A stretch of DNA of 64,000 nucleotides. Origin: Sphingosinicella sp. LHD-64. GTDB lineage: Bacteria > Pseudomonadota > Alphaproteobacteria > Sphingomonadales > Sphingomonadaceae. Position 1 is the first letter of the stretch. Each line of letters opens with the position of its first letter. Positions 1 through 64,000 of this stretch are shown here, one piece after another. A program made the position numbers and the translations under genes. Below the pieces are notes generated by a model, which worked only from the letters and a program-made list of their open reading frames with translations, had not been told where the DNA came from and made no database searches. Location: the NCBI RefSeq assembly GCF_031157375.1, contig NZ_JAVIFV010000003.1, positions 756,001 through 820,000 on the forward strand. The letters run 5' to 3'.

Positions 1-450
1 ATCGAGGCGGGCGAGGGACCAGACATCACGCCATCAGACCTCGTCCAGTTCAACATCGTCGGACGGCGCGCCGACGGCTCGCTCGCCTTCTCGACGCTGG
101 GCCGCGAGCCGCTGACCGGCACCTCGGCGTCCGGCGGCCCGCTGCCGGTGGTGAGCCAGGGCCTGTCGATGATGCGCCGCGGCGCGCACTACCGCTTCTG
201 GGCCCCGGCCCGCTTGGCTTTCGCCGAGCCGCCGCCGCCGAGCGAGGGCATCTCGCCGGACGAGGTGCTGAGCTTCGACGTCAATGTCGTCAACGTGCTG
301 CCGGGTCTCGCCGGCATGCAGATGGGCCTGCCGGGCATGGGCATGGGCCCGCCCCCAGGCGCCGGCCCCGCGCCGGGCGGCGATCCGCATGCGGGCCCGC
401 CGCCGGAATCCGGCGCGCCGGTGCTGCCCGAGGGCGGGCCGGCTCAGTAG
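1..450 (+). CDS. FKBP-type peptidyl-prolyl cis-trans isomerase, C-terminal part (5' end outside window)
   Basis: The reading frame is open from base 1 to the TAG at 448-450, giving the last 149 residues of a protein that begins upstream. The visible part fits the end of an FKBP fold: a segment reading SDLVQFNIVGRR, an invariant-like LPVVSQGL helix region, then GAHYRFWAPARLAF and a closing strand DEVLSFDVNVVNV. FKBP enzymes isomerize Xaa-Pro bonds and assist folding, commonly in the periplasm. The last 45 or so residues are a Met/Gly/Pro-rich tail of low complexity that lies outside the fold. The signal peptide and N-terminal half are not visible, so cellular location is inferred. Confidence 0.75.
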   Translation: MEAGEGPDITPSDLVQFNIVGRRADGSLAFSTLGREPLTGTSASGGPLPVVSQGLSMMRRGAHYRFWAPARLAFAEPPPPSEGISPDEVLSFDVNVVNVLPGLAGMQMGLPGMGMGPPPGAGPAPGGDPHAGPPPESGAPVLPEGGPAQ

Positions 451-461
451 CTCCTTTTCGT

Positions 462-547
462 CGTCATGCCAGCGAAGGCTCGCATCCAGGCTGACTCCGA
501 GGTCAATCTCGACTGCATCATGGACCCCAGCCTTCGCTGGGGTGACG
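462..547. repeat. REP-like inverted repeat
   Basis: Arms at 462-480 and 529-547 (CGTCATGCCAGCGAAGGCT and the near-complement AGCCTTCGCTGGGGTGACG) form an imperfect hairpin in the gap between two convergent genes. The core AGCGAAGGCTGG resembles extragenic palindromes common in sphingomonad genomes. It may also act as a bidirectional transcription end, though no T-run is present. Confidence 0.6.
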
Positions 548-566
548 AGTTGATGCGGCTGGGTAT

Positions 567-1649
567 TTAGGCGGTCGCCCGCTTCGGCCCATCGGCCTGG
601 TCGTCCATCGTCTTTTGCTCCAGCGCGGCCTTGATCATCGCGACGATCGGGTCGGCGAGCGCGAGGCCGAGGATGCCGAACAGGGCGCCGAAGATGAGCT
701 GCGCGCCGAGCACCAGGGCGGGGGCGAGATCGACCGTCTTGCGCGCGACATAAGGGACGATGAGGTAGCCGTCGACCACCTGGACGACGACATAGACCGC
801 GATCGCCCACAGGCCGGTCGGCACGTCGACCGAGAAGCCGATCAGGATGATGAGCAGGCCCGAGATGATCGCGCCGATATTGGGCAGGAAGGCGAGGATG
901 CCGGTCAGGAGGCCGAGCAGCGCCGCCATCGGCACGCCGCCCATCATCAGCAGGAACCAGGTCCCCACGCCCTCCACCGCCATGCCGAGCAGTCGGCCGG
1001 CCATCAGGCGCCTGAGCGTGAAGCCCATCCGGTCCGAGGTGCGGAAATAGCGCTCGCGCGTCTCGCCGCTCGGCAGCATCCACGCGATGCCGCGCTCGTA
1101 GATGCGCGGCTCGACCGCGATGAACAGGCCGATGACGATGATCATGACCATGTTGGTGACCGCGCCGATCGCGCTGCTGACCGCCGAGGTCAGCCGGCCA
1201 AGCGAACTCATCGCCTGGCTGACCAGCTGCTGCGGATCGACCATGCCGACGTTGAGGCCATAGCCGGCGGCAAGCTCCATCAGTCGGGCGAGCTGCGCCA
1301 TCACCGTCGCCTGGAACGCAGCGGCCTGGGCGGCGAGCTGGACGCCGGCGAACCAGATGGTGAAGACGATGAAGGCGACTGCGGCGAGGCTGACGATGAG
1401 CAGGCGCCAGCCGCGCCCGATCGGCAGCACACGGCCAAGCAGGCGGGTGCCGCCGTCGAGGATCGCGGCGAAGACGATGCCGCCGAAGATCAGGAGCAGC
1501 GGCTGGGCGAGGAAGATGACGGCAAGGACCGCGAGACCCAGCGAGAACCAGACCGCGGCCTTCTTGAGCTCCTGCCGGATGACGGGATCGCGAAGCTCCG
1601 AAGGTCCCGGGCGCTGCACGTCGGCCTGGGACACCTCGTCCTCGGTCAC
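567..1649 (-). CDS. AI-2E family transporter (PerM/YdiK-like permease)
   Basis: A 360-residue polytopic inner-membrane protein. After a short charged N-terminus, paired hydrophobic segments lie at about residues 32-75. A central cytosolic or periplasmic region follows, then a cluster of helices from about 150 to the end that contains FLPNIGAIISGLLIIL, a signature region of the AI-2E transporter family. Family members export or take up autoinducer-2 or serve in ion homeostasis; the substrate cannot be read from sequence. The start is a GTG at 1647-1649 that overlaps the stop of lepB (GTGA), so translation is probably coupled. It is the last gene of the acpS-lepB unit. Confidence 0.8.
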   Translation of the reverse strand: MTEDEVSQADVQRPGPSELRDPVIRQELKKAAVWFSLGLAVLAVIFLAQPLLLIFGGIVFAAILDGGTRLLGRVLPIGRGWRLLIVSLAAVAFIVFTIWFAGVQLAAQAAAFQATVMAQLARLMELAAGYGLNVGMVDPQQLVSQAMSSLGRLTSAVSSAIGAVTNMVMIIVIGLFIAVEPRIYERGIAWMLPSGETRERYFRTSDRMGFTLRRLMAGRLLGMAVEGVGTWFLLMMGGVPMAALLGLLTGILAFLPNIGAIISGLLIILIGFSVDVPTGLWAIAVYVVVQVVDGYLIVPYVARKTVDLAPALVLGAQLIFGALFGILGLALADPIVAMIKAALEQKTMDDQADGPKRATA

Positions 1650-2575
1650 TGCGCGTTCCCCGGTTCGGGCGGGCCTTCGCCGGGCCTGAGCGAGGTGCCG
1701 GCGCGGCCGCCGCGCAGGGCGGTGAACCAGCTGATCGGGTTGAAGTAGCTGGAGCTGCCGTCAAGGCTGAAGGTGATGAACTCGGCGCGCCCGCCGATAT
1801 TCTCCCACGGCACCGGGCCGCCGAGGCCCCGCTCGGGCGGGCCGGCCGGGAAGCGGCTGTCGGCGCTGTGGTCGCGGTTGTCGCCCATCAGGAAGACATG
1901 ACCCGCCGGCACCGTGATCCGCGCAAAATCGTCCCCCTGCGAATAGCCGGAATCGATCGTGTCATAATAGCGGCCGCTCGGCAAATGCTCGCGGTAGATG
2001 GGCAGGCGGCAATAGTCGCCGCCATCCGGGCCGGTGACGCGGAAGTCGCCGAGCAGATCCGGCGCGCAGGGCAGGTTGGCGTCGATCGGCAGCATGATCG
2101 GCTCGCGCCGCTCGCGGCGGACCGGGCGGCCGTTGAGGATGAGCTGGCCGTCGATCAGCTCAATCGTGTCGCCGGGCAGGCCGATGACGCGTTTGATATA
2201 GTCAGAATTCTCGCCGGGCGGGGTCACGATGACGATGTCGCCGCGCTCGGGCATGCGACCCCACAGGCGCCCCTGCATGCGCGGCAGGATATGGAAGGAG
2301 GGCGACACCCAGGACCAGCCATAGGCATATTTGCTGACGACGAGCCGGTCGCCGACGAGCAGGCCCGGCATCATCGATTCGGACGGGATGTAGAAGGGCT
2401 TGGCGATGAAGGAGTGGAAGCCGAGCACGGCCAGCACCAGCCAGAAGATCGCCTTGATCTCCCCCCACCAGTCGGTGCCCTTCTTCTTGGGGGCAGCGGC
2501 GGGCGCGGCCGGCGCGGCCTCGTCCCGGCTTTCCGGATTCGCTTCGGCCGCGTCGTGGCGGTCGCTGTCGGTCAA
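1646..2575 (-). CDS. lepB: signal peptidase I
   Basis: A 309-residue type I signal peptidase that cleaves signal peptides from exported proteins at the periplasmic face of the inner membrane. An Ala/Pro-rich cytosolic N-terminus of about 35 residues precedes one membrane segment ([16 protein letters not shown]). The catalytic serine box [10 protein letters not shown], the lysine box [16 protein letters not shown] and the conserved [14 protein letters not shown] are all present. The start used is a TTG at 2573-2575 overlapping the TGA of acpS by 4 bp. A downstream start would remove only non-conserved residues. It sits between acpS and the AI-2E permease, all on the minus strand, in a translationally coupled chain. 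Confidence 0.95.
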
Positions 2576-2985
2576 AGTGGAGACTCCTCGGGCAGTGCCT
2601 CGATGACGACGACGGCCATGGCGAAAGGATGGTCGTCGGTCATCGTCAGATGAATGCGCGCGGCGTGGCCCGGCGGGATGAGCGCGTCAAGCCTCTCCTT
2701 CGCGCCGCCGGTCAGCGCCAGCGTCGGCGCGCCGCTGGGGAGATTGACGACGCCGATGTCCTTCATGAACACGCCGCGCCTGAAGCCGGTGCCGACCGCC
2801 TTGGAGAAGGCCTCCTTGGCGGCAAAGCGCTTGGCATAGGTGCCGGCGCGGGTGAACGGGCGCCGCTCCGCCCTGGCGCGCTCGGTGTCGGTGAAGACGC
2901 GATTCTGGAACCGCTCGCCGAACCGGTCGAGCGAATTCTGGATGCGCTCGATGTTGCACAGGTCGGAGCCGAGGCCGATGATCAT
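2572..2985 (-). CDS. acpS: holo-[acyl-carrier-protein] synthase
   Basis: A 137-residue AcpS-type phosphopantetheinyl transferase, normal length for the family. It moves the 4'-phosphopantetheine group of CoA onto a serine of apo-ACP and so activates fatty acid synthesis. The N-terminal [15 protein letters not shown] contains the Mg-binding Asp, and [14 protein letters not shown] is the second signature. The start is an ATG at 2983-2985. Its stop overlaps the start of lepB. A long inverted repeat at 3002-3087 lies just upstream and separates it from pdxJ, although acpS and pdxJ are usual neighbours in Proteobacteria. Confidence 0.95.
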
Positions 2986-3001
2986 GACGGCCCCAACAGG
3001 C

Positions 3002-3087
3002 CGTCATTGCGAGGAGCCGAAGGCGACGCGGCAATCCAGATACGGCAGGCACCCAGTCTGGATTGCTTCGCTTTGCTCGCAATGACG
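3002..3087. repeat. REP-like inverted repeat between pdxJ and acpS
   Basis: Outer arms CGTCATTGCGAG (3002-3013) and CTCGCAATGACG (3076-3087) are perfect complements. Inner arms GCAATCCAGA (about 3031-3040) and TCTGGATTGC (about 3057-3066) add a second stem. The element fills most of the 118-bp pdxJ-acpS gap. Its sequence is of the kind dispersed in many copies in alphaproteobacterial genomes. Confidence 0.65.
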
Positions 3088-3103
3088 GCGAGGAGGAGGC
3101 TGC

Positions 3104-3835
3104 TCATCCACGCGCCTCGTCCATGAGCGCGCGCATGCGGCGAACGCTGGCGTCGAGGCCGATGAAGATCGCCTCGCCGATCAGGAAATGGCCGATGTTG
3201 AGCTCGGCGATCTGAGGGATGGCGGCGATCGGCTGGACATTGTCGTAGGTGAGGCCGTGGCCGGCATGGGGCTCGATGCCGTTCTTGGCCGCGAGCGCAG
3301 CCGCATCGGCGATGCGGCGCAGTTCGGCGGCGCGTTCGTCGCCCTCGGCATGGGCGTAGCGGCCGGTGTGGAACTCGACGACGGGGGCGCCGAGGAGCAT
3401 CGCCGCCTCGATCTGGCGCGGGTCCGGCTCGATGAACAGGCTGACGCGAATGCCGGCGTCCGACAACCGCGAGATAAGCGGCTGGAGATGATTGTGCTGG
3501 CGCGCGGCATTGAGGCCGCCTTCCGTGGTCACCTCCTCGCGCCGTTCGGGGACGATGCAGGCGGCTTGGGGGCGGTGCTTGAGCGCGAGCGCCACCATCT
3601 CCTCCGTCGCCGCCATCTCCATGTTGAGCGGCAGCGCGATCGCGCCGATCAGATGGGCGATGTCCTCGTCGATGATGTGGCGCCGGTCCTCGCGCAGGTG
3701 CGCGGTGATGCCGTCGGCGCCGGCGGCCTGGGCGACTTGGGCGGCGCGAATCGGGTCCGGATAGACGCCGCCGCGCGCGTTCCGGATGGTCGCGACGTGA
3801 TCGATGTTGACGCCGAGGCGGAGGTGGTTGGTCAC
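3104..3835 (-). CDS. pdxJ: pyridoxine 5'-phosphate synthase
   Basis: A 243-residue TIM-barrel enzyme that condenses 3-amino-2-oxopropyl phosphate with 1-deoxyxylulose 5-phosphate to make pyridoxine phosphate, the last ring-forming step of the DXP-dependent vitamin B6 pathway. The N-terminus [18 protein letters not shown] and the [16 protein letters not shown] segment are diagnostic, and [11 protein letters not shown] near residue 190 carries the phosphate-binding His. The start is a GTG at 3833-3835 overlapping the TGA of pyrE (GTGA), so the two are coupled. Length matches the family. Confidence 0.96.
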
Positions 3836-4440
3836 GCCGCCCCTTCGGCTGCGCTCAGGACATGCTTGCGGCTCCCCGGTTTCTCGGCGGGAATTGCAGC
3901 CAACTCCGGGGGAAGCTCGGCGGGATCGTAGCTCGGCACGTTGAGGGCGACGAGCGGGAAGAAGGGCACGCCCATGTCGGCGGCGCCGGCCGACCGGTCG
4001 ATCAGGGACGCGGCGGCGATCACCTCGCCGCCCGCCTCGGCGACGGCCTGCATCGCCTCACGTGACGAGAGACCGGTCGTCACCACGTCCTCGACCAGCA
4101 GCACCTTCTGCCCCTCGTTCAGGCGGAAGCCGCGCCTGAGCTCGAACCTGCCGGTCGGCCGCTCGACGAAGATCGCCTCGACGCCCAGCGCTCGGCCCAT
4201 CTCATGGCCGATGATCACGCCGCCCATGGCGGGGGAGACGACGATCCCGATCTGGGAACGCAGCTCGCGCGGGATCCGGGCGGCGAGCGCGCTGGCGAGG
4301 CGCGACGCGCGCTCGGGGTCCATCAGCACGCGCGCGCATTGCAGGTAGCGGGGGCTGTGCAGGCCCGATGATAGGATGAAATGCCCCTCCAGGAGCGCGC
4401 CGGCGGCGCGGAATTCGGCGAGGACGTCGTCGTCGGTCAC
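3832..4440 (-). CDS. pyrE: orotate phosphoribosyltransferase
   Basis: A 202-residue enzyme that joins orotate and PRPP to form OMP in pyrimidine synthesis. The PRPP-binding loop [18 protein letters not shown] lies near residue 115, and the N-terminal [16 protein letters not shown] is the orotate-side motif. The start is a GTG at 4438-4440 ([10 protein letters not shown]). The last 15 or so residues ([14 protein letters not shown]) read like non-family sequence and look like a C-terminal extension past the conserved fold. It is the first gene of the pyrE-pdxJ pair and faces away from coxB. Confidence 0.95.
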
Positions 4441-4631
4441 GTCGGTTTCCCGTGGATTCCTGCTTGCAGAAGGGTGCGCAATTGATAGGGAGGCGCGGGC
4501 GACGCTGCAAGCGTTCCCCTTTGCAACGCAACATGCTTGAGGGACCGGGGTGCCCTGCCTATAAGGCGCGGCGTCACGCCCGGAGACAAGGACCGAATCC
4601 AGCCACCCCAGGGGCTGCTACAGGGGTTTCG
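4441..4631. promoter_or_regulatory. divergent gap between pyrE and the cytochrome oxidase operon
   Basis: This 191-bp region must hold the promoters for pyrE (leftward) and coxB (rightward). An in-frame ATG at 4452 would extend CoxB by 60 residues, but that extension lacks a signal peptide and precedes the clear signal sequence starting at 4632, so it is treated as untranslated. I could not assign -35/-10 boxes with confidence. Confidence 0.4.
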
Positions 4632-5699
4632 ATGAAGATTCTTTTCAAGGCTCTAGCCATAGGCGCCGCATTCGGCATGGCGCCTGCCGCGATCGCCGCG
4701 GTGCCGGCCGCACCCGCTGCCGCGCCGACCGCCAATGCTGCCGCGCCCGCTCCGGGCGCTCCCGCCGGCAATGAGGCGGCCGCCGCCAACGTCTCCGTTC
4801 CCGCCCCCGAGGCGACCGCGCCGACGCCGGGCATCGGCCAGCCCGACGGCCGCTACGGCCTGCAGGACCAGGTGACTCCGATCGGCGAGGAAGCGCTTTT
4901 CTTCCACGACGTGATCCTGCTGCCGCTCATCACCATCATCTCCCTCTTCGTTCTGTTCCTGCTCGGCTGGGTGATCATCCGCTACCGCCAGGCCGCGAAC
5001 CCGACGCCCTCGCGCAACACCCACAACACCCTGCTCGAGGTCGTCTGGACGCTGGTGCCGGTGCTGATCCTGGTCGCGATCGCGGTGCCCTCGATCCGCC
5101 TGCTCGCCCACCAGTACGATCCGCCGCAGGCCGACATCACGGTGAAGGCGATCGGCAACCAGTGGTACTGGGAATATGAGTATCCCGACCATGGCGTGAA
5201 CCTCGTCTCCAACATGCTGCCGAACGAGGAGGCCGACGCCCGCGGCGAGCCGCACCAGCTCGCGGTCGACGAGCGCATGGTCGTTCCGGTCGGCGCGACC
5301 GTGAAGATGATCGTCACCTCCAACGACGTCATTCACGCCTGGGGCGTCCCCGCCTTCTGGGCGAAGATCGACGCTGTTCCGGGCCGGCTCAACGAGACCT
5401 GGTTCCGCACCGACCGGCCGGGCGTCTATTACGGCGTCTGCTACGAGCTGTGCGGCGCCCGCCACGGCTATATGCCGATCGCGGTCGAGGTCGTCAGCCG
5501 CGAGCGCTTCGCGCAGTGGGTCGCCTCGAAGGGCGGCACCATGCCCGGCGCCGAGCCCACGGCGGCCGCTCCGGCGGCGCCGGCAGTGGCTCCGGCCGGG
5601 ACGGAAACCGCCGAGAGCAATACGGCGGCACCCGCCGCCAACAATGCCGCGACGGCCGAAGCGCCGGCGACCACCAACCAAAGCGCTCCTGCGAACTGA
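4632..5699 (+). CDS. coxB: cytochrome c oxidase subunit II
   Basis: A 355-residue subunit of the aa3-type cytochrome c oxidase that accepts electrons from cytochrome c through the CuA centre. A signal peptide ([15 protein letters not shown]...) is followed by an Ala/Pro-rich linker to about residue 75, then two membrane helices (about 95-120 and 138-160). The periplasmic cupredoxin domain has the aromatic patch [12 protein letters not shown] and the CuA ligands C270, C274, H278 and M281 in [12 protein letters not shown]. The last 50 or so residues are an Ala/Thr/Asn-rich tail not part of the fold. The start at 4632 is chosen because the signal peptide begins there. It is the first gene of the oxidase operon; coxA follows after 13 bp. 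Confidence 0.97.
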
Positions 5700-5712
5700 G
5701 GCGGCGAGAGAC

Positions 5713-7419
5713 ATGACCGACACCACTGCACACGCCACCCATTTCGAGGCCGATCACGGCCATGACGCGCATCACGATGCCGACCACAAGCCGGGCTTCT
5801 TCGCCCGCTGGTTCATGTCGACAAACCACAAGGACATCGGCACGCTCTACCTGATCTTCGCGATCGTCGCCGGCATCATCGGCGGCGCCATTTCCGGCCT
5901 GATGCGCTGGGAGCTCGCGGAGCCGGGCATCCAGCACCTCCAGGGCTGGGCGACCTTCGTCAACTCGCTGACCGGCGGGACCGAGGCGACGTTCGACGAG
6001 GGCCTCCACATGTGGAACGTGCTGATCTCCGCGCACGGCCTCATCATGGTCTTCTTCATGGTCATGCCGGCGATGATCGGCGGCTTCGGCAACTGGTTCG
6101 TGCCGCTGATGATCGGCGCGCCGGACATGGCCTTCCCGCGGATGAACAACATCAGCTTCTGGCTGCTGCCGCCGGCGTTCATCCTGCTGCTCGGCTCGTC
6201 CTTCGTGCCGGGCGGCACCGGCCACGGCGCCGGCGTCGGCTGGACGGTCTATGCGCCGCTCTCGACGTCGGGGTCGGTCGGCCCCTCGGTCGACATGGCG
6301 ATCTTCGCGCTCCACCTGGCGGGCGCGTCGTCGATCCTCGGCGCGATCAACTTCATCACCACCATCTTCAACATGCGCGCGCCGGGCATGACGCTGCACA
6401 AGATGCCGCTCTTCGTCTGGTCGGTGCTGGTGACGGCCTTCCTGCTGCTGCTCGCGCTCCCGGTCCTCGCCGGCGCGATCACGATGCTGCTGACCGACCG
6501 CAATTTCGGCACGCACTTCTTCGACGCGGCCGGCGGCGGCGATCCCGTCCTCTACCAGCACCTGTTCTGGTTCTTCGGCCACCCCGAGGTCTACATCATG
6601 ATCCTGCCGGGCTTCGGCATGGTCAGCCAGGTGGTCGCGACCTTCAGCCGCAAGCCGGTGTTCGGCTATCTCGGCATGGCCTATGCCATGGTCGCGATCG
6701 GCGTGATCGGCTTCGTCGTGTGGGCGCATCACATGTTCACCGTCGGCATGGACGTGAACACCAAGATGTACTTCACCGCCGCGACGATGGTGATCGCGGT
6801 GCCGACCGGCATCAAGATCTTCTCGTGGATCGCGACGATGTGGGGCGGCAGCCTCACCTTCGAGACGCCGATGCTGTGGGCGCTGGGCTTCATCTTCATG
6901 TTCACCGTGGGCGGCGTCACCGGCGTGGTGCTCGCGAACGGCGGTGTCGATACGGTGATGCACGACACCTATTATGTCGTCGCGCACTTCCACTACGTGT
7001 TGTCGCTGGGCGCGGTCTTCTCGCTCTTCGCGGGCTGGTACTATTGGTTCGGCAAGATGTGGGGGAAGCAGTATAACGAGTTCCTCGGCAAGGTGCACTT
7101 CTGGCTGTTCTTCATCGGCGTGAACGTGCTGTTCTTCCCGATGCACTTCCTGGGCCTCGACGGCTTCCAGCGCCGCGTGCCGGACTACACCCCGGCCTTC
7201 GCCGACTGGAACCATCTCGCCTCGATGGGCTATCTGATCATGCTGGCCGGCATGGTGGTGTTCTTCGTGAACACGATCATCTCGCTCGCTGCCGGCAAGA
7301 AGGCCCCGGACAATCCGTGGGGCGAAGGCGCGACGACGCTGGAGTGGACACTGTCGAGCCCGCCGCCGTTCCACCAGTTCGAGACGTTGCCGGTGATCGA
7401 CGACGACAAGCATCATTGA
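5713..7419 (+). CDS. coxA: cytochrome c oxidase subunit I
   Basis: The 568-residue catalytic subunit of the terminal oxidase, holding heme a and the heme a3-CuB site where oxygen is reduced to water. The N-terminus is His/Asp-rich ([17 protein letters not shown]). The first helix lies within [19 protein letters not shown]. The CuB and cross-link region is [14 protein letters not shown], followed by [10 protein letters not shown] and [16 protein letters not shown] with the heme ligands. The start is an ATG at 5713 after a GGCGAGAG ribosome site. A stable hairpin at 7427-7455 separates it from ctaB. Confidence 0.97.
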
Positions 7420-7426
7420 TGGCCGA

Positions 7427-7455
7427 GCGGCAGGCTCCATGACGGGGCCTGCCGC
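7427..7455. other. intra-operon hairpin between coxA and ctaB
   Basis: GCGGCAGGC (7427-7435) and GCCTGCCGC (7447-7455) form a perfect 9-bp stem with an 11-nt loop 7 bases after the coxA stop. No T-run follows, so it is more likely an mRNA-stabilizing or processing structure, or a weak attenuator, than a full terminator. Confidence 0.5.
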
Positions 7456-7491
7456 CGGACCCGCCACGGCGGGACACCGAACTTGAATTCT

Positions 7492-8397
7492 ATGACGACG
7501 CAGACCCTCTCCTACAGCCTTCCCGCCGAATGGCGCGACTTCCTGGCGCTGACCAAGCCCCGGGTGATGACGCTCGTCGTCTTCACCGGGCTGTGCGGCC
7601 TGCTCGTCGCCCCGGGACATCTCCACCCGGTGCTCGGCTTCACCGCCATCCTCTGCATCGCGCTGGGCGCTGGCGCCGCGGCGGCGCTCAACCAATGGTA
7701 TGAGGCCGATCTCGACGCGGTGATGAAGCGCACGGCGTCCCGCCCCCTCCCCGCCGGCCGCATGGACCGCCAGTCGGCGCTCCATTTCGGCGTTGGCCTC
7801 GGCGTCTTCTCGGTGGTGCTGATGGGCGTCGCGACCAACTGGTTCGCCGCAGCGGTGCTCGCCGCCTCGATCCTGTTCTACGTCCTCGTCTACACCGTCT
7901 GGCTGAAGCGCCGCACGCCGCAGAACATCGTCATCGGCGGCGCGGCCGGCGCCTTCCCGCCGTTGATCGGCTGGGCCGCGGTGACCGGCGACGCCAGCAC
8001 GCTGCCGCTGCTGTTGTTCGCGCTCATCTTCCTGTGGACGCCGCCGCATTTTTGGGCGCTCTCGCTGTTCGTCCGCTCGGACTATGCCAAGGCCGGCGTG
8101 CCGATGCTCCCGGTCGTCGCGGGCGCGCGGGCGACCCGGGCGCAGATCCTGCTCTACACGGTGCCGATGGCGGCCGCCGCGGTCGCGCCCTGGGCGCTCG
8201 GGCTCGCCGGTCTGCTCTACGGCATCGCGGCGGGCGCGCTCAGCCTCCTCTTCCTCGGCCTTGCCGTGCAAGTCTTCGCCAACCAGGCGACCGAACCGGC
8301 CCAGATGAAGCCGGAGAAGCGCCTGTTCGCCTTCTCCATCCTCTACCTGTTCGCGCTCTTCGGCGCGCTCGTCGTCGATCACTGGGTGGCGGCATGA
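7492..8397 (+). CDS. ctaB: heme o synthase (protoheme IX farnesyltransferase)
   Basis: A membrane prenyltransferase of 301 residues that adds a farnesyl group to heme b to make heme o, the precursor of heme a for CoxA. It has about nine hydrophobic segments. The aspartate-rich prenyl diphosphate site [20 protein letters not shown] is near residue 65, and the second site [18 protein letters not shown] is near 182. The ATG at 7492 is preferred over an in-frame TTG at 7483, which adds only three residues. The stop overlaps the next ATG by 4 bp. Confidence 0.95.
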
Positions 8398-8534
8398 GCC
8401 CGCGGCCCGACCCCGTCCGGGACGAGATCCGTCGTCGCCAGAAGAGCCGCGCGGTGGTGATGGCGATCGCGCTCTTCGCCTTCGTGATCCTGGTCTACTT
8501 CATCAGCATCGCCAAGATGGCGGTCTACGGATGA
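8394..8534 (+). CDS. small CoxF/CtaF-like membrane protein of the oxidase operon
   Basis: A 46-residue protein with a basic N-terminus ([20 protein letters not shown]) and a single membrane helix ([19 protein letters not shown]). It is wedged between ctaB and ctaG with ATGA overlaps at both ends, the usual place of the short, poorly characterized CoxF/CtaF protein in alphaproteobacterial oxidase operons. Its size and position make a role in oxidase assembly plausible, but no reaction can be assigned. Confidence 0.8.
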
Positions 8535-9082
8535 CGACGCTCGCGCAGAAGAACGGCCGCACCGCGCTGATCGCCGCCGCGGTCGTCGCCGCAATGGTCG
8601 GCCTCGCCTATGCGAGCGTGCCGCTCTACCGCATCTTCTGCCAGGTGACCGGCTTCGGCGGCACCACCCAGATGAAGGTGGGCGGCGAGGCGCCGGGCGC
8701 GGTCGGCCGCCTGATCTCGGTGCGGTTCGACGCGAACGTCTCGCCCGCACTCAGCTGGGAGTTCAAGCCGGTCGACACCCACAGGCGGGTCGCAATCGGC
8801 GCGCGCAACATCGCGCTCTACACGGCGCGCAACCGCACCGACCGACCGCTCGTCGGCACCGCGACGTTCAACGTGACGCCCACCCAGGCGGGACAGTATT
8901 TCACCAAGGTCCAGTGCTTCTGCTTCACCGAGCAGCGGCTCGAGCCGGGCCAGGAGGTGCGCATGCCGGTGGTCTATTATGTGGATCCGGCGATCCTCGA
9001 CGATCCCAATGCGCGCGACATCAGCGAGATCACCCTCTCCTACACCTTTTACCCAGTGGACCAGCCGCAAAGCGGAAGTTAG
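8531..9082 (+). CDS. ctaG: cytochrome c oxidase assembly protein CtaG/Cox11
   Basis: A 183-residue copper chaperone that delivers copper to the CuB site of CoxA. It has one N-terminal membrane helix (ALIAAAVVAAMVGLAYASV) and a periplasmic immunoglobulin-like domain. The copper-binding motif KVQCFCFTEQRLEPGQ lies near residue 125 and MPVVYYVDP follows, both diagnostic. The ATG at 8531 overlaps the stop of the preceding small gene. Confidence 0.96.
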   Translation: MTTLAQKNGRTALIAAAVVAAMVGLAYASVPLYRIFCQVTGFGGTTQMKVGGEAPGAVGRLISVRFDANVSPALSWEFKPVDTHRRVAIGARNIALYTARNRTDRPLVGTATFNVTPTQAGQYFTKVQCFCFTEQRLEPGQEVRMPVVYYVDPAILDDPNARDISEITLSYTFYPVDQPQSGS

Positions 9083-9089
9083 AGACACC

Positions 9090-9174
9090 CCGTCGCCCGG
9101 CGCAGGCCGGGGCCTCAGGGAGAATAGGGCGCGGCCCTGCTCCCCGAGCTCCCGGCCTTCGCCAGGATGACGAC
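9090..9174. repeat. REP-like inverted repeat between ctaG and coxC
   Basis: The left arm CGTCGCCCGGCGCAGGCCGG and the right arm, whose complement reads CGTCATCCTGGCGAAGGCCG, form an imperfect hairpin that fills the 114-bp gap before coxC. It is related in sequence to the element at 462-547. It could modulate expression of the downstream half of the operon. Confidence 0.5.
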
Positions 9175-9196
9175 AGACGGAAGACAGGGACGGAAC

Positions 9197-10021
9197 ATGG
9201 CCGGAGCGAAGAACCATCAATATCACATCCTGCCGCCGAGCATCTGGCCGCTGATCGGCTCGATCTCGGCGCTGCTGATGGCCGGCGGCGGCGTCATGTG
9301 GCTGCATGACTATAGCGGTGGCGGCTATGTCTTCATCGCCGGCGCGATCGGCGTGCTCTTCACCATGTTCTCCTGGTGGTCGGACGTGATCCGCGAGGCG
9401 CATGGCGGCGATCACACGCCGATCGTCCAGCTCCACCTGCGCTACGGCATGATCCTGTTCATCGCCTCGGAGGTGATGTTCTTCGTCGCCTGGTTCTGGG
9501 CCTGGTTCGCAGCCTCGCTCTTTCCCTCGACGGTCGATGCCGTCGGCGGCGTCTGGCCGCCCGAGGGCCTGCACGTCCTCGATCCGTTCGGCTGGCCGCT
9601 GCTCAACACGCTGATCCTGCTCTGCTCGGGCACCACCGTCACCTGGGCGCACCATGCGCTGATCAACAACGACCGCAACGGCCTCATCAACGGCCTGTGG
9701 GCGACGATCGGCCTCGGCCTGCTGTTCACCGGCATCCAGGCCTATGAATATATGCACGCGCCGTTCGGCTTCACCGGCGCCGAGGCGAACATCTACGGCT
9801 CGACCTTCATGATGGCGACCGGCTTCCACGGCGCGCACGTCATCATCGGTACGATCTTCCTGATCGTCTGCCTGGTCCGCTCCTACAAGGGCCACTTCAA
9901 GCCGGAACAGCACTTCGGCTTCGAGGCGGCCGCCTGGTACTGGCACTTCGTCGACGTCGTCTGGCTGTTCCTGTTCCTGTGCATCTACGTCTGGGGCGGC
10001 TGGGGCGCCGAGTATCATTAA
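9197..10021 (+). CDS. coxC: cytochrome c oxidase subunit III
   Basis: A 274-residue seven-helix subunit III of the aa3 oxidase. It stabilizes the complex and feeds protons to CoxA. Recognizable segments are YHILPPSIWPLIGSI at the N-terminus, RYGMILFIASEVMFFVAWFW with the conserved Glu, GFHGAHVIIGTIFL, and the terminal AAWYWHFVDVVWLFLFLCIY. The ATG at 9197 is chosen over an upstream in-frame ATG at 9167 because it starts at the conserved MAGAKNHQYHIL and follows GGAAC. A REP-like repeat lies upstream; DUF983 follows after 4 bp. Confidence 0.97.
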   Translation: MAGAKNHQYHILPPSIWPLIGSISALLMAGGGVMWLHDYSGGGYVFIAGAIGVLFTMFSWWSDVIREAHGGDHTPIVQLHLRYGMILFIASEVMFFVAWFWAWFAASLFPSTVDAVGGVWPPEGLHVLDPFGWPLLNTLILLCSGTTVTWAHHALINNDRNGLINGLWATIGLGLLFTGIQAYEYMHAPFGFTGAEANIYGSTFMMATGFHGAHVIIGTIFLIVCLVRSYKGHFKPEQHFGFEAAAWYWHFVDVVWLFLFLCIYVWGGWGAEYH

Positions 10022-10025
10022 GTAG

Positions 10026-10391
10026 GTGACGGCGCCCACGCCCGCCGACGTCGCGCTGAGGGGGCTCTGCCCCCGGTGCGGCGCGAAGACCCTGTTCGCC
10101 GGCCTCGTCACCTTCGCGCCCAGTTGCCGAGCCTGCGGGCTCGACATTGCCGGCTTCAACGTCGGCGACGGGCCCGCGGCCTTCCTGATCTTCATCATCG
10201 GGGGCATCGTCACCGGCCTCGCCATCGGCCTCGAACTGAGCGTCGGCCCGCCGTGGTGGGTGCACGCGTTGCTCTGGGTGCCGATCACCGCCGCGCTCAC
10301 CCTCGGCCTGTTGCGCCTCGCCAAGGCCGCCCTGCTCGCGCTCGAATACCGCCATCGTGCGCGTGAAGGCCGGATTCAGGCCGACGAATGA
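10026..10391 (+). CDS. DUF983 family protein
   Basis: A 121-residue protein with two membrane helices (about residues 52-72 and 80-102). Before them are two CxxC pairs, GLCPRCGAKT and PSCRACGLD, typical of DUF983. These proteins sit with cytochrome oxidase assembly genes in alphaproteobacteria; a metal-binding or assembly role is inferred from context only. The start is a GTG at 10026. The stop overlaps the ATG of the SURF1 gene. Confidence 0.9.
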   Translation: MTAPTPADVALRGLCPRCGAKTLFAGLVTFAPSCRACGLDIAGFNVGDGPAAFLIFIIGGIVTGLAIGLELSVGPPWWVHALLWVPITAALTLGLLRLAKAALLALEYRHRAREGRIQADE

Positions 10392-11008
10392 GACGCCTGC
10401 CGCTTCTGCCGACGCTGGTGGTCGCTGCGGCCGTCGCGGTGATGATCGGCCTCGGCATCTGGCAGCTCCAGCGCGCGGCGTGGAAGAACCGGCTGATCGC
10501 CGAATACACCGCCGCCGCGACGATGCCTGCGCTCGATCTCGATCCGCTGCTAGGGCGGGACGGAAACCTGCCGCCGCTCGCCTTCCGCCGCGTGCTCGTC
10601 ACCTGCCATGCCGACAATCTCCTTCCGGAGCAGCGCGGCGGCCGGAACCGCGACACAGGGCAGGGCGGCTACAGCGCGTTCCTGCCCTGCCGGCCCGGCG
10701 CCGAGGGTCTTGCCGGCCGGATCGTCGTCAATGCCGGCTGGGCCGCACTGCCGGACAGCGCGCGCCGGCTCTCCCTGAGCGGCATCGTCGCCGGCCAGCT
10801 CGGTCCGGTGGAGGGCCGGGACCGTATCGTCCTCACCGCCGCCACGGCCGTGCCGCCGCTCGCGCCGAGCACGCCGCCGTCGATCGAGGACATCCCGAAC
10901 AACCACATGGCCTACGCCTTCCAGTGGTTCTTCTTCGCCGCGGTGGCCGTGGTCATCTACCTGCTGGCGCTGCGGCGCCGGGCACCGAAGTTGCCGCCGG
11001 AGCCCTGA
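10388..11008 (+). CDS. SURF1 family oxidase assembly protein
   Basis: A 206-residue Shy1/SURF1-type protein needed for heme a insertion or oxidase maturation. The topology is typical: one N-terminal helix (TLVVAAAVAVMIGLGIWQLQR, which ends in the signature GIWQLQR), a periplasmic domain, and one C-terminal helix after the conserved NNHMAYAFQWFFFA. The ATG overlaps the end of DUF983 (ATGA). It is shorter than mitochondrial SURF1 but normal for bacteria. Confidence 0.93.
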   Translation: MRRLPLLPTLVVAAAVAVMIGLGIWQLQRAAWKNRLIAEYTAAATMPALDLDPLLGRDGNLPPLAFRRVLVTCHADNLLPEQRGGRNRDTGQGGYSAFLPCRPGAEGLAGRIVVNAGWAALPDSARRLSLSGIVAGQLGPVEGRDRIVLTAATAVPPLAPSTPPSIEDIPNNHMAYAFQWFFFAAVAVVIYLLALRRRAPKLPPEP

Positions 11009-11028
11009 GCGCCTAAATCCCGCGGCGC

Positions 11029-12255
11029 ATGATGAAGCTCACCACCCTCGACAACGGCCTGATGGTCGCTAGCCGGGACATGCCCGGTTTCGAGACCGTC
11101 GCGGTCGGCCTCTATGCCGATGTCGGCTCGCGCCACGAGCCGGCGCCACTCAACGGCATCGCCCATCTCTACGAGCATATGGTGTTCAAGGGCGCCGGCA
11201 GCCGCACGGCGCGTGAACTGAACGAGGCGGTCGAGGATGTCGGCGGCGATCTCAATGCCGCGACCGACCGCGAGGGGACGAGCTTCACCGCTTCGCTGCT
11301 GGCCGAGCACCTCCCGCTCGGCATCGAGCTGCTGTCCGACATGATCCTGAGGCCGCATTTCAAGGCGGCCGACCTCGCCCGCGAGAAGGAGGTCGTCCTG
11401 CAGGAGCTGGGCGAGGCGCGCGACACGCCATCGGACATCATCTTCGACGATCTCTGGATGGCGGCGTTTCCCGATCAGCCGCTCGGCCGCTCCGTGCTCG
11501 GCGACGAGGCGAGCATCTCGGCGATCACCGCGGACGACCTGCACGGCTGGCGCAGCGAGCGCTACCGTGCCGGCAGCCTCTATCTCGTCGCCGCGGGCAA
11601 GGTCGATCACGATGCGCTGGTGCGGCTGGCGGAGGCGCAGTTCCGCGATCTGCCCGAAGGGCGGCTCGATGCAGCCACCCCCGCCAGCTTTGCCGCCGGC
11701 CGGCGATCCAGCCGGCCCCGCGCCGATCAGGCGCATCTCACCGCCGCCTATGCCGCGCCCGCGATCCAGGCGCCGAATTATCATGCCGCGCGCCTCTTCA
11801 GCGACATCGTCGGCGCGGGTGCCTCGTCGCGGCTGTTCCACGCGGTGCGCGAGGAACGCGGCCTTGCTTATTCGGTCTGGTCGTCGCTCCAGCCCTATCG
11901 CGACACTGGCCTGTTCTATTTCTATGCCGCGACCGCGCGCCGCGAGGCGGCGGCGGCGGCGGCGCTGATCGCCGAGACCGTCGCCGGCACCGCGGAGACG
12001 GCGACCCAGCGCGAGCTCGACCGCGCCAAGGCGCAGGCCAAGGCCGGCATGCTGATGAGCCTCGAAAGCGCGTGGGGGCAGGCCAATTATGTCGCGCGGC
12101 AGCTCTCCCTGTTCGGGCGGCTCGCCGAGCCCGCCGACTATGTGAAGGCGATCGAGGCGGTGACGCTGGACGAGGTCCGCGCCGCGGGTGCGAAGATCCT
12201 TTCCGGAGAGCGCGCCGGCGCGACGATCGGCGTCTCGGCCGTCCGCGCCGCATGA
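11029..12255 (+). CDS. M16 family metallopeptidase (pitrilysin/processing-peptidase type)
   Basis: A 408-residue zinc peptidase of the mitochondrial-processing-peptidase branch. The inverted zinc motif HLYEH lies at residues 46-50, with the downstream Glu region NEAVEDVGGDLNAATDRE. A second M16 domain covers about residues 165-400 and contains the R/Y pair region near RGLAYSVWSSLQPY. Two start ATGs (11029 and 11032) are adjacent. It follows SURF1 by 20 bp; a threonine synthase gene that I recall often lying between them in relatives is absent here. Confidence 0.9.
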   Translation: MMKLTTLDNGLMVASRDMPGFETVAVGLYADVGSRHEPAPLNGIAHLYEHMVFKGAGSRTARELNEAVEDVGGDLNAATDREGTSFTASLLAEHLPLGIELLSDMILRPHFKAADLAREKEVVLQELGEARDTPSDIIFDDLWMAAFPDQPLGRSVLGDEASISAITADDLHGWRSERYRAGSLYLVAAGKVDHDALVRLAEAQFRDLPEGRLDAATPASFAAGRRSSRPRADQAHLTAAYAAPAIQAPNYHAARLFSDIVGAGASSRLFHAVREERGLAYSVWSSLQPYRDTGLFYFYAATARREAAAAAALIAETVAGTAETATQRELDRAKAQAKAGMLMSLESAWGQANYVARQLSLFGRLAEPADYVKAIEAVTLDEVRAAGAKILSGERAGATIGVSAVRAA

Positions 12256-13118
12256 GGCTCGATACGCTGATCGGCGAGCCGTGGCGCGACTACGGCCTCG
12301 TCGACTCGGGCCATGGCCGGAAGCTCGAGCGCTACGGCCCCTACCGCTTCATCCGCCCCGAACCGCAGGCGATGTGGGCGCCCGCCGCGGCCGGCTGGGA
12401 CGCGCATGGCGAATTCGTGCCCGGCGCAGATGAAGACGGCGGCGGCCGCTGGCAGTTCGCGAGCCCCGTGCCGCGTGAGGGCTGGGAGCTGGGCTGGGAG
12501 GACGTCCGCTTCCGCGCGCAATGCACGCCCTTTCGCCACCTCGCCTTCTTCCCCGACATGGCGCCGCAATGGGCGTGGATGCGGGAACGGCTTGGCGAGG
12601 GCGCCGAGGCGCTCAACCTGTTCGGCTATACCGGCGTCGGCACGCTGGCGATGAGCGCCGCGGGCGCGAAGCTCACCCATGTCGACGCCTCGAAGAAATC
12701 GGTCGAGCAGGGCAAGGCCAATGCGGCGCTATCCGGCATGGCCGATAAGCCGATCCGCTGGCTGGTCGACGACGCCGGCAAATTCACCGCCCGCGAGGTG
12801 CGGCGGGGGCGGCGCTATGACGGCATCATCCTCGATCCGCCCAAGTTCGGTCGCGGGCCGGATGGCGAGGTCTGGCGGCTGGAGGAAAGCCTGCCCGGCC
12901 TGATCGCCGACTGTCGCAAGCTGCTCGATGCCGACAGCCGCTTCCTCGTGCTCACCGTCTATGCGGTGCGCATGTCCGCGCTGGCGATCGGCGAGCTGCT
13001 CGAGCAGGCGCTCGGCGAGCTGGGTGGCCGGATCGAATGCGGCGACATGGCGGTCCGCGAGGAAGCGCGCGGCCTGCTTCTGCCGACCGCGATCTTCGCG
13101 CGCTGGTCGAAAGGCTAA
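12252..13118 (+). CDS. class I SAM-dependent methyltransferase (RlmI-like fold)
   Basis: A 288-residue methyltransferase. Motif I is ALNLFGYTGVGTLAMSAAGA near residue 118, followed by an acidic-loop equivalent THVDASKKSVEQGK. The catalytic-region motif DGIILDPPKFGRG near residue 190 resembles the DPPxF of rRNA cytosine methyltransferases of the RlmI/RlmK group. No PUA domain is visible, so the RNA target is uncertain. The start overlaps the M16 stop (ATGA), and its own stop overlaps that of the convergent ccmB by 3 bp. Confidence 0.85.
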   Translation: MRLDTLIGEPWRDYGLVDSGHGRKLERYGPYRFIRPEPQAMWAPAAAGWDAHGEFVPGADEDGGGRWQFASPVPREGWELGWEDVRFRAQCTPFRHLAFFPDMAPQWAWMRERLGEGAEALNLFGYTGVGTLAMSAAGAKLTHVDASKKSVEQGKANAALSGMADKPIRWLVDDAGKFTAREVRRGRRYDGIILDPPKFGRGPDGEVWRLEESLPGLIADCRKLLDADSRFLVLTVYAVRMSALAIGELLEQALGELGGRIECGDMAVREEARGLLLPTAIFARWSKG

Positions 13119-13756
13119 TCGCGCGCGGCGCGAAGTGCGGCGCCGGCGACGAATGGGGCGCCGGCGACCAATAGCAGCGACGCCGCGCCGAGCAGCTGCA
13201 GCGCGCCGGCGTCCTTGCCCCGCTCGATCAGGCCGGCGCCGAAGATGAGCAGCGGCACTGCGAGCGGCAGCAGCAGCAGGCCGGCCAGGGCGCCGCTGCG
13301 CCTGAGGCCGGCGGTCAACGCACCAACGCCCAGGGTCAGCGCCGCGAGGCCAGGCGTTCCGACCAGGAGACCCAGCTCCAGCCGCAGCAGTACCTCGCCC
13401 GGCAGCTTCATCAACGCCGCTGCCGGCAGCGCCGCGAGCATCAGTGGCGGACCGAAGCTCAGCCAGTGGCCGGCGAGCTTGGCCAACGCAACGGTCTCCT
13501 CGCCGAGGCCGCGCAACGCGAGCTGATCCAGCACCCCCGAACCAAGGTCCGGTGCGAAGAGCCGGTCGACTGGCAGCAACGCGGCGAGAAGCGCCGCCAT
13601 CCACAGCGCCCCGCCGCCGGTGCGGGCGAGCAGCGGCCCGTCCGGCCCGACCGCAAACGGGAAGAGCGTCGCGACCAGCAAAAAGAAGACGAGCGGCAGG
13701 AGCGCCGCGCCGCCGCTCGCCGCCAGCCTGAGCTCGCGCAGGATCAGGGCGGTCAT
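13115..13756 (-). CDS. ccmB: heme exporter protein CcmB
   Basis: A 213-residue inner-membrane permease of the CcmABCD system for cytochrome c maturation. It begins MTALILRELRLAASGG and has about six hydrophobic segments. The family region GSGVLDQLALRGLGEETVALAKLAGHW is recognizable from about residue 68. The start at 13756 overlaps the ccmA stop by 4 bp; an upstream in-frame extension lies wholly within ccmA and is rejected. ccmC and later ccm genes are not in the window, so the cluster is split in this genome. Confidence 0.92.
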   Translation of the reverse strand: MTALILRELRLAASGGAALLPLVFFLLVATLFPFAVGPDGPLLARTGGGALWMAALLAALLPVDRLFAPDLGSGVLDQLALRGLGEETVALAKLAGHWLSFGPPLMLAALPAAALMKLPGEVLLRLELGLLVGTPGLAALTLGVGALTAGLRRSGALAGLLLLPLAVPLLIFGAGLIERGKDAGALQLLGAASLLLVAGAPFVAGAALRAARD

Positions 13757-14322
13757 CCCAGCGCCACCGTCTCGGCGTCGGGCAAGGCGAGCTGCTGATG
13801 GCTGGCGACGAGCACGCCACCGCCACGGATGCGGTGGGCGGCGATGCCCTTTTCGAGCCGTTCGCACCCCTCGTCGTCGAGACCGTTGGCCGGCTCGTCG
13901 AGCAGCCAGAGCGGGGCGTTGGACGCGAGGACTCGCGCCAGCGCCGCACGCTTGCGCTGCCCGGTCGAAAGCATCCGGACCGGCACATCGGCGAGATGAC
14001 CGATGCCCATCGCCTCCAGACCCGGCGTCGCCGACACATCATCAAAGCTTGCCCAGAAGGCGAGCGCCCGGCCCAGCGTCTGGCGCTCGTCGAGCGCGAG
14101 ATGCTCGTCGGCGAGCGCCGCGTCCGCCCGTTCCACCGTGCCCGCGGCGGGCGCCAGCAGACCGGCGGCGACGCGCATCAGGCTGGACTTGCCTACACCG
14201 TTCGGGCCGGTGAGCAGCGTCGCATGGCCTGGCCGGAGGAGCAGGTTGAAATCCTCAAGCAGCACGCGCCCGCCGCGGCGGACCGTGACCGTATCGAGCT
14301 TGAGCAGCCCGTCGCCGCTCAT
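13753..14322 (-). CDS. ccmA: heme exporter ATP-binding protein CcmA
   Basis: A 189-residue ABC ATPase. Walker A is GPNGVGKSSLMR (about 39-50), the signature is MLSTGQRKRAALARVL near 118, and Walker B is LWLLDEPANGLDDEG. With CcmB it powers release of holo-CcmE during cytochrome c maturation. It is slightly short for the family (about 200-205). The start is an ATG at 14320-14322, overlapping the stop of the upstream metallopeptidase gene, so three genes here are chained by 4-bp overlaps. Confidence 0.93.
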   Translation of the reverse strand: MSGDGLLKLDTVTVRRGGRVLLEDFNLLLRPGHATLLTGPNGVGKSSLMRVAAGLLAPAAGTVERADAALADEHLALDERQTLGRALAFWASFDDVSATPGLEAMGIGHLADVPVRMLSTGQRKRAALARVLASNAPLWLLDEPANGLDDEGCERLEKGIAAHRIRGGGVLVASHQQLALPDAETVALG

Positions 14323-14732
14323 TCCGCCTGCGCCTCGATTGCGTGCATGTCGTCGTCGGAGAAGCCGAAATGATGGCCGACCTCGTGGACGATGACATGG
14401 GTGATGAGGTCTTCGAGCGCGACGCCGCTATCCGCCCATTCGTCGAGCAGCGGGCGGCGGTAGAGATGGATCATCGGGGGCAGCTCGCCCGAAACCCAGC
14501 TGTCCTGCTTGTCCATGGAGCGGCCGGAATAGAGGCCGGTCAGCTCGAACGCATCCTCGATGCCGAGGCTCGCCAGCACCTCGTCGTCGGCGAACTCCTC
14601 GATGCGCAGCACGATATTGGCGAGATGCTTGCGGAAATCCTCCGGCAGCCGCGCGATCGCCGCGTCCGCGAGCCGCTCGATCGCCGCCGCATCGGGCGCA
14701 TAGGTTTGACCATGGGCCATCCATGGCGACAT
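14319..14732 (-). CDS. small zincin-like metallopeptidase family protein
   Basis: A protein of about 137 residues with a C-terminal HVIVHEVGHHFGFSDDDMH segment carrying HExxH, typical of the short bacterial zinc metallopeptidase-like family found beside ccm or cell-division genes. The middle has the family-like region SGRSMDKQDSWVSGELPPMI and LYRRPLLDEW. The start could be 14732 (MSPWMAHG) or 14720 (MAHGQ); I kept the longer. It is the first gene of a unit with ccmA and ccmB. The substrate is unknown. Confidence 0.85.
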   Translation of the reverse strand: MSPWMAHGQTYAPDAAAIERLADAAIARLPEDFRKHLANIVLRIEEFADDEVLASLGIEDAFELTGLYSGRSMDKQDSWVSGELPPMIHLYRRPLLDEWADSGVALEDLITHVIVHEVGHHFGFSDDDMHAIEAQAE

Positions 14733-14759
14733 AGAGACTGATCGTTTGAGGAGGAAGAG

Positions 14760-15047
14760 ATGCCGTTGCTTTCCGAAGCCCAGCGCGAGGATGCGTTGGC
14801 CGGCCTGTCGGGCTGGACCTACCGCCAGGACCGCAACGGCATCGCGAAGACCTTCCGGTTCGACGACTTCGGCGAAGCCTTCGCCTTCATGACCCGGGTC
14901 GCGCTCGAGGCCGAGAAGGCCGATCACCATCCCGACTGGTCGAACGTCTGGAACCGTGTCGATGTGCTGCTCAACACCCACAGCGAGGGCGGCGTGACCG
15001 AAAAGGACGTCGCCCTTGCCCGGACCATGGACGCTATTGCGGGATAG
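14760..15047 (+). CDS. phhB: 4a-hydroxytetrahydrobiopterin dehydratase (pterin-4a-carbinolamine dehydratase)
   Basis: A 95-residue enzyme that dehydrates 4a-hydroxytetrahydrobiopterin, recycling the cofactor of phenylalanine hydroxylase. The family motif runs [18 protein letters not shown] with the active-site HH and W, followed by [15 protein letters not shown] strong ribosome site GAGGAGGAAGAG precedes the ATG. It diverges from the metallopeptidase gene; the 27-bp gap means the two promoters overlap their coding starts. Confidence 0.93.
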
Positions 15048-15102
15048 CTTGCTCTCCCCGGATACGCCCACTAGATGGACCGCTTCCAGCGCGATTGGAT
15101 TG

Positions 15103-15148
15103 CGGACCCGATTCACGCCCGCCGCTTCGCGGCGAACGATCGGGTCCG
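15103..15148. other. nested hairpin upstream of tRNA-Ser
   Basis: Outer arms CGGACCCGAT (15103-15112) and ATCGGGTCCG (15139-15148) are perfect complements. Inside, CGCCG (15120-15124) and CGGCG (15130-15134) form a second stem with loop CTTCG. The element ends 4 bp before the tRNA. It may end transcription of the pterin dehydratase gene or be a regulatory or processing structure for the tRNA. Confidence 0.45.
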
Positions 15149-15152
15149 ATGC

Positions 15153-15243
15153 GGAGCGGTGGCCGAGTGGTCGAAGGCGCTCGCCTGGAAAGTGAGTATA
15201 CGGCAAAACCGTATCGAGGGTTCGAATCCCTCCCGCTCCGCCA
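15153..15243 (+). tRNA. tRNA-Ser (anticodon GGA)
   Basis: The acceptor GGAGCGG (15153-15159) pairs with CCGCTCC (15233-15239), followed by G and an encoded CCA. The anticodon loop reads CTGGAAA with anticodon GGA at 15187-15189. A long variable arm (GTATACGG...CCGTAT) marks a class II serine tRNA, and GGTTCGAATCC is the T loop. The 3' end doubles as the attachment site of the island at 15230-31000. Confidence 0.97.
15230..15243 (+). repeat. attL core (tRNA-Ser 3' end)
   Basis: CTCCCGCTCCGCCA, the last bases of the T-arm and acceptor of tRNA-Ser including CCA. It is identical to 30987-31000; neighbouring bases on both sides differ. Confidence 0.8.
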
Positions 15244-15298
15244 CCTACGTGATATAACGCACTGATATATAATGAGAATGATGGGGCGCTAGGACGCT

Positions 15299-15319
15299 GG
15301 TCCCATTAGCGGTCCCAAT
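15299..15319 (+). repeat. terminal direct repeat near attL, probable integrase-binding site
   Basis: GGTCCCATTAGCGGTCCCAA contains two GGTCCCA units 12 bp apart. A copy differing at two of the first 20 positions lies at 30834-30854 in the same orientation near the other end. Paired short repeats just inside the ends suggest arm-type binding sites for the integrase. Confidence 0.55.
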
Positions 15320-15405
15320 TCTACTCGAAGCCGCTTTGGGTTCCCAAGCGGCCGGCTCGGCCATAGGTTCACTACGAGCTCCTAACTCGACATTTGCCAC
15401 GGGCA

Positions 15406-15966
15406 TCAGGAACGGCAATCGAGCAGCATCAAACCGCGGATGACTCGTACATCCCAATTGCCCTTCGCTCGTTTGTCCTTGGAGAGCAAGACAGTGAAGT
15501 AGCAGAGGCATTTAATGAGAATGAGCGGATCGCCGTCGATGGGGATGAATCGCACGTCGACCCTCTCTTCTTTGGCGCTGCGCTGCAGTTCGTTCAATGC
15601 ATTCGCGGGCGTAGCTTCGACTAAACCGGGCCGCCGATATAACATCAGGCAGTCGACGTCCTTTGGAGAGGGCTTCAGCAGTTCGGTGAAGCTGCCACCG
15701 ATCACGATGGCGTCTATCACCAGGCTCAGTCGCTCCGCGTGCGACTTGACTCGATCTAGCGCGGCGGCGAGTTCATTTCGCTCAGGCCAATGTGCGGCAC
15801 GGGTCCGAAAATCTTCGTATCGTATAAGATATGGTGTTGCGTTGACCGGAGAGCTTTCTCTGACCGGACCGACGAAGGCGGGAAATCCCTGACGCTCAGC
15901 CTCATCAAAGGTCTGTCGAGAGACCGATGCGAATGGGTTCATACGCGACCTGTCGAGATCGTTCAT
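15406..15966 (-). CDS. nucleotidyltransferase-fold protein overlapping the fic gene
   Basis: A 186-residue protein with the nucleotidyltransferase-type motif IGGSFTELLKPSPKDVDCLMLY at about 89-110: GGS at the turn and DVD (103-105) as candidate metal ligands. The rest matches no family I recognize. The ATG at 15966 overlaps the stop of the upstream fic gene (ATGA), so the two proteins are probably made together. A longer in-frame reading upstream lies inside fic and is rejected. Possible roles are an antitoxin or modifier for Fic or a defence component; none is proven. Codon and base use are less GC-rich than in chromosomal genes. Confidence 0.7.
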   Translation of the reverse strand: MNDLDRSRMNPFASVSRQTFDEAERQGFPAFVGPVRESSPVNATPYLIRYEDFRTRAAHWPERNELAAALDRVKSHAERLSLVIDAIVIGGSFTELLKPSPKDVDCLMLYRRPGLVEATPANALNELQRSAKEERVDVRFIPIDGDPLILIKCLCYFTVLLSKDKRAKGNWDVRVIRGLMLLDCRS

Positions 15967-16739
15967 GTATCTGCCTCGGCCGTGGATCTTTGCCCGGCGA
16001 TCTCGCGATAGCATTCGATCATGTCGAGCACGAAGCGAAGTAAGGGCTGCCAATCCCCCCGCACCTCGGCGCAGCGAAGGGCGATCTCATACCCTCCGCG
16101 GGACTGCCGGGCAATCTCGTAAAAGGGAAAGTAAACGTTGGTGGGCATGCCTCCTTGTCGCAGGGCGTAGTTGAACAATGACCGGCCTACGCGGCCATTG
16201 CCGTCGACGAAGGGATGACAGTTCACTAGAAGCGCGAGGGCCATCGTCGCCCTAAAAATAGTCGGCTCCTCATAGTCCTGCACTAGAATCGACCGGATGC
16301 TATCTAACTGCTCCGGTATGGCTGCGGCTGCGGGAAAGCGCACACTGTTTCCGTCCCTGTCGCCGTTCAAGCAAATGTCGTCGCGTCGCCATTCGCTGGC
16401 TCCGTTCATGAGACGTTTATTGAGCGAGGCCAACTGCGATTTGAACGCGCTCCGGCTTGAGTTCTCAAGGGGGCCAAAGCGCTCGTTAACCCATTTGAGC
16501 GCCTCGCATTCGCTATGGGAGCGGTCTGGCTGCGATGGCACGACATTGAGCGCCATGAAATATTCCGACAGCGGATGCTGCAGGCGTAAGAAGTGCGTCT
16601 TAGGAGCCTCTCGCAAGATGTCGGTCGGGAGAGGATAAAGGCTTGGAAGCGCCCGCGAAGCCGCGGCTATCTCAAACCTTAGGTCCGGATCCAAGCCGGT
16701 GAACTGCGCAAGAACCAGGGGTTCACGAACGAAGATCAT
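15963..16739 (-). CDS. Fic family protein (predicted AMP/nucleotidyl-transferase)
   Basis: A 258-residue protein with a complete Fic active-site motif, HPFVDGNGRVGR at residues 175-186, where the His acts in transfer of AMP or a related group to a hydroxyl side chain. A proline-rich and helical N-terminal part (PTDILREAPKTHFLRLQHP) resembles the Fic/DOC N-terminal region. I do not see a clear inhibitory [S/T]xxxE[G/N] motif. The start at 16739 (MIFVREPL) is chosen because longer readings enter the ABC exporter gene. It begins 37 bp after the exporter's stop, on the same strand, and overlaps the following nucleotidyltransferase-fold gene. Confidence 0.88.
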   Translation of the reverse strand: MIFVREPLVLAQFTGLDPDLRFEIAAASRALPSLYPLPTDILREAPKTHFLRLQHPLSEYFMALNVVPSQPDRSHSECEALKWVNERFGPLENSSRSAFKSQLASLNKRLMNGASEWRRDDICLNGDRDGNSVRFPAAAAIPEQLDSIRSILVQDYEEPTIFRATMALALLVNCHPFVDGNGRVGRSLFNYALRQGGMPTNVYFPFYEIARQSRGGYEIALRCAEVRGDWQPLLRFVLDMIECYREIAGQRSTAEADT

Positions 16740-16776
16740 GGTTATTAACCCAGTCGGGAGACTATGCTGAGATCGG

Positions 16777-18963
16777 TCATTGGCCGACGCACTGTGAGTC
16801 CTCGCGAAGGGCGGTTGGCTTTTTCGGATGCATGTCCACACCGTCTTTCGGAACAGCGAATATGCTTCCATTGGAGACAAACAATACCCTGTCGGCAGCC
16901 GACACTGGGGCCGGTTTATGTGCAGACACGATCCGAGTAATGGGCAGCGCGGAAATGGCTTTGACGACGGATTCCTCTGAAGCTGGGTCGAGATTTGCTG
17001 TGCCCTCGTCGATGAAGAGAACTGATGGATTCGGATACAGTGCTCGCGCCAACAAGACCTTTTGCTTCTGACCGCCAGATAGTGCTGATCCCATGTCTCC
17101 CACGAGAGTATCGTAGCCCATCGGCAGGGCCTCGATCTCATCGTGAATGCTGGCGAGTTTCGCAACTTCTACAGCGCGTCCGATGTCGATCTCAGGATCG
17201 AAGAATGCAATGTTCTCAACGAGCGTGCCGGCGAAGAGCTGGTCGTCCTGGCTGACCACGCCGATCCGCCGGCGCCAGTCTTCCGGCGCCATGCTCGCCA
17301 ACGAGCGCCCATCGACCAGTACCTCACCGTAGCTCGGCTGGAACAGGCCCGTCATGATCTTGAGCAAGGTTGTCTTTCCGCCCCCGGACGGGCCGATCAG
17401 CGCGACCATCTCGCCGATCTCGATTCTTAGGTTTACGCTCCTCAGCACTTCCGGCTCGCTGGCGCCATAGCGGAATGCCACATTCCGGAGTTCGATTGCG
17501 CCCTTGAAGCTCTCGGTGCCCTGCGAGCGTTCTGTGTCGCCGCCTTCGGGCTGCGACAGTGCGATGTCGGCAATCCGGTTCAGATGAACGTCGAGCAGCT
17601 TATAGTTGATTGCCTGCTCGACCAACCGGGTCGCCGCGTCCAAGAACTGCTGCTTATATGCCTGGAAGGCGAAGATCATGCCCACGGTGAACGCGCCGTC
17701 CATCGCCATGCGAACCGCGAGGAAGACGAAAAGCACTTTCTCGACGGCGAGGATGAATTGGCCCAGCGCATCGAAGCCCGCGGTCAGCCGCCCAAGCCTG
17801 ATCTGTGCGTTGACGGCTTCCGCCTTGAGCTGCTGCCACGTGCGCTGGCGATTGCCCTCCTGTCCGAACGCCTTGACCGCGGCAATGCCCCGCACGCTCT
17901 CGATAAAGGCGCTATTCTCCCTTGCCGCCGCGGTGATGGCATCGATGTTGCGCATTCTGAGCGCGTGTAGGAAGCCGATCTTGAGCCCGGCGAACAGAAG
18001 CCAGGCGACGAGAGCAATGCTTCCCAGCAACGGGGAATAGACGAACATCAACGCGAGCGTAAGGAACGCCATCATGCCGTCGATGACGGCGGCGGCGAGT
18101 CCTTGGCTCAACAGCTGCGAAATTGCCTGTGTGGAGCCGAAGCGCGAGATGATGTCGCCGACATGCCGTTTCTCGAACCATGGCAGCGGCAGGCGCAGCA
18201 TATGGCGGCTGAGATTTGTGACGATCTGATACGACAGCGCGCTGCCCAGGCTCACGAGGATCAATGAGCGCAGCCAACCGGTCATCATGTTGATCACGGC
18301 GAGGCCGCCGAAGCCGATCGCCAGCATTAGCAATAGATCGGTGTCGAAGCTGGGAAATGCGGTGTCGACGGCGAGCTGGAGGTAGAAGGGCGTGGCGAGC
18401 GCCACGACCTGAAGGACGACGGAAAGCAGAAGGATGCTGCCAAGCGTGCTCCAAAGCCCCGTCAGTTTCGACCAGAGCTGGCTGATCCTGAGCTTTGAGG
18501 CCACGTTGCCGGGCCGGAACTTCTCCGATGGCGTCAATTCGAGCGCTACACCGGTGAAGTGCCTCGAAAACTCGTCCTCCCGCAGGGTGCGGACGCCTCG
18601 TGCTGGATCATGGATTTGATAGCGAGAACCACGCAGACGCCGCGTCATTTTTACCAGCACAACGAAGTGGTTCATGTTCCAGTGCAGGATCACGGGCAGC
18701 GGGATTTGAGCTAGACCGTCGATGTCACTGCGGAGCGGTCGTGCATGGAAGCCGACCTTTTCGGCAATATCCATCAACGCTTTGAGCGTCGTGCCCTTGA
18801 GCGACAGACCGAACCGGCGGCGCAGCGCAGGCATGTCGGTCTTAAGGCCATGATAGTCGGCGACCATTGCTAGGCAGGCGAGACCGCATTCGGTGCCCTC
18901 AGCCTGCTGGATCAATGGGGTCGCACGGCGGCCTGTTAGTTTGAGCAGACTGATTGCGGTCAT
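16777..18963 (-). CDS. peptidase C39 domain-containing ABC exporter (bacteriocin-type, CvaB/LagD-like)
   Basis: A 728-residue exporter in three parts. The N-terminal C39 cysteine peptidase (about 12-150) has QQAEGTECGLAC with catalytic C26, H99 in NHFVVL and D119 in IHDPARG, so the triad is intact. The membrane domain (about 165-450) has six predicted helices. The ATPase has Walker A GPSGGGKTTL, signature LSGGQKQKVLLARAL and Walker B VLFIDEGTANLD. Such proteins cut a peptide after a Gly-Gly leader and export the mature product. A matching leader protein lies two genes upstream and an HlyD adaptor beyond it, so they form one secretion system. No outer-membrane channel gene is present. Confidence 0.95.
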   Translation of the reverse strand: MTAISLLKLTGRRATPLIQQAEGTECGLACLAMVADYHGLKTDMPALRRRFGLSLKGTTLKALMDIAEKVGFHARPLRSDIDGLAQIPLPVILHWNMNHFVVLVKMTRRLRGSRYQIHDPARGVRTLREDEFSRHFTGVALELTPSEKFRPGNVASKLRISQLWSKLTGLWSTLGSILLLSVVLQVVALATPFYLQLAVDTAFPSFDTDLLLMLAIGFGGLAVINMMTGWLRSLILVSLGSALSYQIVTNLSRHMLRLPLPWFEKRHVGDIISRFGSTQAISQLLSQGLAAAVIDGMMAFLTLALMFVYSPLLGSIALVAWLLFAGLKIGFLHALRMRNIDAITAAARENSAFIESVRGIAAVKAFGQEGNRQRTWQQLKAEAVNAQIRLGRLTAGFDALGQFILAVEKVLFVFLAVRMAMDGAFTVGMIFAFQAYKQQFLDAATRLVEQAINYKLLDVHLNRIADIALSQPEGGDTERSQGTESFKGAIELRNVAFRYGASEPEVLRSVNLRIEIGEMVALIGPSGGGKTTLLKIMTGLFQPSYGEVLVDGRSLASMAPEDWRRRIGVVSQDDQLFAGTLVENIAFFDPEIDIGRAVEVAKLASIHDEIEALPMGYDTLVGDMGSALSGGQKQKVLLARALYPNPSVLFIDEGTANLDPASEESVVKAISALPITRIVSAHKPAPVSAADRVLFVSNGSIFAVPKDGVDMHPKKPTALREDSQCVGQ

Positions 18964-19127
18964 CTCTTCGGCCCCGAAGCTGCAGAACCGCCGCTGGTTT
19001 GCCTTTGATCCGGAGTGACGGTTGCATGGACGTGCTCAGCCGGATCGAGGCTCCGCAACGACAATAGTCCCGCAAGGCTCCAGCAGAATTCAGATCTTCT
19101 GAATGCGGTCCTCCGGTCATCGCTCAT
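18960..19127 (-). CDS. small ORF translationally coupled to the ABC exporter
   Basis: A 55-residue reading frame starting MSDDRRTAFRRSEF. A TGGAGG ribosome site lies 6-7 bases before its ATG at 19125-19127, and its TGA overlaps the exporter ATG by 4 bp, the arrangement used elsewhere in the operon. A moderately hydrophobic stretch (FCWSLAGLLSLRSL) sits near residues 14-27, followed by a polar tail. I recognize no family. It may be a translated leader for the exporter, a small accessory protein or a chance frame. Confidence 0.5.
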   Translation of the reverse strand: MSDDRRTAFRRSEFCWSLAGLLSLRSLDPAEHVHATVTPDQRQTSGGSAASGPKR

Positions 19128-19198
19128 GGCCGGCCTCCATGGTCTGATAGCAGCGGATCGCGCTTCAGATGGGTGCTCGCCTCCCTCCCACTCGACAC

Positions 19199-19885
19199 TT
19201 AGAGATCGGGATGAAACCACTGATAGTTGAGCAGTCGCGCGGTATCGCTGGAAACCTGCTGGACAACTCCGAGCTGCCCCGACGGAGCGTCGGCCGCCGG
19301 AAAGTAGCCAACGCCCAGGATCGGCGATTGAGATTCCAACAGGGGTTGCGGCGTGCTTGGCTGTTCGCCTGCGGCGCTCTTGAAGCTGGCGACCACCGAC
19401 TTCCCGCCAACTGTCCAGACACCAACATAGGACGTGACGAGCCGCGCGCCCTCCCGTCTGGCGCCCACTCTGGCCGCGTAGACAAGGGGAGCGCCTTCCA
19501 GTCGTGGCCCCTCCTGCGAGGACAGCGCGGAGGGCTCGACTGCTGTTGGACGCTGGCCGACCGTGGACAGCGAACCGTCCTCACCGATCGCCTTCACGCT
19601 GCCATCGGCGAACAAAATCTGCCCCATCTCGAAGGACCGCGCCTCGCGCGCGCAGGTGCCCGTCAACGTATGGGAGCGGTCCAGTCTCAATGCCCCCGGC
19701 GAGGTGGCCGAGAGCACAGTTGGCGGCCGCTCCAAAGTCTCAACCGAGGCACTGGCTGAAACGGCGCATTGCGGAGTGGCCGTCGCGGCGATGGCGGAAT
19801 TCGCGTGACTGGCCGAGCAACCTGCCACGGCGATTGCGATTCCGGTCATCTTTAGACCCGCACTATAAAATCTCAATCTATGCAT
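19199..19885 (-). CDS. predicted lipoprotein of the secretion locus
   Basis: A 228-residue protein with a signal sequence (MHRLRFYSAGLKMTGIAIAV) ending in the lipobox VAGC, so it is probably lipid-anchored. The mature part is rich in Ala, Ser and Val, with SFEMGQILFADGSVKAIGEDG and a later VTSYVGVWTVGGKSVV, which suggest beta structure. I recognize no domain. The start at 19885 follows GGGAG; an upstream ATG at 19921 would bury the signal peptide. It lies 55 bp after the double-glycine-leader gene. A role as immunity, receptor or maturation partner of the exported protein is inferred from position only. Confidence 0.7.
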   Translation of the reverse strand: MHRLRFYSAGLKMTGIAIAVAGCSASHANSAIAATATPQCAVSASASVETLERPPTVLSATSPGALRLDRSHTLTGTCAREARSFEMGQILFADGSVKAIGEDGSLSTVGQRPTAVEPSALSSQEGPRLEGAPLVYAARVGARREGARLVTSYVGVWTVGGKSVVASFKSAAGEQPSTPQPLLESQSPILGVGYFPAADAPSGQLGVVQQVSSDTARLLNYQWFHPDL

Positions 19886-19940
19886 GGGTGATCTCCCAGA
19901 GAATGAGGCGAATGACTCCACTGCTTCATTCTGAGATTAT

Positions 19941-20792
19941 TTACGGAATATTGTAATAGCGATTCCAGAACATTCCGGCATAATGATGAGGCAGATCATA
20001 GGTATAATAGGTTGTGGTGCTCCCGCCGCCCGAGGAGCCTCCGGAATCAACTTGAAACGTCGACACAGTCGATGAGTAGCTGCTGCCAGGATTTACCAAT
20101 ATCGACAGACCGCCGTTGGCCGCGATGGCGCGCGCTATGTCATTGGCCAGCCGCTCATTGTCGTCGTTCTCGGTTTGCGTGACTTGTCCGTCTGCATTGA
20201 TAACCGCGTTCAGTGCCCGGCCGGCGGCGGTCATGTGGCCGACTTCATGGAGAATGAGATAGTTCATGCCCCCGGCGAGCGCGTTGTACTGCTGTAGAGT
20301 GTCGATATTATAGCTCACAACGGGGTCCCCGCCGTTGTAACTTGCCTCCCCACGGGTTGTCCCATTCGCATAAACGTGGCCCACGTCGTAAATCGCGAAG
20401 TCGGTCTTGCTCCAGATCTCCTTCAACTCCGCGCCCGTTATCCTGGTGCCGTCAGCAAGGGTAATGGACGTATTATTCGGAATCGCGTTTATAGCGTTGC
20501 TGACCGCCGTAATCTGGGCATTAAGGGCGTCGACGGCCTGCTGCTCCGCCTGAGTAAGCGGTCGGCCGATCATGACCGTTACATCCTGGGAGGCGCTGTC
20601 TGGCGGCAGGACGCCACCCCCACCGCTCCCGTAATCACCTGCATACGGGTCTTCGAACATCTGCTCGTACCACCAAGGGTCGCTCCACGGATCATACGGA
20701 TGCGCGGTGATGGTGATGCTGCCACCCGCAACCAACTCCAATTCTTCATATGTGAGTTCGCGAATATTACGCTGGCATACATTCTCACGCAT
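19941..20792 (-). CDS. double-glycine-leader protein with HEVGH metallopeptidase-like domain (predicted exported cargo)
   Basis: A 283-residue protein. Residues 1-24 form a classic export leader: RELTYEELELVAGG, with cleavage expected after G24. The mature part begins SITITAHPYDPW, is rich in Trp/Tyr/Asp to about residue 52, then Gly-rich. HEVGH at 182-186 is a zinc-binding HExxH, and E213 in NERLANDIARA could be the third ligand, as in gluzincins. A Gly/Ser/Tyr-rich tail ends the protein. The ATG at 20792 is chosen because GGGAGGG lies 7 bases before it; an ATG at 20807 falls on that ribosome site. Its neighbours are an HlyD adaptor and a C39 exporter. Target and activity are unknown. Confidence 0.85.
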   Translation of the reverse strand: MRENVCQRNIRELTYEELELVAGGSITITAHPYDPWSDPWWYEQMFEDPYAGDYGSGGGGVLPPDSASQDVTVMIGRPLTQAEQQAVDALNAQITAVSNAINAIPNNTSITLADGTRITGAELKEIWSKTDFAIYDVGHVYANGTTRGEASYNGGDPVVSYNIDTLQQYNALAGGMNYLILHEVGHMTAAGRALNAVINADGQVTQTENDDNERLANDIARAIAANGGLSILVNPGSSYSSTVSTFQVDSGGSSGGGSTTTYYTYDLPHHYAGMFWNRYYNIP

Positions 20793-20884
20793 TTGCTTCC
20801 CTCCCATTTGTCGACATAGATTGGTCTTTGGCCAAACACGCTACTACACGCACCGTACTTTACTGGCCCTTCGTAGGTTGCAAC

Positions 20885-22144
20885 TCACCCTCCCCTTCGC
20901 ATCACCGCGTTGAGCGGTGTTAGCAGCCAGTCGAGGAACGAACGGCGGTCGAGGATGAGGTTGGCCGTCAAGGTCATGCCCGGCTGAAGCGGTAGGCGAT
21001 CTCCGAAAGCGGATACGGTTTGCGCGTTGGGGGCGACCTCGATTCGATATACTGGCTCTTCAATGCCGAGCGGTGCGGCTATCTGGCGCGGGTCGATCAC
21101 GGTGCGCGAAACGCTCACCACCCGGCCGGCGAAGCTGCCGAAGCGCTGATAGGGAAAGGCGTCGTAAAGCAGGCGCACCTCCTGTCCCGGCCGCACGAAG
21201 CCAATGGCCCGCGTGGGCGCATAGACTTGGACGCTCAGCGCGGAGCCTTCGGGGACGATCTCCATCAGTGGCACTGACGGCTCGGCGGTTCGCCCTGTCG
21301 CCGTCTGCAGGGCGGCCACCCGGCCTGAGACGGGTGCGGCGAGCGTATAGGCGCGCTCGCCGCGCAGCCGCGCCCGTTGCTGCGTCAGCGTCTCAGCCGA
21401 AGACCGGGCGACGACGACCTCGCTATCCGCGTCGGCCGCCACGCGCGCCAGCTCGGCCGAGGTGCGATTGCTCTCCGCTCCAAGCGAATTGTGCTGCTGG
21501 TGCAGGCGCGCCAAATCCTGTCGCGCGAGGATATAGCCCTGCCTGCGCCGTTCGACCTCGATCCGGCTGATGAAGCCGCTTTCAAGCAGTCCCGATACCC
21601 GCTCGAACAAGTCGCGCGCGGACGCCACGGCCTCTTCCTGAAGCGCGATTTGGCCAGCGAGGTTTGCACGCTGCTGCACTAAGCCCGCAAGCGTGGCGGC
21701 GAGCCTGGCCCGATCGCTGTCTGCTCTGCGCCCAGCCAGTCGAACTTGCTGCTCGGCCAACAGGCGCTGGCTCTCGATCGCGGTCAGGCTCTCGCCGATT
21801 GCACTGTCTCCGGCCTCGTCTGTCTGCTCGGTGCGGATGGTGGCTAGTCGCTGACCAACGCGCACCACATCGCCTTCAGAGACGAGCAGCTCCGTCACTT
21901 GGCCTGGGCGGATCGCAATGATTTTCGCCGAGGCGGCCTTTGTCGCGAGAATACCGCGCGCGGTCTCTGTGCGGGTATAGGTGCCAAGCGCAAGCCAGAG
22001 GCCGATCGCGATTACAATGCCGAAAATCAGCGAGACCAGGACGTAAACCCTTACGGGTTCCGCGAGGACGATTTCGCCCTCGATCCGCCGCCGCGCCTGC
22101 TCCACTTCCGAACGGAAGAGAGAATTAAGCGGCTCCGCGTTCAT
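20885..22144 (-). CDS. HlyD family periplasmic adaptor of the C39 exporter
   Basis: A 419-residue membrane fusion protein. A cytosolic N-terminus (EPLNSLFRSEVEQARRR) precedes one membrane helix (VYVLVSLIFGIVIAIGLWLAL) at about 33-53. Lipoyl half-motifs follow: IIAIRPGQVTELLVSEGDVV and later TLAAPVSGRVAALQTATG. A long alpha-helical coiled coil fills about 120-265. The C-terminal beta-barrel has YAPTRAIGFVRPGQEVRL. Its form is that of bacteriocin/colicin V exporters (CvaA/RaxA type). It is the first gene of the secretion unit and would link the inner-membrane exporter to an outer-membrane channel encoded elsewhere. Confidence 0.93.
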   Translation of the reverse strand: MNAEPLNSLFRSEVEQARRRIEGEIVLAEPVRVYVLVSLIFGIVIAIGLWLALGTYTRTETARGILATKAASAKIIAIRPGQVTELLVSEGDVVRVGQRLATIRTEQTDEAGDSAIGESLTAIESQRLLAEQQVRLAGRRADSDRARLAATLAGLVQQRANLAGQIALQEEAVASARDLFERVSGLLESGFISRIEVERRRQGYILARQDLARLHQQHNSLGAESNRTSAELARVAADADSEVVVARSSAETLTQQRARLRGERAYTLAAPVSGRVAALQTATGRTAEPSVPLMEIVPEGSALSVQVYAPTRAIGFVRPGQEVRLLYDAFPYQRFGSFAGRVVSVSRTVIDPRQIAAPLGIEEPVYRIEVAPNAQTVSAFGDRLPLQPGMTLTANLILDRRSFLDWLLTPLNAVMRRGG

Positions 22145-22548
22145 ACACCCCCCATCCGAATCGCGTGATGTGCCCGCGCGATACGGTCATAATAGGTTGC
22201 CAAGAACGCTGGCGAATTGGAAGAGGAATAATTATCAAGACTCGCGACATATTCTTTAAATTGGCGAGACTAGACTCAACTTATTGCGTATCAGCACTAT
22301 GTCTAATTGAGCCTACGATCGATTTGCTCTCAATCCATGACAAATACTCGAACCGACATGCGTTCGATCGTCCGCGCCTGCTCTGTGCAATGTATTCCCT
22401 ACCCACGCTGCATTTCCAGCGACCAGCGCAGGGTCCTGACGACGTCAGCCCGGTGCCATTGTTGCTGACCATCGTGCGCGACTTGCCGCGCTGGGTCGAT
22501 CAGGCGCTCGCGTACACCGAGCAGCGCGGCACTGCTCGAATGACGGCG
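22145..22548. other. 404-bp noncoding gap
   Basis: An AT-richer stretch between the HlyD gene and the conjugation block. It probably holds the promoter of the secretion operon reading leftward. I see no convincing gene, no insertion sequence and no clear inverted repeat. A plus-strand frame across it lacks any recognizable motif. It may mark the join between two parts of a mosaic island. Confidence 0.4.
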
Positions 22549-23031
22549 TCAGCCGACTCGCATGCCGACCACCTGGGCAAGGATAACCAGGACCATCACC
22601 GTCACCATGCCTGCAAGCCAGGCCCATGCTAGCGCATCCCGTTGCTGCTGATCCGTGCGCAGGCGACCGATCATCGCGTCAAGTCGCCGGGCAGCTTCAG
22701 CTTGCCCGTGTGCGGCTTCTACCAGCGCAGTGTGATCCGCAAGCCGGTTCGTCACGGCCGCCGCGTCGATCTGCTCGGCAATGTCCTTCGGCGTCAACGA
22801 TACGCCCGGTCGGCGATTCAGCTCATTGATCGCCTCATGCACCTGGCCCTGCGCCTTGATGAGCCTGGCCAGGTCGGGCGCATAGTCGCGTGCAGCGATT
22901 GCTTCCTGCCGCGCTGCGAACCCCTCCACGGCGGACGTAAGCAGCGCGAGCTGGCGCCGCATCGCCTCAAACGCCGCCGCTGCATCGTCCGGCGGCGGCT
23001 CCGGCTGCTGGCCTACGGCGATTTCCCTCAT
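22549..23031 (-). CDS. DUF6118-like protein coupled to TraA
   Basis: A 160-residue protein: an Ala/Gln/Leu-rich helical, probably coiled-coil body (MRRQLALLTSAVEGFAARQE and further heptad-like stretches) and a C-terminal membrane anchor (WLAGMVTVMVLVILAQVVGM). Its ATG overlaps the traA stop by 4 bp. Proteins of this form follow TraA-type relaxase genes in sphingomonad elements; I recall the DUF6118 label but could not check it. It may tether or modulate the relaxosome at the membrane. Confidence 0.7.
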   Translation of the reverse strand: MREIAVGQQPEPPPDDAAAAFEAMRRQLALLTSAVEGFAARQEAIAARDYAPDLARLIKAQGQVHEAINELNRRPGVSLTPKDIAEQIDAAAVTNRLADHTALVEAAHGQAEAARRLDAMIGRLRTDQQQRDALAWAWLAGMVTVMVLVILAQVVGMRVG

Positions 23032-26000
23032 CGGCTGAGCCCCCGGCCGCGCCCAAGGGAGTCGATCAGCGCCTGACCGATCGAGCGGCCATGCATCTGA
23101 TCACCGATGTCACGGCCGATGCCGCCATCTTTGGCGGCGCCCAGGCGCCATTCGGGCGACCAGTGTCGGCCAAGGCCAAGATCGCGAGCATGGCGGCTGA
23201 GCGCATTTACCATGGCCGGATCCTTGTCGATCCGGCCCGCAAGCGCCTTCATCCGGCCGACCACCTTTTCGCGGGCTTCTTCGTTCTGCCAGCCAAGGCG
23301 GTCATGCTCGGCCTTCAGCCGCTTCCAACTTTCAGCGAACCTCGCGGCGCGAAGGTCGGGGTTGGTGCGCAGCTCCGTTTCGAGCTGCATCGCCCGGATC
23401 GCGGCCTGCGTTCGTCCCTTCGCCGCATTCGTGGCGAGCGCGGGGTTGCGATCGAACGCTGCGGCCAGGTCGCTCGAACCGCCGGGCGCCACATGGTCGA
23501 GCGCCTCGCCGGCGCGGGCCAGACCGTCGCGCTGATAGGCGAGCGCCGGAAGGCTCTGCACCTTCATCCGCGCCACCTCCTCATGTGCAGCCGCATAGCG
23601 TTCGACCGCACGTGACAGCGGTTCATCGTGCGCGCGGACAGGTTCGATCGGCTGCGCATTGAGCCTGAGCCAGTCAAACGGACTGCGAGCGGCAGGCTGC
23701 GATTCCGCCTCCCGCGCCAGGTGCGTGCGCAGCGAAGCGAACATATCGCGCTTCGGCATCGGCTCGTGGTGGACGTGGCGTTCGTCCACGAACCTGTTGT
23801 GGTCGAGCGCCTCCAGGATTGCGGAGCGATCATAGCCGCGCGTCTCGGCGAACCGCGCGCGGACCTCCTCATAGTCGAGCGTGGTATCCTTCGCCCGCTC
23901 GCGGCCCAGCACGCGGGCGAGCTGGCGCATATCGGCGAAGTCGTCCTGGCCATAGTGGAGCTCGACCGCATCGCGATGCCGGGACAGTGCGACATAAGCG
24001 CTGTGCTGGTCGATGCCGGGGGTAGCGAGCACATGGGTGCGATCGACGGTGACACCCTGCGCCTTGTGAATGGTGGTCGCATAGCCGTGGTCGATGTCGG
24101 CATAGTGCTTGGTGTCGAACGCGACCCGCCGCCCGTCATCCAGGCGCGCATCGATGCGTTCGGGACTCGCCTGTTCGACGGTGGCCAGTGTGCCGTTCTT
24201 GACGTCGAGATCGCGCTCATTCCTGAGGAACATGAGCCGATCGCCGGCCCCGAACAAGCGGGTGCCGCGCGCGGTTCTGACGGCAGATTCCTTCGTGATC
24301 GTCCCATCCCGCTTCAGGGCATCGCGGGCAAGGTCATTGAGTTCGCGCACATCATCGCGGGTATGCGCCAGGATGACGAGCGAGCGCGCCGGATCGCTGC
24401 GCCGATCGGCGTCCCAGCTCTCGATTAGCCCAGCGCGGGCGTGCGCGCGCGTGTCTGCTACGCGAATCGCCCCATGTTCCTCGTACAGGCGCAGCGCCTC
24501 GGCGGCACGTCCGGTGGCGAGCTCGCGGGTCGCCTGGCGCTGCCATTCCTCGCGCTGCCGGCGCACCTCGCCGATCTCGGCGGCACCGTGCCGCTCGGCG
24601 AGCAGCCGAAACGCGGCCCCGGCCTCGATCGCCTGGAGCTGCGCAACGTCGCCGACCAGCACCACCTTGGCGCCGGCACTGTCGGCCTCGGCCAGCACCC
24701 GCTCCATCTGGCGCGAGCCGATCATGCCCGCCTCGTCGATCACCAGCACGTCGCTGGCACTCAGGCGCTCGCGGTCCTGGGTCCATTGATGCTCCAGGCT
24801 GGCGATCGTGCGGGAGGCTATGCCCGAGCCGCTTTCCAGGTTCTCGGCCGCAATGCCGGACAATGCCGCGCCCCGCACGCGATAGCCTTCGGTCTCCCAG
24901 ATTTCGCGCGCGACGCCCAGCATGGTCGACTTGCCGGTGCCGGCATAGCCGACGACCAGCGACAGGTTCTGCTTGCCTGTGATATGGCGGACCGCGTCGC
25001 GCTGTTCAGCAGACAACAGGGGGAGCGCGCCGCGCGTCCCGGCGGTATTACCCCCCAAGAATGCCGCCGGGACGCGATGGCGGTCGCGATCCGCCAGCCT
25101 CTGCGCGGCGCGGACCATGCTGAGCTCAGTCTCGATCATTCCGCGCGTGGTGAACCGCTCCTCGCCCCGTCCGTCGCGGCCGAGTGCGACCAACTGGTCG
25201 CAGCCGCGCATCGCCGCCAGCACGTGGTCGAACTGCTCTTTGCCCTCCGAATGGCGATGCGCCAGCCGCGCCATGTCGCGTATCGTGAACGTCGATTGCT
25301 GGTGAGTGATCGCGTCGAGGCCGATGATGGGATCGGCGATGATCCGCTCGCCGTTCCGGCGCGCGATCTCCAGATGCTCGTCGAGTCGCTCGCCCTCGAG
25401 ACCTTGATCCGGCCGGCGCGATGCTGCCGGACCGATCTTGTGCTGCGGCTCCAGGTCGATGCCCTGATCGTGCAGGGAGCGATGATCGATCCGTGCGTCG
25501 ATGTCGAGTTCGGCGAGGCGCTGGTTGACTTGGGCAGCCCATGCTTCGCGCCAATGCTGCAGCAGCTCGGTGCGGTTCCAGTCGCGCACCTTGGCGCCGA
25601 ACCCGTCAGCGTCCACTTCGCGCATGGTCAGCATGACATGGGCGTGAGGCTTCGCCAGCCCGTCCGCGCCCGTGTCCCAATGGATATTGAGGTCGGCGAT
25701 CATGCCGCGGGATACGAACTCGCGCGCCACGAACTCCCGTGCCAGCCGTATGCCTTCGGCCTGGTCCAGCTCGCGGGGCAGCGCGAACTCGGCCTCGCGC
25801 GCGAGTTGCGCATCCTTGCGCACCTCCGCGGCTTCGACCGCATTCCACAGTGTGGCGCGGTCGGCGAACTCGGCCGGCGCAGTATCCGGCAACATCACCT
25901 CGGAGTGGATGACGCCGGCCTTGTTGGTGAAGTCGTGATCACGGTCGAGGCGCTGGTCATGCAGCCGCGACGCCGAGCGATAGGCTGCCGAGGCCAAGGC

Positions 26001-26054
26001 ACTTGCTCCGGTCGCCCGCGAGATCACCTTCACGCTGAAGTGGTAGATCGCCAT
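23028..26054 (-). CDS. traA: Ti-type conjugative relaxase/helicase TraA (MOBQ)
   Basis: A 1008-residue relaxase that nicks oriT and unwinds DNA for transfer. The N-terminal MobA/MobL domain has Y25 in SAAYRSASR as the likely nucleophile and the three-His metal site H125 (NIHWD), H137 and H139 (KPHAHVMLT). A helicase domain follows, with Walker A VVGYAGTGKSTML and DVLVIDEAGMIGSRQM as motif II, and a superfamily I end (DYATTIHKAQGVTVDRTHV-like). The start at 26054 (MAIYHFSVKV) matches the family; a TTG at 26063 adds three residues. The gene diverges from traC/traD with the probable oriT between. Confidence 0.95.
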   Translation of the reverse strand: MAIYHFSVKVISRATGASALASAAYRSASRLHDQRLDRDHDFTNKAGVIHSEVMLPDTAPAEFADRATLWNAVEAAEVRKDAQLAREAEFALPRELDQAEGIRLAREFVAREFVSRGMIADLNIHWDTGADGLAKPHAHVMLTMREVDADGFGAKVRDWNRTELLQHWREAWAAQVNQRLAELDIDARIDHRSLHDQGIDLEPQHKIGPAASRRPDQGLEGERLDEHLEIARRNGERIIADPIIGLDAITHQQSTFTIRDMARLAHRHSEGKEQFDHVLAAMRGCDQLVALGRDGRGEERFTTRGMIETELSMVRAAQRLADRDRHRVPAAFLGGNTAGTRGALPLLSAEQRDAVRHITGKQNLSLVVGYAGTGKSTMLGVAREIWETEGYRVRGAALSGIAAENLESGSGIASRTIASLEHQWTQDRERLSASDVLVIDEAGMIGSRQMERVLAEADSAGAKVVLVGDVAQLQAIEAGAAFRLLAERHGAAEIGEVRRQREEWQRQATRELATGRAAEALRLYEEHGAIRVADTRAHARAGLIESWDADRRSDPARSLVILAHTRDDVRELNDLARDALKRDGTITKESAVRTARGTRLFGAGDRLMFLRNERDLDVKNGTLATVEQASPERIDARLDDGRRVAFDTKHYADIDHGYATTIHKAQGVTVDRTHVLATPGIDQHSAYVALSRHRDAVELHYGQDDFADMRQLARVLGRERAKDTTLDYEEVRARFAETRGYDRSAILEALDHNRFVDERHVHHEPMPKRDMFASLRTHLAREAESQPAARSPFDWLRLNAQPIEPVRAHDEPLSRAVERYAAAHEEVARMKVQSLPALAYQRDGLARAGEALDHVAPGGSSDLAAAFDRNPALATNAAKGRTQAAIRAMQLETELRTNPDLRAARFAESWKRLKAEHDRLGWQNEEAREKVVGRMKALAGRIDKDPAMVNALSRHARDLGLGRHWSPEWRLGAAKDGGIGRDIGDQMHGRSIGQALIDSLGRGRGLSR

Positions 26055-26098
26055 CGCGACCAAACCATCTACACCTCAAGCAGCACGTCGGCACGATG

Positions 26099-26135
26099 TA
26101 TAAGCGCGCCCTCACACGAAAAATTCCTGTGAGGG
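26099..26135 (+). other. probable oriT: Q-type nick region plus hairpin
   Basis: TATAAGCGCGCCCT (26099-26112) closely resembles the nick region of RSF1010/Ti-type origins (consensus near TAAGTGCGCCCT). It overlaps an 8-bp inverted repeat, CCCTCACA (26109-26116) and TGTGAGGG (26128-26135). It lies in the short divergent gap between traA and traC, the usual oriT place in such systems. Confidence 0.7.
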
Positions 26136-26226
26136 ACTGGGCCGTGCCAGACTGTCTCGGCGACTCTACAGCTTTGCGCGTGCCGCTCTATTATCATGCC
26201 CGCATCACGCAGCAATGGAGACTGTG

Positions 26227-26532
26227 ATGCGTAAATCCCGTGACTTCGACTTGGAACTCCAGGCTCTGGCCGAGAAGGCGCGGCAACTCAAGGAACGCCG
26301 CGTGCGACAGCTCGGCGAGTTGGTCGCGGCAACGGGTGCCGACGCGCTCGATGCCGATCTGCTGGCCGGTGCGCTGCTCGATGCGGCGGGCACGAAGGAC
26401 GCGGGCATAAAGGAGGGCTGGCGCAAGCGGGGCGCGGCCTTCTTTCTGGGCAAGGCGCGCGGGCCTGTACAAGGAACTGAACGCCAGCCGGGCAGCGCTC
26501 CGGCGCGCGAGGGCGGCGCGGCATCGGCTTGA
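26227..26532 (+). CDS. TraC-like conjugal transfer protein
   Basis: A 101-residue protein, MRKSRDFDLELQALAEKA at the start, then LKERRVRQLGELVAATGADAL and GWRKRGAAFFLGK. This is the pattern of the small TraC/TraD-type accessory proteins next to TraA in alphaproteobacteria, with a basic helical N-terminus. The start at 26227 follows GGAGA; an ATG at 26215 overlaps that site. It lies directly downstream of oriT and is followed by TraD after 22 bp. A role in relaxosome assembly is inferred. In some databases this family is called TraD, so the letter is uncertain. Confidence 0.75.
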   Translation: MRKSRDFDLELQALAEKARQLKERRVRQLGELVAATGADALDADLLAGALLDAAGTKDAGIKEGWRKRGAAFFLGKARGPVQGTERQPGSAPAREGGAASA

Positions 26533-26554
26533 GGCACGAAAGGCGCGAACCGAC

Positions 26555-26851
26555 ATGCGCGAGTGGATCGTCAAGCGCCGCGAGCGCACGCGGCATCTGA
26601 TCGAGCTGGGCGGGCTCGTCGTGAAAGCCGGCTTGGTCGAACTGACCGACGACGATCGGGCAGCGCTCTACGGTGCGTTCCTCGCCACCGCGATGACGCT
26701 GCGCGGCGAACAGCGCGAGGAAGCGCTCGTGCGGTGGCGACGGCGCGGCAAGCGCGCATTCGAAGCCGAAGCGCAGGCGAAGAATGCGACTATGAACCTT
26801 CACCATCGCCACCAACTGCGGCGTAACGGTCGGCCCTCCATTGCGCAGTGA
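26555..26851 (+). CDS. traD: TraD-like conjugal transfer protein
   Basis: A 98-residue protein with the TraD core RRERTRHLIELGGLVVKAGLV and a later ALVRWRRRGKRAFEAEAQ. It is the second small accessory gene after oriT and is expected to help the relaxase. The ATG at 26555 follows GGCGCGAACC. The last 17 codons overlap the 3' end of the convergent sigma-like gene (52 bp shared), which is unusual and suggests that the tail after AQAKNA is an accidental extension. Confidence 0.8.
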   Translation: MREWIVKRRERTRHLIELGGLVVKAGLVELTDDDRAALYGAFLATAMTLRGEQREEALVRWRRRGKRAFEAEAQAKNATMNLHHRHQLRRNGRPSIAQ

Positions 26852-27102
26852 AGCCCGTAGATCGCACGGGCCATTTCGCGCTCGATCCGACGCACGCTGA
26901 CCCCGATCCGATCGGCGATCTCGGCATAGCTGAGGTTGTCGATCCGATGGGCCAGGAACACCTCGCGCCGGAAGCGCGGCAGCATTAGCAGCGCGGCTTC
27001 CAACCGGGCGAGCTGTTCAGCCGTGGCCGCCTCATCTTGGGCAGCATCCGAGTTTGCCGTGCCGTCGTGAACGGACATAGCGCGTCTCTCCCGACCGGTC
27101 AC
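26800..27102 (-). CDS. short sigma-70 region 4-like protein
   Basis: A 100-residue protein whose C-terminal half is a region 4-like helix-turn-helix: ALLMLPRFRREVFLAHRIDN followed by LSYAEIADRIGVSVRRIERE. Region 2, needed by a full sigma factor to open promoters, is missing, so it may be an anti- or co-regulator or a degenerate ECF factor. The start may be the GTG at 27102, which overlaps the stop of the upstream Tat-signal gene (GTGA), or the ATG at 27078. The gene pair looks translationally coupled. Confidence 0.75.
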   Translation of the reverse strand: MTGRERRAMSVHDGTANSDAAQDEAATAEQLARLEAALLMLPRFRREVFLAHRIDNLSYAEIADRIGVSVRRIEREMARAIYGLHCAMEGRPLRRSWWRW

Positions 27103-27758
27103 AGGAAGCGCTGCCGCCAGCCGCGCGGGCGCGGATGGCCGGTGACCTCATGCACGCGGTCGAGGAGCGCGCGCGTCAGCGTCCGGACTTCTTGCGCCGT
27201 GAACGGGAAATCCGGAGCTATGTCGCGCACGTCTGCGTGACGCCATTTGCTGTAAGGCGAGAGGATCGCCGCCAGCAGTTCCATGTCGGCGGACTCGAAG
27301 CCGAGGCCTGTCGCGTTGGCATGGGCGAGTGATCTTGCAACTTGAAGACCGACATGGCGGGCGCACCACGCGTCGGCGAAGCCCACGTCGAGCAGATGCG
27401 AGCTGAGCCCGAGCTGGAGCACGATCCCGATCTGATAGAGCTTGTCGGTCGGCTGCCGTACAACGCCCTTCTCTACACCAAGGAAGAAGCTCTCTGCATT
27501 GTGGTAGCGGAACCGGCTGAGGCTGCGCCCTTCACGGGTTCGCCACAGAACGACCGGCTCGTCAGCCGCCGGGACGGATTGCGAGGGAACGGAAGCCCAG
27601 GCGGACGGCGGGGCAGAGAGCGCCAACGGCGCGATCGTCAACGCGCCCAGCAGTTCGCGGCGCGACGCCAAGGAATTGCTCTGCGTCAGCCGCGAATTGT
27701 GCGTCCGTTCGCTAATGCCGCGCCGCGCGTGGTATTCAGATATGATGGATTTGGTCAT
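27099..27758 (-). CDS. hypothetical protein with internal Tat-type signal, coupled to sigma-like gene
   Basis: A 219-residue protein starting MTKSIISEYHARRG. Near residue 30 is a twin-arginine-like segment, LASRRELLGALTIAPLALSA, which would direct export of a folded protein if the N-terminal 30 residues are tolerated or a later start is used. The rest (RFRYHNAESFFLGVEKGVVR, LSSHLLDVGFADAWCARHVG) matches no family I know. It overlaps the sigma-like gene at its 3' end. The 227 bp to its right (27759-27985) hold nothing I recognize beyond its likely promoter. Confidence 0.65.
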   Translation of the reverse strand: MTKSIISEYHARRGISERTHNSRLTQSNSLASRRELLGALTIAPLALSAPPSAWASVPSQSVPAADEPVVLWRTREGRSLSRFRYHNAESFFLGVEKGVVRQPTDKLYQIGIVLQLGLSSHLLDVGFADAWCARHVGLQVARSLAHANATGLGFESADMELLAAILSPYSKWRHADVRDIAPDFPFTAQEVRTLTRALLDRVHEVTGHPRPRGWRQRFL

Positions 27759-27985
27759 GACGTGCCTGCATGCCGGCAGTCCCGCCCGCTCATGCGAGCG
27801 GAGGTGCAAGCTTATGCCCACTGCGCGCCGCGCGAAGCGGCTTTCGTCAGCGACCGCCCGACCGTTCTGGCCGCGCGTACGTCATGCCCGGCAGGTTCAT
27901 CCTACAGGACGGCTGCCAGCCAATTCCGTCCTGCATCGCCGACTATGCGGCAAATCGGCCTTAGCGGCAAGGCGGCAGCGCTCCG

Positions 27986-28903
27986 CTAAGCCGCCGCCCT
28001 TTCGAGTTCAGCGATCCGCTCCGAACAGATTTGATGAACGACACGCCCCAGCTCCTCCACACGTTCACCCAGCCAGGCGAGTTCTTCGTTGCTGATGCGG
28101 TAATGCTTCGAATAGCGCGCCTTCACATAGGCATCTTTGAGCTTCTGGAACATCGCGCGCTCCTTGCGCGTGCGCTCGGGCCAGATGCCGAACAGCCGGC
28201 GATCTTGTCCCTCCGCCAGCGAACGCAGGAAGGCGATATTGTGATTGTAGGGTGTGTAGAAGGTCAGGGTTAGGAGCAGGCCGCTGTAGAGCCGCTCGGT
28301 CGCTTGATGAAGGTCAAAAGCGGCCTTCTTGAAGTCTCGATCATCCACCGCATGGCGGAAGCCGCGATAGAAGCTCAGGGAACTCGATAAACTCTCCTCG
28401 AAATACTCCTTCGCGGCTGCCAGCGCTTGCACAGGCGTCTTCGGCTTGGGCGTATGCAACTCGCGATCATCGGCTTCGTAAAGCGCGATCCCGTCCTTCG
28501 CGACTTCCATGAAGAATACGCGTCCATGCGCGAGGCCGTCGTTCACCTCATGCAGCGAATGCACGATGAAGTTGACGGGCGTCCCGAGCGTCTTCTCGAT
28601 CGTGTAGGCGCGGATCAGCCGCTCCTCGGCCTTGGTCCAATATGCTGCCCGATCGGCCAGTTCCTTCTGGTTCACAATGATGAGCAGATCATAGTCGGAC
28701 TTGTATTGATTGGCCGACAATGGCGCATCGATCCAGTCACCGCGCGCATAGCTACCGAACAGGATGATCTTGAGGATGCGCGCGCCCTTGCGCCGCCCGG
28801 TCGCGGCTTCGGTCGCCGCGCGGAACTCTTCGAAAATGATCCCGACGAAATGTTCCAGCTCGCGCTGCTTGTTCGCCGGCAGATGATCGAGATCGGTTCT
28901 CAC
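27986..28903 (-). CDS. MNT-HEPN fusion protein (nucleotidyltransferase + HEPN domains)
   Basis: A 305-residue protein. The N-terminal MNT nucleotidyltransferase has FGSYARGDW at 49-57 and KSDYDLLIIV with the Asp pair near 70-72. The C-terminal HEPN domain (about 150-295) has FYRGFRHAVDDRDFKKAAFD and ARYSKHYRIS, close to the R-x(4-6)-H RNase motif but with R-x3-H spacing. Separate MNT and HEPN proteins form toxin-antitoxin pairs in which MNT adenylylates HEPN; here both are in one chain. The GTG at 28903 (MRTDLDHLPANKQ) is preferred to a TTG at 28939 because the conserved N-terminus begins there. Confidence 0.85.
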   Translation of the reverse strand: MRTDLDHLPANKQRELEHFVGIIFEEFRAATEAATGRRKGARILKIILFGSYARGDWIDAPLSANQYKSDYDLLIIVNQKELADRAAYWTKAEERLIRAYTIEKTLGTPVNFIVHSLHEVNDGLAHGRVFFMEVAKDGIALYEADDRELHTPKPKTPVQALAAAKEYFEESLSSSLSFYRGFRHAVDDRDFKKAAFDLHQATERLYSGLLLTLTFYTPYNHNIAFLRSLAEGQDRRLFGIWPERTRKERAMFQKLKDAYVKARYSKHYRISNEELAWLGERVEELGRVVHQICSERIAELERAAA

Positions 28904-29376
28904 CCTGGAATCTTTCCGGAAATCGCCGGCACCTGGCAAGGATAATTAGGTTTCGGCCTTCGGTGGCGGGTACGGAAGCCCACCGGTCCCGTAACAGCGG
29001 CGGGCCGCACCCGCAGGGCCGGAACGCCAGTGAAGGACCCCGCGCGCAGCGCGGGGTTGCGGCGCGGCGCTGCGGGACCACAATGGGCGACACCCCGCCC
29101 AGAGCTGCCGCGTTGATGGCGAATCACCGCACAAGATTCACTCTGATCTTGGGACGAGATGGCCACGTCTGCGGCACTCGGCAGCCGATCAATCCCTGCC
29201 GAGACCGCATGAGAAAAATTGTCTTCATACCCTTTCGACGACTCTGGCCGCCAGGGGACGACATAGGCCGCCACAGCGCACCGGCACTGTTTTCAGCACT
29301 CTTGCGCAGCGGTTAGGGACCGCCATTCTGCTCTCAGGGGAGCGCATCAACCACCAGACGATCGAAGAGTGTTCCC
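28904..29376. other. 473-bp noncoding gap with a strong hairpin
   Basis: Between MNT-HEPN and alpA. It contains a perfect 8-bp stem with 3-nt loop, CCCCGCGC-GCA-GCGCGGGG (29037-29055), with no T-run on either strand. The right part probably holds the alpA promoter. No coding frame with recognizable features was found. Confidence 0.4.
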
Positions 29377-29589
29377 ATGTCCAACTACGAGAGAATTATC
29401 CGCCTCAAGACCGTGCTCGACCGCACCGGGCTTTCACGTGCCACCCTCTACCGCAAGATCGGCGAAGGCACCTTCCCGCGCCAGGTGCGGATCAGCATCC
29501 ATGGCGCTGGCTGGCACGAGTCCGCAGTCAACCGCTGGATTTCCAATCCGGCAGCCTACCGCGAAGATGACGCGAGGCAGCGCCCTTAA
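29377..29589 (+). CDS. AlpA family phage/island regulator
   Basis: A 70-residue winged-helix DNA-binding protein of the AlpA/excisionase type: RLKTVLDRTGLSRATLYRKI is the helix-turn-helix, and RISIHGAGWHESAVNRWIS closes the fold. Family members activate excision of P4-like islands by controlling integrase or acting as a directionality factor. It is convergent with the integrase gene, with 10 bp between their stops, so it probably governs island excision. Confidence 0.92.
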   Translation: MSNYERIIRLKTVLDRTGLSRATLYRKIGEGTFPRQVRISIHGAGWHESAVNRWISNPAAYREDDARQRP

Positions 29590-29599
29590 GGGCGCTGCA

Positions 29600-30808
29600 T
29601 CAAGCGGCCTGCCGCGCCGGATGCAGGGGCACGACCTTGGCTCCGGCCTTCTTAGCGCAGTAGCCCGCCCAAGCCTCCATGAGCTTGCGGCGCTTGTCGA
29701 ACAGGTCGCCGCGCCGATAGGCGGCCTCGGCCTTGTTGCCGATGGTATGGGCGAGGGCCATTTCACATACTTCATGGGGAAAGCCGGTCGTCTCCGACGC
29801 CCAATCGCGGAAGGTGGAACGGAAGCCGTGAACGGTGATCTCCGCCTTCATTCGTCTAAGCAGCATCGCCATCGCCATGGATGACAGCGGCTTCTTCGGT
29901 TTGGGGCCGGGGAACAGATAACCCTCCGTTCCAAGCTTCGACATCGCTGCCACGATCTCCATGGCTCGCGGCGACAGCGGCACGCGATGTTCCCGTCCTG
30001 CCTTCATCCGTTCGGCCGGAATGGCCCAGACCTTCTTCTCGGTGTCGATCTCATCCCACTGCGCGCCGAGCACTTCACCTGAACGTGCGGCGGTGAGAAT
30101 GGTGAACTCCAATGCCCGCGCCGCAACGGCGCTGCGTACCCGCAGGTCCGCCATGAAGTCCGGCATGGCATCGTAGGGCAGCGCCGCGTGGTGCCCGCGC
30201 GAAAGCCGCTGGCGCTTGGGCAGGAGCTGGTCGAGATGCCCGCGCCAGCGCGCGGGGTTCTCGCCGGAGCGATGACCCTTGGCCTTCGCCGCGTCCAGCA
30301 CATTCTCAATCCTGCCGCGCAGCCGCTCTGCGGTTTCCGGCGTGCGCTTCCACAAAGCTTGCAGCACGTCGAGCACGTCCTGCGTGCCAATCGCGTTCAC
30401 CGGCTTGCCGCGCATGGGTTTGGCATATTTGGTGAGCGTCATCGTCCATTGTGCTGCGTGCTTAGCGTTGCGCCATGACGGCTTCATCGCCTCGACATAG
30501 GCGTCGGCGCATTCGCCGAAGGTGGGAATGCGTTCGTCTTTCGCTCGCTCGGTTTTGGGATCGCCGCCCGTGGCCAGTATCTCGCGCAGCTTCGCGGCTT
30601 CGGCGCGGGCATTGGCAAGCGACAGGTCGCGTCCGCCGCCAAGGCCAAGCTCGGTACGCTTGCCGTCTCGCGTGTACATGAAAATCCAGCGCCGCCGCCC
30701 GTGAGGATCGATGAAGAGATAGAGGCCGCCGCCATCCGAGTGCCGGCCCGGCTTGGTGATCTTCGCCGACTGCGTCGCGCTCAGTTTGTTGAGTGTCCGT
30801 CTTGCCAT
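29600..30808 (-). CDS. tyrosine-type site-specific integrase (P4/DUF4102 type)
   Basis: A 402-residue integrase. The N-terminal DUF4102 domain (GRHSDGGGLYLFIDPHGRRR) is followed by a core-binding domain and a catalytic domain with the expected residues: Arg in TAARSGEVLGAQW, HxxR in ITVHGFRSTFRDW, His in MALAHTIGNKAEAAYRR and the nucleophile Tyr in the same segment. It joins attP to the tRNA-Ser 3' end. It lies at the end of the island far from the tRNA, 179 bp from attR, reading inward. Confidence 0.95.
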   Translation of the reverse strand: MARRTLNKLSATQSAKITKPGRHSDGGGLYLFIDPHGRRRWIFMYTRDGKRTELGLGGGRDLSLANARAEAAKLREILATGGDPKTERAKDERIPTFGECADAYVEAMKPSWRNAKHAAQWTMTLTKYAKPMRGKPVNAIGTQDVLDVLQALWKRTPETAERLRGRIENVLDAAKAKGHRSGENPARWRGHLDQLLPKRQRLSRGHHAALPYDAMPDFMADLRVRSAVAARALEFTILTAARSGEVLGAQWDEIDTEKKVWAIPAERMKAGREHRVPLSPRAMEIVAAMSKLGTEGYLFPGPKPKKPLSSMAMAMLLRRMKAEITVHGFRSTFRDWASETTGFPHEVCEMALAHTIGNKAEAAYRRGDLFDKRRKLMEAWAGYCAKKAGAKVVPLHPARQAA

Positions 30809-30833
30809 GATCGCGCCTCCCGGCCTCGCCTAT

Positions 30834-30854
30834 GGTCCCATTATCGGTCCCATT
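30834..30854 (+). repeat. terminal direct repeat near attR, probable integrase-binding site
   Basis: GGTCCCATTATCGGTCCCAT lies 26 bp upstream of the integrase start codon and about 130 bp from attR. It is nearly identical to 15299-15319 and in the same orientation. It may also overlap the integrase promoter, allowing autoregulation. Confidence 0.55.
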
Positions 30855-30986
30855 TTATAGCTGCGATAGGGAGATATGTCCAGAGACCGCATAGGACTGA
30901 GAAATCAGCCTAAGCCTTATAAATCAAGGATAATTGGCAATTTCACAGCATATCATGAAAGCTCACAGATTCCCAAGTTTGGCGGA

Positions 30987-31000
30987 CTCCCGCTCCGCCA
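30987..31000 (+). repeat. attR core
   Basis: CTCCCGCTCCGCCA, identical to the tRNA-Ser 3' end at 15230-15243. It lies 14 bp from the stop of nagA and marks the right junction with the chromosome. Confidence 0.8.
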
Positions 31001-31014
31001 TTGCACACCGGTCG

Positions 31015-32175
31015 TCAGATCCGGATCATCAACTCCTGGCCGGACGTGCCGCGTATCCAGGTTTCGGTCACGTTGAACTCGGAATCGAGCACGGCGAAAT
31101 CGGCGAACGCCCCTGGAGCAACGCGGCCGAGCCGGTCGCCCAGGCGGAGGAAATCGGCGGCGTGGGTGCTCGCCATCCGGAGGGCCGCCTCGGGGCTGAC
31201 GTCGAGCATCGCGATCGCATTGCGGACAGCCAGCGCCATGTCGAGATCGGAGCCGGCGAGGGTGCCGTCGGCATTGACGCAGACACCGTTCTCGACATGG
31301 ATCGGCTGGCCCTGCAGCATGAAGCTCTTCTCGGCCATGCCGACGCTCGGCATCGCGTCGGTGACGAGCATGAACCGCTCGACCGGCTTGCAGCGCAGCG
31401 CGAGCCGCATCGTCACCGGATCGATATGGCGCCCGTCGACGATGAGCCCGCACCAGCTCGCCTCGTCCTCCAGCGCCGCGCCGACCGCGCCCGGCTCGCG
31501 GCTGGTGAGCGGCGACATCGCGTTGAACAGATGGGTGAAGCCGGCGAGCCCGGCGTCGAGCGCGGCGCGGATGTCGGCATAGCGGCCGTTGGTGTGGCCG
31601 GCCGAGACGATCACCCCGGCCTCGACCAGCCGCCGGATCATCGCCGGGGTCGTGCGCTCGGGCGCGAGCGTGACGAGGGTGAGGCCGTTGCGAAGGCCGG
31701 TCAGCGTCTCGAAGCCCTCGTCGTCCAGCTCGCGGATCTTGGAGGAATCGTGGATGCCTTTGCGACGGCTGTTGAGATAGGGGCCCTCGATATGGATGCC
31801 GAGCACGCCCGGCACACCGGCTTCGATCGCGGCATCGACCGCGCGGATCGCCTCGTGCATGACCGACAGATCGTCGCTGATCAGGGTGGGCAGGAAGCCG
31901 GTGGTGCCGAAACGGCGATGCGCGGCGCCGATGGTGGCGATCGTCTCCACCGTCGGCGCATCATTGAACAAAGCACCGCCGCCGCCGTTCACCTGGACGT
32001 CGATGAAGCCGGGGACGAGCATCGCGCCCTCGAGGTCAATGCGTCGGGCGGCCACCGGCACGTCCGACTCGGCCGCGACGGCCGCGATACGACCCTCCTC
32101 GACGAGCACGGCCTTGCCGGCCCTGAAGCCGGAATCGAGCAGAACCGGGCCGTTGAGGAAAGCGGTCAGACTCAT
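31015..32175 (-). CDS. nagA: N-acetylglucosamine-6-phosphate deacetylase
   Basis: A 386-residue amidohydrolase that removes acetate from GlcNAc-6-P to give glucosamine-6-P. LVPGFIDVQVNGGGG is the N-terminal family signature, GIHIEGPYLNSRRKGIHD carries the metal-binding Glu, VSAGHTNGRY and GFTHLFNAMSPL hold metal His residues, and LVTDAMPSVGM has the catalytic Asp. The ATG overlaps the stop of the deaminase gene. It is the last gene of the leftward nag unit and ends 14 bp from the island's attR, so insertion just missed its 3' end. Confidence 0.96.
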   Translation of the reverse strand: MSLTAFLNGPVLLDSGFRAGKAVLVEEGRIAAVAAESDVPVAARRIDLEGAMLVPGFIDVQVNGGGGALFNDAPTVETIATIGAAHRRFGTTGFLPTLISDDLSVMHEAIRAVDAAIEAGVPGVLGIHIEGPYLNSRRKGIHDSSKIRELDDEGFETLTGLRNGLTLVTLAPERTTPAMIRRLVEAGVIVSAGHTNGRYADIRAALDAGLAGFTHLFNAMSPLTSREPGAVGAALEDEASWCGLIVDGRHIDPVTMRLALRCKPVERFMLVTDAMPSVGMAEKSFMLQGQPIHVENGVCVNADGTLAGSDLDMALAVRNAIAMLDVSPEAALRMASTHAADFLRLGDRLGRVAPGAFADFAVLDSEFNVTETWIRGTSGQELMIRI

Positions 32176-33188
32176 ACCGTCTCCGTGACCTTGGCGAGGT
32201 GGGGCGGGTGGTCCGGATCGAAGCCGCGGCGGACCGACAAGGTCACTGCGGCACGGTAGAAGCTCTGGATCTGCAGCATCGGCTCCAGCACCGGATCGTG
32301 CCTGACGCTTGGCAGCGCATCCGTGCCGGTAACGAAAACCTCGGCACCACGCGCGGCCACGTCGCAGATCAGCTCGTCCACGCTCTCCTCGGTCTCGTCG
32401 GACTGGCGGAAGACGAGCAGCGGCAGATCGGGGCCGACCAGCGCCATCGGTCCATGGCGCAGCTCGGCGGCGCTGAACGCCTCGGCATGAAGGCCGCAGG
32501 TTTCCTTGAGCTTGAGCGCGGCCTCCTGCGCGACACCAAGCCCGAGACCGCGGCCGATCACATAGAGTCCACGCGCACCGGCCAGCCGGTCGGTCAGGGG
32601 CGCCCAGTCGCAGTCCCAGGCGCGCGCAAGCAGGTTCGGCGTCGCGGACAGAGCCTCGTCCAGGGACTCGTCACCAGCCCAGGCGGCAGCCAGCGACGCC
32701 ACCGCGGCGAGCGATGCGATGAAGGACTTGGTCGCCGCCACGCTGGTCTCGGGAGCGGCGTGCAGCGGCAGAACATGATCGGCCGCCGCGGCGAGCGGCG
32801 AGCCGGGATCGTTGACCAGGGCGACGGCCAACGCGCCGCCTCGCTTCGCCGCCTCGACCGTGGCGATCAGGTCCGGACTGCGGCCGGACTGGGAGATGGC
32901 GATGCAGAGCATCCCTTCGGCCGCCGACGGCGCGCCGTAGACCGAGGCTACCGAAGGCGCGGCCGAGGCGGTCGGGATGCCGAGCCGGGTTTCGATCAGA
33001 TATTTGGCGAAGGTCGCGGCGTGGTCCGAGCTGCCCCGCGCGCAGGTCATCACCGCGCGTGGTGGATCGTCGCGGAGGCGATCGGCGAGCGCGGCCACGG
33101 CATCGCGATTCGCGGCGAGCTGAGTCGCGACCGCCACATGGGCCTCGCACGCTTCCGTCCACATGCGGGTCTTGGCGGGATCGATCAT
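32172..33188 (-). CDS. SIS-domain glucosamine-6-phosphate deaminase (NagB-II type)
   Basis: A 338-residue protein with two SIS sugar-isomerase domains: AISQSGRSPDLIATVEAAKR in the first, then YVIGRGLGLGVAQEAALKLKE in the second, with FSAAELRHGPMALVG. It resembles the isomerase half of glucosamine synthase without the glutaminase, the form used as deaminase (NagB-II) in several alpha- and gammaproteobacteria. It would turn glucosamine-6-P into fructose-6-P and ammonia. It is coupled by ATGA overlaps to nagA downstream and to the GntR regulator upstream; no classic nagB is nearby. Confidence 0.88.
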   Translation of the reverse strand: MIDPAKTRMWTEACEAHVAVATQLAANRDAVAALADRLRDDPPRAVMTCARGSSDHAATFAKYLIETRLGIPTASAAPSVASVYGAPSAAEGMLCIAISQSGRSPDLIATVEAAKRGGALAVALVNDPGSPLAAAADHVLPLHAAPETSVAATKSFIASLAAVASLAAAWAGDESLDEALSATPNLLARAWDCDWAPLTDRLAGARGLYVIGRGLGLGVAQEAALKLKETCGLHAEAFSAAELRHGPMALVGPDLPLLVFRQSDETEESVDELICDVAARGAEVFVTGTDALPSVRHDPVLEPMLQIQSFYRAAVTLSVRRGFDPDHPPHLAKVTETV

Positions 33189-33925
33189 CCGAGATCGTTC
33201 AGCTCGGCGACGAAATCATAGGCGTCGCCGCGATACCAGGACTGGGTCATTTCGACCGCGCGGCCATCTTCCAGGAAGCCGCGCCGTTCGATGAGGAGGC
33301 CGGGGGCGCCCGGCTCGATCCCCATCAGGCTCGCCTTCTGGCCGTCGAACAGGACGGCGCGCAGCCGCTGCAGCGCGCGTACCGGCCGGGTGCCCGATGC
33401 GTTCAGCGCCTCGTAGAGCGACCCGTGCACGACCGCGAGATCCGGCAAGGCGAAGCCGGGAATGGTCGAATATTCGAGCGCCATCGCGAAATCGTCGGCG
33501 TAGCGGATGCGGTTGAAGCGATAGACCGGCGTGCCGGGGCTCAGGCCCAGCATCAGCGATTCGTCCGGCGTCACAGCGCCTTCGCTGCGCGAGATCCATT
33601 CGCTGCGCGAACTGCGGCCACGCGCCGCCATGTCCTCGGAGAAGGAGGTGAGCTTTGAGAAGCTCTTCTCGACGCGCCCGGAGATGAAGGTGCCGGCGCC
33701 CTGACGGCGCAGGAGAAGACCGTTGCCGACCAGCCCGTCGAGCGCCTTGCGGATGGTGATTCGCGAGACCGCGAAATCCTCGGCGAGGTCCCGCTCGGAA
33801 GGCAGCGCCTGTTCGGGCTTCAGGACACCCGATTCGATCGCATGCCGGAGCCGCTCCTCCAGCCGCCGATAGAGCGGTCCGCGGCCTTCCTCAGGCTCGA
33901 ATCCGATCTGTGCGGCTAGGCTCAT
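33185..33925 (-). CDS. nagQ: GntR/HutC-type transcriptional regulator of the nag locus
   Basis: A 246-residue repressor-type protein. The N-terminal winged helix has QALPSERDLAEDFAVSRITI and RKALDGLVGNGLLLRRQGAG. The C-terminal UTRA effector domain (about 95-240) contains PVYRFNRIRYADDFAMALEY. Members of this group sense GlcNAc-6-P or related sugar phosphates. The ATG at 33925 is chosen because it begins at the conserved MSLAAQIG. It opens the leftward unit and faces the uptake operon across 227 bp that hold TTGGT repeats. The symbol nagQ is by analogy. Confidence 0.85.
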   Translation of the reverse strand: MSLAAQIGFEPEEGRGPLYRRLEERLRHAIESGVLKPEQALPSERDLAEDFAVSRITIRKALDGLVGNGLLLRRQGAGTFISGRVEKSFSKLTSFSEDMAARGRSSRSEWISRSEGAVTPDESLMLGLSPGTPVYRFNRIRYADDFAMALEYSTIPGFALPDLAVVHGSLYEALNASGTRPVRALQRLRAVLFDGQKASLMGIEPGAPGLLIERRGFLEDGRAVEMTQSWYRGDAYDFVAELNDLG

Positions 33926-33951
33926 GTGATGGTCAGCTCCCCTCTTGTCAG

Positions 33952-33978
33952 ACCAACATAATACCAATCAGTTACCAT
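33952..33978 (-). promoter_or_regulatory. nag operator, leftward set of TTGGT repeats
   Basis: On the plus strand ACCAA at 33952-33956, ACCAA at 33963-33967 and ACCAT at 33974-33978 are spaced exactly 11 bp apart. Read on the minus strand they are (A/T)TGGT-N6 repeats. They lie 27-53 bp upstream of the regulator start codon, where binding would block its own promoter. Confidence 0.6.
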
Positions 33979-34063
33979 TTGCCAGAGGTTTTTCGCTCAG
34001 CTTGGCCCTTTCTTCCAAACAAGCCTCTTGACGGAATGATGACAGTAGCAGATGGTCCGCTTA

Positions 34064-34090
34064 TTGGTCTCCGTTTGGTATCAGATTGGT
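34064..34090 (+). promoter_or_regulatory. nag operator, rightward set of TTGGT repeats
   Basis: TTGGT occurs at 34064-34068, 34075-34079 and 34086-34090, again with exact 11-bp spacing, 63-89 bp upstream of the TonB-dependent receptor start. The set mirrors the one at 33952-33978. The likely ligand is the adjacent GntR protein. Confidence 0.6.
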
Positions 34091-34152
34091 TCTGTTCAAA
34101 TGCGAGCCTGCAAGCCCGGGACAACGGGCAGCAGTCAGTGGGGAGAAAGTCA

Positions 34153-36819
34153 ATGATCCGTCGGCTTCTGATTGGTTCTGCCAGCGTGTGTGCGTTGGTC
34201 GGTGCAGCCGCACCGGCCTGGTCCCAGGACACCGCGCAGGGCGCGGACGCGCCGGACGGGGAAATCATCATCACCGGCATTCGCGGCTCGGTCGTCCAGT
34301 CGATCGAGGCCAAGCGCGATTCGAGCGTGATCGCCGACTTCCTCACCGCCGAGGACATCGGCCAGTTTCCGGATCGCAACGTCGCCGAGGCGCTGCAGCG
34401 CGTGCCCGGCATCGTCATCAACCGCGAGTTCGGCGAGGGCGAGCGCGTCTCGCTGCGCGGCACCGCGCCGAACCTCACCCGCACCCTGATCAATGGCCAT
34501 GCGGTCGCGACCGCCGACTGGTTCATCCTCGACCAGGTCGCCTCGACGCGCAGCTTCAACTATCTGACCCTGCCGTCCGAGATCGTCGGCCAGCTCGACG
34601 TCTACAAGAGCCCGCAGGCGGACATCGAGGAGGGCGGCATCGGCGGCACGATCAACGTGCGCACCCGCAACCCGCTCGATCTCGAACCCTTCACCGTCTC
34701 CGCATCCGCCGAGCTGGTCTATTCGCAGCTGCGCGATTCGGTCGATCCGCAGGCGTCGGGCCTGGTCAGCTGGCACAATCCGGCCGGCACGTTCGGCATC
34801 CTGATCGGCGGCGTCTACCAGCGCCGGGACATCCGCCGCGACGGCATCGAGGTGTTCGGATACCGCTCCTTCCCAGTCGGCGGCGGCCAGGAGGCGCTGG
34901 TGCCGACGCTGATCGGCTCCGCGCTCTTCACCCAGGAGCGCGAGCGCTACGGCGGCAATATCGGCATCCAGTTCCGTCCGTCCGACCAGCTGGAGATCAA
35001 CCTCACCGGCATGTACTCGCGGTTCAAGGCGGACAATATCAACCGCAACTACATCGCCTGGGGTGAGCAGGCGCTCGGCGGCGGCGGCACGATCACCGGC
35101 GCGACCATCGTCGACGGCGTGGCGGTCGCCGGCAACATCGCATCGCCCAACGGCGGCACCACCGGCGCCGCGATGGTCTACGATACGATCGCGCGCGCGG
35201 CGGTGGCCGAGACCTGGTTCGCCGACCTCGACATCACCTATCGCCCGACCGACGCGCTCACCATCCACCTGCAGGGCGGCTGGACCCGGGCGAGCGGCGA
35301 CACCTCGAATGAGAATTTCTTCGAGGTCGCTGCACCCGGCGCCTTCAGCTACGACCTGCGCGGCGGCGTCCCGCAGGTGAGCTTCACCAGCCCCAATCCG
35401 CTGTCGCCCACCGGCAACCGGATCGACTTCGCCCGGATCCAGTCGGTCACCAACGACGACGAGGAGAAATATATCTTCCTCGACGTCGAGCACGAGATCG
35501 ACTGGGGTCCGCTCGAGGCGCTGCGCGTCGGCTTCAAGTTCACCGATCACGACCGCGCCGCCGACCGTCTTTCCACTGCCGGCGGCATCCTGACGCCCGG
35601 CCTGATTTGCGGCGGCGCGCCCTGCGTGGCCGGCGATTTCGCGGGCGGGAGCCTGCCCGGCAACTTCCTCGGCAATATTGCCGAGCCGGGCACGCTGACC
35701 GATTATTGGACGGTGGACGCGCGCCGTCTCGCCGAAATCTACGGCGCTCAGGATCCGTCGATCACTGAGCGTTTCGTCGTGCCGGGCAACGTCTATTCGA
35801 TCAACGAGAAGACCTATGGCGGCTATGCCCTGGCCCGCTTCCGCGGCGACGGCTGGCGCGGCAATGTCGGCGTGCGCGTCGTCAGGACCGACCAGACGTC
35901 GATCGGCAACATCATCGGCGGCGCCAATCCCGAATTCGTGAATCCGTTCGGTGGCTTCACGCCGACCACGGCCGAGCGCTCCTACACCGACGTGCTGCCG
36001 AGCGCGAACCTCAGCGTCGACCTCTCCCGCAGCCTCGTGCTGCGTTTCGCGGCGGGCCGGACGGTCACGCGTCCGGACTTCGTCGACATCACACCCGGTG
36101 TTGATCTCAACGGCACGGCGCTCACTGGCCGCGGCGGCGACCCGAACCTCGATCCCTATCGCGCCAACCAGTATGACGTGTCGGTCGAATGGTATCCCGA
36201 CCGTGAGACGCTCGTCGCGCTGGCCCTCTTCTACAAGGACATCCAGTCCTACATCGTCAGCGAAACCGGGACCGAGATTCTGCCCGGAACCTATGTGCCC
36301 GGCACCGAGCCGGCGGGCTGCGTGCCGGCCGGGGGCGGCGATCCGAACCTGTTCAACTGCCCGTTCCTGGTCGATCGCCGGACGAACGGTCCGGGCGGCC
36401 GCAACCAGGGCTTCGAGCTCCAGGTCTCGCGTCCGATCTGGCGGGGCTTCGGCGCCATCGTCAACTACACCTATTCGGACGCGCAATCGAACGATGGCGA
36501 TCCGATCCCGGGCAACAGCAAGCACACGCTGAACCTCACCGGCTATTACGAGAACGATTGGCTGTCGGCCCGCCTTTCCTACAATTATCGGTCGAAATTC
36601 TTCATCGACTTCAACCGGTCGGCGCCGCTCAACCAGGGTTCGACGGAATCGCTCGATGCCTCGCTGAACGTCAGGATCACCGACAACATCTCGCTGACCG
36701 CCGACGCGATCAACCTCACCCGCGCGTCGATCATCCAATATTCCGGCACACCGGATCTGCCGCGCGCGATCTACGACAACGGCCGGCAGTTCTACTTCGG
36801 CGTGCGCGTGCGCTACTAG
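34153..36819 (+). CDS. TonB-dependent receptor for N-acetylglucosamine/chitooligosaccharides
   Basis: An 888-residue outer-membrane receptor. A signal peptide (MIRRLLIGSASVCALVGAAA) precedes the plug domain beginning EIIITGIRGSVVQSIEAKRD, with FPDRNVAEALQRVPGI and LRGTAPNLTRTLING. The 22-strand barrel follows and ends with the typical aromatic YFGVRVRY. The start at 34153 follows GGGAGAAAG. The substrate is inferred from the GH20, PTS and nagA genes around it, since receptor sequence alone does not show it. It leads the rightward nag operon. Confidence 0.92.
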   Translation: MIRRLLIGSASVCALVGAAAPAWSQDTAQGADAPDGEIIITGIRGSVVQSIEAKRDSSVIADFLTAEDIGQFPDRNVAEALQRVPGIVINREFGEGERVSLRGTAPNLTRTLINGHAVATADWFILDQVASTRSFNYLTLPSEIVGQLDVYKSPQADIEEGGIGGTINVRTRNPLDLEPFTVSASAELVYSQLRDSVDPQASGLVSWHNPAGTFGILIGGVYQRRDIRRDGIEVFGYRSFPVGGGQEALVPTLIGSALFTQERERYGGNIGIQFRPSDQLEINLTGMYSRFKADNINRNYIAWGEQALGGGGTITGATIVDGVAVAGNIASPNGGTTGAAMVYDTIARAAVAETWFADLDITYRPTDALTIHLQGGWTRASGDTSNENFFEVAAPGAFSYDLRGGVPQVSFTSPNPLSPTGNRIDFARIQSVTNDDEEKYIFLDVEHEIDWGPLEALRVGFKFTDHDRAADRLSTAGGILTPGLICGGAPCVAGDFAGGSLPGNFLGNIAEPGTLTDYWTVDARRLAEIYGAQDPSITERFVVPGNVYSINEKTYGGYALARFRGDGWRGNVGVRVVRTDQTSIGNIIGGANPEFVNPFGGFTPTTAERSYTDVLPSANLSVDLSRSLVLRFAAGRTVTRPDFVDITPGVDLNGTALTGRGGDPNLDPYRANQYDVSVEWYPDRETLVALALFYKDIQSYIVSETGTEILPGTYVPGTEPAGCVPAGGGDPNLFNCPFLVDRRTNGPGGRNQGFELQVSRPIWRGFGAIVNYTYSDAQSNDGDPIPGNSKHTLNLTGYYENDWLSARLSYNYRSKFFIDFNRSAPLNQGSTESLDASLNVRITDNISLTADAINLTRASIIQYSGTPDLPRAIYDNGRQFYFGVRVRY

Positions 36820-36849
36820 GAGACGAGTCGGGGCCGCATAGACAAGATC

Positions 36850-39129
36850 ATGCTCCGGCGGAGGATGTCGCGCGTGCCCCGATTTGCCGTTCCGGCCCTG
36901 CTCGCGATCTGGTTGTCGGCCCCCGCCTTGGCGCAGGAGCCGACGGCCGCATTGCTGCCGATGCCCCAGTCCGTCGTCGCACAGCAGGGCCGCTTTACGG
37001 TGTCGGCGCGCACGGCGATCCTGGCCTACAGCGATGACGAGCGGCGGGCAGCGCAACGGTTCGCCGATTTGCTCGGACGGACCACGAACACCCGGCTGGT
37101 GACAGGCGGTGGCGCGGCCGGAGCCGGCATCGCGTTCCGGACGGCTGCGGGGATGCGGACGGAATCCTACCGGCTGGAGGTCACCGCCAATGGCGCGACG
37201 ATCACCGCCTCCGATTTTGCAGGCCTGTTCTATGGAGGTGTTACCCTCTGGCAGCTGCTGACCGCCCGGCCGGGCCTCACCGCTGAAGCCGTCATCATCG
37301 AGGACGGGCCACGCTTCGGCTGGCGCGGGCTGATGCTCGACAGCGCGCGGCACTTCCAATCGCCCGAGTTCGTCATGCGGCTGATCGACTGGATGGCGGC
37401 GAACAAGCTCAATCGCTTCCACTGGCACCTGACCGACGATCAGGGCTGGCGCATCCAGATCAACCGCTATCCGCGCCTCACCGAGATCGGCGCGTGGCGC
37501 ACCCCGGCGTCCGCGCCCGACGCTCCGACCTTGCCGCAGACGGGCGGCTACTACACGCAGGACCAGATCCGCGAGATCGTCGCCTATGCCCGCGAGCGCG
37601 CGATCGAGATCGTGCCGGAGATCGACATGCCCGGCCATGCCCTCGCGGCGGTGCGCGCCTATCCGGAGCTGGGCACGGGTGTCGAGCCGCCGTCGGGAAT
37701 CGAATCCGACTGGGGCGTTTTTCCCTATCTCTACAATGTCGAGGACGGCACCTTCATCTTCCTCGAGAACGTGCTGGACGAGGTGCTGGCGCTCTTTCCC
37801 GGCAGGTACATCCATATCGGCGGCGACGAGGCGGTGAAGGACCAGTGGCGCGCCTCGCCCCAGGTCCAGGCGCGGATGCGCGCGCTCGGCATCGCCGACG
37901 AGGCGGCGCTGCAAAGCTGGTTCATGGCGCGGATCGGACGCTTTCTCGACACACGCGGCCGGCGACTGATCGGCTGGGACGAAATCCTGGAGGGCGGCAT
38001 TCCGGCCAGCGCTACGATCATGTCCTGGCGCGGGATCGACGGCGCGGTCCATGCGGCGCGCGCCGGGCATGACGCGGTGCTCTCCCCCGCGCCCGTCCTC
38101 TATCTCAACCACCGGCAGGCGGGCGGGCCGGAAGAGCCGCCCGGCCGGGGCCAGATCGTCTCCCTGGCCGATGTCTATGCCTTCGATCCCGCCCCAACCT
38201 CACTGACGCCGGCCGAACAGGAACATATTCTCGGCCTTCAGGCGAACATGTGGACCGAACATGCCCGCACCGAAGAGCGCGTCGCCAGCATGATGTTCCC
38301 GCGCGCGCTCGCGGTGGCGGAGCTCGGCTGGTCGCCACGCGCGTCGCACGATTATGCGGGTTTCGTCCGCAGGCTGGTGCCGCAGCTGGAACGGCTCGGG
38401 AGCCTTGGCCTGCAGCCGTCGGTGAGCGCGTTCCGGCCGGTCGCCGCCGAGCGTTTCGATCCCGCCGCGAACCGCGTTGCCGTCACTTTGTCCAATCAGG
38501 CAGAGACGGATGTGCGCTACACTCTGGACGGCTCGATGCCGACTGCCGCCTCGCCGCTCTATGCAGCGCCGCTCGACCTCGCTCTTCCGACCCGCCTGCG
38601 CGCCGCCGGTTTCCTCGGCACAGGCGCGCTGCCCGGCGAACTCGATCACAGCTTCGATTCCGCGAGCGTCAGACGGCGCGACGACACGCAGCTCGAGCTG
38701 TGCAGCGAGAATATCGCCCTTTCGCTGGAGGACGATGCACCGGCGGAAGGCGAGCGTGCCGTCTTTCTCACCGATATCCAGAACCCCTGCTGGATCTACG
38801 AGGATGCGCCGCTGGACGGCGTGACAGCGATCGAGATCGACGTCGGCCAGATCCCGTTCAACTTCCAGATCGGCCGCGACATCGAGCGCATACGCTTCCG
38901 CCCGCCCGCCACGCCGGCCGGCGAGATGGAGGTGCGCGCCGGCGGGTGTGAGGGCGAGCGGATCGCGGTGCTGCCACTCGGCTCCGCCGTCGGGAATCCG
39001 GCGGTGACGCGCCTGCGGGTCCCGATCGCGGCGAGGCGGGGACAGGCCGACCTTTGCTTCACCTACACGGCAAACGGACCCAACCCGATGTGGGCGATCG
39101 ACGCGGTGCAACTGGTGCCGGGGTCGTGA
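36850..39129 (+). CDS. GH20 beta-N-acetylhexosaminidase
   Basis: A 759-residue exo-hexosaminidase with a signal peptide (VPALLAIWLSAPALAQ), so periplasmic or outer-membrane-facing. After the GH20b domain, the catalytic barrel starts RFGWRGLMLDSARHF. The catalytic pair D326-E327 is in HIGGDEAVKDQW and the substrate Trp region is MSWRGIDGAVHAARAGHD. A C-terminal region (about 530-759) has a chitobiase-like segment RYTLDGSMPTAASPLY and a beta-rich end of unknown role. It trims terminal GlcNAc from imported chitooligosaccharides. The ATG at 36850 or 36865 may be used. The next gene's GTG overlaps its stop. Confidence 0.93.
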   Translation: MLRRRMSRVPRFAVPALLAIWLSAPALAQEPTAALLPMPQSVVAQQGRFTVSARTAILAYSDDERRAAQRFADLLGRTTNTRLVTGGGAAGAGIAFRTAAGMRTESYRLEVTANGATITASDFAGLFYGGVTLWQLLTARPGLTAEAVIIEDGPRFGWRGLMLDSARHFQSPEFVMRLIDWMAANKLNRFHWHLTDDQGWRIQINRYPRLTEIGAWRTPASAPDAPTLPQTGGYYTQDQIREIVAYARERAIEIVPEIDMPGHALAAVRAYPELGTGVEPPSGIESDWGVFPYLYNVEDGTFIFLENVLDEVLALFPGRYIHIGGDEAVKDQWRASPQVQARMRALGIADEAALQSWFMARIGRFLDTRGRRLIGWDEILEGGIPASATIMSWRGIDGAVHAARAGHDAVLSPAPVLYLNHRQAGGPEEPPGRGQIVSLADVYAFDPAPTSLTPAEQEHILGLQANMWTEHARTEERVASMMFPRALAVAELGWSPRASHDYAGFVRRLVPQLERLGSLGLQPSVSAFRPVAAERFDPAANRVAVTLSNQAETDVRYTLDGSMPTAASPLYAAPLDLALPTRLRAAGFLGTGALPGELDHSFDSASVRRRDDTQLELCSENIALSLEDDAPAEGERAVFLTDIQNPCWIYEDAPLDGVTAIEIDVGQIPFNFQIGRDIERIRFRPPATPAGEMEVRAGGCEGERIAVLPLGSAVGNPAVTRLRVPIAARRGQADLCFTYTANGPNPMWAIDAVQLVPGS

Positions 39130-41606
39130 CCGCGATCATTCTCCACGCGCCGTTCGCCGGGTGGGCCGCGCCGCTCGACGAAGTCCCGGACGCGGTCTTC
39201 GCCGAACGGATGATGGGCGACGGCCTCGCCATCGACCCGCTCGAAGCCGTGCTACGGGCGCCTTGCGATGCCGAGGTGATCTCGGTCCCCGCCACCGCTC
39301 ATGCCGTCACGCTGCGCCTCGCCAACGGCGCGGAGCTGCTGATCCATATCGGACTGGAGACCGTGGCGCTGGGCGGTGCGGGCTTCACCGCCCATGTCGC
39401 GGCCGGGCAGCAGGTCCGTCGCGGCGATCCGCTGATCGACTTCGATCTCGATCTCGTCGCCGAGCAGGCGAAGAGCCTGATCACCCCGATCGTCCTGACC
39501 TCCGAAGGCTATCGGCTCGCGGCGCTTGCGGTGGATCGTGCCGTGGCGGCGGGCGATCCGATTGCCGAAGTGTCCGGCGGGCAAGCCCCCACGGCTGTCG
39601 CGCCGGCGGAGCAGGAGGCGCATCGCACGGACATTTCGATCGGCGTTCCGAACGGCATTCATGCGCGGCCCGCCGCGCGTATTGCCGCCGCTGCCAAAGG
39701 CTTTGCTTCCGCGTTGGACATCGAAGCCAGGGGCAAGGCGGCCGACGCGCGCAGCCCGGTGGCGCTGATGACCCTGGGCCTTGTGCAGGGCGACACGGCG
39801 TCGCTGGTCGCGCGCGGTCCCGACGCCGAGGCGGCGCTCGTCGCGCTGAAGCGCCTGATCGAAACCGGCCTGGGCGATGAGCATGACGCCACGCCTCGCC
39901 CCGTGCCCTCAGGGGCGCCGACCGCGAAGGGAGCACTCCGCGGCGTCTGTGCCGCGCCCGGCCTTGCCGTTGGACCCGCCGCGCAGTTCGCGGCGGCGGA
40001 CATCCGCGTGGAGGCGCGCAGCCGCGGCACCGAAGCGGAGCGACACGCGCTCGCCGCCGCCCGGGCGAAGGTGGCAACGGAGCTGGCCGGTCAGGGCGGC
40101 AGCATCGCGCTGGCGCATGAAGGACTGCTCGACGATCCCAAGCTGCTCGCCCTCGCCGATGCCGGGATCGCGGCCGGGCAGAGCGCCGGCATCGCCTGGC
40201 AGGGCGCGATCCTCGAGACCGCCGAGGCGCTGCGCGCGACCGGACAGGCCCTGCTGATCGAGCGGATCGACGACCTCCACGATCTGGAGCGACAGGTCCT
40301 CGCCGCGCTCGCCGGCGAAGCAGGGCGGGTGTCGCGCGCCTTTCCGGATGGCGCGATCCTGATCGCCGATCTCCTGTTCCCGTCGGACATGATGGCGCTC
40401 GATCTCACGACGCTCGGCGGCATCTGCACCGCGCGGGGCGGGCCGACCTCCCATGTCGCGATCCTCGCCGCCTCCGCCAGCGTGCCGATGCTGGTGGCGG
40501 TTGGCGATCGGATCGCCGATATCCCGGAAGGCAGGGCCGTCATCCTCGATGCGAGCGCCGGCTGGGTCGATCCCGCACCCGATGACGCGGCGCTCGCCGC
40601 AGCCAGCCAGCGGGTCGACGATCGCCGACGCATCCGTGCGGCGGAGGCCGCCGCCGCCACCGAGGACTGCCGGATGGCCGATGGCACGCGGATCGAGATC
40701 TTCGCCAATCTCGCATCGCCCGCAGAGGCGCAGCGCGCCGTCGCGGCCGGCGCCGAGGGCTGCGGGCTGTTGCGCACCGAGTTCCTCTTCCACGACCGGG
40801 CGGATGCCCCGTCCGAGGACGAGCAGGCGGCGGTTTATGAGGATGTGGCGCGCGGACTCGGCGGGCGTCCGCTGATCGTGCGCACGCTCGACGCTGGCGG
40901 TGACAAACCACTCCCCTATCTTCGCGTGCCGCAAGAGGAGAATCCCGCCCTCGGCCTGCGCGGCGTCAGGCTCAGCCTCGCCCGGCCGGACCTGCTGGCG
41001 ACGCAGTTGCGCGCCATCCTGCGTGCGACAGGCGCGGGCGATATCCGGATCATGGTCCCGATGATCGTCGATGTCGCGGAACTGCGGTTCGTGCGTGCGC
41101 TGCTCGATGAGGCGGCCGATGCGCTGGGCCTCGGCGCGACGCCGCTCGGCGTGATGGTCGAAACGCCCGCCGCTGCCTTGCTCGCCGGAAGTCTCGCGGC
41201 CGAAGCCGATTTCCTGTCGATCGGGACCAACGATCTCACCCAATATGCGCTCGCGGCCGATCGCGGAAACCCTGCCACCGCTTCCCGGATCGATGCGCTC
41301 CATCCTGCCGTGCTGCGTCTGATCGCGGCGACCGGCGAAGGGGGCCGGCGGCACGGCAAATGGTTCGGCATCTGCGGCGGCGTCGCCTCCGACCCGCTCG
41401 CCGCGGCGATCCTGATCGGGCTCGGCGCCACCGAGCTTTCCGCGACGCCCGCTGCGATCGCGGCACTCAAGGCGGCGGTGCGGCGGCTGACGATGGCGGA
41501 TTGCCGCGCCCTCGCCGTGCGTGCGCTGGAGGCGGAGACCGCGGAGGCCGTCCGTATCCTCGCAGCCGAAGCGCAGACGCCCGCTTTCGAAGGAGCCACG
41601 GCATGA
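39126..41606 (+). CDS. PTS multiphosphoryl transfer protein (IIA-HPr-EI fusion)
   Basis: An 826-residue fusion of three PTS parts that passes phosphate from PEP to the sugar permease. Residues 1-150 are IIA(Glc)-like with H74 in LLIHIGLETVAL. Residues 165-250 are HPr with H179 in NGIHARPAARI. From about 265 the protein is enzyme I with H443 in GGPTSHVAILA, EFLFHDR and the PEP-site SIGTNDLTQYALAADRG. The GTG at 39126 overlaps the hexosaminidase stop, and its own stop overlaps nagE. All phosphate carriers needed by the EIICB next door are therefore made in one protein. Confidence 0.94.
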   Translation: MTAIILHAPFAGWAAPLDEVPDAVFAERMMGDGLAIDPLEAVLRAPCDAEVISVPATAHAVTLRLANGAELLIHIGLETVALGGAGFTAHVAAGQQVRRGDPLIDFDLDLVAEQAKSLITPIVLTSEGYRLAALAVDRAVAAGDPIAEVSGGQAPTAVAPAEQEAHRTDISIGVPNGIHARPAARIAAAAKGFASALDIEARGKAADARSPVALMTLGLVQGDTASLVARGPDAEAALVALKRLIETGLGDEHDATPRPVPSGAPTAKGALRGVCAAPGLAVGPAAQFAAADIRVEARSRGTEAERHALAAARAKVATELAGQGGSIALAHEGLLDDPKLLALADAGIAAGQSAGIAWQGAILETAEALRATGQALLIERIDDLHDLERQVLAALAGEAGRVSRAFPDGAILIADLLFPSDMMALDLTTLGGICTARGGPTSHVAILAASASVPMLVAVGDRIADIPEGRAVILDASAGWVDPAPDDAALAAASQRVDDRRRIRAAEAAAATEDCRMADGTRIEIFANLASPAEAQRAVAAGAEGCGLLRTEFLFHDRADAPSEDEQAAVYEDVARGLGGRPLIVRTLDAGGDKPLPYLRVPQEENPALGLRGVRLSLARPDLLATQLRAILRATGAGDIRIMVPMIVDVAELRFVRALLDEAADALGLGATPLGVMVETPAAALLAGSLAAEADFLSIGTNDLTQYALAADRGNPATASRIDALHPAVLRLIAATGEGGRRHGKWFGICGGVASDPLAAAILIGLGATELSATPAAIAALKAAVRRLTMADCRALAVRALEAETAEAVRILAAEAQTPAFEGATA

Positions 41607-43288
41607 AGCTCGGCCTCGACCGCCTCCAGCCGCTGGGCCGCGCCCTGATGCTGCCGATCGCGGTGCTGCCGGTCGCCGGCCTGCTGCTCCGTCTTGGCCA
41701 ACCGGACCTGCTGAACATCGCCTTCATTGCTGCGGCGGGCAGCGCGATCTTCTCCAATCTCGGCCTGCTGTTCGCGATCGGCGTCGCGGTCGGCGTCGCC
41801 CGGGAAAATCACGGCGCGGCGGGCCTCGCCGGCGCGGTCGGCTATCTGGTCACGATCGAGGGGGCGAAGACGCTGCTCGTTGTCCCGCCTGAGGTAACGG
41901 CGGCTTATGCCGAGCAGGCGGGCAAGGATCTGGCGTCGGCCGCCTTTGCCGCGCGCGAACTCGCCAAATTGAGCGTCCCTGCCGGCATCCTCGCCGGGCT
42001 CACCGCAGGCTGGCTCTACAACCGCTACGCCAACATCAAGCTGCCCGAATATCTCGCCTTCTTCGGCGGGCGCCGCTTCGTGCCGATCGCGGCAGGGTTC
42101 GCCGGCATCGTCGGCGCGATCGCCTTCGGCCTCGGCTTCCCCTGGCTCGAGCAGGGGATTGACACGCTGAGCCGTTGGGTGGTGAGCTCCGGGCCGATCG
42201 GCCTGTTCATCTACGGCGCGCTCAACCGGTTGCTGATCGTCACCGGCCTCCACCATATCCTCAACAACATCGCCTGGTTCATCGTCGGCGATTATGGCGG
42301 CGCGACCGGCGACCTGCAGCGCTTCTTCGCGGGCGATCCGGACGCGGGCGGCTTCATGTCGGGCTTCTTCCCGGTGATGATGTTCGGCCTCCCCGCCGCC
42401 TGCTTCGCCATGTACCGCTCGGCGCTGCCGGAGCGCCGCAAGGCGGTGGGCGGCATGCTCCTCAGCCTGGCGCTGACCTCGTTCCTGACCGGGGTCACCG
42501 AGCCGATCGAGTTCACCTTCATGTTCCTCGCGCCGTTGCTCTACGCCGTGCATGCGGTGCTGACCGGCCTTTCGATGGCGCTGATGGACGCGCTCGGCAT
42601 CCGGCTCGGCTTCAGCTTCTCCGCAGGCCTGTTCGACTATGTGATCAATTTCGGCTCCTCGACCCGGCCGCTGCTGCTCCTGCCGGTCGGCACCGCCTAT
42701 TTCGCGGTCTATTATGCGGTGTTCCGCTTCTGCATCCTGCGCTTCGATCTGAAAACGCCCGGCCGTGACGTCGCGCCCGCGCAGGCCGCAACGCCGCAGG
42801 ACGACCGCGGGCGCGCCGATGCGATGATCGCTGCGCTGGGCGGCCGCGCCAACCTGCTCACCGTCGACGCCTGCACCACGCGCCTGCGCCTCACCCTCGC
42901 CGATCCGGCGCTGGCCGACGAAGCGCGACTGAAGGCGCTCGGCGCGCGTGGGTTGGTCTCGCCCGGCGGAAACGCGCTCCAGGTCGTGCTCGGCCCGCAG
43001 GCCGACCAGGTTGCGACCGAGATCCGCGATGCCCTCGCCGGCCCTGCGGCTGCCCCGCTCTCGGCATTGCTGGACGTCCTCGGAGGCGCCGGCAACGTCA
43101 GGGCCCTGCAGGCAAGATCCGGCCGGTTGCGGGTGCGCGTGAATTCGGCCGAGAAGATTGATCCGGACCGGGTGAAGGCACTCGGAGTAAGAGGCTTTGC
43201 GGTCGTTTCACCCACCGGCATTCATGTCCTGGCGGGCGACCAGGCCGGCATCTGGTCGGAGGAATATGCCCGCGCGACGGGTTCGTGA
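41603..43288 (+). CDS. nagE: PTS N-acetylglucosamine permease EIICB with an extra EIIB-like domain
   Basis: A 561-residue permease. EIIC fills about residues 1-370, with ten or so helices and FGLPAACFAMYRSALPERRK and FLTGVTEPIEFTFMFLAPLL as family signatures. EIIB follows with the phospho-Cys C424 in VDACTTRLRLTL. A second EIIB-like repeat (about 480-561) has QARSGRLRVRV at the matching place, with Arg505 where the Cys should be. It imports GlcNAc and phosphorylates it to GlcNAc-6-P. The IIA comes from the upstream fusion protein. The start is an ATG at 41603, overlapping the previous stop. Confidence 0.93.
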   Translation: MKLGLDRLQPLGRALMLPIAVLPVAGLLLRLGQPDLLNIAFIAAAGSAIFSNLGLLFAIGVAVGVARENHGAAGLAGAVGYLVTIEGAKTLLVVPPEVTAAYAEQAGKDLASAAFAARELAKLSVPAGILAGLTAGWLYNRYANIKLPEYLAFFGGRRFVPIAAGFAGIVGAIAFGLGFPWLEQGIDTLSRWVVSSGPIGLFIYGALNRLLIVTGLHHILNNIAWFIVGDYGGATGDLQRFFAGDPDAGGFMSGFFPVMMFGLPAACFAMYRSALPERRKAVGGMLLSLALTSFLTGVTEPIEFTFMFLAPLLYAVHAVLTGLSMALMDALGIRLGFSFSAGLFDYVINFGSSTRPLLLLPVGTAYFAVYYAVFRFCILRFDLKTPGRDVAPAQAATPQDDRGRADAMIAALGGRANLLTVDACTTRLRLTLADPALADEARLKALGARGLVSPGGNALQVVLGPQADQVATEIRDALAGPAAAPLSALLDVLGGAGNVRALQARSGRLRVRVNSAEKIDPDRVKALGVRGFAVVSPTGIHVLAGDQAGIWSEEYARATGS

Positions 43289-43291
43289 AGC

Positions 43292-43975
43292 CTAGTCGCC
43301 CGGCGGAGTCAGGCGGTAGCCGACACCGGGTTCGTTGCGAATCAGCGTCGGGGCGGAGGGATCGCTTTCCAGCTTGCGGCGTACCGCGCGCGCGGTGACG
43401 CGCAGATATTCGACGTCTCGTTCATGCGCCTCGCCCCAGACGGTACGCAGGATCTGGCTGTGGGTGACGACGCGGCCGGGATGGCGGGCGAGCTCGGCGA
43501 GGAAGCCGAATTCCTTGGGCGTGAGGTGGACCTCCAGGCCGGCCTTGGTCACCCGGCGCGCGGCGAGGTCGATCTCGACGTCGCCGATCGCGACGGCCGG
43601 CGCGTCGGCGGCGAGACGGTGGCGCAGCGCCGTGCGAACACGGGCGAGGACCTCCTCGGTGTCGAACGGCTTGGTCACATAATCGTCGGCGCCGAGATCG
43701 AGCGCGGCGACCTTCTCCTCGGTCGCCTCGCGTGCGGAGATGACGAGCAGCGCCGCACCCGCCGCCTTGACCAGCGGCACCAGCTCCATGCCGTCGCGAT
43801 CGGGCAGGCCGAGATCGAGCAGCACCGCCTCGGGCTTGTCGATCTGGAGCGCGGTCAGCGCCTCGCGCGCGGTCTCGGCCTCGATGACGCGATAGCCGGC
43901 ACGCTCGGTCGCGGCACCGAGCAGGCGGCGGATGGCGCGCTCGTCGTCGACGATGAGGATCTTCGCGCCGTTCAT
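43292..43975 (-). CDS. kdpE: KdpE response regulator
   Basis: A 227-residue OmpR-type regulator. The receiver begins KILIVDDERAIRRLLG, with the phospho-Asp in EAVLLDLGLPDRDG and the Lys in DDYVTKPFDTEE. The C-terminal winged helix has LTPKEFGFLAELARHPGRVV and YLRVTARAVRRKLE. It activates kdpFABC when potassium is scarce. Its ATG overlaps the kdpD stop by 4 bp. Its 3' end lies only 3 bp from the end of the convergent nagE, with no terminator between. Confidence 0.96.
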   Translation of the reverse strand: MNGAKILIVDDERAIRRLLGAATERAGYRVIEAETAREALTALQIDKPEAVLLDLGLPDRDGMELVPLVKAAGAALLVISAREATEEKVAALDLGADDYVTKPFDTEEVLARVRTALRHRLAADAPAVAIGDVEIDLAARRVTKAGLEVHLTPKEFGFLAELARHPGRVVTHSQILRTVWGEAHERDVEYLRVTARAVRRKLESDPSAPTLIRNEPGVGYRLTPPGD

Positions 43976-46656
43976 TCGGACGGCGCCGGCTTGACCAGCA
44001 CGCTGGCCGGGAAGCGGATGGTGAAGGCGGCGCCGCGCGGCTCCTCGCGGGTGGCGGCGGAGACGGCGAGGCCCATCGCTTCGGCGAAGCCCTTGACGAT
44101 GGCGAGCCCGAGGCCGGTGCCGCCCTTGCGGTCCGAGCCTTCGAGGCGGGTGAATGTCTCGAAGATCGCCGCCTCGCCCCCGGGCGGGAGACCAGGACCG
44201 TGGTCGATCACCGAGAGGGCGATGCCGTCCGGCCCGCGTGCCGCGGAGATCGTGATCGGCGTGTCGGGATCGGCATATTTCCCTGCATTTTCAAGCAGGT
44301 TGATCAGACAGTGGTGGAACAACTGCGGATCGACCCGGACCAAAGGCAGCTCCGGTGAGACGTCGAGGTCGATCTTGTGGCCCTCGAGCGCGCGGCGGAG
44401 GTCGTGCGCCGCGCTGGCGATGGCGTCGGTGAGATCGACCGCCTCGAGCTGGAGACGCAGCGCGCCGGCCTCGATCCGCGCCATGTCGAGCAGGTTGGCG
44501 ACAAAGCGGTTGAGCCGCTCGGCCTCGGCCTGGAGCGAGGTGAGCAGCGCCGGTTCGGCCTCTCCGGCGCGCTTCAGCTCGGCGACCGTCGCGAGAATCG
44601 CGGTGAGCGGGGTGCGCAGATCGTGGCTGACCGAGGACAGCAGGGCGGCCCGCAACCGGTCGCGTTCCTTGAGATGCGCGATCGTCGCCATCTCGTCCTC
44701 GAACCCCATCCGCTCCAGCGCGAGCGCGGTCTGGCTGAGCAGGCTGAGCAGCAGCGGCAGCTGGTCCGGGCGGAGCGCATCGCCGCCATCCGGCCGTGCG
44801 ATGCCGAGCACGCCGAGCGTGCGCTCCCCGGCGATCAGCGGCTGGAACAACCAGTCCGACGCGGTCAGCGTGTCCGAGCCGCGTCCGGCCGGCTGGCCAT
44901 GATCGAACGCCCAGGCCGACGCCGCCTGCTCGATCACGCCGAGCTCGTCGATCGGCGGGACGGCGGCGGCCGGCGCCAGCCCGTCCTCGCCCGGCAGCAG
45001 CAGCACCGCATCCACGCCGAACAGGCGGCTGACCTCGCCGCACAATATCTGCCCGACTCCGGCCTTGTCGGTGATACCGGTGAGCGCCCGGGCATAGCCG
45101 GCCAGCGCGGAATTCTGCCCGGCGCTGCGCTGGGCGAGGTCGGCCTGGGCGCGCACCCGCGAGGCGAGCTGGCTGGTGACGATCGCGACGCCGATCAGCA
45201 CCAGCACGGTGATCAGGTTGCGCGGGTCCTGGATGGTCAGGGTGTAGAGCGGCGGGATGAAGAAGAAATTGTAGCAGAGCGAGGAGAGGAGGCCGGCGAA
45301 CAGGCCGGTGCGCAGGCCATAGCGGGTCGCCGCGAACAGGACCGGAATCAGGTAGACCAGGCCGATATTGGTGATCTCGCCCAGCGTATAGATGCTGACG
45401 CCGAGCAGGGTGACGAGCGACACCAGCAGGGTCGAGATCGCATAGCCCGACGGCGGGCCCCAGAGGTTCTTCTTCTTGACACCCGTGCCGGTCCGTGACG
45501 GTGCCGCACCAGCCTGCTCCATCGGCAGGACGTGGACGGCGACCCCCGGCGTCTCGCGGACAAGCCGGTCGACGACGGAGCCGTGGCGCAGCTCGAAAAA
45601 GCGCGAGCGCGCCGATTTGCCGACGACGAGCTGGGTCGCGCGCGCCTCGCTGGCGAAGCGCTTCAATCCCTCCAGAACCGATGTCGCCGGCACCGAGGCG
45701 ACCCGCGCGCCGAGCTGACTCGCAAGCTGCATCACCGCGGCCAGCCGCTGGCGCTCGTCGTCGGTGAATTCGCGCTCGCGCGGCGTTTCGATATGGAGGG
45801 CAGTCCAGGGCGCGCGCAGCGCATCGGCGAGCCGTTTGGTCGCGCGGACCAGCCCATCGGCGCCCGGCAGCTCGCTGATGGCGACCACGATCCGCTCGCC
45901 CGCCGCCCAGGTGCCGGCCAGCGCATGGGCGCGCAGATGCTCGAGCATCTGATCGTCGACCGCCTGCGCGGCGCGCCGGAGCGCCATCTCGCGCAACGCG
46001 GAGAGATTCGACTTGGAGAAGAAGTGCCCCAGCGCCCGCGTCGCCTCGTGGGGGACGTAGACCTTGCCCTCCTTCAGGCGCTCGATCAGCTCGTCGGGCG
46101 GGATGTCGACCACCTCGATCTCGGCATTTTCGAGCACGCTGTCGGGCACCGTCTCGCGCACCCGCACGCGCGTGAACGAGGCGACGACGTCGTTGAGGCT
46201 CTCGAGATGCTGGATGTTGATCGTCGAATAGACGTCGATGCCGGCGGCGAGCAGCTCCTCGACGTCCTGGTGGCGCTTGGGGTGGCGGCTCTCGGGCGCG
46301 TTGGTGTGGGCCAGTTCGTCGACGAGGACGAGGGCGGGGCGGCGGGCGAGGATGGCATCGAGGTCCATCTCGGTCAGCGTCCGGCCCTGATAGGCGATCT
46401 CCCGGCGCGGGATGATTTCGAAGCCCTGAGTGAGCGCCTCGGTCTCGACCCGGCCGTGCGTTTCGACCACGCCGACGACGACATCGATCCCGGCCCGCCG
46501 GCGGACCGCGGCGTCGGTCAGCATCTCGTAGGTCTTGCCGACCCCGGGCGCCGCGCCGAGGAACACCTTCAGACGCCCGCGGCCCTCCTGCGCGGCTTCG
46601 CGCAGGAGGGCCTCAGGAGACGGGCGTTCGGACTCGATGTCGCGTCGTCGGGTCAC
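43972..46656 (-). CDS. kdpD: KdpD potassium-sensing histidine kinase
   Basis: An 894-residue kinase, normal length. The N-terminal KdpD domain has the Walker-like FLGAAPGVGKTYEML, then a USP-like domain (about 240-375). Four membrane helices follow at about 400-500, a GAF-like region, and the kinase core with the phospho-His in SSVSHDLRTPLTAIL and the G box GGTGLGLAIVKGFAEAMG. It senses potassium or turgor and phosphorylates KdpE. The GTG start at 46656 overlaps the kdpC stop, so sensor genes are coupled to the structural genes. Confidence 0.97.
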   Translation of the reverse strand: MTRRRDIESERPSPEALLREAAQEGRGRLKVFLGAAPGVGKTYEMLTDAAVRRRAGIDVVVGVVETHGRVETEALTQGFEIIPRREIAYQGRTLTEMDLDAILARRPALVLVDELAHTNAPESRHPKRHQDVEELLAAGIDVYSTINIQHLESLNDVVASFTRVRVRETVPDSVLENAEIEVVDIPPDELIERLKEGKVYVPHEATRALGHFFSKSNLSALREMALRRAAQAVDDQMLEHLRAHALAGTWAAGERIVVAISELPGADGLVRATKRLADALRAPWTALHIETPREREFTDDERQRLAAVMQLASQLGARVASVPATSVLEGLKRFASEARATQLVVGKSARSRFFELRHGSVVDRLVRETPGVAVHVLPMEQAGAAPSRTGTGVKKKNLWGPPSGYAISTLLVSLVTLLGVSIYTLGEITNIGLVYLIPVLFAATRYGLRTGLFAGLLSSLCYNFFFIPPLYTLTIQDPRNLITVLVLIGVAIVTSQLASRVRAQADLAQRSAGQNSALAGYARALTGITDKAGVGQILCGEVSRLFGVDAVLLLPGEDGLAPAAAVPPIDELGVIEQAASAWAFDHGQPAGRGSDTLTASDWLFQPLIAGERTLGVLGIARPDGGDALRPDQLPLLLSLLSQTALALERMGFEDEMATIAHLKERDRLRAALLSSVSHDLRTPLTAILATVAELKRAGEAEPALLTSLQAEAERLNRFVANLLDMARIEAGALRLQLEAVDLTDAIASAAHDLRRALEGHKIDLDVSPELPLVRVDPQLFHHCLINLLENAGKYADPDTPITISAARGPDGIALSVIDHGPGLPPGGEAAIFETFTRLEGSDRKGGTGLGLAIVKGFAEAMGLAVSAATREEPRGAAFTIRFPASVLVKPAPSE

Positions 46657-47243
46657 CGGCGCGCTTGTGCGCCGATACTATCGAGTTGTCGATTGAGCAG
46701 CAGCACATTGACGTGGGGATCGCCCAGCACGCCCAAAGTGGGACGCTCGATCGACCGCTCGACGAGCGCGCGCACCTCGGCCGCCGGCAGGCCCCGCGCC
46801 GAGGCGACGCGGTTCACCTGGGCGAGGGCGTTGGCCGGCGAGATGTCGGGGTCGAGGCCGGAGCCGGAGGTCGTCACGATGTCGGCCGGGACAGGCCCGG
46901 TGACGCCCTCGGCGCGGGCGGCGGCGACGCCTTCGCCGATCCGGTCGGCCAGCGCCTGCGAGGTCGGGCCGAGGTTCGAGCCCGAGGAAGCCGAGGCATT
47001 GTAGCCGTCGCCGGCCGCGGACGGGCGCGGGTGGAAATAGCGCGGCTCGGCGAAATTCTGCCCGATCAGCGCGGAGCCGACGATCCGGTCGCCGTCCCGA
47101 ATCAGGCTGCCATTGGCTTGGCTCGGGAACAGCGCCTGGCCGAGGCCGAGGATGACGAGCGGGTAGAGGAGGCCCGTGATCAGCGTCAGCAGGATCAGGA
47201 AGCTGAACGCGGGGCGGAGCGCGGTCTTGATGTCGTTGCCCAT
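46653..47243 (-). CDS. kdpC: KdpC subunit of the potassium-transporting ATPase
   Basis: A 196-residue subunit with one N-terminal membrane helix (FSFLILLTLITGLLYPLVILG) and a periplasmic domain containing GSALIGQNFAEPRYFHPRPS and the SGSNLGPTSQAL region typical of KdpC. It stabilizes the KdpFABC complex and raises ATP affinity. The ATG is at 47243, 12 bp after kdpB. Confidence 0.96.
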   Translation of the reverse strand: MGNDIKTALRPAFSFLILLTLITGLLYPLVILGLGQALFPSQANGSLIRDGDRIVGSALIGQNFAEPRYFHPRPSAAGDGYNASASSGSNLGPTSQALADRIGEGVAAARAEGVTGPVPADIVTTSGSGLDPDISPANALAQVNRVASARGLPAAEVRALVERSIERPTLGVLGDPHVNVLLLNRQLDSIGAQARR

Positions 47244-47255
47244 GGCTGGAGTTCC

Positions 47256-49298
<2,043 letters not shown>

Positions 49299-49309
49299 GT
49301 GTATGGCTT

Positions 49310-51028
49310 TCAGAAGAGCTGGCCGTGGATCATCGCGAGATGATCGGCCGCCGGACCGAGCGCGAGCGCCGGCAGGAAGGTGAGGCCGCCCAGGATCAGG
49401 ATCAGGCCGGCGAGCAGGCCGATCCACAAGGGACCGGTGGTCGGGAAGGAGCCGGGGCCGGCCGGCACCTGCTTCTTCGCCGCGAGCGAGCCGGCGATGG
49501 CGAGCACGGGGATGATGATGAAGAAGCGGCCGATGAACATCGCCACGCCCAGCGTCGAGGCCCAGAAGGGGTTGGACGCCGTGAGGCCGCCGAAGGCCGA
49601 GCCGTTGTTCGCCGCCGCCGACGTATAGGCGTAGAGCATCTCGGAGAAGCCGTGCGGACCCTGGTTCAGCAGGCCTTCGAGCCCCTGCGGCAGCACACTC
49701 GCCAGCGCGGTGAAGCCGAGCATGCACAGGGGCAGCACCGCGATCGCGATGATCGCCAGCTTCACCTCGCGCGATTCGATCTTCTTGCCGACATATTCGG
49801 GCGTGCGCCCGACCATCAGGCCGGCGACGAAGATGGCGAGGATGCAGTAGAGCAGGACGCCATAGAGACCCGCACCGACGCCGCCGACGACGACCTCGCC
49901 GAGCTGCATGTTGAACAGCGGGATGAGCCCGCCGATCGGCGTGAAGCTGTCGTGCATGCCGTTCACCGCGCCGCAGGAGGCGGCGGTCGTGATCGCCGCG
50001 AACAGGGCGGTGGCGGCGACGCCGAAGCGGGTCTCCTTGCCCTCCATGTTGCCGCCCGCCGGATCGACGCCGGCGGCATGGTGGATCGGGTTGCCGGCGG
50101 ATTCGGCGATATAGGCGGTCGAGACGCCGGCGGTGAACAGCACCAGCATGGCGGCGAGGATCGCCCAGCCCTGCTTCGTGTTGCCGACGGCCTTGCCGAA
50201 GGTCCAGGTGAGGCCTGCGCCGAGCGCGAAGATCGACAGCATCTGGAGGAGGTTCGAGAACTGGGTCGGATTCTCGAACGGATGGGCGCTGTTGGCGTTG
50301 AAGAAGCCGCCACCGTTCGTGCCGAGCATCTTGATCGCTTCCTGGGAGGCGACCGGTCCAAGCGCGATGATCTGCTCGGCGCCCTCCATCGTCGTCGCGA
50401 CGACGGAGCCGGCGAGCGTCTGCGGCACGCCGGTGAAGACGAGCACCAGCGCGTAGATGATGCACGCAGGCAACAGGATGTAGAGCGTGATCCGGGTGAG
50501 ATCGGCCCAGAAATTGCCGATCTTCGCCGTTTCCTTGCGGGCGAAGCCGCGGATCAATGCGAAGGCGACGGCGATGCCGGTCGCGGACGACACGAAGTTC
50601 TGGACGGTGAGGCCGAGCATCTGGACGAGGTGGCCCATCGTCGTCTCGCCGCCATAGGATTGCCAGTTGGTGTTGGTGACGAAGCTCACCGCGGTGTTGA
50701 ACGCAACCGGTGTCGGAACGGCGGGAAAGCCCTGCGGATTGAGCGGCAGCCAGGCCTGGAGCCGCTGGAGCGCGAAGAGCAATACGATGCCGAAGATGTT
50801 GAACAGCAGCATCGCGACCGCATAGCCGCGCCAGTTCTGCTCCCTGGCCGGATCGACACCGCCGGCGCGGTAAAGCAGGCGCTCGACGGGGCCGAGTGCG
50901 TAGCTCGCGAAGGTCGGCCGACCTTCGTAGATGGCGAAGAGCCAGGCGCCCATCGGCCTGGCGATGAGCGCGGTGAGGGCGACGAAGCCCAGGATGAGGA
51001 TCCAGCCCTCGGGGGTGGTGTGCGACAT
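49310..51028 (-). CDS. kdpA: KdpA potassium channel-like subunit
   Basis: A 572-residue subunit with about ten membrane helices that forms the selectivity pathway for potassium. Family segments visible are [55 protein letters not shown] and [12 protein letters not shown], which are the four filter-loop regions. The ATG is at 51028; kdpF lies 14 bp upstream. Confidence 0.97.
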
Positions 51029-51042
51029 GGGAAAGCGCCCCT

Positions 51043-51132
51043 TCAGAAGCGCTCGGGCCGTGCGAGCACGGCCACGAGATAGACGAGGAGGAAGAGGGCG
51101 GTGAGCCCGCCCAGCCAGAGTTCCAGGGTCAT
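51043..51132 (-). CDS. kdpF: KdpF small subunit
   Basis: A 29-residue peptide, [20 protein letters not shown] and then AVLARPERF, with a single membrane helix. It matches the size, hydrophobicity and place of KdpF, which stabilizes the KdpABC complex. Its ATG overlaps the stop of the 33-residue peptide gene upstream by 4 bp. Confidence 0.9.
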
Positions 51133-51230
51133 GCGCCCTCTCCTTCGCCGCCCTCGCCGAGCAGGCGGATGAGCAGCAGGCCGAGCAGGCTCAGCCCGAC
51201 GATGATTGCGATCCACATCAGGTCGTCCAT
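51129..51230 (-). CDS. 33-residue membrane micropeptide upstream of kdpF
   Basis: A reading frame of 33 residues ([20 protein letters not shown], then [13 protein letters not shown]) made of one membrane helix and a Gly/Glu tail. It lies 11 bp after the TorF gene, and its stop overlaps the kdpF ATG, so it is placed as an operon member. I know no such subunit in standard Kdp systems. It could be a second KdpF-like stabilizer or a leader peptide. Confidence 0.65.
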
Positions 51231-51241
51231 GGCGCTTCCCC

Positions 51242-52084
51242 TCAGAAGCTCGCGGTCAGGGAGACGACGACCGCGCCGTCGGCGATCGATCCGGTGCCGT
51301 CCTGGCCCAGGCTGAAGCTGGGCTGGAGATAGGCTGCCTCGCTCCGGCTGATGTCCGTGTCGACATAGGAGACGTTGAACGTCAAGTTGCGCCACGTCAC
51401 GTCCGCGCCGACCGACCAGTCCCAATATTCGCCGGTCGGGGCGAGGCTCGTCGCGTTCGGGCCGAGGCCCGAATTGCCGCTGGTATAGCCGATATGCGCC
51501 TTGGCGGTGACGGGCGTGCCCGCAATCGCGACGGCGCCGTCGCCCCAGACGTAGAGATTGTCCTCCTTGTCGCCGGGATCGTTGTAGACGCCAGCCGCCG
51601 CGTCGGCGCCGGTGAAGTACCAGCGCCCGAGCGCCTGCTGGCTGGGCGCATAGGCGACGCCCGCGGTCAGCGTCGCCGGGCCGGTGGTGCCGGTGAGCTT
51701 GACATAAGGCTCGGCGAAGTCGGTCTCGTCCGCGCCGCCGGGATACATGTACCAGACCAGGCCGACGTCGAGCGTGGCATTGTCGGACAGTCGCGCCCTG
51801 TAGCCGCCGATCAGGTCGAGTTCCATATTGGCGCCGCCGAACGTGCCCCAGCCCGACAGGTTCGAACCCCAGGTGCCGACATAGAAGCCGCTCCTGTGGG
51901 TGAGCGTCAGGCCGCCCTGGACGGCCATATTCTCGTCGGTCTGCGAGATGCCGCGGAACCGGTAGTCCGAGGCGATGGCGGCGGAGCCGCTGATGGTGAA
52001 GGCGCGCGGCGCCTCGGTCTGCGCGAGCGAAGGGGTCGAGAAGGCGGACGCGGCGAGGGCCGCAGGCAGGCAGAAACGCAGCAT
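51242..52084 (-). CDS. TorF family putative porin
   Basis: A 280-residue outer-membrane protein with a signal peptide (MLRFCLPAALAASAFSTPSLA). The mature protein starts with the family pattern ISGSAAIASDYRFRGISQTDE, has alternating beta strands with aromatic girdles, and ends VVVSLTASF with a terminal Phe as expected for barrel insertion. Its placement directly before the kdp genes, on the same strand, suggests it may help potassium or a counter-ion reach the periplasm; this is inference. Confidence 0.85.
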   Translation of the reverse strand: MLRFCLPAALAASAFSTPSLAQTEAPRAFTISGSAAIASDYRFRGISQTDENMAVQGGLTLTHRSGFYVGTWGSNLSGWGTFGGANMELDLIGGYRARLSDNATLDVGLVWYMYPGGADETDFAEPYVKLTGTTGPATLTAGVAYAPSQQALGRWYFTGADAAAGVYNDPGDKEDNLYVWGDGAVAIAGTPVTAKAHIGYTSGNSGLGPNATSLAPTGEYWDWSVGADVTWRNLTFNVSYVDTDISRSEAAYLQPSFSLGQDGTGSIADGAVVVSLTASF

Positions 52085-52211
52085 GGAAATCTCCGAAACC
52101 CCGACGCGAGGCGCATCGGTCGTCGGAGGCGCAAATGGTCCCCGTTCGGATTAGATTTCCATGTGAAGTGCGGGCGGGCCGCGTAAAGAAAGCGTAAGGG
52201 CGCTGGATGGG

Positions 52212-52808
52212 TCAGCGCGGCTCCACGCTGATCTGGGAGATATGCCAGCGCCGCTGCTCGGCGGTCGATCCGGGCACGTCGTTGACCCGACGCAGCATCG
52301 CGGTGCCGGACGCATTGAACGGCGCGCCGTCCCGGAGCCGCCCGTAAACTTGCACCGGCACCTCGACATAGAGCGAGCCGGCGGCGCCTTCGATCTCGCC
52401 TGGCCCGCCGATATTGGCATGATATTCCCGGTAGCGTTCGAAGCCCGAGGCGAAGTCGGTCTCGCTCTTGCCGCTCGCCCTGCCGTCATCGGACCAGAGC
52501 CGCCGCGCCTCGCCGTAGCGCCGCTGCTCGATCAGCGCGAAATAGCTCTGCAGCACATTGGCCGCGCCCTGCGCGCTGGTCTCGGCAAACGGCCCTTCGT
52601 CGACCGGCGTGCGATCGTCCGGCAGGCCGCCCGGTTCGCCAGGCGCCGGCGGATCGAGCAGCGCCTCGGCCACCTGGTTCGCTTCCGGCGGCTGTTCCAG
52701 CGCAACATTCTGCCGGGCCTCGTTCTGCGCCGCCGCGGGCGCCTGGGCAGGCTCGCGACTGCAGGAGGCCAGCAACAGCAAGGAGGCGAGACAGAAGCGA
52801 GGAGACAT
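52212..52808 (-). CDS. hypothetical lipoprotein
   Basis: A 198-residue protein with a short signal ending in LLLASC, a lipobox-type site. A low-complexity Ala/Pro/Glu region to about residue 75 precedes a globular domain with VLQSYFALIEQRRYGEARRL and YVEVPVQVYGRLRDG, which resembles NTF2-like or similar alpha+beta lipoproteins. No function is recognized. The 127-bp gap at 52085-52211 and the 184-bp gap at 52809-52992 hold no gene; the second is a divergent promoter region. Confidence 0.75.
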   Translation of the reverse strand: MSPRFCLASLLLLASCSREPAQAPAAAQNEARQNVALEQPPEANQVAEALLDPPAPGEPGGLPDDRTPVDEGPFAETSAQGAANVLQSYFALIEQRRYGEARRLWSDDGRASGKSETDFASGFERYREYHANIGGPGEIEGAAGSLYVEVPVQVYGRLRDGAPFNASGTAMLRRVNDVPGSTAEQRRWHISQISVEPR

Positions 52809-52992
52809 GACTGATCCACGTTAAGCAACAGGTGCGATCCAAACCGCCATCCGGCTATCGCGTTCCGGGATTTGCGACGGGTGCCAAAATTGTCTCGGAT
52901 ACGGAATATTTTTTGGAAACAAGCCGCGGTGGCGCTCGTTCTTGGTGGCGGAAGCACCGAGTGCCTGGTGCGAAGGGATGAGGAGAATCCTG

Positions 52993-53511
52993 ATGCGTAC
53001 ACTGCTGCTGGCCGCCGCGATGGCCGCGACGGCGATCCCGCTTGCCGCCACACCGGCCGATGCGCAGGGCCGCAACGAGCGCCGCGAGCTGCGCGAATGT
53101 CGCGAGGACCTGCGCGACGCCGACAGCCGCCGCGAATATAATCGCGAGCGGCGCGACTGCCGACGCGACCTGCGCGAGGCACGTGCGCGCGACTGGCGGC
53201 AATATCGCCGCTACGACCACAACCGCCCGCCGCCGGGCGGTTATTATGCCGACGATTATTATCGCGACGGGCGCTACTATCGCGAGCGGCGGCTGACCCG
53301 CAACGACCGGCTCTATCGCGGCCGCGACGGGCGCTATTATTGTCGTCGCAGCGATGGCACGACCGGCCTGATCGTCGGCGCCGGCGCCGGCGCGCTGCTC
53401 GGCAATGCGATCGACGGCGGCCGTTCGAGCCTGCTCGGCACATTGATCGGCGCCGCCGCCGGCGGTGCGATCGGCCGCGAGATCGAGCGCGGCAACATGC
53501 GCTGCCGCTAA
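52993..53511 (+). CDS. arginine-rich secreted protein with C-terminal glycine-zipper (2TM) domain
   Basis: A 172-residue protein. A signal peptide (MRTLLLAAAMAATAIPLAAT) precedes a highly charged segment with RRELRECREDLRDADSRREY and repeated Arg/Cys pairs. A Tyr/Arg-rich region follows, then two glycine-zipper helices (GLIVGAGAGALLGNAIDGG and LLGTLIGAAAGGAIGREIE). Glycine-zipper proteins of this kind sit in the cell envelope. The ATG at 52993 is chosen because GAGGAGA lies 6 bases upstream. Its charged segment is very similar to the protein at 53871. Confidence 0.85.
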   Translation: MRTLLLAAAMAATAIPLAATPADAQGRNERRELRECREDLRDADSRREYNRERRDCRRDLREARARDWRQYRRYDHNRPPPGGYYADDYYRDGRYYRERRLTRNDRLYRGRDGRYYCRRSDGTTGLIVGAGAGALLGNAIDGGRSSLLGTLIGAAAGGAIGREIERGNMRCR

Positions 53512-53523
53512 CGGCCCGCCAGG

Positions 53524-53766
53524 ATGACGGATCAGGGACCCATGCCCTCATCCGTCATCCGCGACTTCGCCTACCGGCCCGGGGCCGGGGAGCTGGAAAT
53601 CCTGTTCACCACCGGGCGGCGCTACGTCTATCACGACGTTCCGCCCGCCGTGGTTTCGGCACTTGCCAGCGCGGGCAGCAAGGGCCGCTATTTCAACGCC
53701 CGCATCCGCAACCGCTTCCGCTACTCTGAGAAGACTGCGAAAAACCCGCCCCGCCGCCGGCGTTAA
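53524..53766 (+). CDS. KTSC domain protein
   Basis: An 80-residue protein with the KTSC pattern: PSSVIRDFAYRPGAGELEIL, FTTGRRYVYHDVPPAV and a GSKGRYFNARIRNRF end. The domain is a small fold of unknown function thought to bind nucleic acids or associate with a lysyl-tRNA synthetase-like part. A basic tail (KNPPRRRR) is present. The start may be 53524 or 53542. It lies 12 bp after the glycine-zipper gene. Confidence 0.85.
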   Translation: MTDQGPMPSSVIRDFAYRPGAGELEILFTTGRRYVYHDVPPAVVSALASAGSKGRYFNARIRNRFRYSEKTAKNPPRRRR

Positions 53767-53870
53767 ACCGTGGGTGAACGGGCGCGTCGCCCGCGGTTCA
53801 TGCAACAAGGCGTATCTTCCGCGCGTCTCTTTCGGGTGTCCGGATGAGGACGTTTGATGGGAGTTGGATC

Positions 53871-54179
53871 ATGCGTACCATTCTTATCGCCGCCGCCGCC
53901 ACGATCGGAACGCTCGGCGCGATGGCTCTACCGGCCGCGCCGGCCGCCGCGCAGTATCGGGGTTACGGCTATCAGGACCGCGACGTCCGCCGCGAAATCC
54001 GCGAATGCCGGCGTGAGCTCCGCCGTGCCGACAGCCGGCGGGAATATCGCCGCGAACTGCGCGAATGCCGCCGCGAGATCAATCGCGCGCGCTGGGACAA
54101 TCGCTACGATCGTTACGACCGGCGCTGGAACCATCGCTACGACCGGCGCTATTATCGCGACCGCTATCGCGGCTGGTGA
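53871..54179 (+). CDS. small secreted arginine-rich protein, paralogue of the charged segment at 52993
   Basis: A 102-residue protein with a signal peptide (MRTILIAAAATIGTLGAMAL) followed by RREIRECRRELRRADSRREY and RRELRECRREINRARWDNRY, then a Tyr/Arg-rich end. It lacks the glycine-zipper domain of its neighbour. The ATG follows GGGAG. No function is known; the charge suggests binding to polyanions such as LPS or nucleic acid. Confidence 0.8.
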   Translation: MRTILIAAAATIGTLGAMALPAAPAAAQYRGYGYQDRDVRREIRECRRELRRADSRREYRRELRECRREINRARWDNRYDRYDRRWNHRYDRRYYRDRYRGW

Positions 54180-54216
54180 CAGGCGCTGATTGACTTGCCC
54201 CGCCAAGGGGCAGAGC

Positions 54217-54248
54217 ATCCCCCCTTCCGGGCAACCAGGAGGGGGGAT
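54217..54248 (+). promoter_or_regulatory. hairpin sequestering the ribosome site of the next gene
   Basis: ATCCCCCCTTCC (54217-54228) pairs with GGAGGGGGGAT (54238-54248) with one bulge and a 9-nt loop. The right arm contains AGGAGG, the ribosome site for the ATG at 54254. The structure could limit translation until melted or remodelled. Confidence 0.5.
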
Positions 54249-54253
54249 TTGCC

Positions 54254-54814
54254 ATGGCCACCGAACCGATCGCGCCTGCGCAGCCGAACGATCGCGGCGC
54301 AACGCTGATCAACCTCGCACGCGGCGCCAAGGTGCTGGCGCTGCTGTTCTTTTTCCTGCCTTGGGTGACGGTGTCCTGCGCCGGCCAAGAACTGGCGTCG
54401 ATGAGCGGCTACGAGCTGGCGACCGGATCGGTCAGCGTCACCAATCCGATGACCGGCCAGCGCGAGACGCCGCCCGGTGCGGGGGAACGCGACTTGCCGG
54501 TGATCGCCGCAGCGGCACTGATCGCGCTGGCGCTGGTGGCGAGCTTCCTGCTTGCCCGCGGCTTCGGCGCGCTCGTCGCGGCCGGCGGCGCCGCGGCTGC
54601 CGCGGCCCTTGTCGCCTACACCGTCTTCCACCGGATCCCGGGCAAGCTGCACCAGGGGCCGACGCCCGCCGGCGACGCCGCCGATGCCGGCATCAACCAG
54701 CAGCAGATCGCCGAGATGATCCGCATCGAACAGGCGATCGGTTTCTGGCTGGTCCTCGCGGCACTTATCGCAGCGGTCGCCTTCAACCTGATGGCGCGCA
54801 GCCGGACGCCCTGA
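54254..54814 (+). CDS. hypothetical membrane protein
   Basis: A 186-residue protein with four hydrophobic segments at about 26-42, 81-100, 105-122 and 160-180. An external loop has ELASMSGYELATGSVSVTNP. A short region HRIPGKLHQGPTPAGDAADA precedes the last helix. I recognize no family. Its ribosome site AGGAGGGGGG is in a strong hairpin. Confidence 0.7.
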   Translation: MATEPIAPAQPNDRGATLINLARGAKVLALLFFFLPWVTVSCAGQELASMSGYELATGSVSVTNPMTGQRETPPGAGERDLPVIAAAALIALALVASFLLARGFGALVAAGGAAAAAALVAYTVFHRIPGKLHQGPTPAGDAADAGINQQQIAEMIRIEQAIGFWLVLAALIAAVAFNLMARSRTP

Positions 54815-54848
54815 GCTGGGTCTGGTTCCGACTGGTTGAATCACAAAT

Positions 54849-54933
54849 CCGTTCGGGCTGAGCTTGTCGAAGCCCTGCCCTTCTTTCGGCGTCGAAGAAA
54901 AGGACAGCCCTTCGACAAGCTCAGGGCGAACGG
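54849..54933. repeat. REP-like inverted repeat
   Basis: CCGTTCGGGCTGAGCTTGTC... (54849-54876) and the near-complement AGCCCTTCGACAAGCTCAGG... (54906-54933) form a long imperfect hairpin between two convergent genes. GAGCTTGTCGAA is a motif of extragenic palindromes I recall as common in sphingomonads. Confidence 0.65.
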
Positions 54934-54950
54934 TAGTATTTCAATAGCCT

Positions 54951-55949
54951 CTACGCCCAAAGGCCGCGATAGCGGCCCCAAGTGGACAGCAAATCGGGCC
55001 AGTGCGCCACCGATTTGCCGCGTGCGAGCCTCAGGCCGAAGCCGTGGCCGCCGTCCGGGAAGATATGGGTCTCGGTCGCAATGCCGCGTGCGCGAAGCGC
55101 GTCGCGCAGCAGCAGCGTGTTGGCGACCGGCACCGTCGCATCGTCCTCGGCATGGAGCAGGAAGCAGGGCGGGGCATCGGCGGGCACGTGGAGATGCGGC
55201 GAATGGGCGCGCTCCGTCCCGGCGGACGGATTTGCGCCGAGCAGATTCTCGCGCGAGCCGATATTGGCCTCGGGTGCGCGCATCGAGATCACCGGGTAGA
55301 TCGGCGCCGCCGCATCAGGCCGCGCCGAGAGACCGTCAGCGGCGTCGACCGGATCGTAAACCCGTGCCGTGAAGCGCGTGGCGAGACTGGCGCAGACATG
55401 GCCGCCGGCGGAAAAGCCGATCGCGCACAGCCGCGCCGGATCGATCCCGTAGGCGGCCGCGCGATGGCGGATCAACCGGGCGGCACGCTGCGCGTCGGCG
55501 AGCGGCACATTCGCGCGATCGGCCCAGCCTTCCCCGGGCAACCGATAGAAGAGGATGAAGGCGGTGACGCCGCGCGCCGCCAGCCAGCGGGCCAGCTCAT
55601 AACCCTCCTTGTCGATCACCACCCGGACGTAGGTGCCGCCCGGCGTGATCAGCGCCGCCGCGCCGTTCGGACGCTGGGGCCGGAACACGACCAGCCGCGG
55701 TCGCGAGATGCCGGTGACGAAGCGGTCGTTGTAGGTGGGATCGGTGCTGCGTTCCTCGACTCTCTCGACGAGCGCCGCCCGCGGTCCGCCGGGTGCGCCG
55801 TCGGGCCAGAGATCGATCGTCTCGTCTGGATCGGGAAGCGCGAGCCTGCCCGAAGGTGCGGTGTCGGGGGGCGGGGTCTGCGCAGCGGCCCGAGCGGCAA
55901 GACCGGCGGCGAACGTGCCGATGAGGAGCGTGCGGCGATCGAGGCTCAT
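54951..55949 (-). CDS. alpha/beta-hydrolase, probable carbohydrate esterase
   Basis: A 332-residue hydrolase with a Tat-type signal (LDRRTLLIGTFAAGLAARAA). The catalytic serine is in GFSAGGH; HAEDDATVPV carries the Asp and HIFPDGGHGFGLR the His. The fold type is that of acetylxylan esterase/BD-FAE proteins found in plant-glycan loci. It would remove acetyl or feruloyl groups. The ATG overlaps the GH43 stop, so both are made from one mRNA. A REP-like repeat follows its stop. Confidence 0.88.
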   Translation of the reverse strand: MSLDRRTLLIGTFAAGLAARAAAQTPPPDTAPSGRLALPDPDETIDLWPDGAPGGPRAALVERVEERSTDPTYNDRFVTGISRPRLVVFRPQRPNGAAALITPGGTYVRVVIDKEGYELARWLAARGVTAFILFYRLPGEGWADRANVPLADAQRAARLIRHRAAAYGIDPARLCAIGFSAGGHVCASLATRFTARVYDPVDAADGLSARPDAAAPIYPVISMRAPEANIGSRENLLGANPSAGTERAHSPHLHVPADAPPCFLLHAEDDATVPVANTLLLRDALRARGIATETHIFPDGGHGFGLRLARGKSVAHWPDLLSTWGRYRGLWA

Positions 55950-57592
55950 AGGGCCGTATAGGTGAAATCGCGGAACCGCGCCTCCCCGCCTCCCGCCGCA
56001 TAGAGCGCCGGGCGCAGGCTCAGGAAATCGTAGGCGACGTTGTGGTGATAGCCCGAGACCTCCATCTGCACGTCGAACTTCTGCCAGCTTGACCCTTCAT
56101 CAGCGCTGGTATGGATGGTGAGGATGTTGCGCTGGTTGGTGAGCCTCAGGCGCAGCGCTCTGACCGGCCCGGCCGCGCCGGTCTGCCGCTGCCCCGGAAT
56201 CGCGCCGCGCGGCCACTGCAGGCCGTAGCGGTGCATGACGAGGCCGTCGTCGCCGAAACCGAGGCCCGCATAGAGCCGCCGGTTGTAGAAGAGCAGCAGG
56301 CCGGCCTCCGCGCCGGGATCCACCTCCACCGCCGCCTCGATCCGGTAGCTCTGGTCGCCGCAGATGCAGGTGACCGGCGCACAGTCGCTTGGCGAGGTGC
56401 CCTTGCCGCGCAGATGGAGGGTGCGATCACCGTAGCGCACCCGCGCCATCTCGTCCGGGGCGGGATCGTAGAAGGCCCACTGGATTCCGAAGCGGTTGGC
56501 TGAGAAATCGTCGCTCAAGGGCGCGCCGTGCGGCTGCGCCCCGAGCTCGCGCGGCTTGCGCAAGGGGCGGGAAAGATCGCCGCCCAGGGGACGCACCCAG
56601 CCGTCCGCGGTCCATTCGATCGGCTCGAGCAGCGCCTGGCGTCCGAGCGTCCAATAGCCGTTCTCATAGCCGTGATAGATCATCCACCAGCGCTCTTCGG
56701 GCCCCTCGACGATCGTGGCATGGCCGCGCGACCACCATTTCTCGGTCTCGGACCGGGTACGGACGATCGGATTGTTCGGGTCACTCTCCCACGGCCCGTG
56801 AATCGAGCGCGACCGAGCCATGATCACCATGTGACCCGTGGGCGGCCCGGCGGTGCCGCCGACCGCGGTCACCATGTAGAACCAGTCGCCGCGCTTCAGG
56901 ATCTTCGGCCCCTCGGGCGCGAAGGTCTCGACCACCCAGTTCTCGGGATAGCGCCAGGGATCGTAGACATGTTCCACCGGGCCGGCGGTGGCGAGACCGT
57001 CGCGGCTCAGTTTCACGCGATCGCCGCCGGACAGGAAGAGATAGCGCTCGCCGTCTTCGCCGACCGCATGGCCGGGATCGATATGGCTGGGAAGATCGAG
57101 GTCGATCGGCTCCGACCAGGGGCCTTCGATCCGTTCGGCATGGATGACGTAGATCGAGCGTTTGTCGGGAAAGCGGGCCGGGATGTAGAGGAAGTAGCGG
57201 CCGTCATGCTTGACCAGCTCGGGCGCCCAGACCGAGCCGATCGGGGTTCGGAGCGCCGCCGTCACCGGCCGCCAGTTCACCAGGTCGCGGCTGTGCCAGA
57301 TGACGAGGCCTGGATAGGCGTCGAAGCTGGAGAAGGTGACGTAATAATCCTCGCCGTCCTTCAGGATCGACGGATCGGGATGGTCGCCGGCGAAGACCGG
57401 GTTGAGGAAGGTGCCGTCGCCGAGGTCCGCCCGCCGCTGCCCTTCGAACCCCCGCCCCCAGCGCATCTCGGCATAGGGATCGAGCGAGGAGGAGGCGCGC
57501 GAGCCCTGGGCCCGCAAAGGCAGGGACGGCAGGCCGAGGCCGGCCGCGAACCCTGCGCCGGCGAGGAACTTCAGGCTGTCGCGTCGGTCCAT
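55946..57592 (-). CDS. GH43 family glycoside hydrolase (xylosidase/arabinofuranosidase type)
   Basis: A 548-residue enzyme with a twin-Arg-like signal (MDRRDSLKFLAGAGFAAGLG). The five-bladed propeller begins NPVFAGDHPDPSIL with D73 as the likely base; HIDPGH has D172, and FAPEGPKIL has E227 as the likely acid. A C-terminal concanavalin-like domain (about 375-548) is typical of GH43 beta-xylosidases. It would release xylose or arabinose residues. The start at 57592 is chosen because the upstream extension crosses the terminator at 57610-57644. Confidence 0.92.
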   Translation of the reverse strand: MDRRDSLKFLAGAGFAAGLGLPSLPLRAQGSRASSSLDPYAEMRWGRGFEGQRRADLGDGTFLNPVFAGDHPDPSILKDGEDYYVTFSSFDAYPGLVIWHSRDLVNWRPVTAALRTPIGSVWAPELVKHDGRYFLYIPARFPDKRSIYVIHAERIEGPWSEPIDLDLPSHIDPGHAVGEDGERYLFLSGGDRVKLSRDGLATAGPVEHVYDPWRYPENWVVETFAPEGPKILKRGDWFYMVTAVGGTAGPPTGHMVIMARSRSIHGPWESDPNNPIVRTRSETEKWWSRGHATIVEGPEERWWMIYHGYENGYWTLGRQALLEPIEWTADGWVRPLGGDLSRPLRKPRELGAQPHGAPLSDDFSANRFGIQWAFYDPAPDEMARVRYGDRTLHLRGKGTSPSDCAPVTCICGDQSYRIEAAVEVDPGAEAGLLLFYNRRLYAGLGFGDDGLVMHRYGLQWPRGAIPGQRQTGAAGPVRALRLRLTNQRNILTIHTSADEGSSWQKFDVQMEVSGYHHNVAYDFLSLRPALYAAGGGEARFRDFTYTAL

Positions 57593-57609
57593 CGGACATC
57601 CTTGCTCAC

Positions 57610-57644
57610 AAAAAAGCCGGACGCCCGTCGGCCAGGCGCCCGGC
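57610..57644 (-). terminator. intrinsic terminator between the TonB receptor and GH43
   Basis: On the minus strand GCCGGGCGCC and GGGCGTCCGGC form a stem of about ten base pairs, directly followed by six T. It lies between the TonB-dependent receptor stop and the GH43 start, so the receptor is likely made in excess over the enzymes. Confidence 0.75.
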
Positions 57645-57666
57645 ATGCTGGGGAGATCGTCTCAGG

Positions 57667-60516
57667 TCAAAGCCGGTAGCGGATGCCGAACAGGATCGTG
57701 CGCCCGAAATGATTATATTCGTAGTTCCGGTTCGCATCGACATCGACATAGCGGTCGCGATATTCGTCGGTGAGGTTGATGCCCTCGACCGAGACCTCGA
57801 AATTCTCGGTGATCGCATAGCGCACCGAAGCGTCGACGTTGATCGTCGAATTGTAGCCTTCGAAGATGTTCCCGGTGCCGCTGCCGCCGTCGACATAGCC
57901 GCTGCGGTAGCTGACCGAGGCGCGCGCGCTGAACCGGCCGTCGTCATAATAGAGCGTCGCGTTGAAAGCACGCTTGGACAGGCCGAACAGCGTTTCCTCG
58001 CGCGTGACGTTGACCAGGCCGCCGCCCGGCGTGATCGCTGGTCCGCTCTGGGTGTATTCGGCGCTCGAATCGACGAAGGTCGCATTCACGATCCCGCCGA
58101 AGTTGGAGAGGAAGCCGGGGAGGAAGCGGAACGGCGCCTGCAGGGCAAGCTCGACGCCGTTCAGGGTCGCACCCTCGCCATTGTCGATCGTCGAAATCTG
58201 CCAGGTCGGCGAGGCGCGAAGCGCTGCGCTGAGCGCGGCCGGCGAGGAGGGCACCAGCACGGAGACCGGTAGACCCGTCGAATCGAAGCTGTCCGTACGG
58301 GTGACGTTGATCGGGAAGCTCGACACCTCCTTGCGGAAGAAGGCGACCGAGAAGACCGATTCCGGCGCGAAATACCATTCGACGCCGAGGTCGTAGGCGG
58401 TCGCCCGGAACGGCTCGAGCTGCGGGTTGCCGAAATTCACCCGCAGGTTGAATCCGTCGGCGGAGCCGCCCGGGGTCAGGTTGCCGAGCGTCGGCCGGGT
58501 CATCACCTTGGCGACGGCGGCGCGCACGATGATGTTCCGGGTCGGATAGAGCGCGAGGTTCAGCGACGGCAGCCAGTCGTCGTAGCTCCGGTCGATGGTG
58601 ACCAGCGTCGTGCCGTTAAGCCCGTAGGAGCTCTGGTCGGTCTGGACGTAGCGGATGCCGGCATTGAAGGCATAGCGCAGGCCCGCCAGCTCGCCTTCCG
58701 TCACGAATTCGAGATAGCCGCCGGTCACCTCCTCGGTCACGCCGCGATTGTTGCCCGCATCGAGCCGCAGCGGCCGCTCGTAGAGCCGCGTGAATGCCGT
58801 GCCGGCCTCGAGATTGGGGATCAGCCAGCTGTTGGTGTTGCCCGCCGGCTGGCCGGCATTGCCGAGCTCGAACAGCTCGGCGAGGTCGCCAGTGACCGGG
58901 AAGCCGTAGATCGCACCCGGCCCGAAGGCCGAGGAGGGCGAGCAGGTGATCGTGCCGAGCACCAGATCCGGCCCGCCATTGCCGCACACCGCGGTGTCGC
59001 GGGTGAAGGCGGTGATGTCATAATCGAAGCGCCGGTAGACGCCCCCGACGCGCACCTGGAAGCCCTCCGCCACGTCCCATTCCGTCCGCAGCTGGGCCGT
59101 GCGGAACTTGTTGGTGACGTTGGACGGCCGGTCGCGGATCTCGGCGAACTGGAAGTTGGCCGGATCGGTGACGCTCGTGCCGAAGGTGAGCAGGGGGCTG
59201 CGGGAATCGGTGTAATCGTAGGTATAGCCCTGCGCGTCGCGATCGTCGAAGACGAGCGTCGTCTCGACCGGAATGTCGGCACTCGACCTGGAGAAGCCGC
59301 CCATCAGGGTGAAGCGGAAATTGTCGGACAGATCCTGGTCCCAGCTGCCGCCGACCTGGTAGAATTCCGTCTCCGACTGGCGGAGATAATGTTCGGTGCG
59401 GACCCAGGCGTCGTTCACCGTCGCCCGGATCATGTTGTTGTTGTCGTCGATCTCATAGTCGGTGACGTCGATCGACCGCTCGTTGCTGCGGAACAGCACC
59501 TCGCCCCATTTCTCCTCGCGGTCCTCGCGGAAGCGCGAATAGAGCGCGTCGATCGAGATGCGGGTTCGGTCGCTGGGCGCGAACTGGATGCTGCCGGTGA
59601 GGCCCAGGCGCTCGCGGTCGTGCCGGACCTCGCCATAGCGCGGGATGCGCGGGTGGAAGGCGAGCGCCACCTCGTTGCAGGCCACGCTCGGAACGTAGGT
59701 GCCGCCGCTGTTCGGCTGGGTGAAGCAGCGTGTGCCGTTGACCGAATCGAAGCGCGCCTGCGCCCAGCGCACCGTGTTGTTGCCAAGCTCCAGCGTGTCC
59801 GACTTGGAATAGGCGCCGGAGATCGAGACGCCGAACGTTCGCTCGGGATTGGTCCACGACAGCAGGCCGGCGAACCGCGGCCCGACATTGTCGCTGAGGT
59901 CGTTGTAGGAGCCCTGCGCCGAGAGCGCGAGGTTGAGGCCCGGCCGGCCGCCCAGCGGGTTGCCGGTGTTGAGATCGACCACCGCGCCCAGCGAGCCTTC
60001 GTCGAGCGATGCCTCGGCGGTCTTGTGGACGACGATCGAGGTGAACAGCTCGGAGGCGAAGACGTTGAAGTCGAATGCGCGGTCGCGATTGGCCGACGCA
60101 CCGTCGGTAGAGGTCGCCACGGTCTCGAGGCCGTTGAGGCGCACCCGGGTGAACTGCGCGCCGAGGCCGCGCACGGTGATTGCCCGCCCCTCGCCGCCGT
60201 CGCGCTGGATCGAGATGCCGGGGATGCGTTGCAGCGATTCGGCAAGGTTCTGATCGGGGAACCGGGCGATATCCTCGGCGACGATCGCATCGACCGCCGC
60301 CACCGACTCGCGCTTGAGGTTCAGCGCCGCGTTGAGCGAGCCACGAATGCCGGTGACGACGATCGCCGGCTCGTCCGCCTGCGCACCGGCGGTGTCCTGG
60401 GGCGTCGGGGCGTCGTCCTGCGCATAGGCCGGCGCCGCAAATCCCGTCGTCGCCAGGGCCAGTGCCGAGGCAGCGCCAAGCAGGCCACGTTGCGCGATGT
60501 CGAGCTTCGAAATCAT
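57667..60516 (-). CDS. TonB-dependent receptor of the plant-glycan locus
   Basis: A 949-residue outer-membrane receptor. A long signal peptide (MISKLDIAQRGLLGAASALA...) is followed by a plug with AIVVTGIRGSLNAALNLKRE, FPDQNLAESLQRIPGISIQR and VRGLGAQFTRVRLNG, and by the barrel ending GRTILFGIRYRL. The ATG at 60516 follows a strong GGGAGGGG site; a longer frame upstream is rejected. It probably imports pectin, xylan or arabinan fragments, judged only from its neighbours. An ACACCGGT operator lies 88-102 bp upstream. Confidence 0.92.
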   Translation of the reverse strand: MISKLDIAQRGLLGAASALALATTGFAAPAYAQDDAPTPQDTAGAQADEPAIVVTGIRGSLNAALNLKRESVAAVDAIVAEDIARFPDQNLAESLQRIPGISIQRDGGEGRAITVRGLGAQFTRVRLNGLETVATSTDGASANRDRAFDFNVFASELFTSIVVHKTAEASLDEGSLGAVVDLNTGNPLGGRPGLNLALSAQGSYNDLSDNVGPRFAGLLSWTNPERTFGVSISGAYSKSDTLELGNNTVRWAQARFDSVNGTRCFTQPNSGGTYVPSVACNEVALAFHPRIPRYGEVRHDRERLGLTGSIQFAPSDRTRISIDALYSRFREDREEKWGEVLFRSNERSIDVTDYEIDDNNNMIRATVNDAWVRTEHYLRQSETEFYQVGGSWDQDLSDNFRFTLMGGFSRSSADIPVETTLVFDDRDAQGYTYDYTDSRSPLLTFGTSVTDPANFQFAEIRDRPSNVTNKFRTAQLRTEWDVAEGFQVRVGGVYRRFDYDITAFTRDTAVCGNGGPDLVLGTITCSPSSAFGPGAIYGFPVTGDLAELFELGNAGQPAGNTNSWLIPNLEAGTAFTRLYERPLRLDAGNNRGVTEEVTGGYLEFVTEGELAGLRYAFNAGIRYVQTDQSSYGLNGTTLVTIDRSYDDWLPSLNLALYPTRNIIVRAAVAKVMTRPTLGNLTPGGSADGFNLRVNFGNPQLEPFRATAYDLGVEWYFAPESVFSVAFFRKEVSSFPINVTRTDSFDSTGLPVSVLVPSSPAALSAALRASPTWQISTIDNGEGATLNGVELALQAPFRFLPGFLSNFGGIVNATFVDSSAEYTQSGPAITPGGGLVNVTREETLFGLSKRAFNATLYYDDGRFSARASVSYRSGYVDGGSGTGNIFEGYNSTINVDASVRYAITENFEVSVEGINLTDEYRDRYVDVDANRNYEYNHFGRTILFGIRYRL

Positions 60517-60603
60517 CTGGTTCCCCTCCCGATTGGCCGCGCCCGAGCGCGCATGTCCAGTCCAACGCGTCGTCGTGTCAGGTGTCATCGCGTTCTCCGC
60601 GTG

Positions 60604-60618
60604 ATGACACCGGTGTCT
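60604..60618. promoter_or_regulatory. palindromic operator, ACACCGGTGT type (site 1)
   Basis: ATGACACCGGTGTCT contains a perfect 12-bp palindrome, GACACCGGTGTC, with a central CG. This is the form of LacI-family binding sites. It lies in the divergent gap between the TonB receptor and the pectate-lyase-like gene. No LacI gene is in the window. Confidence 0.6.
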
Positions 60619-60751
60619 AATGGAGACGAAAAAACGCGACGCACGAAGAGGCGAAGCCGATCCCTTGTCTGATTCGGTGCCCATCGGCTTGCTTCCTCTC
60701 CTGTCGCCACGCTGCGTTCGCCGCAGTCGCTTGTCCCGGTTGTCGATGTGA

Positions 60752-60766
60752 AGTAACCGGTGTCAT
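60752..60766. promoter_or_regulatory. palindromic operator, ACACCGGT type (site 2)
   Basis: AGTAACCGGTGTCAT, read on the minus strand ATGACACCGGTTACT, shares the ATGACACCGGT half with site 1. It lies 58-72 bp upstream of the pectate-lyase-like gene. Confidence 0.6.
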
Positions 60767-60823
60767 AAGACATTGAGCCGATGGCCTGCGCATGTCAAGT
60801 CGGCGTATCGGAGAGGGAACGCC

Positions 60824-62164
60824 ATGCTGCTTCGTCTGTTCGCATTGCTCCTGGGCCTCATGCCGACACCGGTGCTGGCCGAAGCCTTTCCCGGCGCGGT
60901 CGGCTGGGCCGCGCAGACGCAGGGCGGGCGCGGCGGCGCGATTCTCAGGGTAACCAACCTCGATGCGGCGGGCCCCGGCTCGCTCCGCGCGGCGCTGGAG
61001 GCACGGGGGCCGCGAATCGTGGTGTTCGAAGTCGCGGGCGTGATCGATCTCGGCCTCACGACGCTGACGATCGCCGAGCCGTTCCTCACCATCGCCGGCC
61101 AGACTGCGCCCTCGCCCGGCATCACGATCATCCGCGGCGGCATCGACATGCGCGCCCATGACGTGATCATCCGCCATATCCGCATCCGCACCGGTGTCTC
61201 CGGCCAGGCTCGGCGCAGCGGCTGGGAGGCGGACGCGCTCTCCACGGTCGGCGCCTACAACGTCATCGTCGACCATTGCACGATGACTTGGGGCCTCGAT
61301 GAGAATCTCTCCGCCTCCGGACCACGCTTCACCGGCAGCACGCCCGAGGAATGGCGGCGCGGGACCAGCCACAACATCACCTTCTCCTACAATCTGCTGG
61401 CCGAGGGGATCGCCCATGGCAGCCACCCCAAGGGCGAGCATTCCAAGGGCTCGCTGATTCACGACAATGCCAGCGGTATCCTCATCTACCGCAACGTCTA
61501 CGCCCACAATTACGAGCGCAATCCGCTGCTCAAGGGCGGCGTCCATGCCGCGGTGGTCAACAACCTCATCTTCAATCCCGGCGCGCAGGCGATCCACTAC
61601 AACCTCATGGACCTCGAATGGGGCGATCATCCGCACGAGCTCGGCCGGCTTTCGGCGGTCGGCAACGTGCTGCGCGCCGGCTTCTCGACCCGGCCGGACA
61701 TCGCCTTCCTCACCGTCGGGGGCGTCGGCGACCTGTCCTATTACGGCCGCGACAATCTCGCGGTCGACCGGCGCGGCGCACCACTGCCGATGTTCGGCCG
61801 CTACACGACGAGCCCGGCGCGGATCATCGAGACGGAGCGGCCGGAGATCTGGCCCGACGGGCTCGACGTGCTCCCCGCCAACCAAGTCGAGACCCATGTG
61901 CTGCGCTATGCCGGCGCACGGCCCTGGGACCGTGACGCGCACGACATCCGCATCCTGTTCGACGTCGCCGAAGGCCGCGGCGAGATCATCGACGACGAAG
62001 CGGCGGTCGGCGGCTATCCCGAGGTCGAGCCGACCCGCGCCCCCTTCGTCGAGGCAGACTGGAACCTCGACACGATGGAGCCGCGCTCCGGCCGCTATCC
62101 CGGTCAGCGCGACGACTTCATCCAGCAGCCGACCACCCGCCGCGACACCGAGATGCGCCGATGA
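60824..62164 (+). CDS. pectate-lyase-like right-handed beta-helix protein
   Basis: A 446-residue secreted protein with a signal peptide (MLLRLFALLLGLMPTPVLAE). It begins AFPGAVGWAAQTQGGRGG, then RVTNLDAAGPGSLRAALEAR, and has repeating parallel beta-helix turns (ITIIRGGIDMRAHDVIIRHI, NVIVDHCTMTWGLDEN) as in pectate-lyase PL1-type proteins. Catalytic Arg and Ca ligands cannot be fixed by eye. The ATG at 60824 follows GGAGAGGGA. It overlaps the ThuA-cupin gene by 4 bp. Confidence 0.88.
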   Translation: MLLRLFALLLGLMPTPVLAEAFPGAVGWAAQTQGGRGGAILRVTNLDAAGPGSLRAALEARGPRIVVFEVAGVIDLGLTTLTIAEPFLTIAGQTAPSPGITIIRGGIDMRAHDVIIRHIRIRTGVSGQARRSGWEADALSTVGAYNVIVDHCTMTWGLDENLSASGPRFTGSTPEEWRRGTSHNITFSYNLLAEGIAHGSHPKGEHSKGSLIHDNASGILIYRNVYAHNYERNPLLKGGVHAAVVNNLIFNPGAQAIHYNLMDLEWGDHPHELGRLSAVGNVLRAGFSTRPDIAFLTVGGVGDLSYYGRDNLAVDRRGAPLPMFGRYTTSPARIIETERPEIWPDGLDVLPANQVETHVLRYAGARPWDRDAHDIRILFDVAEGRGEIIDDEAAVGGYPEVEPTRAPFVEADWNLDTMEPRSGRYPGQRDDFIQQPTTRRDTEMRR

Positions 62165-63264
62165 CCCGGTTGCTCGTCTGGTTTCTCCTGCTGGTCACCT
62201 GCGCGGCGTCGGCGCCGGCACAGGAACCGATCCGCGCGCTGCTGTTCAGCCATTCGACCGGCTGGCGGCACGATTCGATCGAACCCGGTATCGCGGCGAT
62301 CCGCGCCATGGCGGCGCGGGAGGGCATCGCCCTCACCGCGAGCGAGGACCCGGCCGTATTCGCTGGCGAAGGACTCGCCGGTTACGACGCACTGATCCTG
62401 CTCAACACGACGACCGATGGCCGCCGGCCCGAGACCGAATGGTTCACCGGAGCGCGCCGCGATGCGCTCCAGGCCTTCGTCCGGCGCGGCGGCGGCGTGG
62501 TCGCGATCCACGGCGCGGCCGATTCGCACCATCACTGGCCCTGGTACCGCCGGATGATCGGCGGCCGTTTCCAGCGCCACCCACCCGGCACGCCCGAAGC
62601 AGCGTTGACCCGGCGCGATGCGGCGCATCCGGCCGCGACCGCCTTTCCGCCCGAATTCCGGCGCACCGACGAATGGTATTATTTCGACGATCTCGATCCG
62701 ACGATCCGGCCGCTCGTCACCTTCGATCCCGGCTCGATCGGCGAGGCCGACGCCAATCCCAATCCCGTCGCCTGGGCGCACGAGTTCGAGGGCGGCCGGG
62801 TCTTCTACACCGCAATGGGCCACACCGCCGGCAGCTATGCCGAACCCGCCTTCCTGGCGCACCTGCTCGGCGGCCTGCGCTGGGCGGCCGACGCCGCACC
62901 CGAGGCGCGACCGATGGTGGTGGTCGACGAGGCTGAGCGCGTACGCGAGGAGTCGCCGCCGCACGGACGGATCGGGATGAGCACTGCCCACCGGATCAGC
63001 GACGGCATTCCCGGACGCACGATGGAGTTCCGCAAGCGCACCCTCCACGTCGGCGCAGCGATCGGGGCGCATGTCATCGACCATGACGAGGTCTATTATG
63101 TCGTCGCCGGCGCGGGCGAGGTGCTCTCGGACGGGCGGACCGCACGCCTCCGCCCGGGCATGGCCGCCTATCTCTACCGCGGCGCCAATGTCGGCATTCG
63201 CCAGCTCGGTACCGAGCCGTTGACTTTGATCATCTCCTATCCGCTGAATGCGCCGGCAGACTAG
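62161..63264 (+). CDS. ThuA-domain protein fused to a cupin domain
   Basis: A 367-residue protein with a signal peptide (MTRLLVWFLLLVTCAASAPA). Residues 23-240 are a ThuA-like, glutamine amidotransferase-fold domain (ALLFSHSTGWRHDSIEPGIA, VVAIHGAADSHHHWPWYRRM, NPVAWAHEFEGGRVFYTAMG). Residues about 265-367 are a cupin: HVGAAIGAHVIDHDEVYYVV, EVLSDGRTARLRPGMAAYLY. ThuA proteins appear in sugar-use loci with unclear chemistry. The fusion suggests a sugar-binding or modifying step in the same pathway as the lyase. It starts inside the lyase's stop. Confidence 0.85.
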   Translation: MTRLLVWFLLLVTCAASAPAQEPIRALLFSHSTGWRHDSIEPGIAAIRAMAAREGIALTASEDPAVFAGEGLAGYDALILLNTTTDGRRPETEWFTGARRDALQAFVRRGGGVVAIHGAADSHHHWPWYRRMIGGRFQRHPPGTPEAALTRRDAAHPAATAFPPEFRRTDEWYYFDDLDPTIRPLVTFDPGSIGEADANPNPVAWAHEFEGGRVFYTAMGHTAGSYAEPAFLAHLLGGLRWAADAAPEARPMVVVDEAERVREESPPHGRIGMSTAHRISDGIPGRTMEFRKRTLHVGAAIGAHVIDHDEVYYVVAGAGEVLSDGRTARLRPGMAAYLYRGANVGIRQLGTEPLTLIISYPLNAPAD

Positions 63265-63293
63265 ACCAGCCGGAGCGGGGCACAGATGGAGCA

Positions 63294-64000
63294 ATGACCG
63301 GACCCCAAACGCGCTGGCCTGCGCTCACCCTGCACTCCACCCTCCTCGCCACCCTCGCCTTCAACCTGGTCTTCTTCCTCCAGGAGCTGTTCCTCGTCTG
63401 GCCCAAGGCGCTGACGCCGGGCCTCAGGCCGACCCTGTTCCACAACAATCATGACTGGGCGGGAAGCAACCCACTCGCCGAGCTGCTGCAAGGGACGGGC
63501 GCGTCGGCGATCCTCGCGACCGGTCTCGCCCTGCTACTCCTGCTCCGCCGGCACGGCGGCGGATCGGCGGCGCTCAGGCTGCTGCTCATCTGGATCGCGT
63601 TCAGCGGCCTCTATCAGTCGCTGCCGCAGGTCGTGCTCGGCGCGTTCGTGCCGATGAACGACGTCGGCCGGGCGATGACCTATCTGGGCATGAGCGAGAC
63701 CGCAAAGCTCTTTGCTGCCGCGGCTGCGGTAATCGCGATGATCCTGATCGGCCGTGCGCTGGTGCCGCTCTATCTCGGCTTTGCTCCCGAGGCGAAACCG
63801 GGATCGGGCGCCTTCCGCCTGGCGACCCTGCCGGCGCTCGTCGCGATCCTGCTGATCCTCCCCTTCCGCGTGCCCGGCGATCCCCTCCAGGTTGCGCTGG
63901 TTCCGGTGATCATGAACGTCACCGGTGCGATCTTCGTCCAGCTCGGCGCGATCGGGCGGCCGCGGCCGGGACCCGCACCCGGCGGACCGCTCCTGCCCGT
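63294..64000 (+). CDS. multi-pass membrane protein, 3' end outside window
   Basis: The frame opens at the ATG at 63294 (MTGPQTRWPALTLHS), after a GATGGAGC ribosome site, and stays open to the last base, giving 235 residues and counting. At least six hydrophobic segments are visible, for example LLATLAFNLVFFLQELFLVW, ILATGLALLLLLR and LATLPALVAILLILPF. I recognize no family. It follows the ThuA-cupin gene after 29 bp and may belong to that operon. Confidence 0.7.
   Translation, partial: MTGPQTRWPALTLHSTLLATLAFNLVFFLQELFLVWPKALTPGLRPTLFHNNHDWAGSNPLAELLQGTGASAILATGLALLLLLRRHGGGSAALRLLLIWIAFSGLYQSLPQVVLGAFVPMNDVGRAMTYLGMSETAKLFAAAAAVIAMILIGRALVPLYLGFAPEAKPGSGAFRLATLPALVAILLILPFRVPGDPLQVALVPVIMNVTGAIFVQLGAIGRPRPGPAPGGPLLP

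What the first reader, a model, noticed from the sequence alone, without database searches (positions are those of the whole stretch)
16777..22144. Self-contained secretion locus exporting a double-glycine-leader metallopeptidase-like protein
The HlyD adaptor, the leader protein with HEVGH, a lipoprotein, a small ORF and a C39-peptidase ABC exporter are consecutive on one strand in a mobile island. C39 exporters usually process small bacteriocin peptides; here the cargo is a mature protein of about 259 residues with a possible zinc site. A secreted peptidase weapon or signal, with the lipoprotein as immunity or partner, would be a new kind of C39 substrate. The outer-membrane channel must come from elsewhere.
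Basis: partly seen in the sequence, partly recalled or inferred. Interest (0 to 1): 0.85.

Follow-up and report, generated by a model that had tools for sequence, protein, structure and literature searches.

The report
C39-exported metalloprotease toxin with lipoprotein partner
A mobile DNA element in a sphingomonad-type bacterium carries a secretion pump of a kind known for tiny antimicrobial peptides, which here appears to export a whole zinc-protease toxin, one of a set of interchangeable proteins each sitting next to a likely protective protein.

Summary
In detail: on the minus strand lie HlyD, a 288-aa protein with a consensus double-glycine leader and HEVGH, a lipoprotein, and a C39 ABC exporter with intact catalytic residues. 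The "small ORF" is unsupported.

The exporter belongs to one clade (18 loci, support 100/100) whose members have a GG-leader protein of 126-444 aa (mature) nearby; the other exporters compared have peptides of 84 aa or less, or none found, except one in Caulobacter. Cargo is swapped: of 66 exporter pairs at least 75% identical, 2 have related cargo. By my reading an exported or membrane protein follows 18 of 19 cargos.

The window's catalytic domain recurs at RHS tips and in orphan toxin-lipoprotein pairs; a domain model (pLDDT 71) resembles zincin metallopeptidases. Likeliest: a polymorphic toxin-immunity pair exported by a C39 type I system.

After the leader, 13 of 21 large cargos, against 1 of 36 small ones, carry a TonB-box-like motif, hinting at colicin-like import. 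Secretion, toxicity, immunity and import are untested.

The parts
20885..22144 (-). HlyD-type periplasmic adaptor
   Evidence: TIGR01843 E 8e-47 (below cut-off), HlyD_3 E 1.4e-16; 46% identical to the adaptor of L023/L037
19941..20807 (-). cargo: GG-leader protein, 288 aa (mature 259 aa, 27.7 kDa)
   Evidence: no Pfam or NCBIfam hit over cut-off
20721..20756 (-). double-glycine leader core LTYEELELVAGG (residues 18-29)
   Evidence: only strict match among 346 window ORFs
20703..20720 (-). TonB-box-like motif SITITA at the predicted mature N-terminus
   Evidence: matrix score 7.7, shuffle p 0.0005, but no acidic residue (one search scored it with the first Ser missing)
20088..20558 (-). zincin-like catalytic domain (residues about 84-240), shared with RHS tips and orphan toxin-lipoprotein pairs
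20235..20249 (-). HEVGH (residues 187-191)
   Evidence: both His invariant in the 7 sequences of A9
20154..20156 (-). Glu218, candidate third zinc ligand, 8 residues before invariant Arg226
   Evidence: present in 6 of the 7 sequences of A9 by my reading (position)
19199..19885 (-). lipoprotein (lipobox VAGC), candidate immunity protein
   Evidence: homologue right after the cargo homologue in L006, BLAST E 9e-21, 30%; lipobox by script
16777..18963 (-). C39-peptidase ABC exporter
   Evidence: tree
15963..16739 (-). Fic/DOC protein (HPFVDGNGR), possible accessory gene
   Evidence: PF02661 E 2.4e-10; start; Fic pattern within 5 kb of 7 of 18 large-cargo and 2 of 20 small-cargo exporters, p 0.058
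15406..15966 (-). DUF6932 protein downstream of Fic
   Evidence: PF22014 E 6.5e-11
15153..15243 (+). tRNA-Ser(GGA), presumed integration site
15230..15243 (+). presumed attL, 14-bp repeat
30987..31000 (+). presumed attR, same 14 bp
29600..30808 (-). tyrosine integrase
   Evidence: PF00589 E 1.6e-13, PF13356 E 2e-19
23028..26063 (-). MobA/MobL relaxase-helicase
   Evidence: PF03389 E 1e-71
26215..26532 (+). TraD-type conjugal transfer protein
   Evidence: PF06412 E 1.2e-17

Best explanation
The locus is a bacteriocin-type polymorphic toxin unit. The C39 domain cuts the cargo leader after GG; the ABC exporter, HlyD and a TolC-type channel encoded elsewhere release a 259-residue protein made of a Gly/Asp/Pro-rich N-terminus and a C-terminal zincin (HEVGH plus probably Glu218). 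In a sensitive neighbour it reaches the periplasm and cleaves an unknown envelope target; the co-encoded lipoprotein, in the producer's envelope, blocks it. Shown by sequence: exporter type, leader, clade of large-cargo exporters, cargo swapping, domain shared with RHS tips. Read from sequence by eye and script: exported partner genes. Supported by a model: zincin fold. Inferred: secretion, toxicity, periplasmic site of action, immunity.
Confidence: 0.7

Rival explanations
1. The cargo is a secreted scavenging or surface-remodelling protease and the lipoprotein is its anchor or chaperone, not immunity.
For: Zincin-like fold; no toxicity data; partner families unrelated to each other; two partners look enzymatic.
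Against: Near-identical exporters carry unrelated cargos; the domain occurs at RHS tips; it is rare, 5 of 396 order genomes including the own one by single sequence and 1 of 385 class genomes, the own one, by profile A3; it sits on a mobilisable element.
Confidence: 0.17
2. Extension of the best explanation, not exclusive of it: after leader removal the exposed N-terminus (I-V/T-V/I-T-A/G, then a Gly/Asp/Pro-rich linker) is a TonB box with which the toxin enters target cells through a TonB-dependent receptor, as colicins do.
For: A matrix from 30 TonB boxes of the own genome scores the first 35 mature residues at shuffle p below 0.01 in 13 of 21 large cargos (11 of 19 in the clade, both of L075) and in 1 of 36 small GG-leader ORFs of other exporter loci. 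The window cargo has p 0.0005. Colicin M has its TonB box at residues 2-6 of an unstructured N-terminus (PMC11658791 passage) and acts in the periplasm (PMC8469651 passages).
Against: 7 of 21 cargos have p above 0.1 and L038 is at 0.017; the window motif lacks the acidic residue; L037b, L049 and L147 carry further good copies deeper in the protein. DEIVVxG also occurs in other ORFs near L177 and in the leaderless L006 and L176 proteins, so it may be a general envelope motif or an export element. No receptor-binding domain was identified.
Confidence: 0.35
3. The HEVGH protein is non-catalytic or self-processing, a carrier for a smaller bacteriocin released from it.
For: Relatives with altered motifs HDFGH and HKVSH exist.
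Against: The window keeps HExxH and the candidate third ligand; both His are invariant in the 7 sequences of A9. A second internal GG site was not searched for.
Confidence: 0.08

Closest known systems
Polymorphic toxin systems (Zhang et al. 2012, PMC3482391; passages read)
   Same: Constant trafficking part, exchangeable C-terminal toxin domain, neighbouring candidate immunity gene; zincin toxin families (Tox-MPTase1-5), typically with RHS repeats, are described there.
   Different: The terms 'type I secretion' and 'T1SS' occur 0 times in the 300,000 characters held of 357,715, and the passages seen name no C39 GG-leader route. The window cargo matches no Pfam model over cut-off.
Class II microcin C39 secretion (microcin V, CvaAB; PMC10231218 passages)
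   Same: C39 ABC, HlyD-type adaptor, GG leader, TolC elsewhere, linked immunity gene.
   Different: Cargo of that subgroup is given there as below 10 kDa, and export drops at 116 aa in their library; here 126-444 aa mature.
Type I secretion of RTX proteins by exporters with a C39 or C39-like domain (PMC8277102 passages)
   Same: Large cargo through a C39-family exporter; CyaB is said there to keep an intact C39 domain.
   Different: Those cargos carry an uncleaved C-terminal signal; here an N-terminal GG leader.
Cdz system of Caulobacter (PMC5380434 passages)
   Same: Alphaproteobacterial type I secreted bacteriocin with immunity and TolC elsewhere.
   Different: Cdz cargos are 86 and 84 aa glycine-zipper proteins; here a 288-aa zincin.
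TonB-dependent colicins such as colicin M (PMC8469651, PMC11658791 passages)
   Same: Possible N-terminal TonB box plus flexible linker, periplasmic action, envelope-located immunity.
   Different: Here a dedicated secretion system and a removable leader; TonB dependence untested.

Membership tests
C39 type I secretion (PCAT) | C39 domain with catalytic Cys, His, Asp fused to ABC exporter | tested here: met
C39 type I secretion (PCAT) | substrate with L(-12) E(-8) L(-7) GG leader | tested here: met
C39 type I secretion (PCAT) | adaptor beside it, TolC-type channel in the genome | tested here: met
C39 type I secretion (PCAT) | cleavage and export of this cargo | not testable with these tools
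   none
Class II microcin | cargo below 10 kDa | tested here: not met
   27.7 kDa mature
Polymorphic toxin system | conserved delivery part with exchanged C-terminal domains | tested here: met
Polymorphic toxin system | toxin domain shared between delivery types | tested here: met
   C39 cargo and RHS tips
Polymorphic toxin system | adjacent cognate immunity gene | tested here: inconclusive
   adjacent exported partner after 18 of 19 cargos by reading, 12 by script; function untested
Polymorphic toxin system | toxicity to bacteria | not testable with these tools
   none
Zincin metallopeptidase | HExxH on a helix plus third ligand on the next helix | tested here: met
   HEVGH falls on helix 119-140 and Glu218 (model residue 157) on helix 154-171 of the domain model; metal geometry not measured
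Zincin metallopeptidase | zincin fold | tested here: inconclusive
Tox-MPTase1-5 | match to a family profile | tested here: inconclusive
   no Pfam-A model over cut-off for the cargo; that these families are in Pfam is recalled
TonB-dependent colicin | N-terminal TonB box | tested here: inconclusive
   window p 0.0005 but without acidic residue; 10 other clade cargos and both of L075 below 0.01; 7 of 21 above 0.1
TonB-dependent colicin | TonB-dependent killing | not testable with these tools
   none
Cdz contact-dependent bacteriocin | small glycine-zipper protein pair | tested here: not met
   single 288-aa cargo

The most novel reading that the evidence does not exclude
A new class of colicin-like polymorphic bacteriocins secreted by living cells in Sphingomonadales: a dedicated C39 type I exporter clade releases large toxins whose leader cleavage uncovers a TonB box, so that the toxin enters neighbours through TonB-dependent receptors without producer lysis; the tips (zincin, PLA2-like, pore-like and unknown) are swapped under near-identical exporters, and the zincin tip is shared with RHS systems, together with envelope immunity proteins.
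Probability: 0.33. Interest if true: 0.86.

Novelty: new variant of a known kind. Interest (0 to 1): 0.72.

Why it matters
C39 exporters that cut GG leaders in Gram-negatives are described as handling cargo below 10 kDa (PMC10231218 passage). A clade that has moved to swapped cargos of about 13-48 kDa would add a delivery route for polymorphic toxins, supply a set of unnamed toxin and immunity families, and offer natural examples of leader-directed secretion of whole enzymes. If the TonB motif is functional, it would link C39 secretion to colicin-type import, and that is directly testable.

Tried and rejected
Whole-cargo fold (264 aa, 3 sequences): pLDDT 36, discarded. Cargo patterns in genome contigs: 10 stretches, none a relative. 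Cargo and lipoprotein against plasmids: no match. Cargo against PDB sequences: none; A9: 6 matches at E 0.14 or worse, none credible. Viral structures: no Foldseek match at E 0.001 or better. Class search with A3: only the own genome, 1 of 385. Four weak A9 matches (G128, G207, G270, G036) and a second one in G232 (E 0.002-0.008) were not followed. Common origin of all partner proteins: unproven. Fic as a firm part: only a trend, p 0.058; the Fic of L043 (HCFQDGNGR) was missed by the pattern. Empty site at tRNA-Ser in congeners: not found in the 5 loci examined, of 23 of 26 genomes with any match, the own one included.

Rows and labels. The exporter tree left out L039 (contig ends), L042 and L047 (broken or odd exporter frame), L025 (not labelled), L052, L058, L060, L063, L064, L066, L067, L070, L072, L074, L154, L155, L161 and loci without a full exporter frame; L023 is the same contig as L037 and entered once; L061 and L149 are the same sequence and both entered. 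Labels were set by me: L146 is large although the pattern missed its VCGG leader (read); L055 (a 33-aa peptide 3 kb away) and L053 (a probable chance match) were labelled none; the peptide of L030 is on the opposite strand. Pattern matches in L066, L070 and L074 were dropped as chance; L073 (119 aa mature, no exporter found in the locus) is outside the tree. The TonB matrix used 30 of 55 receptors; the 36 small ORFs were not filtered by distance from the exporter. In one search the script lost the first Ser of the window cargo; one search repeats the test without that fault, with the same counts. No signal-peptide predictor was available; signal peptides, lipoboxes and membrane helices are by eye or by the script: the immediate next gene is flagged by script in 12 (window, L035, L036, both of L037, L040, L043, L044, L045, L046, L049, L146) and by eye only in 6 (L034, L038, L041, L048, L144, L145); L147 has none.
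Full report
Observation. The minus-strand order is HlyD (20885-22144), cargo (19941-20807), lipoprotein (ATG 19885 to 19199), C39 ABC exporter (16777-18963), then Fic (15963-16739) and DUF6932 (15406-15966). The exporter has a full C39 domain with Q20, C26, H99 and D119. The cargo leader LTYEELELVAGG fits the published consensus (PMC8277102, passages) and is the only strict match in 346 window ORFs; in 2622 ORFs of other loci the pattern matches 2. The ORF at 18960-19220 has no support. The whole lies on a 15.8-kb element between a tRNA-Ser 3' end and a 14-bp repeat at 30987, with integrase, MobA/L and TraD; an empty site was looked for and not found. The host is in the same family as genomes whose contigs are named Erythrobacter and Qipengyuania, hence 'sphingomonad-type'.

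The exporter family. A search of genome contigs with an adaptor alignment gave 83 relatives, 80 kept; searches of 119 family genomes (12 with a match at the limit set) and 296 order genomes (32) added more, and 31 further regions were fetched and read. A tree of 51 exporters (50 different) puts the window with 17 others in one clade (100/100); each of the 18 has, within 3.7 kb, a GG-leader protein of 126-444 aa after cleavage. Of the other 33 rows, 20 have GG peptides of at most 84 aa, 12 were labelled as having none, and L075 of Caulobacter, on a long branch, is a second large-cargo case. Two further loci at the same adaptor identity show no cargo (L042, L047) and one contig ends (L039).

Cargo swapping. 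Among the 18 exporters 66 pairs are at least 75% identical; mature cargos are related at E 1e-3 or better in 2 of them. L034 and L046 exporters are 95.8% identical with unrelated cargo. Four of 19 cargos carry HExxH: window, L038, L045, L044. L037a has a phospholipase-A2-like CYVHDLNY (motif recalled; no Pfam hit), and five (L034, L041, L046, L048, L144) have a transmembrane-like stretch. Pfam names none of the toxin parts over cut-off; the leader of L041 scores over the cut-off of ComC. After 18 of 19 cargos the next gene encodes an exported or membrane protein by my reading, 12 of them flagged by script; L147 is the exception. Only two partners examined have a Pfam name over cut-off: abhydrolase (L146) and SNase (L043).

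The window domain elsewhere. Single-sequence search: 5 of 396 order genomes including the own one. Profile A9: 11 of 396 at E 0.01, of which one is the own genome, four (G230, G185, G098, G030) were in the profile, G232 and G380 are new (9e-9, 1.6e-8) and four are weak. Contexts: RHS tail plus lipoprotein (L008, L009), orphan with lipoprotein (L006, L176), with a small downstream ORF and HKVSH (L177), lone (L007). None of the six stretches shows an exporter or adaptor by tblastn, and none of the six proteins a GG leader; L008 and L009 are short contigs. L038 and L045 are C39 cargos with the same domain (probability 92.5, E 5e-7). The window lipoprotein has a homologue beside the L006 cargo homologue (E 9e-21); it matches no other partner compared.

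Mechanism. Leader cleavage and export are established for this exporter type and inferred for this cargo. Antibacterial use rests on swapping, RHS sharing and the adjacent lipoprotein. Periplasmic action is inferred from the likely envelope location of the partners. The TonB idea rests: 13 of 21 large cargos against 1 of 36 small ones at p below 0.01; the window has p 0.0005 but no acidic residue; 7 of 21 show nothing, and the motif is not confined to these proteins.

Literature. No title or abstract start in the listings of searches describes large GG-leader polymorphic toxins of a C39 system; passages of seven papers were read. PMC10231218 gives below 10 kDa for this subgroup and shows export falling at 116 aa. 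PMC8277102 notes that some exporters of large RTX proteins keep an intact C39 domain, with an uncleaved C-terminal signal. PMC9990079 names only the Cdz glycine-zipper proteins as the type I example among antibacterial secretion systems in the passage seen. The effector of microcin PDI (PMC5311971) was seen in a listing only and its size not checked. Only open-licence papers are held, so absence is limited to those searches.

Verdict. A well-supported new variant by sequence: a C39-exported polymorphic toxin with a zincin tip, function untested. Interest 0.72.

Noticed in passing
window 15963-16739 and L038, L041, L045, L048, L043, L044, L144: A Fic protein lies near many large-cargo exporters; in L038, L041, L045 and L048 a sulfotransferase-like gene and Fic sit between exporter and cargo. 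Role unknown.
   Followed up: partly
L040 14072-15079 and L145 6421-7110: Partner genes of two unrelated cargos share an SPGGD ... HSAC pattern like ClpP/SppA-type serine hydrolases (recalled); no Pfam hit over cut-off. Possible enzymatic immunity.
   Followed up: no
L037 731-1243: Second GG-leader cargo upstream of HlyD with a phospholipase-A2-like CYVHDLNY motif, followed by a small secreted protein.
   Followed up: no
L075 6852-8368: Caulobacter sp. 602-2: two GG-leader proteins with TonB-box-like starts, on the strand opposite to the exporter; apparently an independent large-cargo case.
   Followed up: partly
L044 8028-9425: 444-aa mature cargo with HEFTHVIQ, weak Peptidase_M91 / eCIS_core similarity, followed by a 55-aa membrane peptide.
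   Followed up: no
L148 5343-5738: One small GG peptide (58 aa) also carries QEIVVTAPR, the single TonB-box-like case at p below 0.01 among 36 small ones.
   Followed up: no
L073 3290-3694: Caulobacterales MAG: GG-leader protein of intermediate size (119 aa mature) near a HlyD without a detected C39 exporter in the locus.
   Followed up: no
window 27986-28939: HEPN plus nucleotidyltransferase-type protein (PF05168, PF01909) inside the mobile element.
   Followed up: no
window 14319-15206: Another HEVGH protein just outside the element; looks like an ordinary chromosomal minimal zincin (recalled family). Not compared with the cargo.
   Followed up: no
L009 1-636, L177 8823-9551: Relatives with HDFGH or HKVSH in place of HExxH, possibly inactive or altered.
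   Followed up: partly
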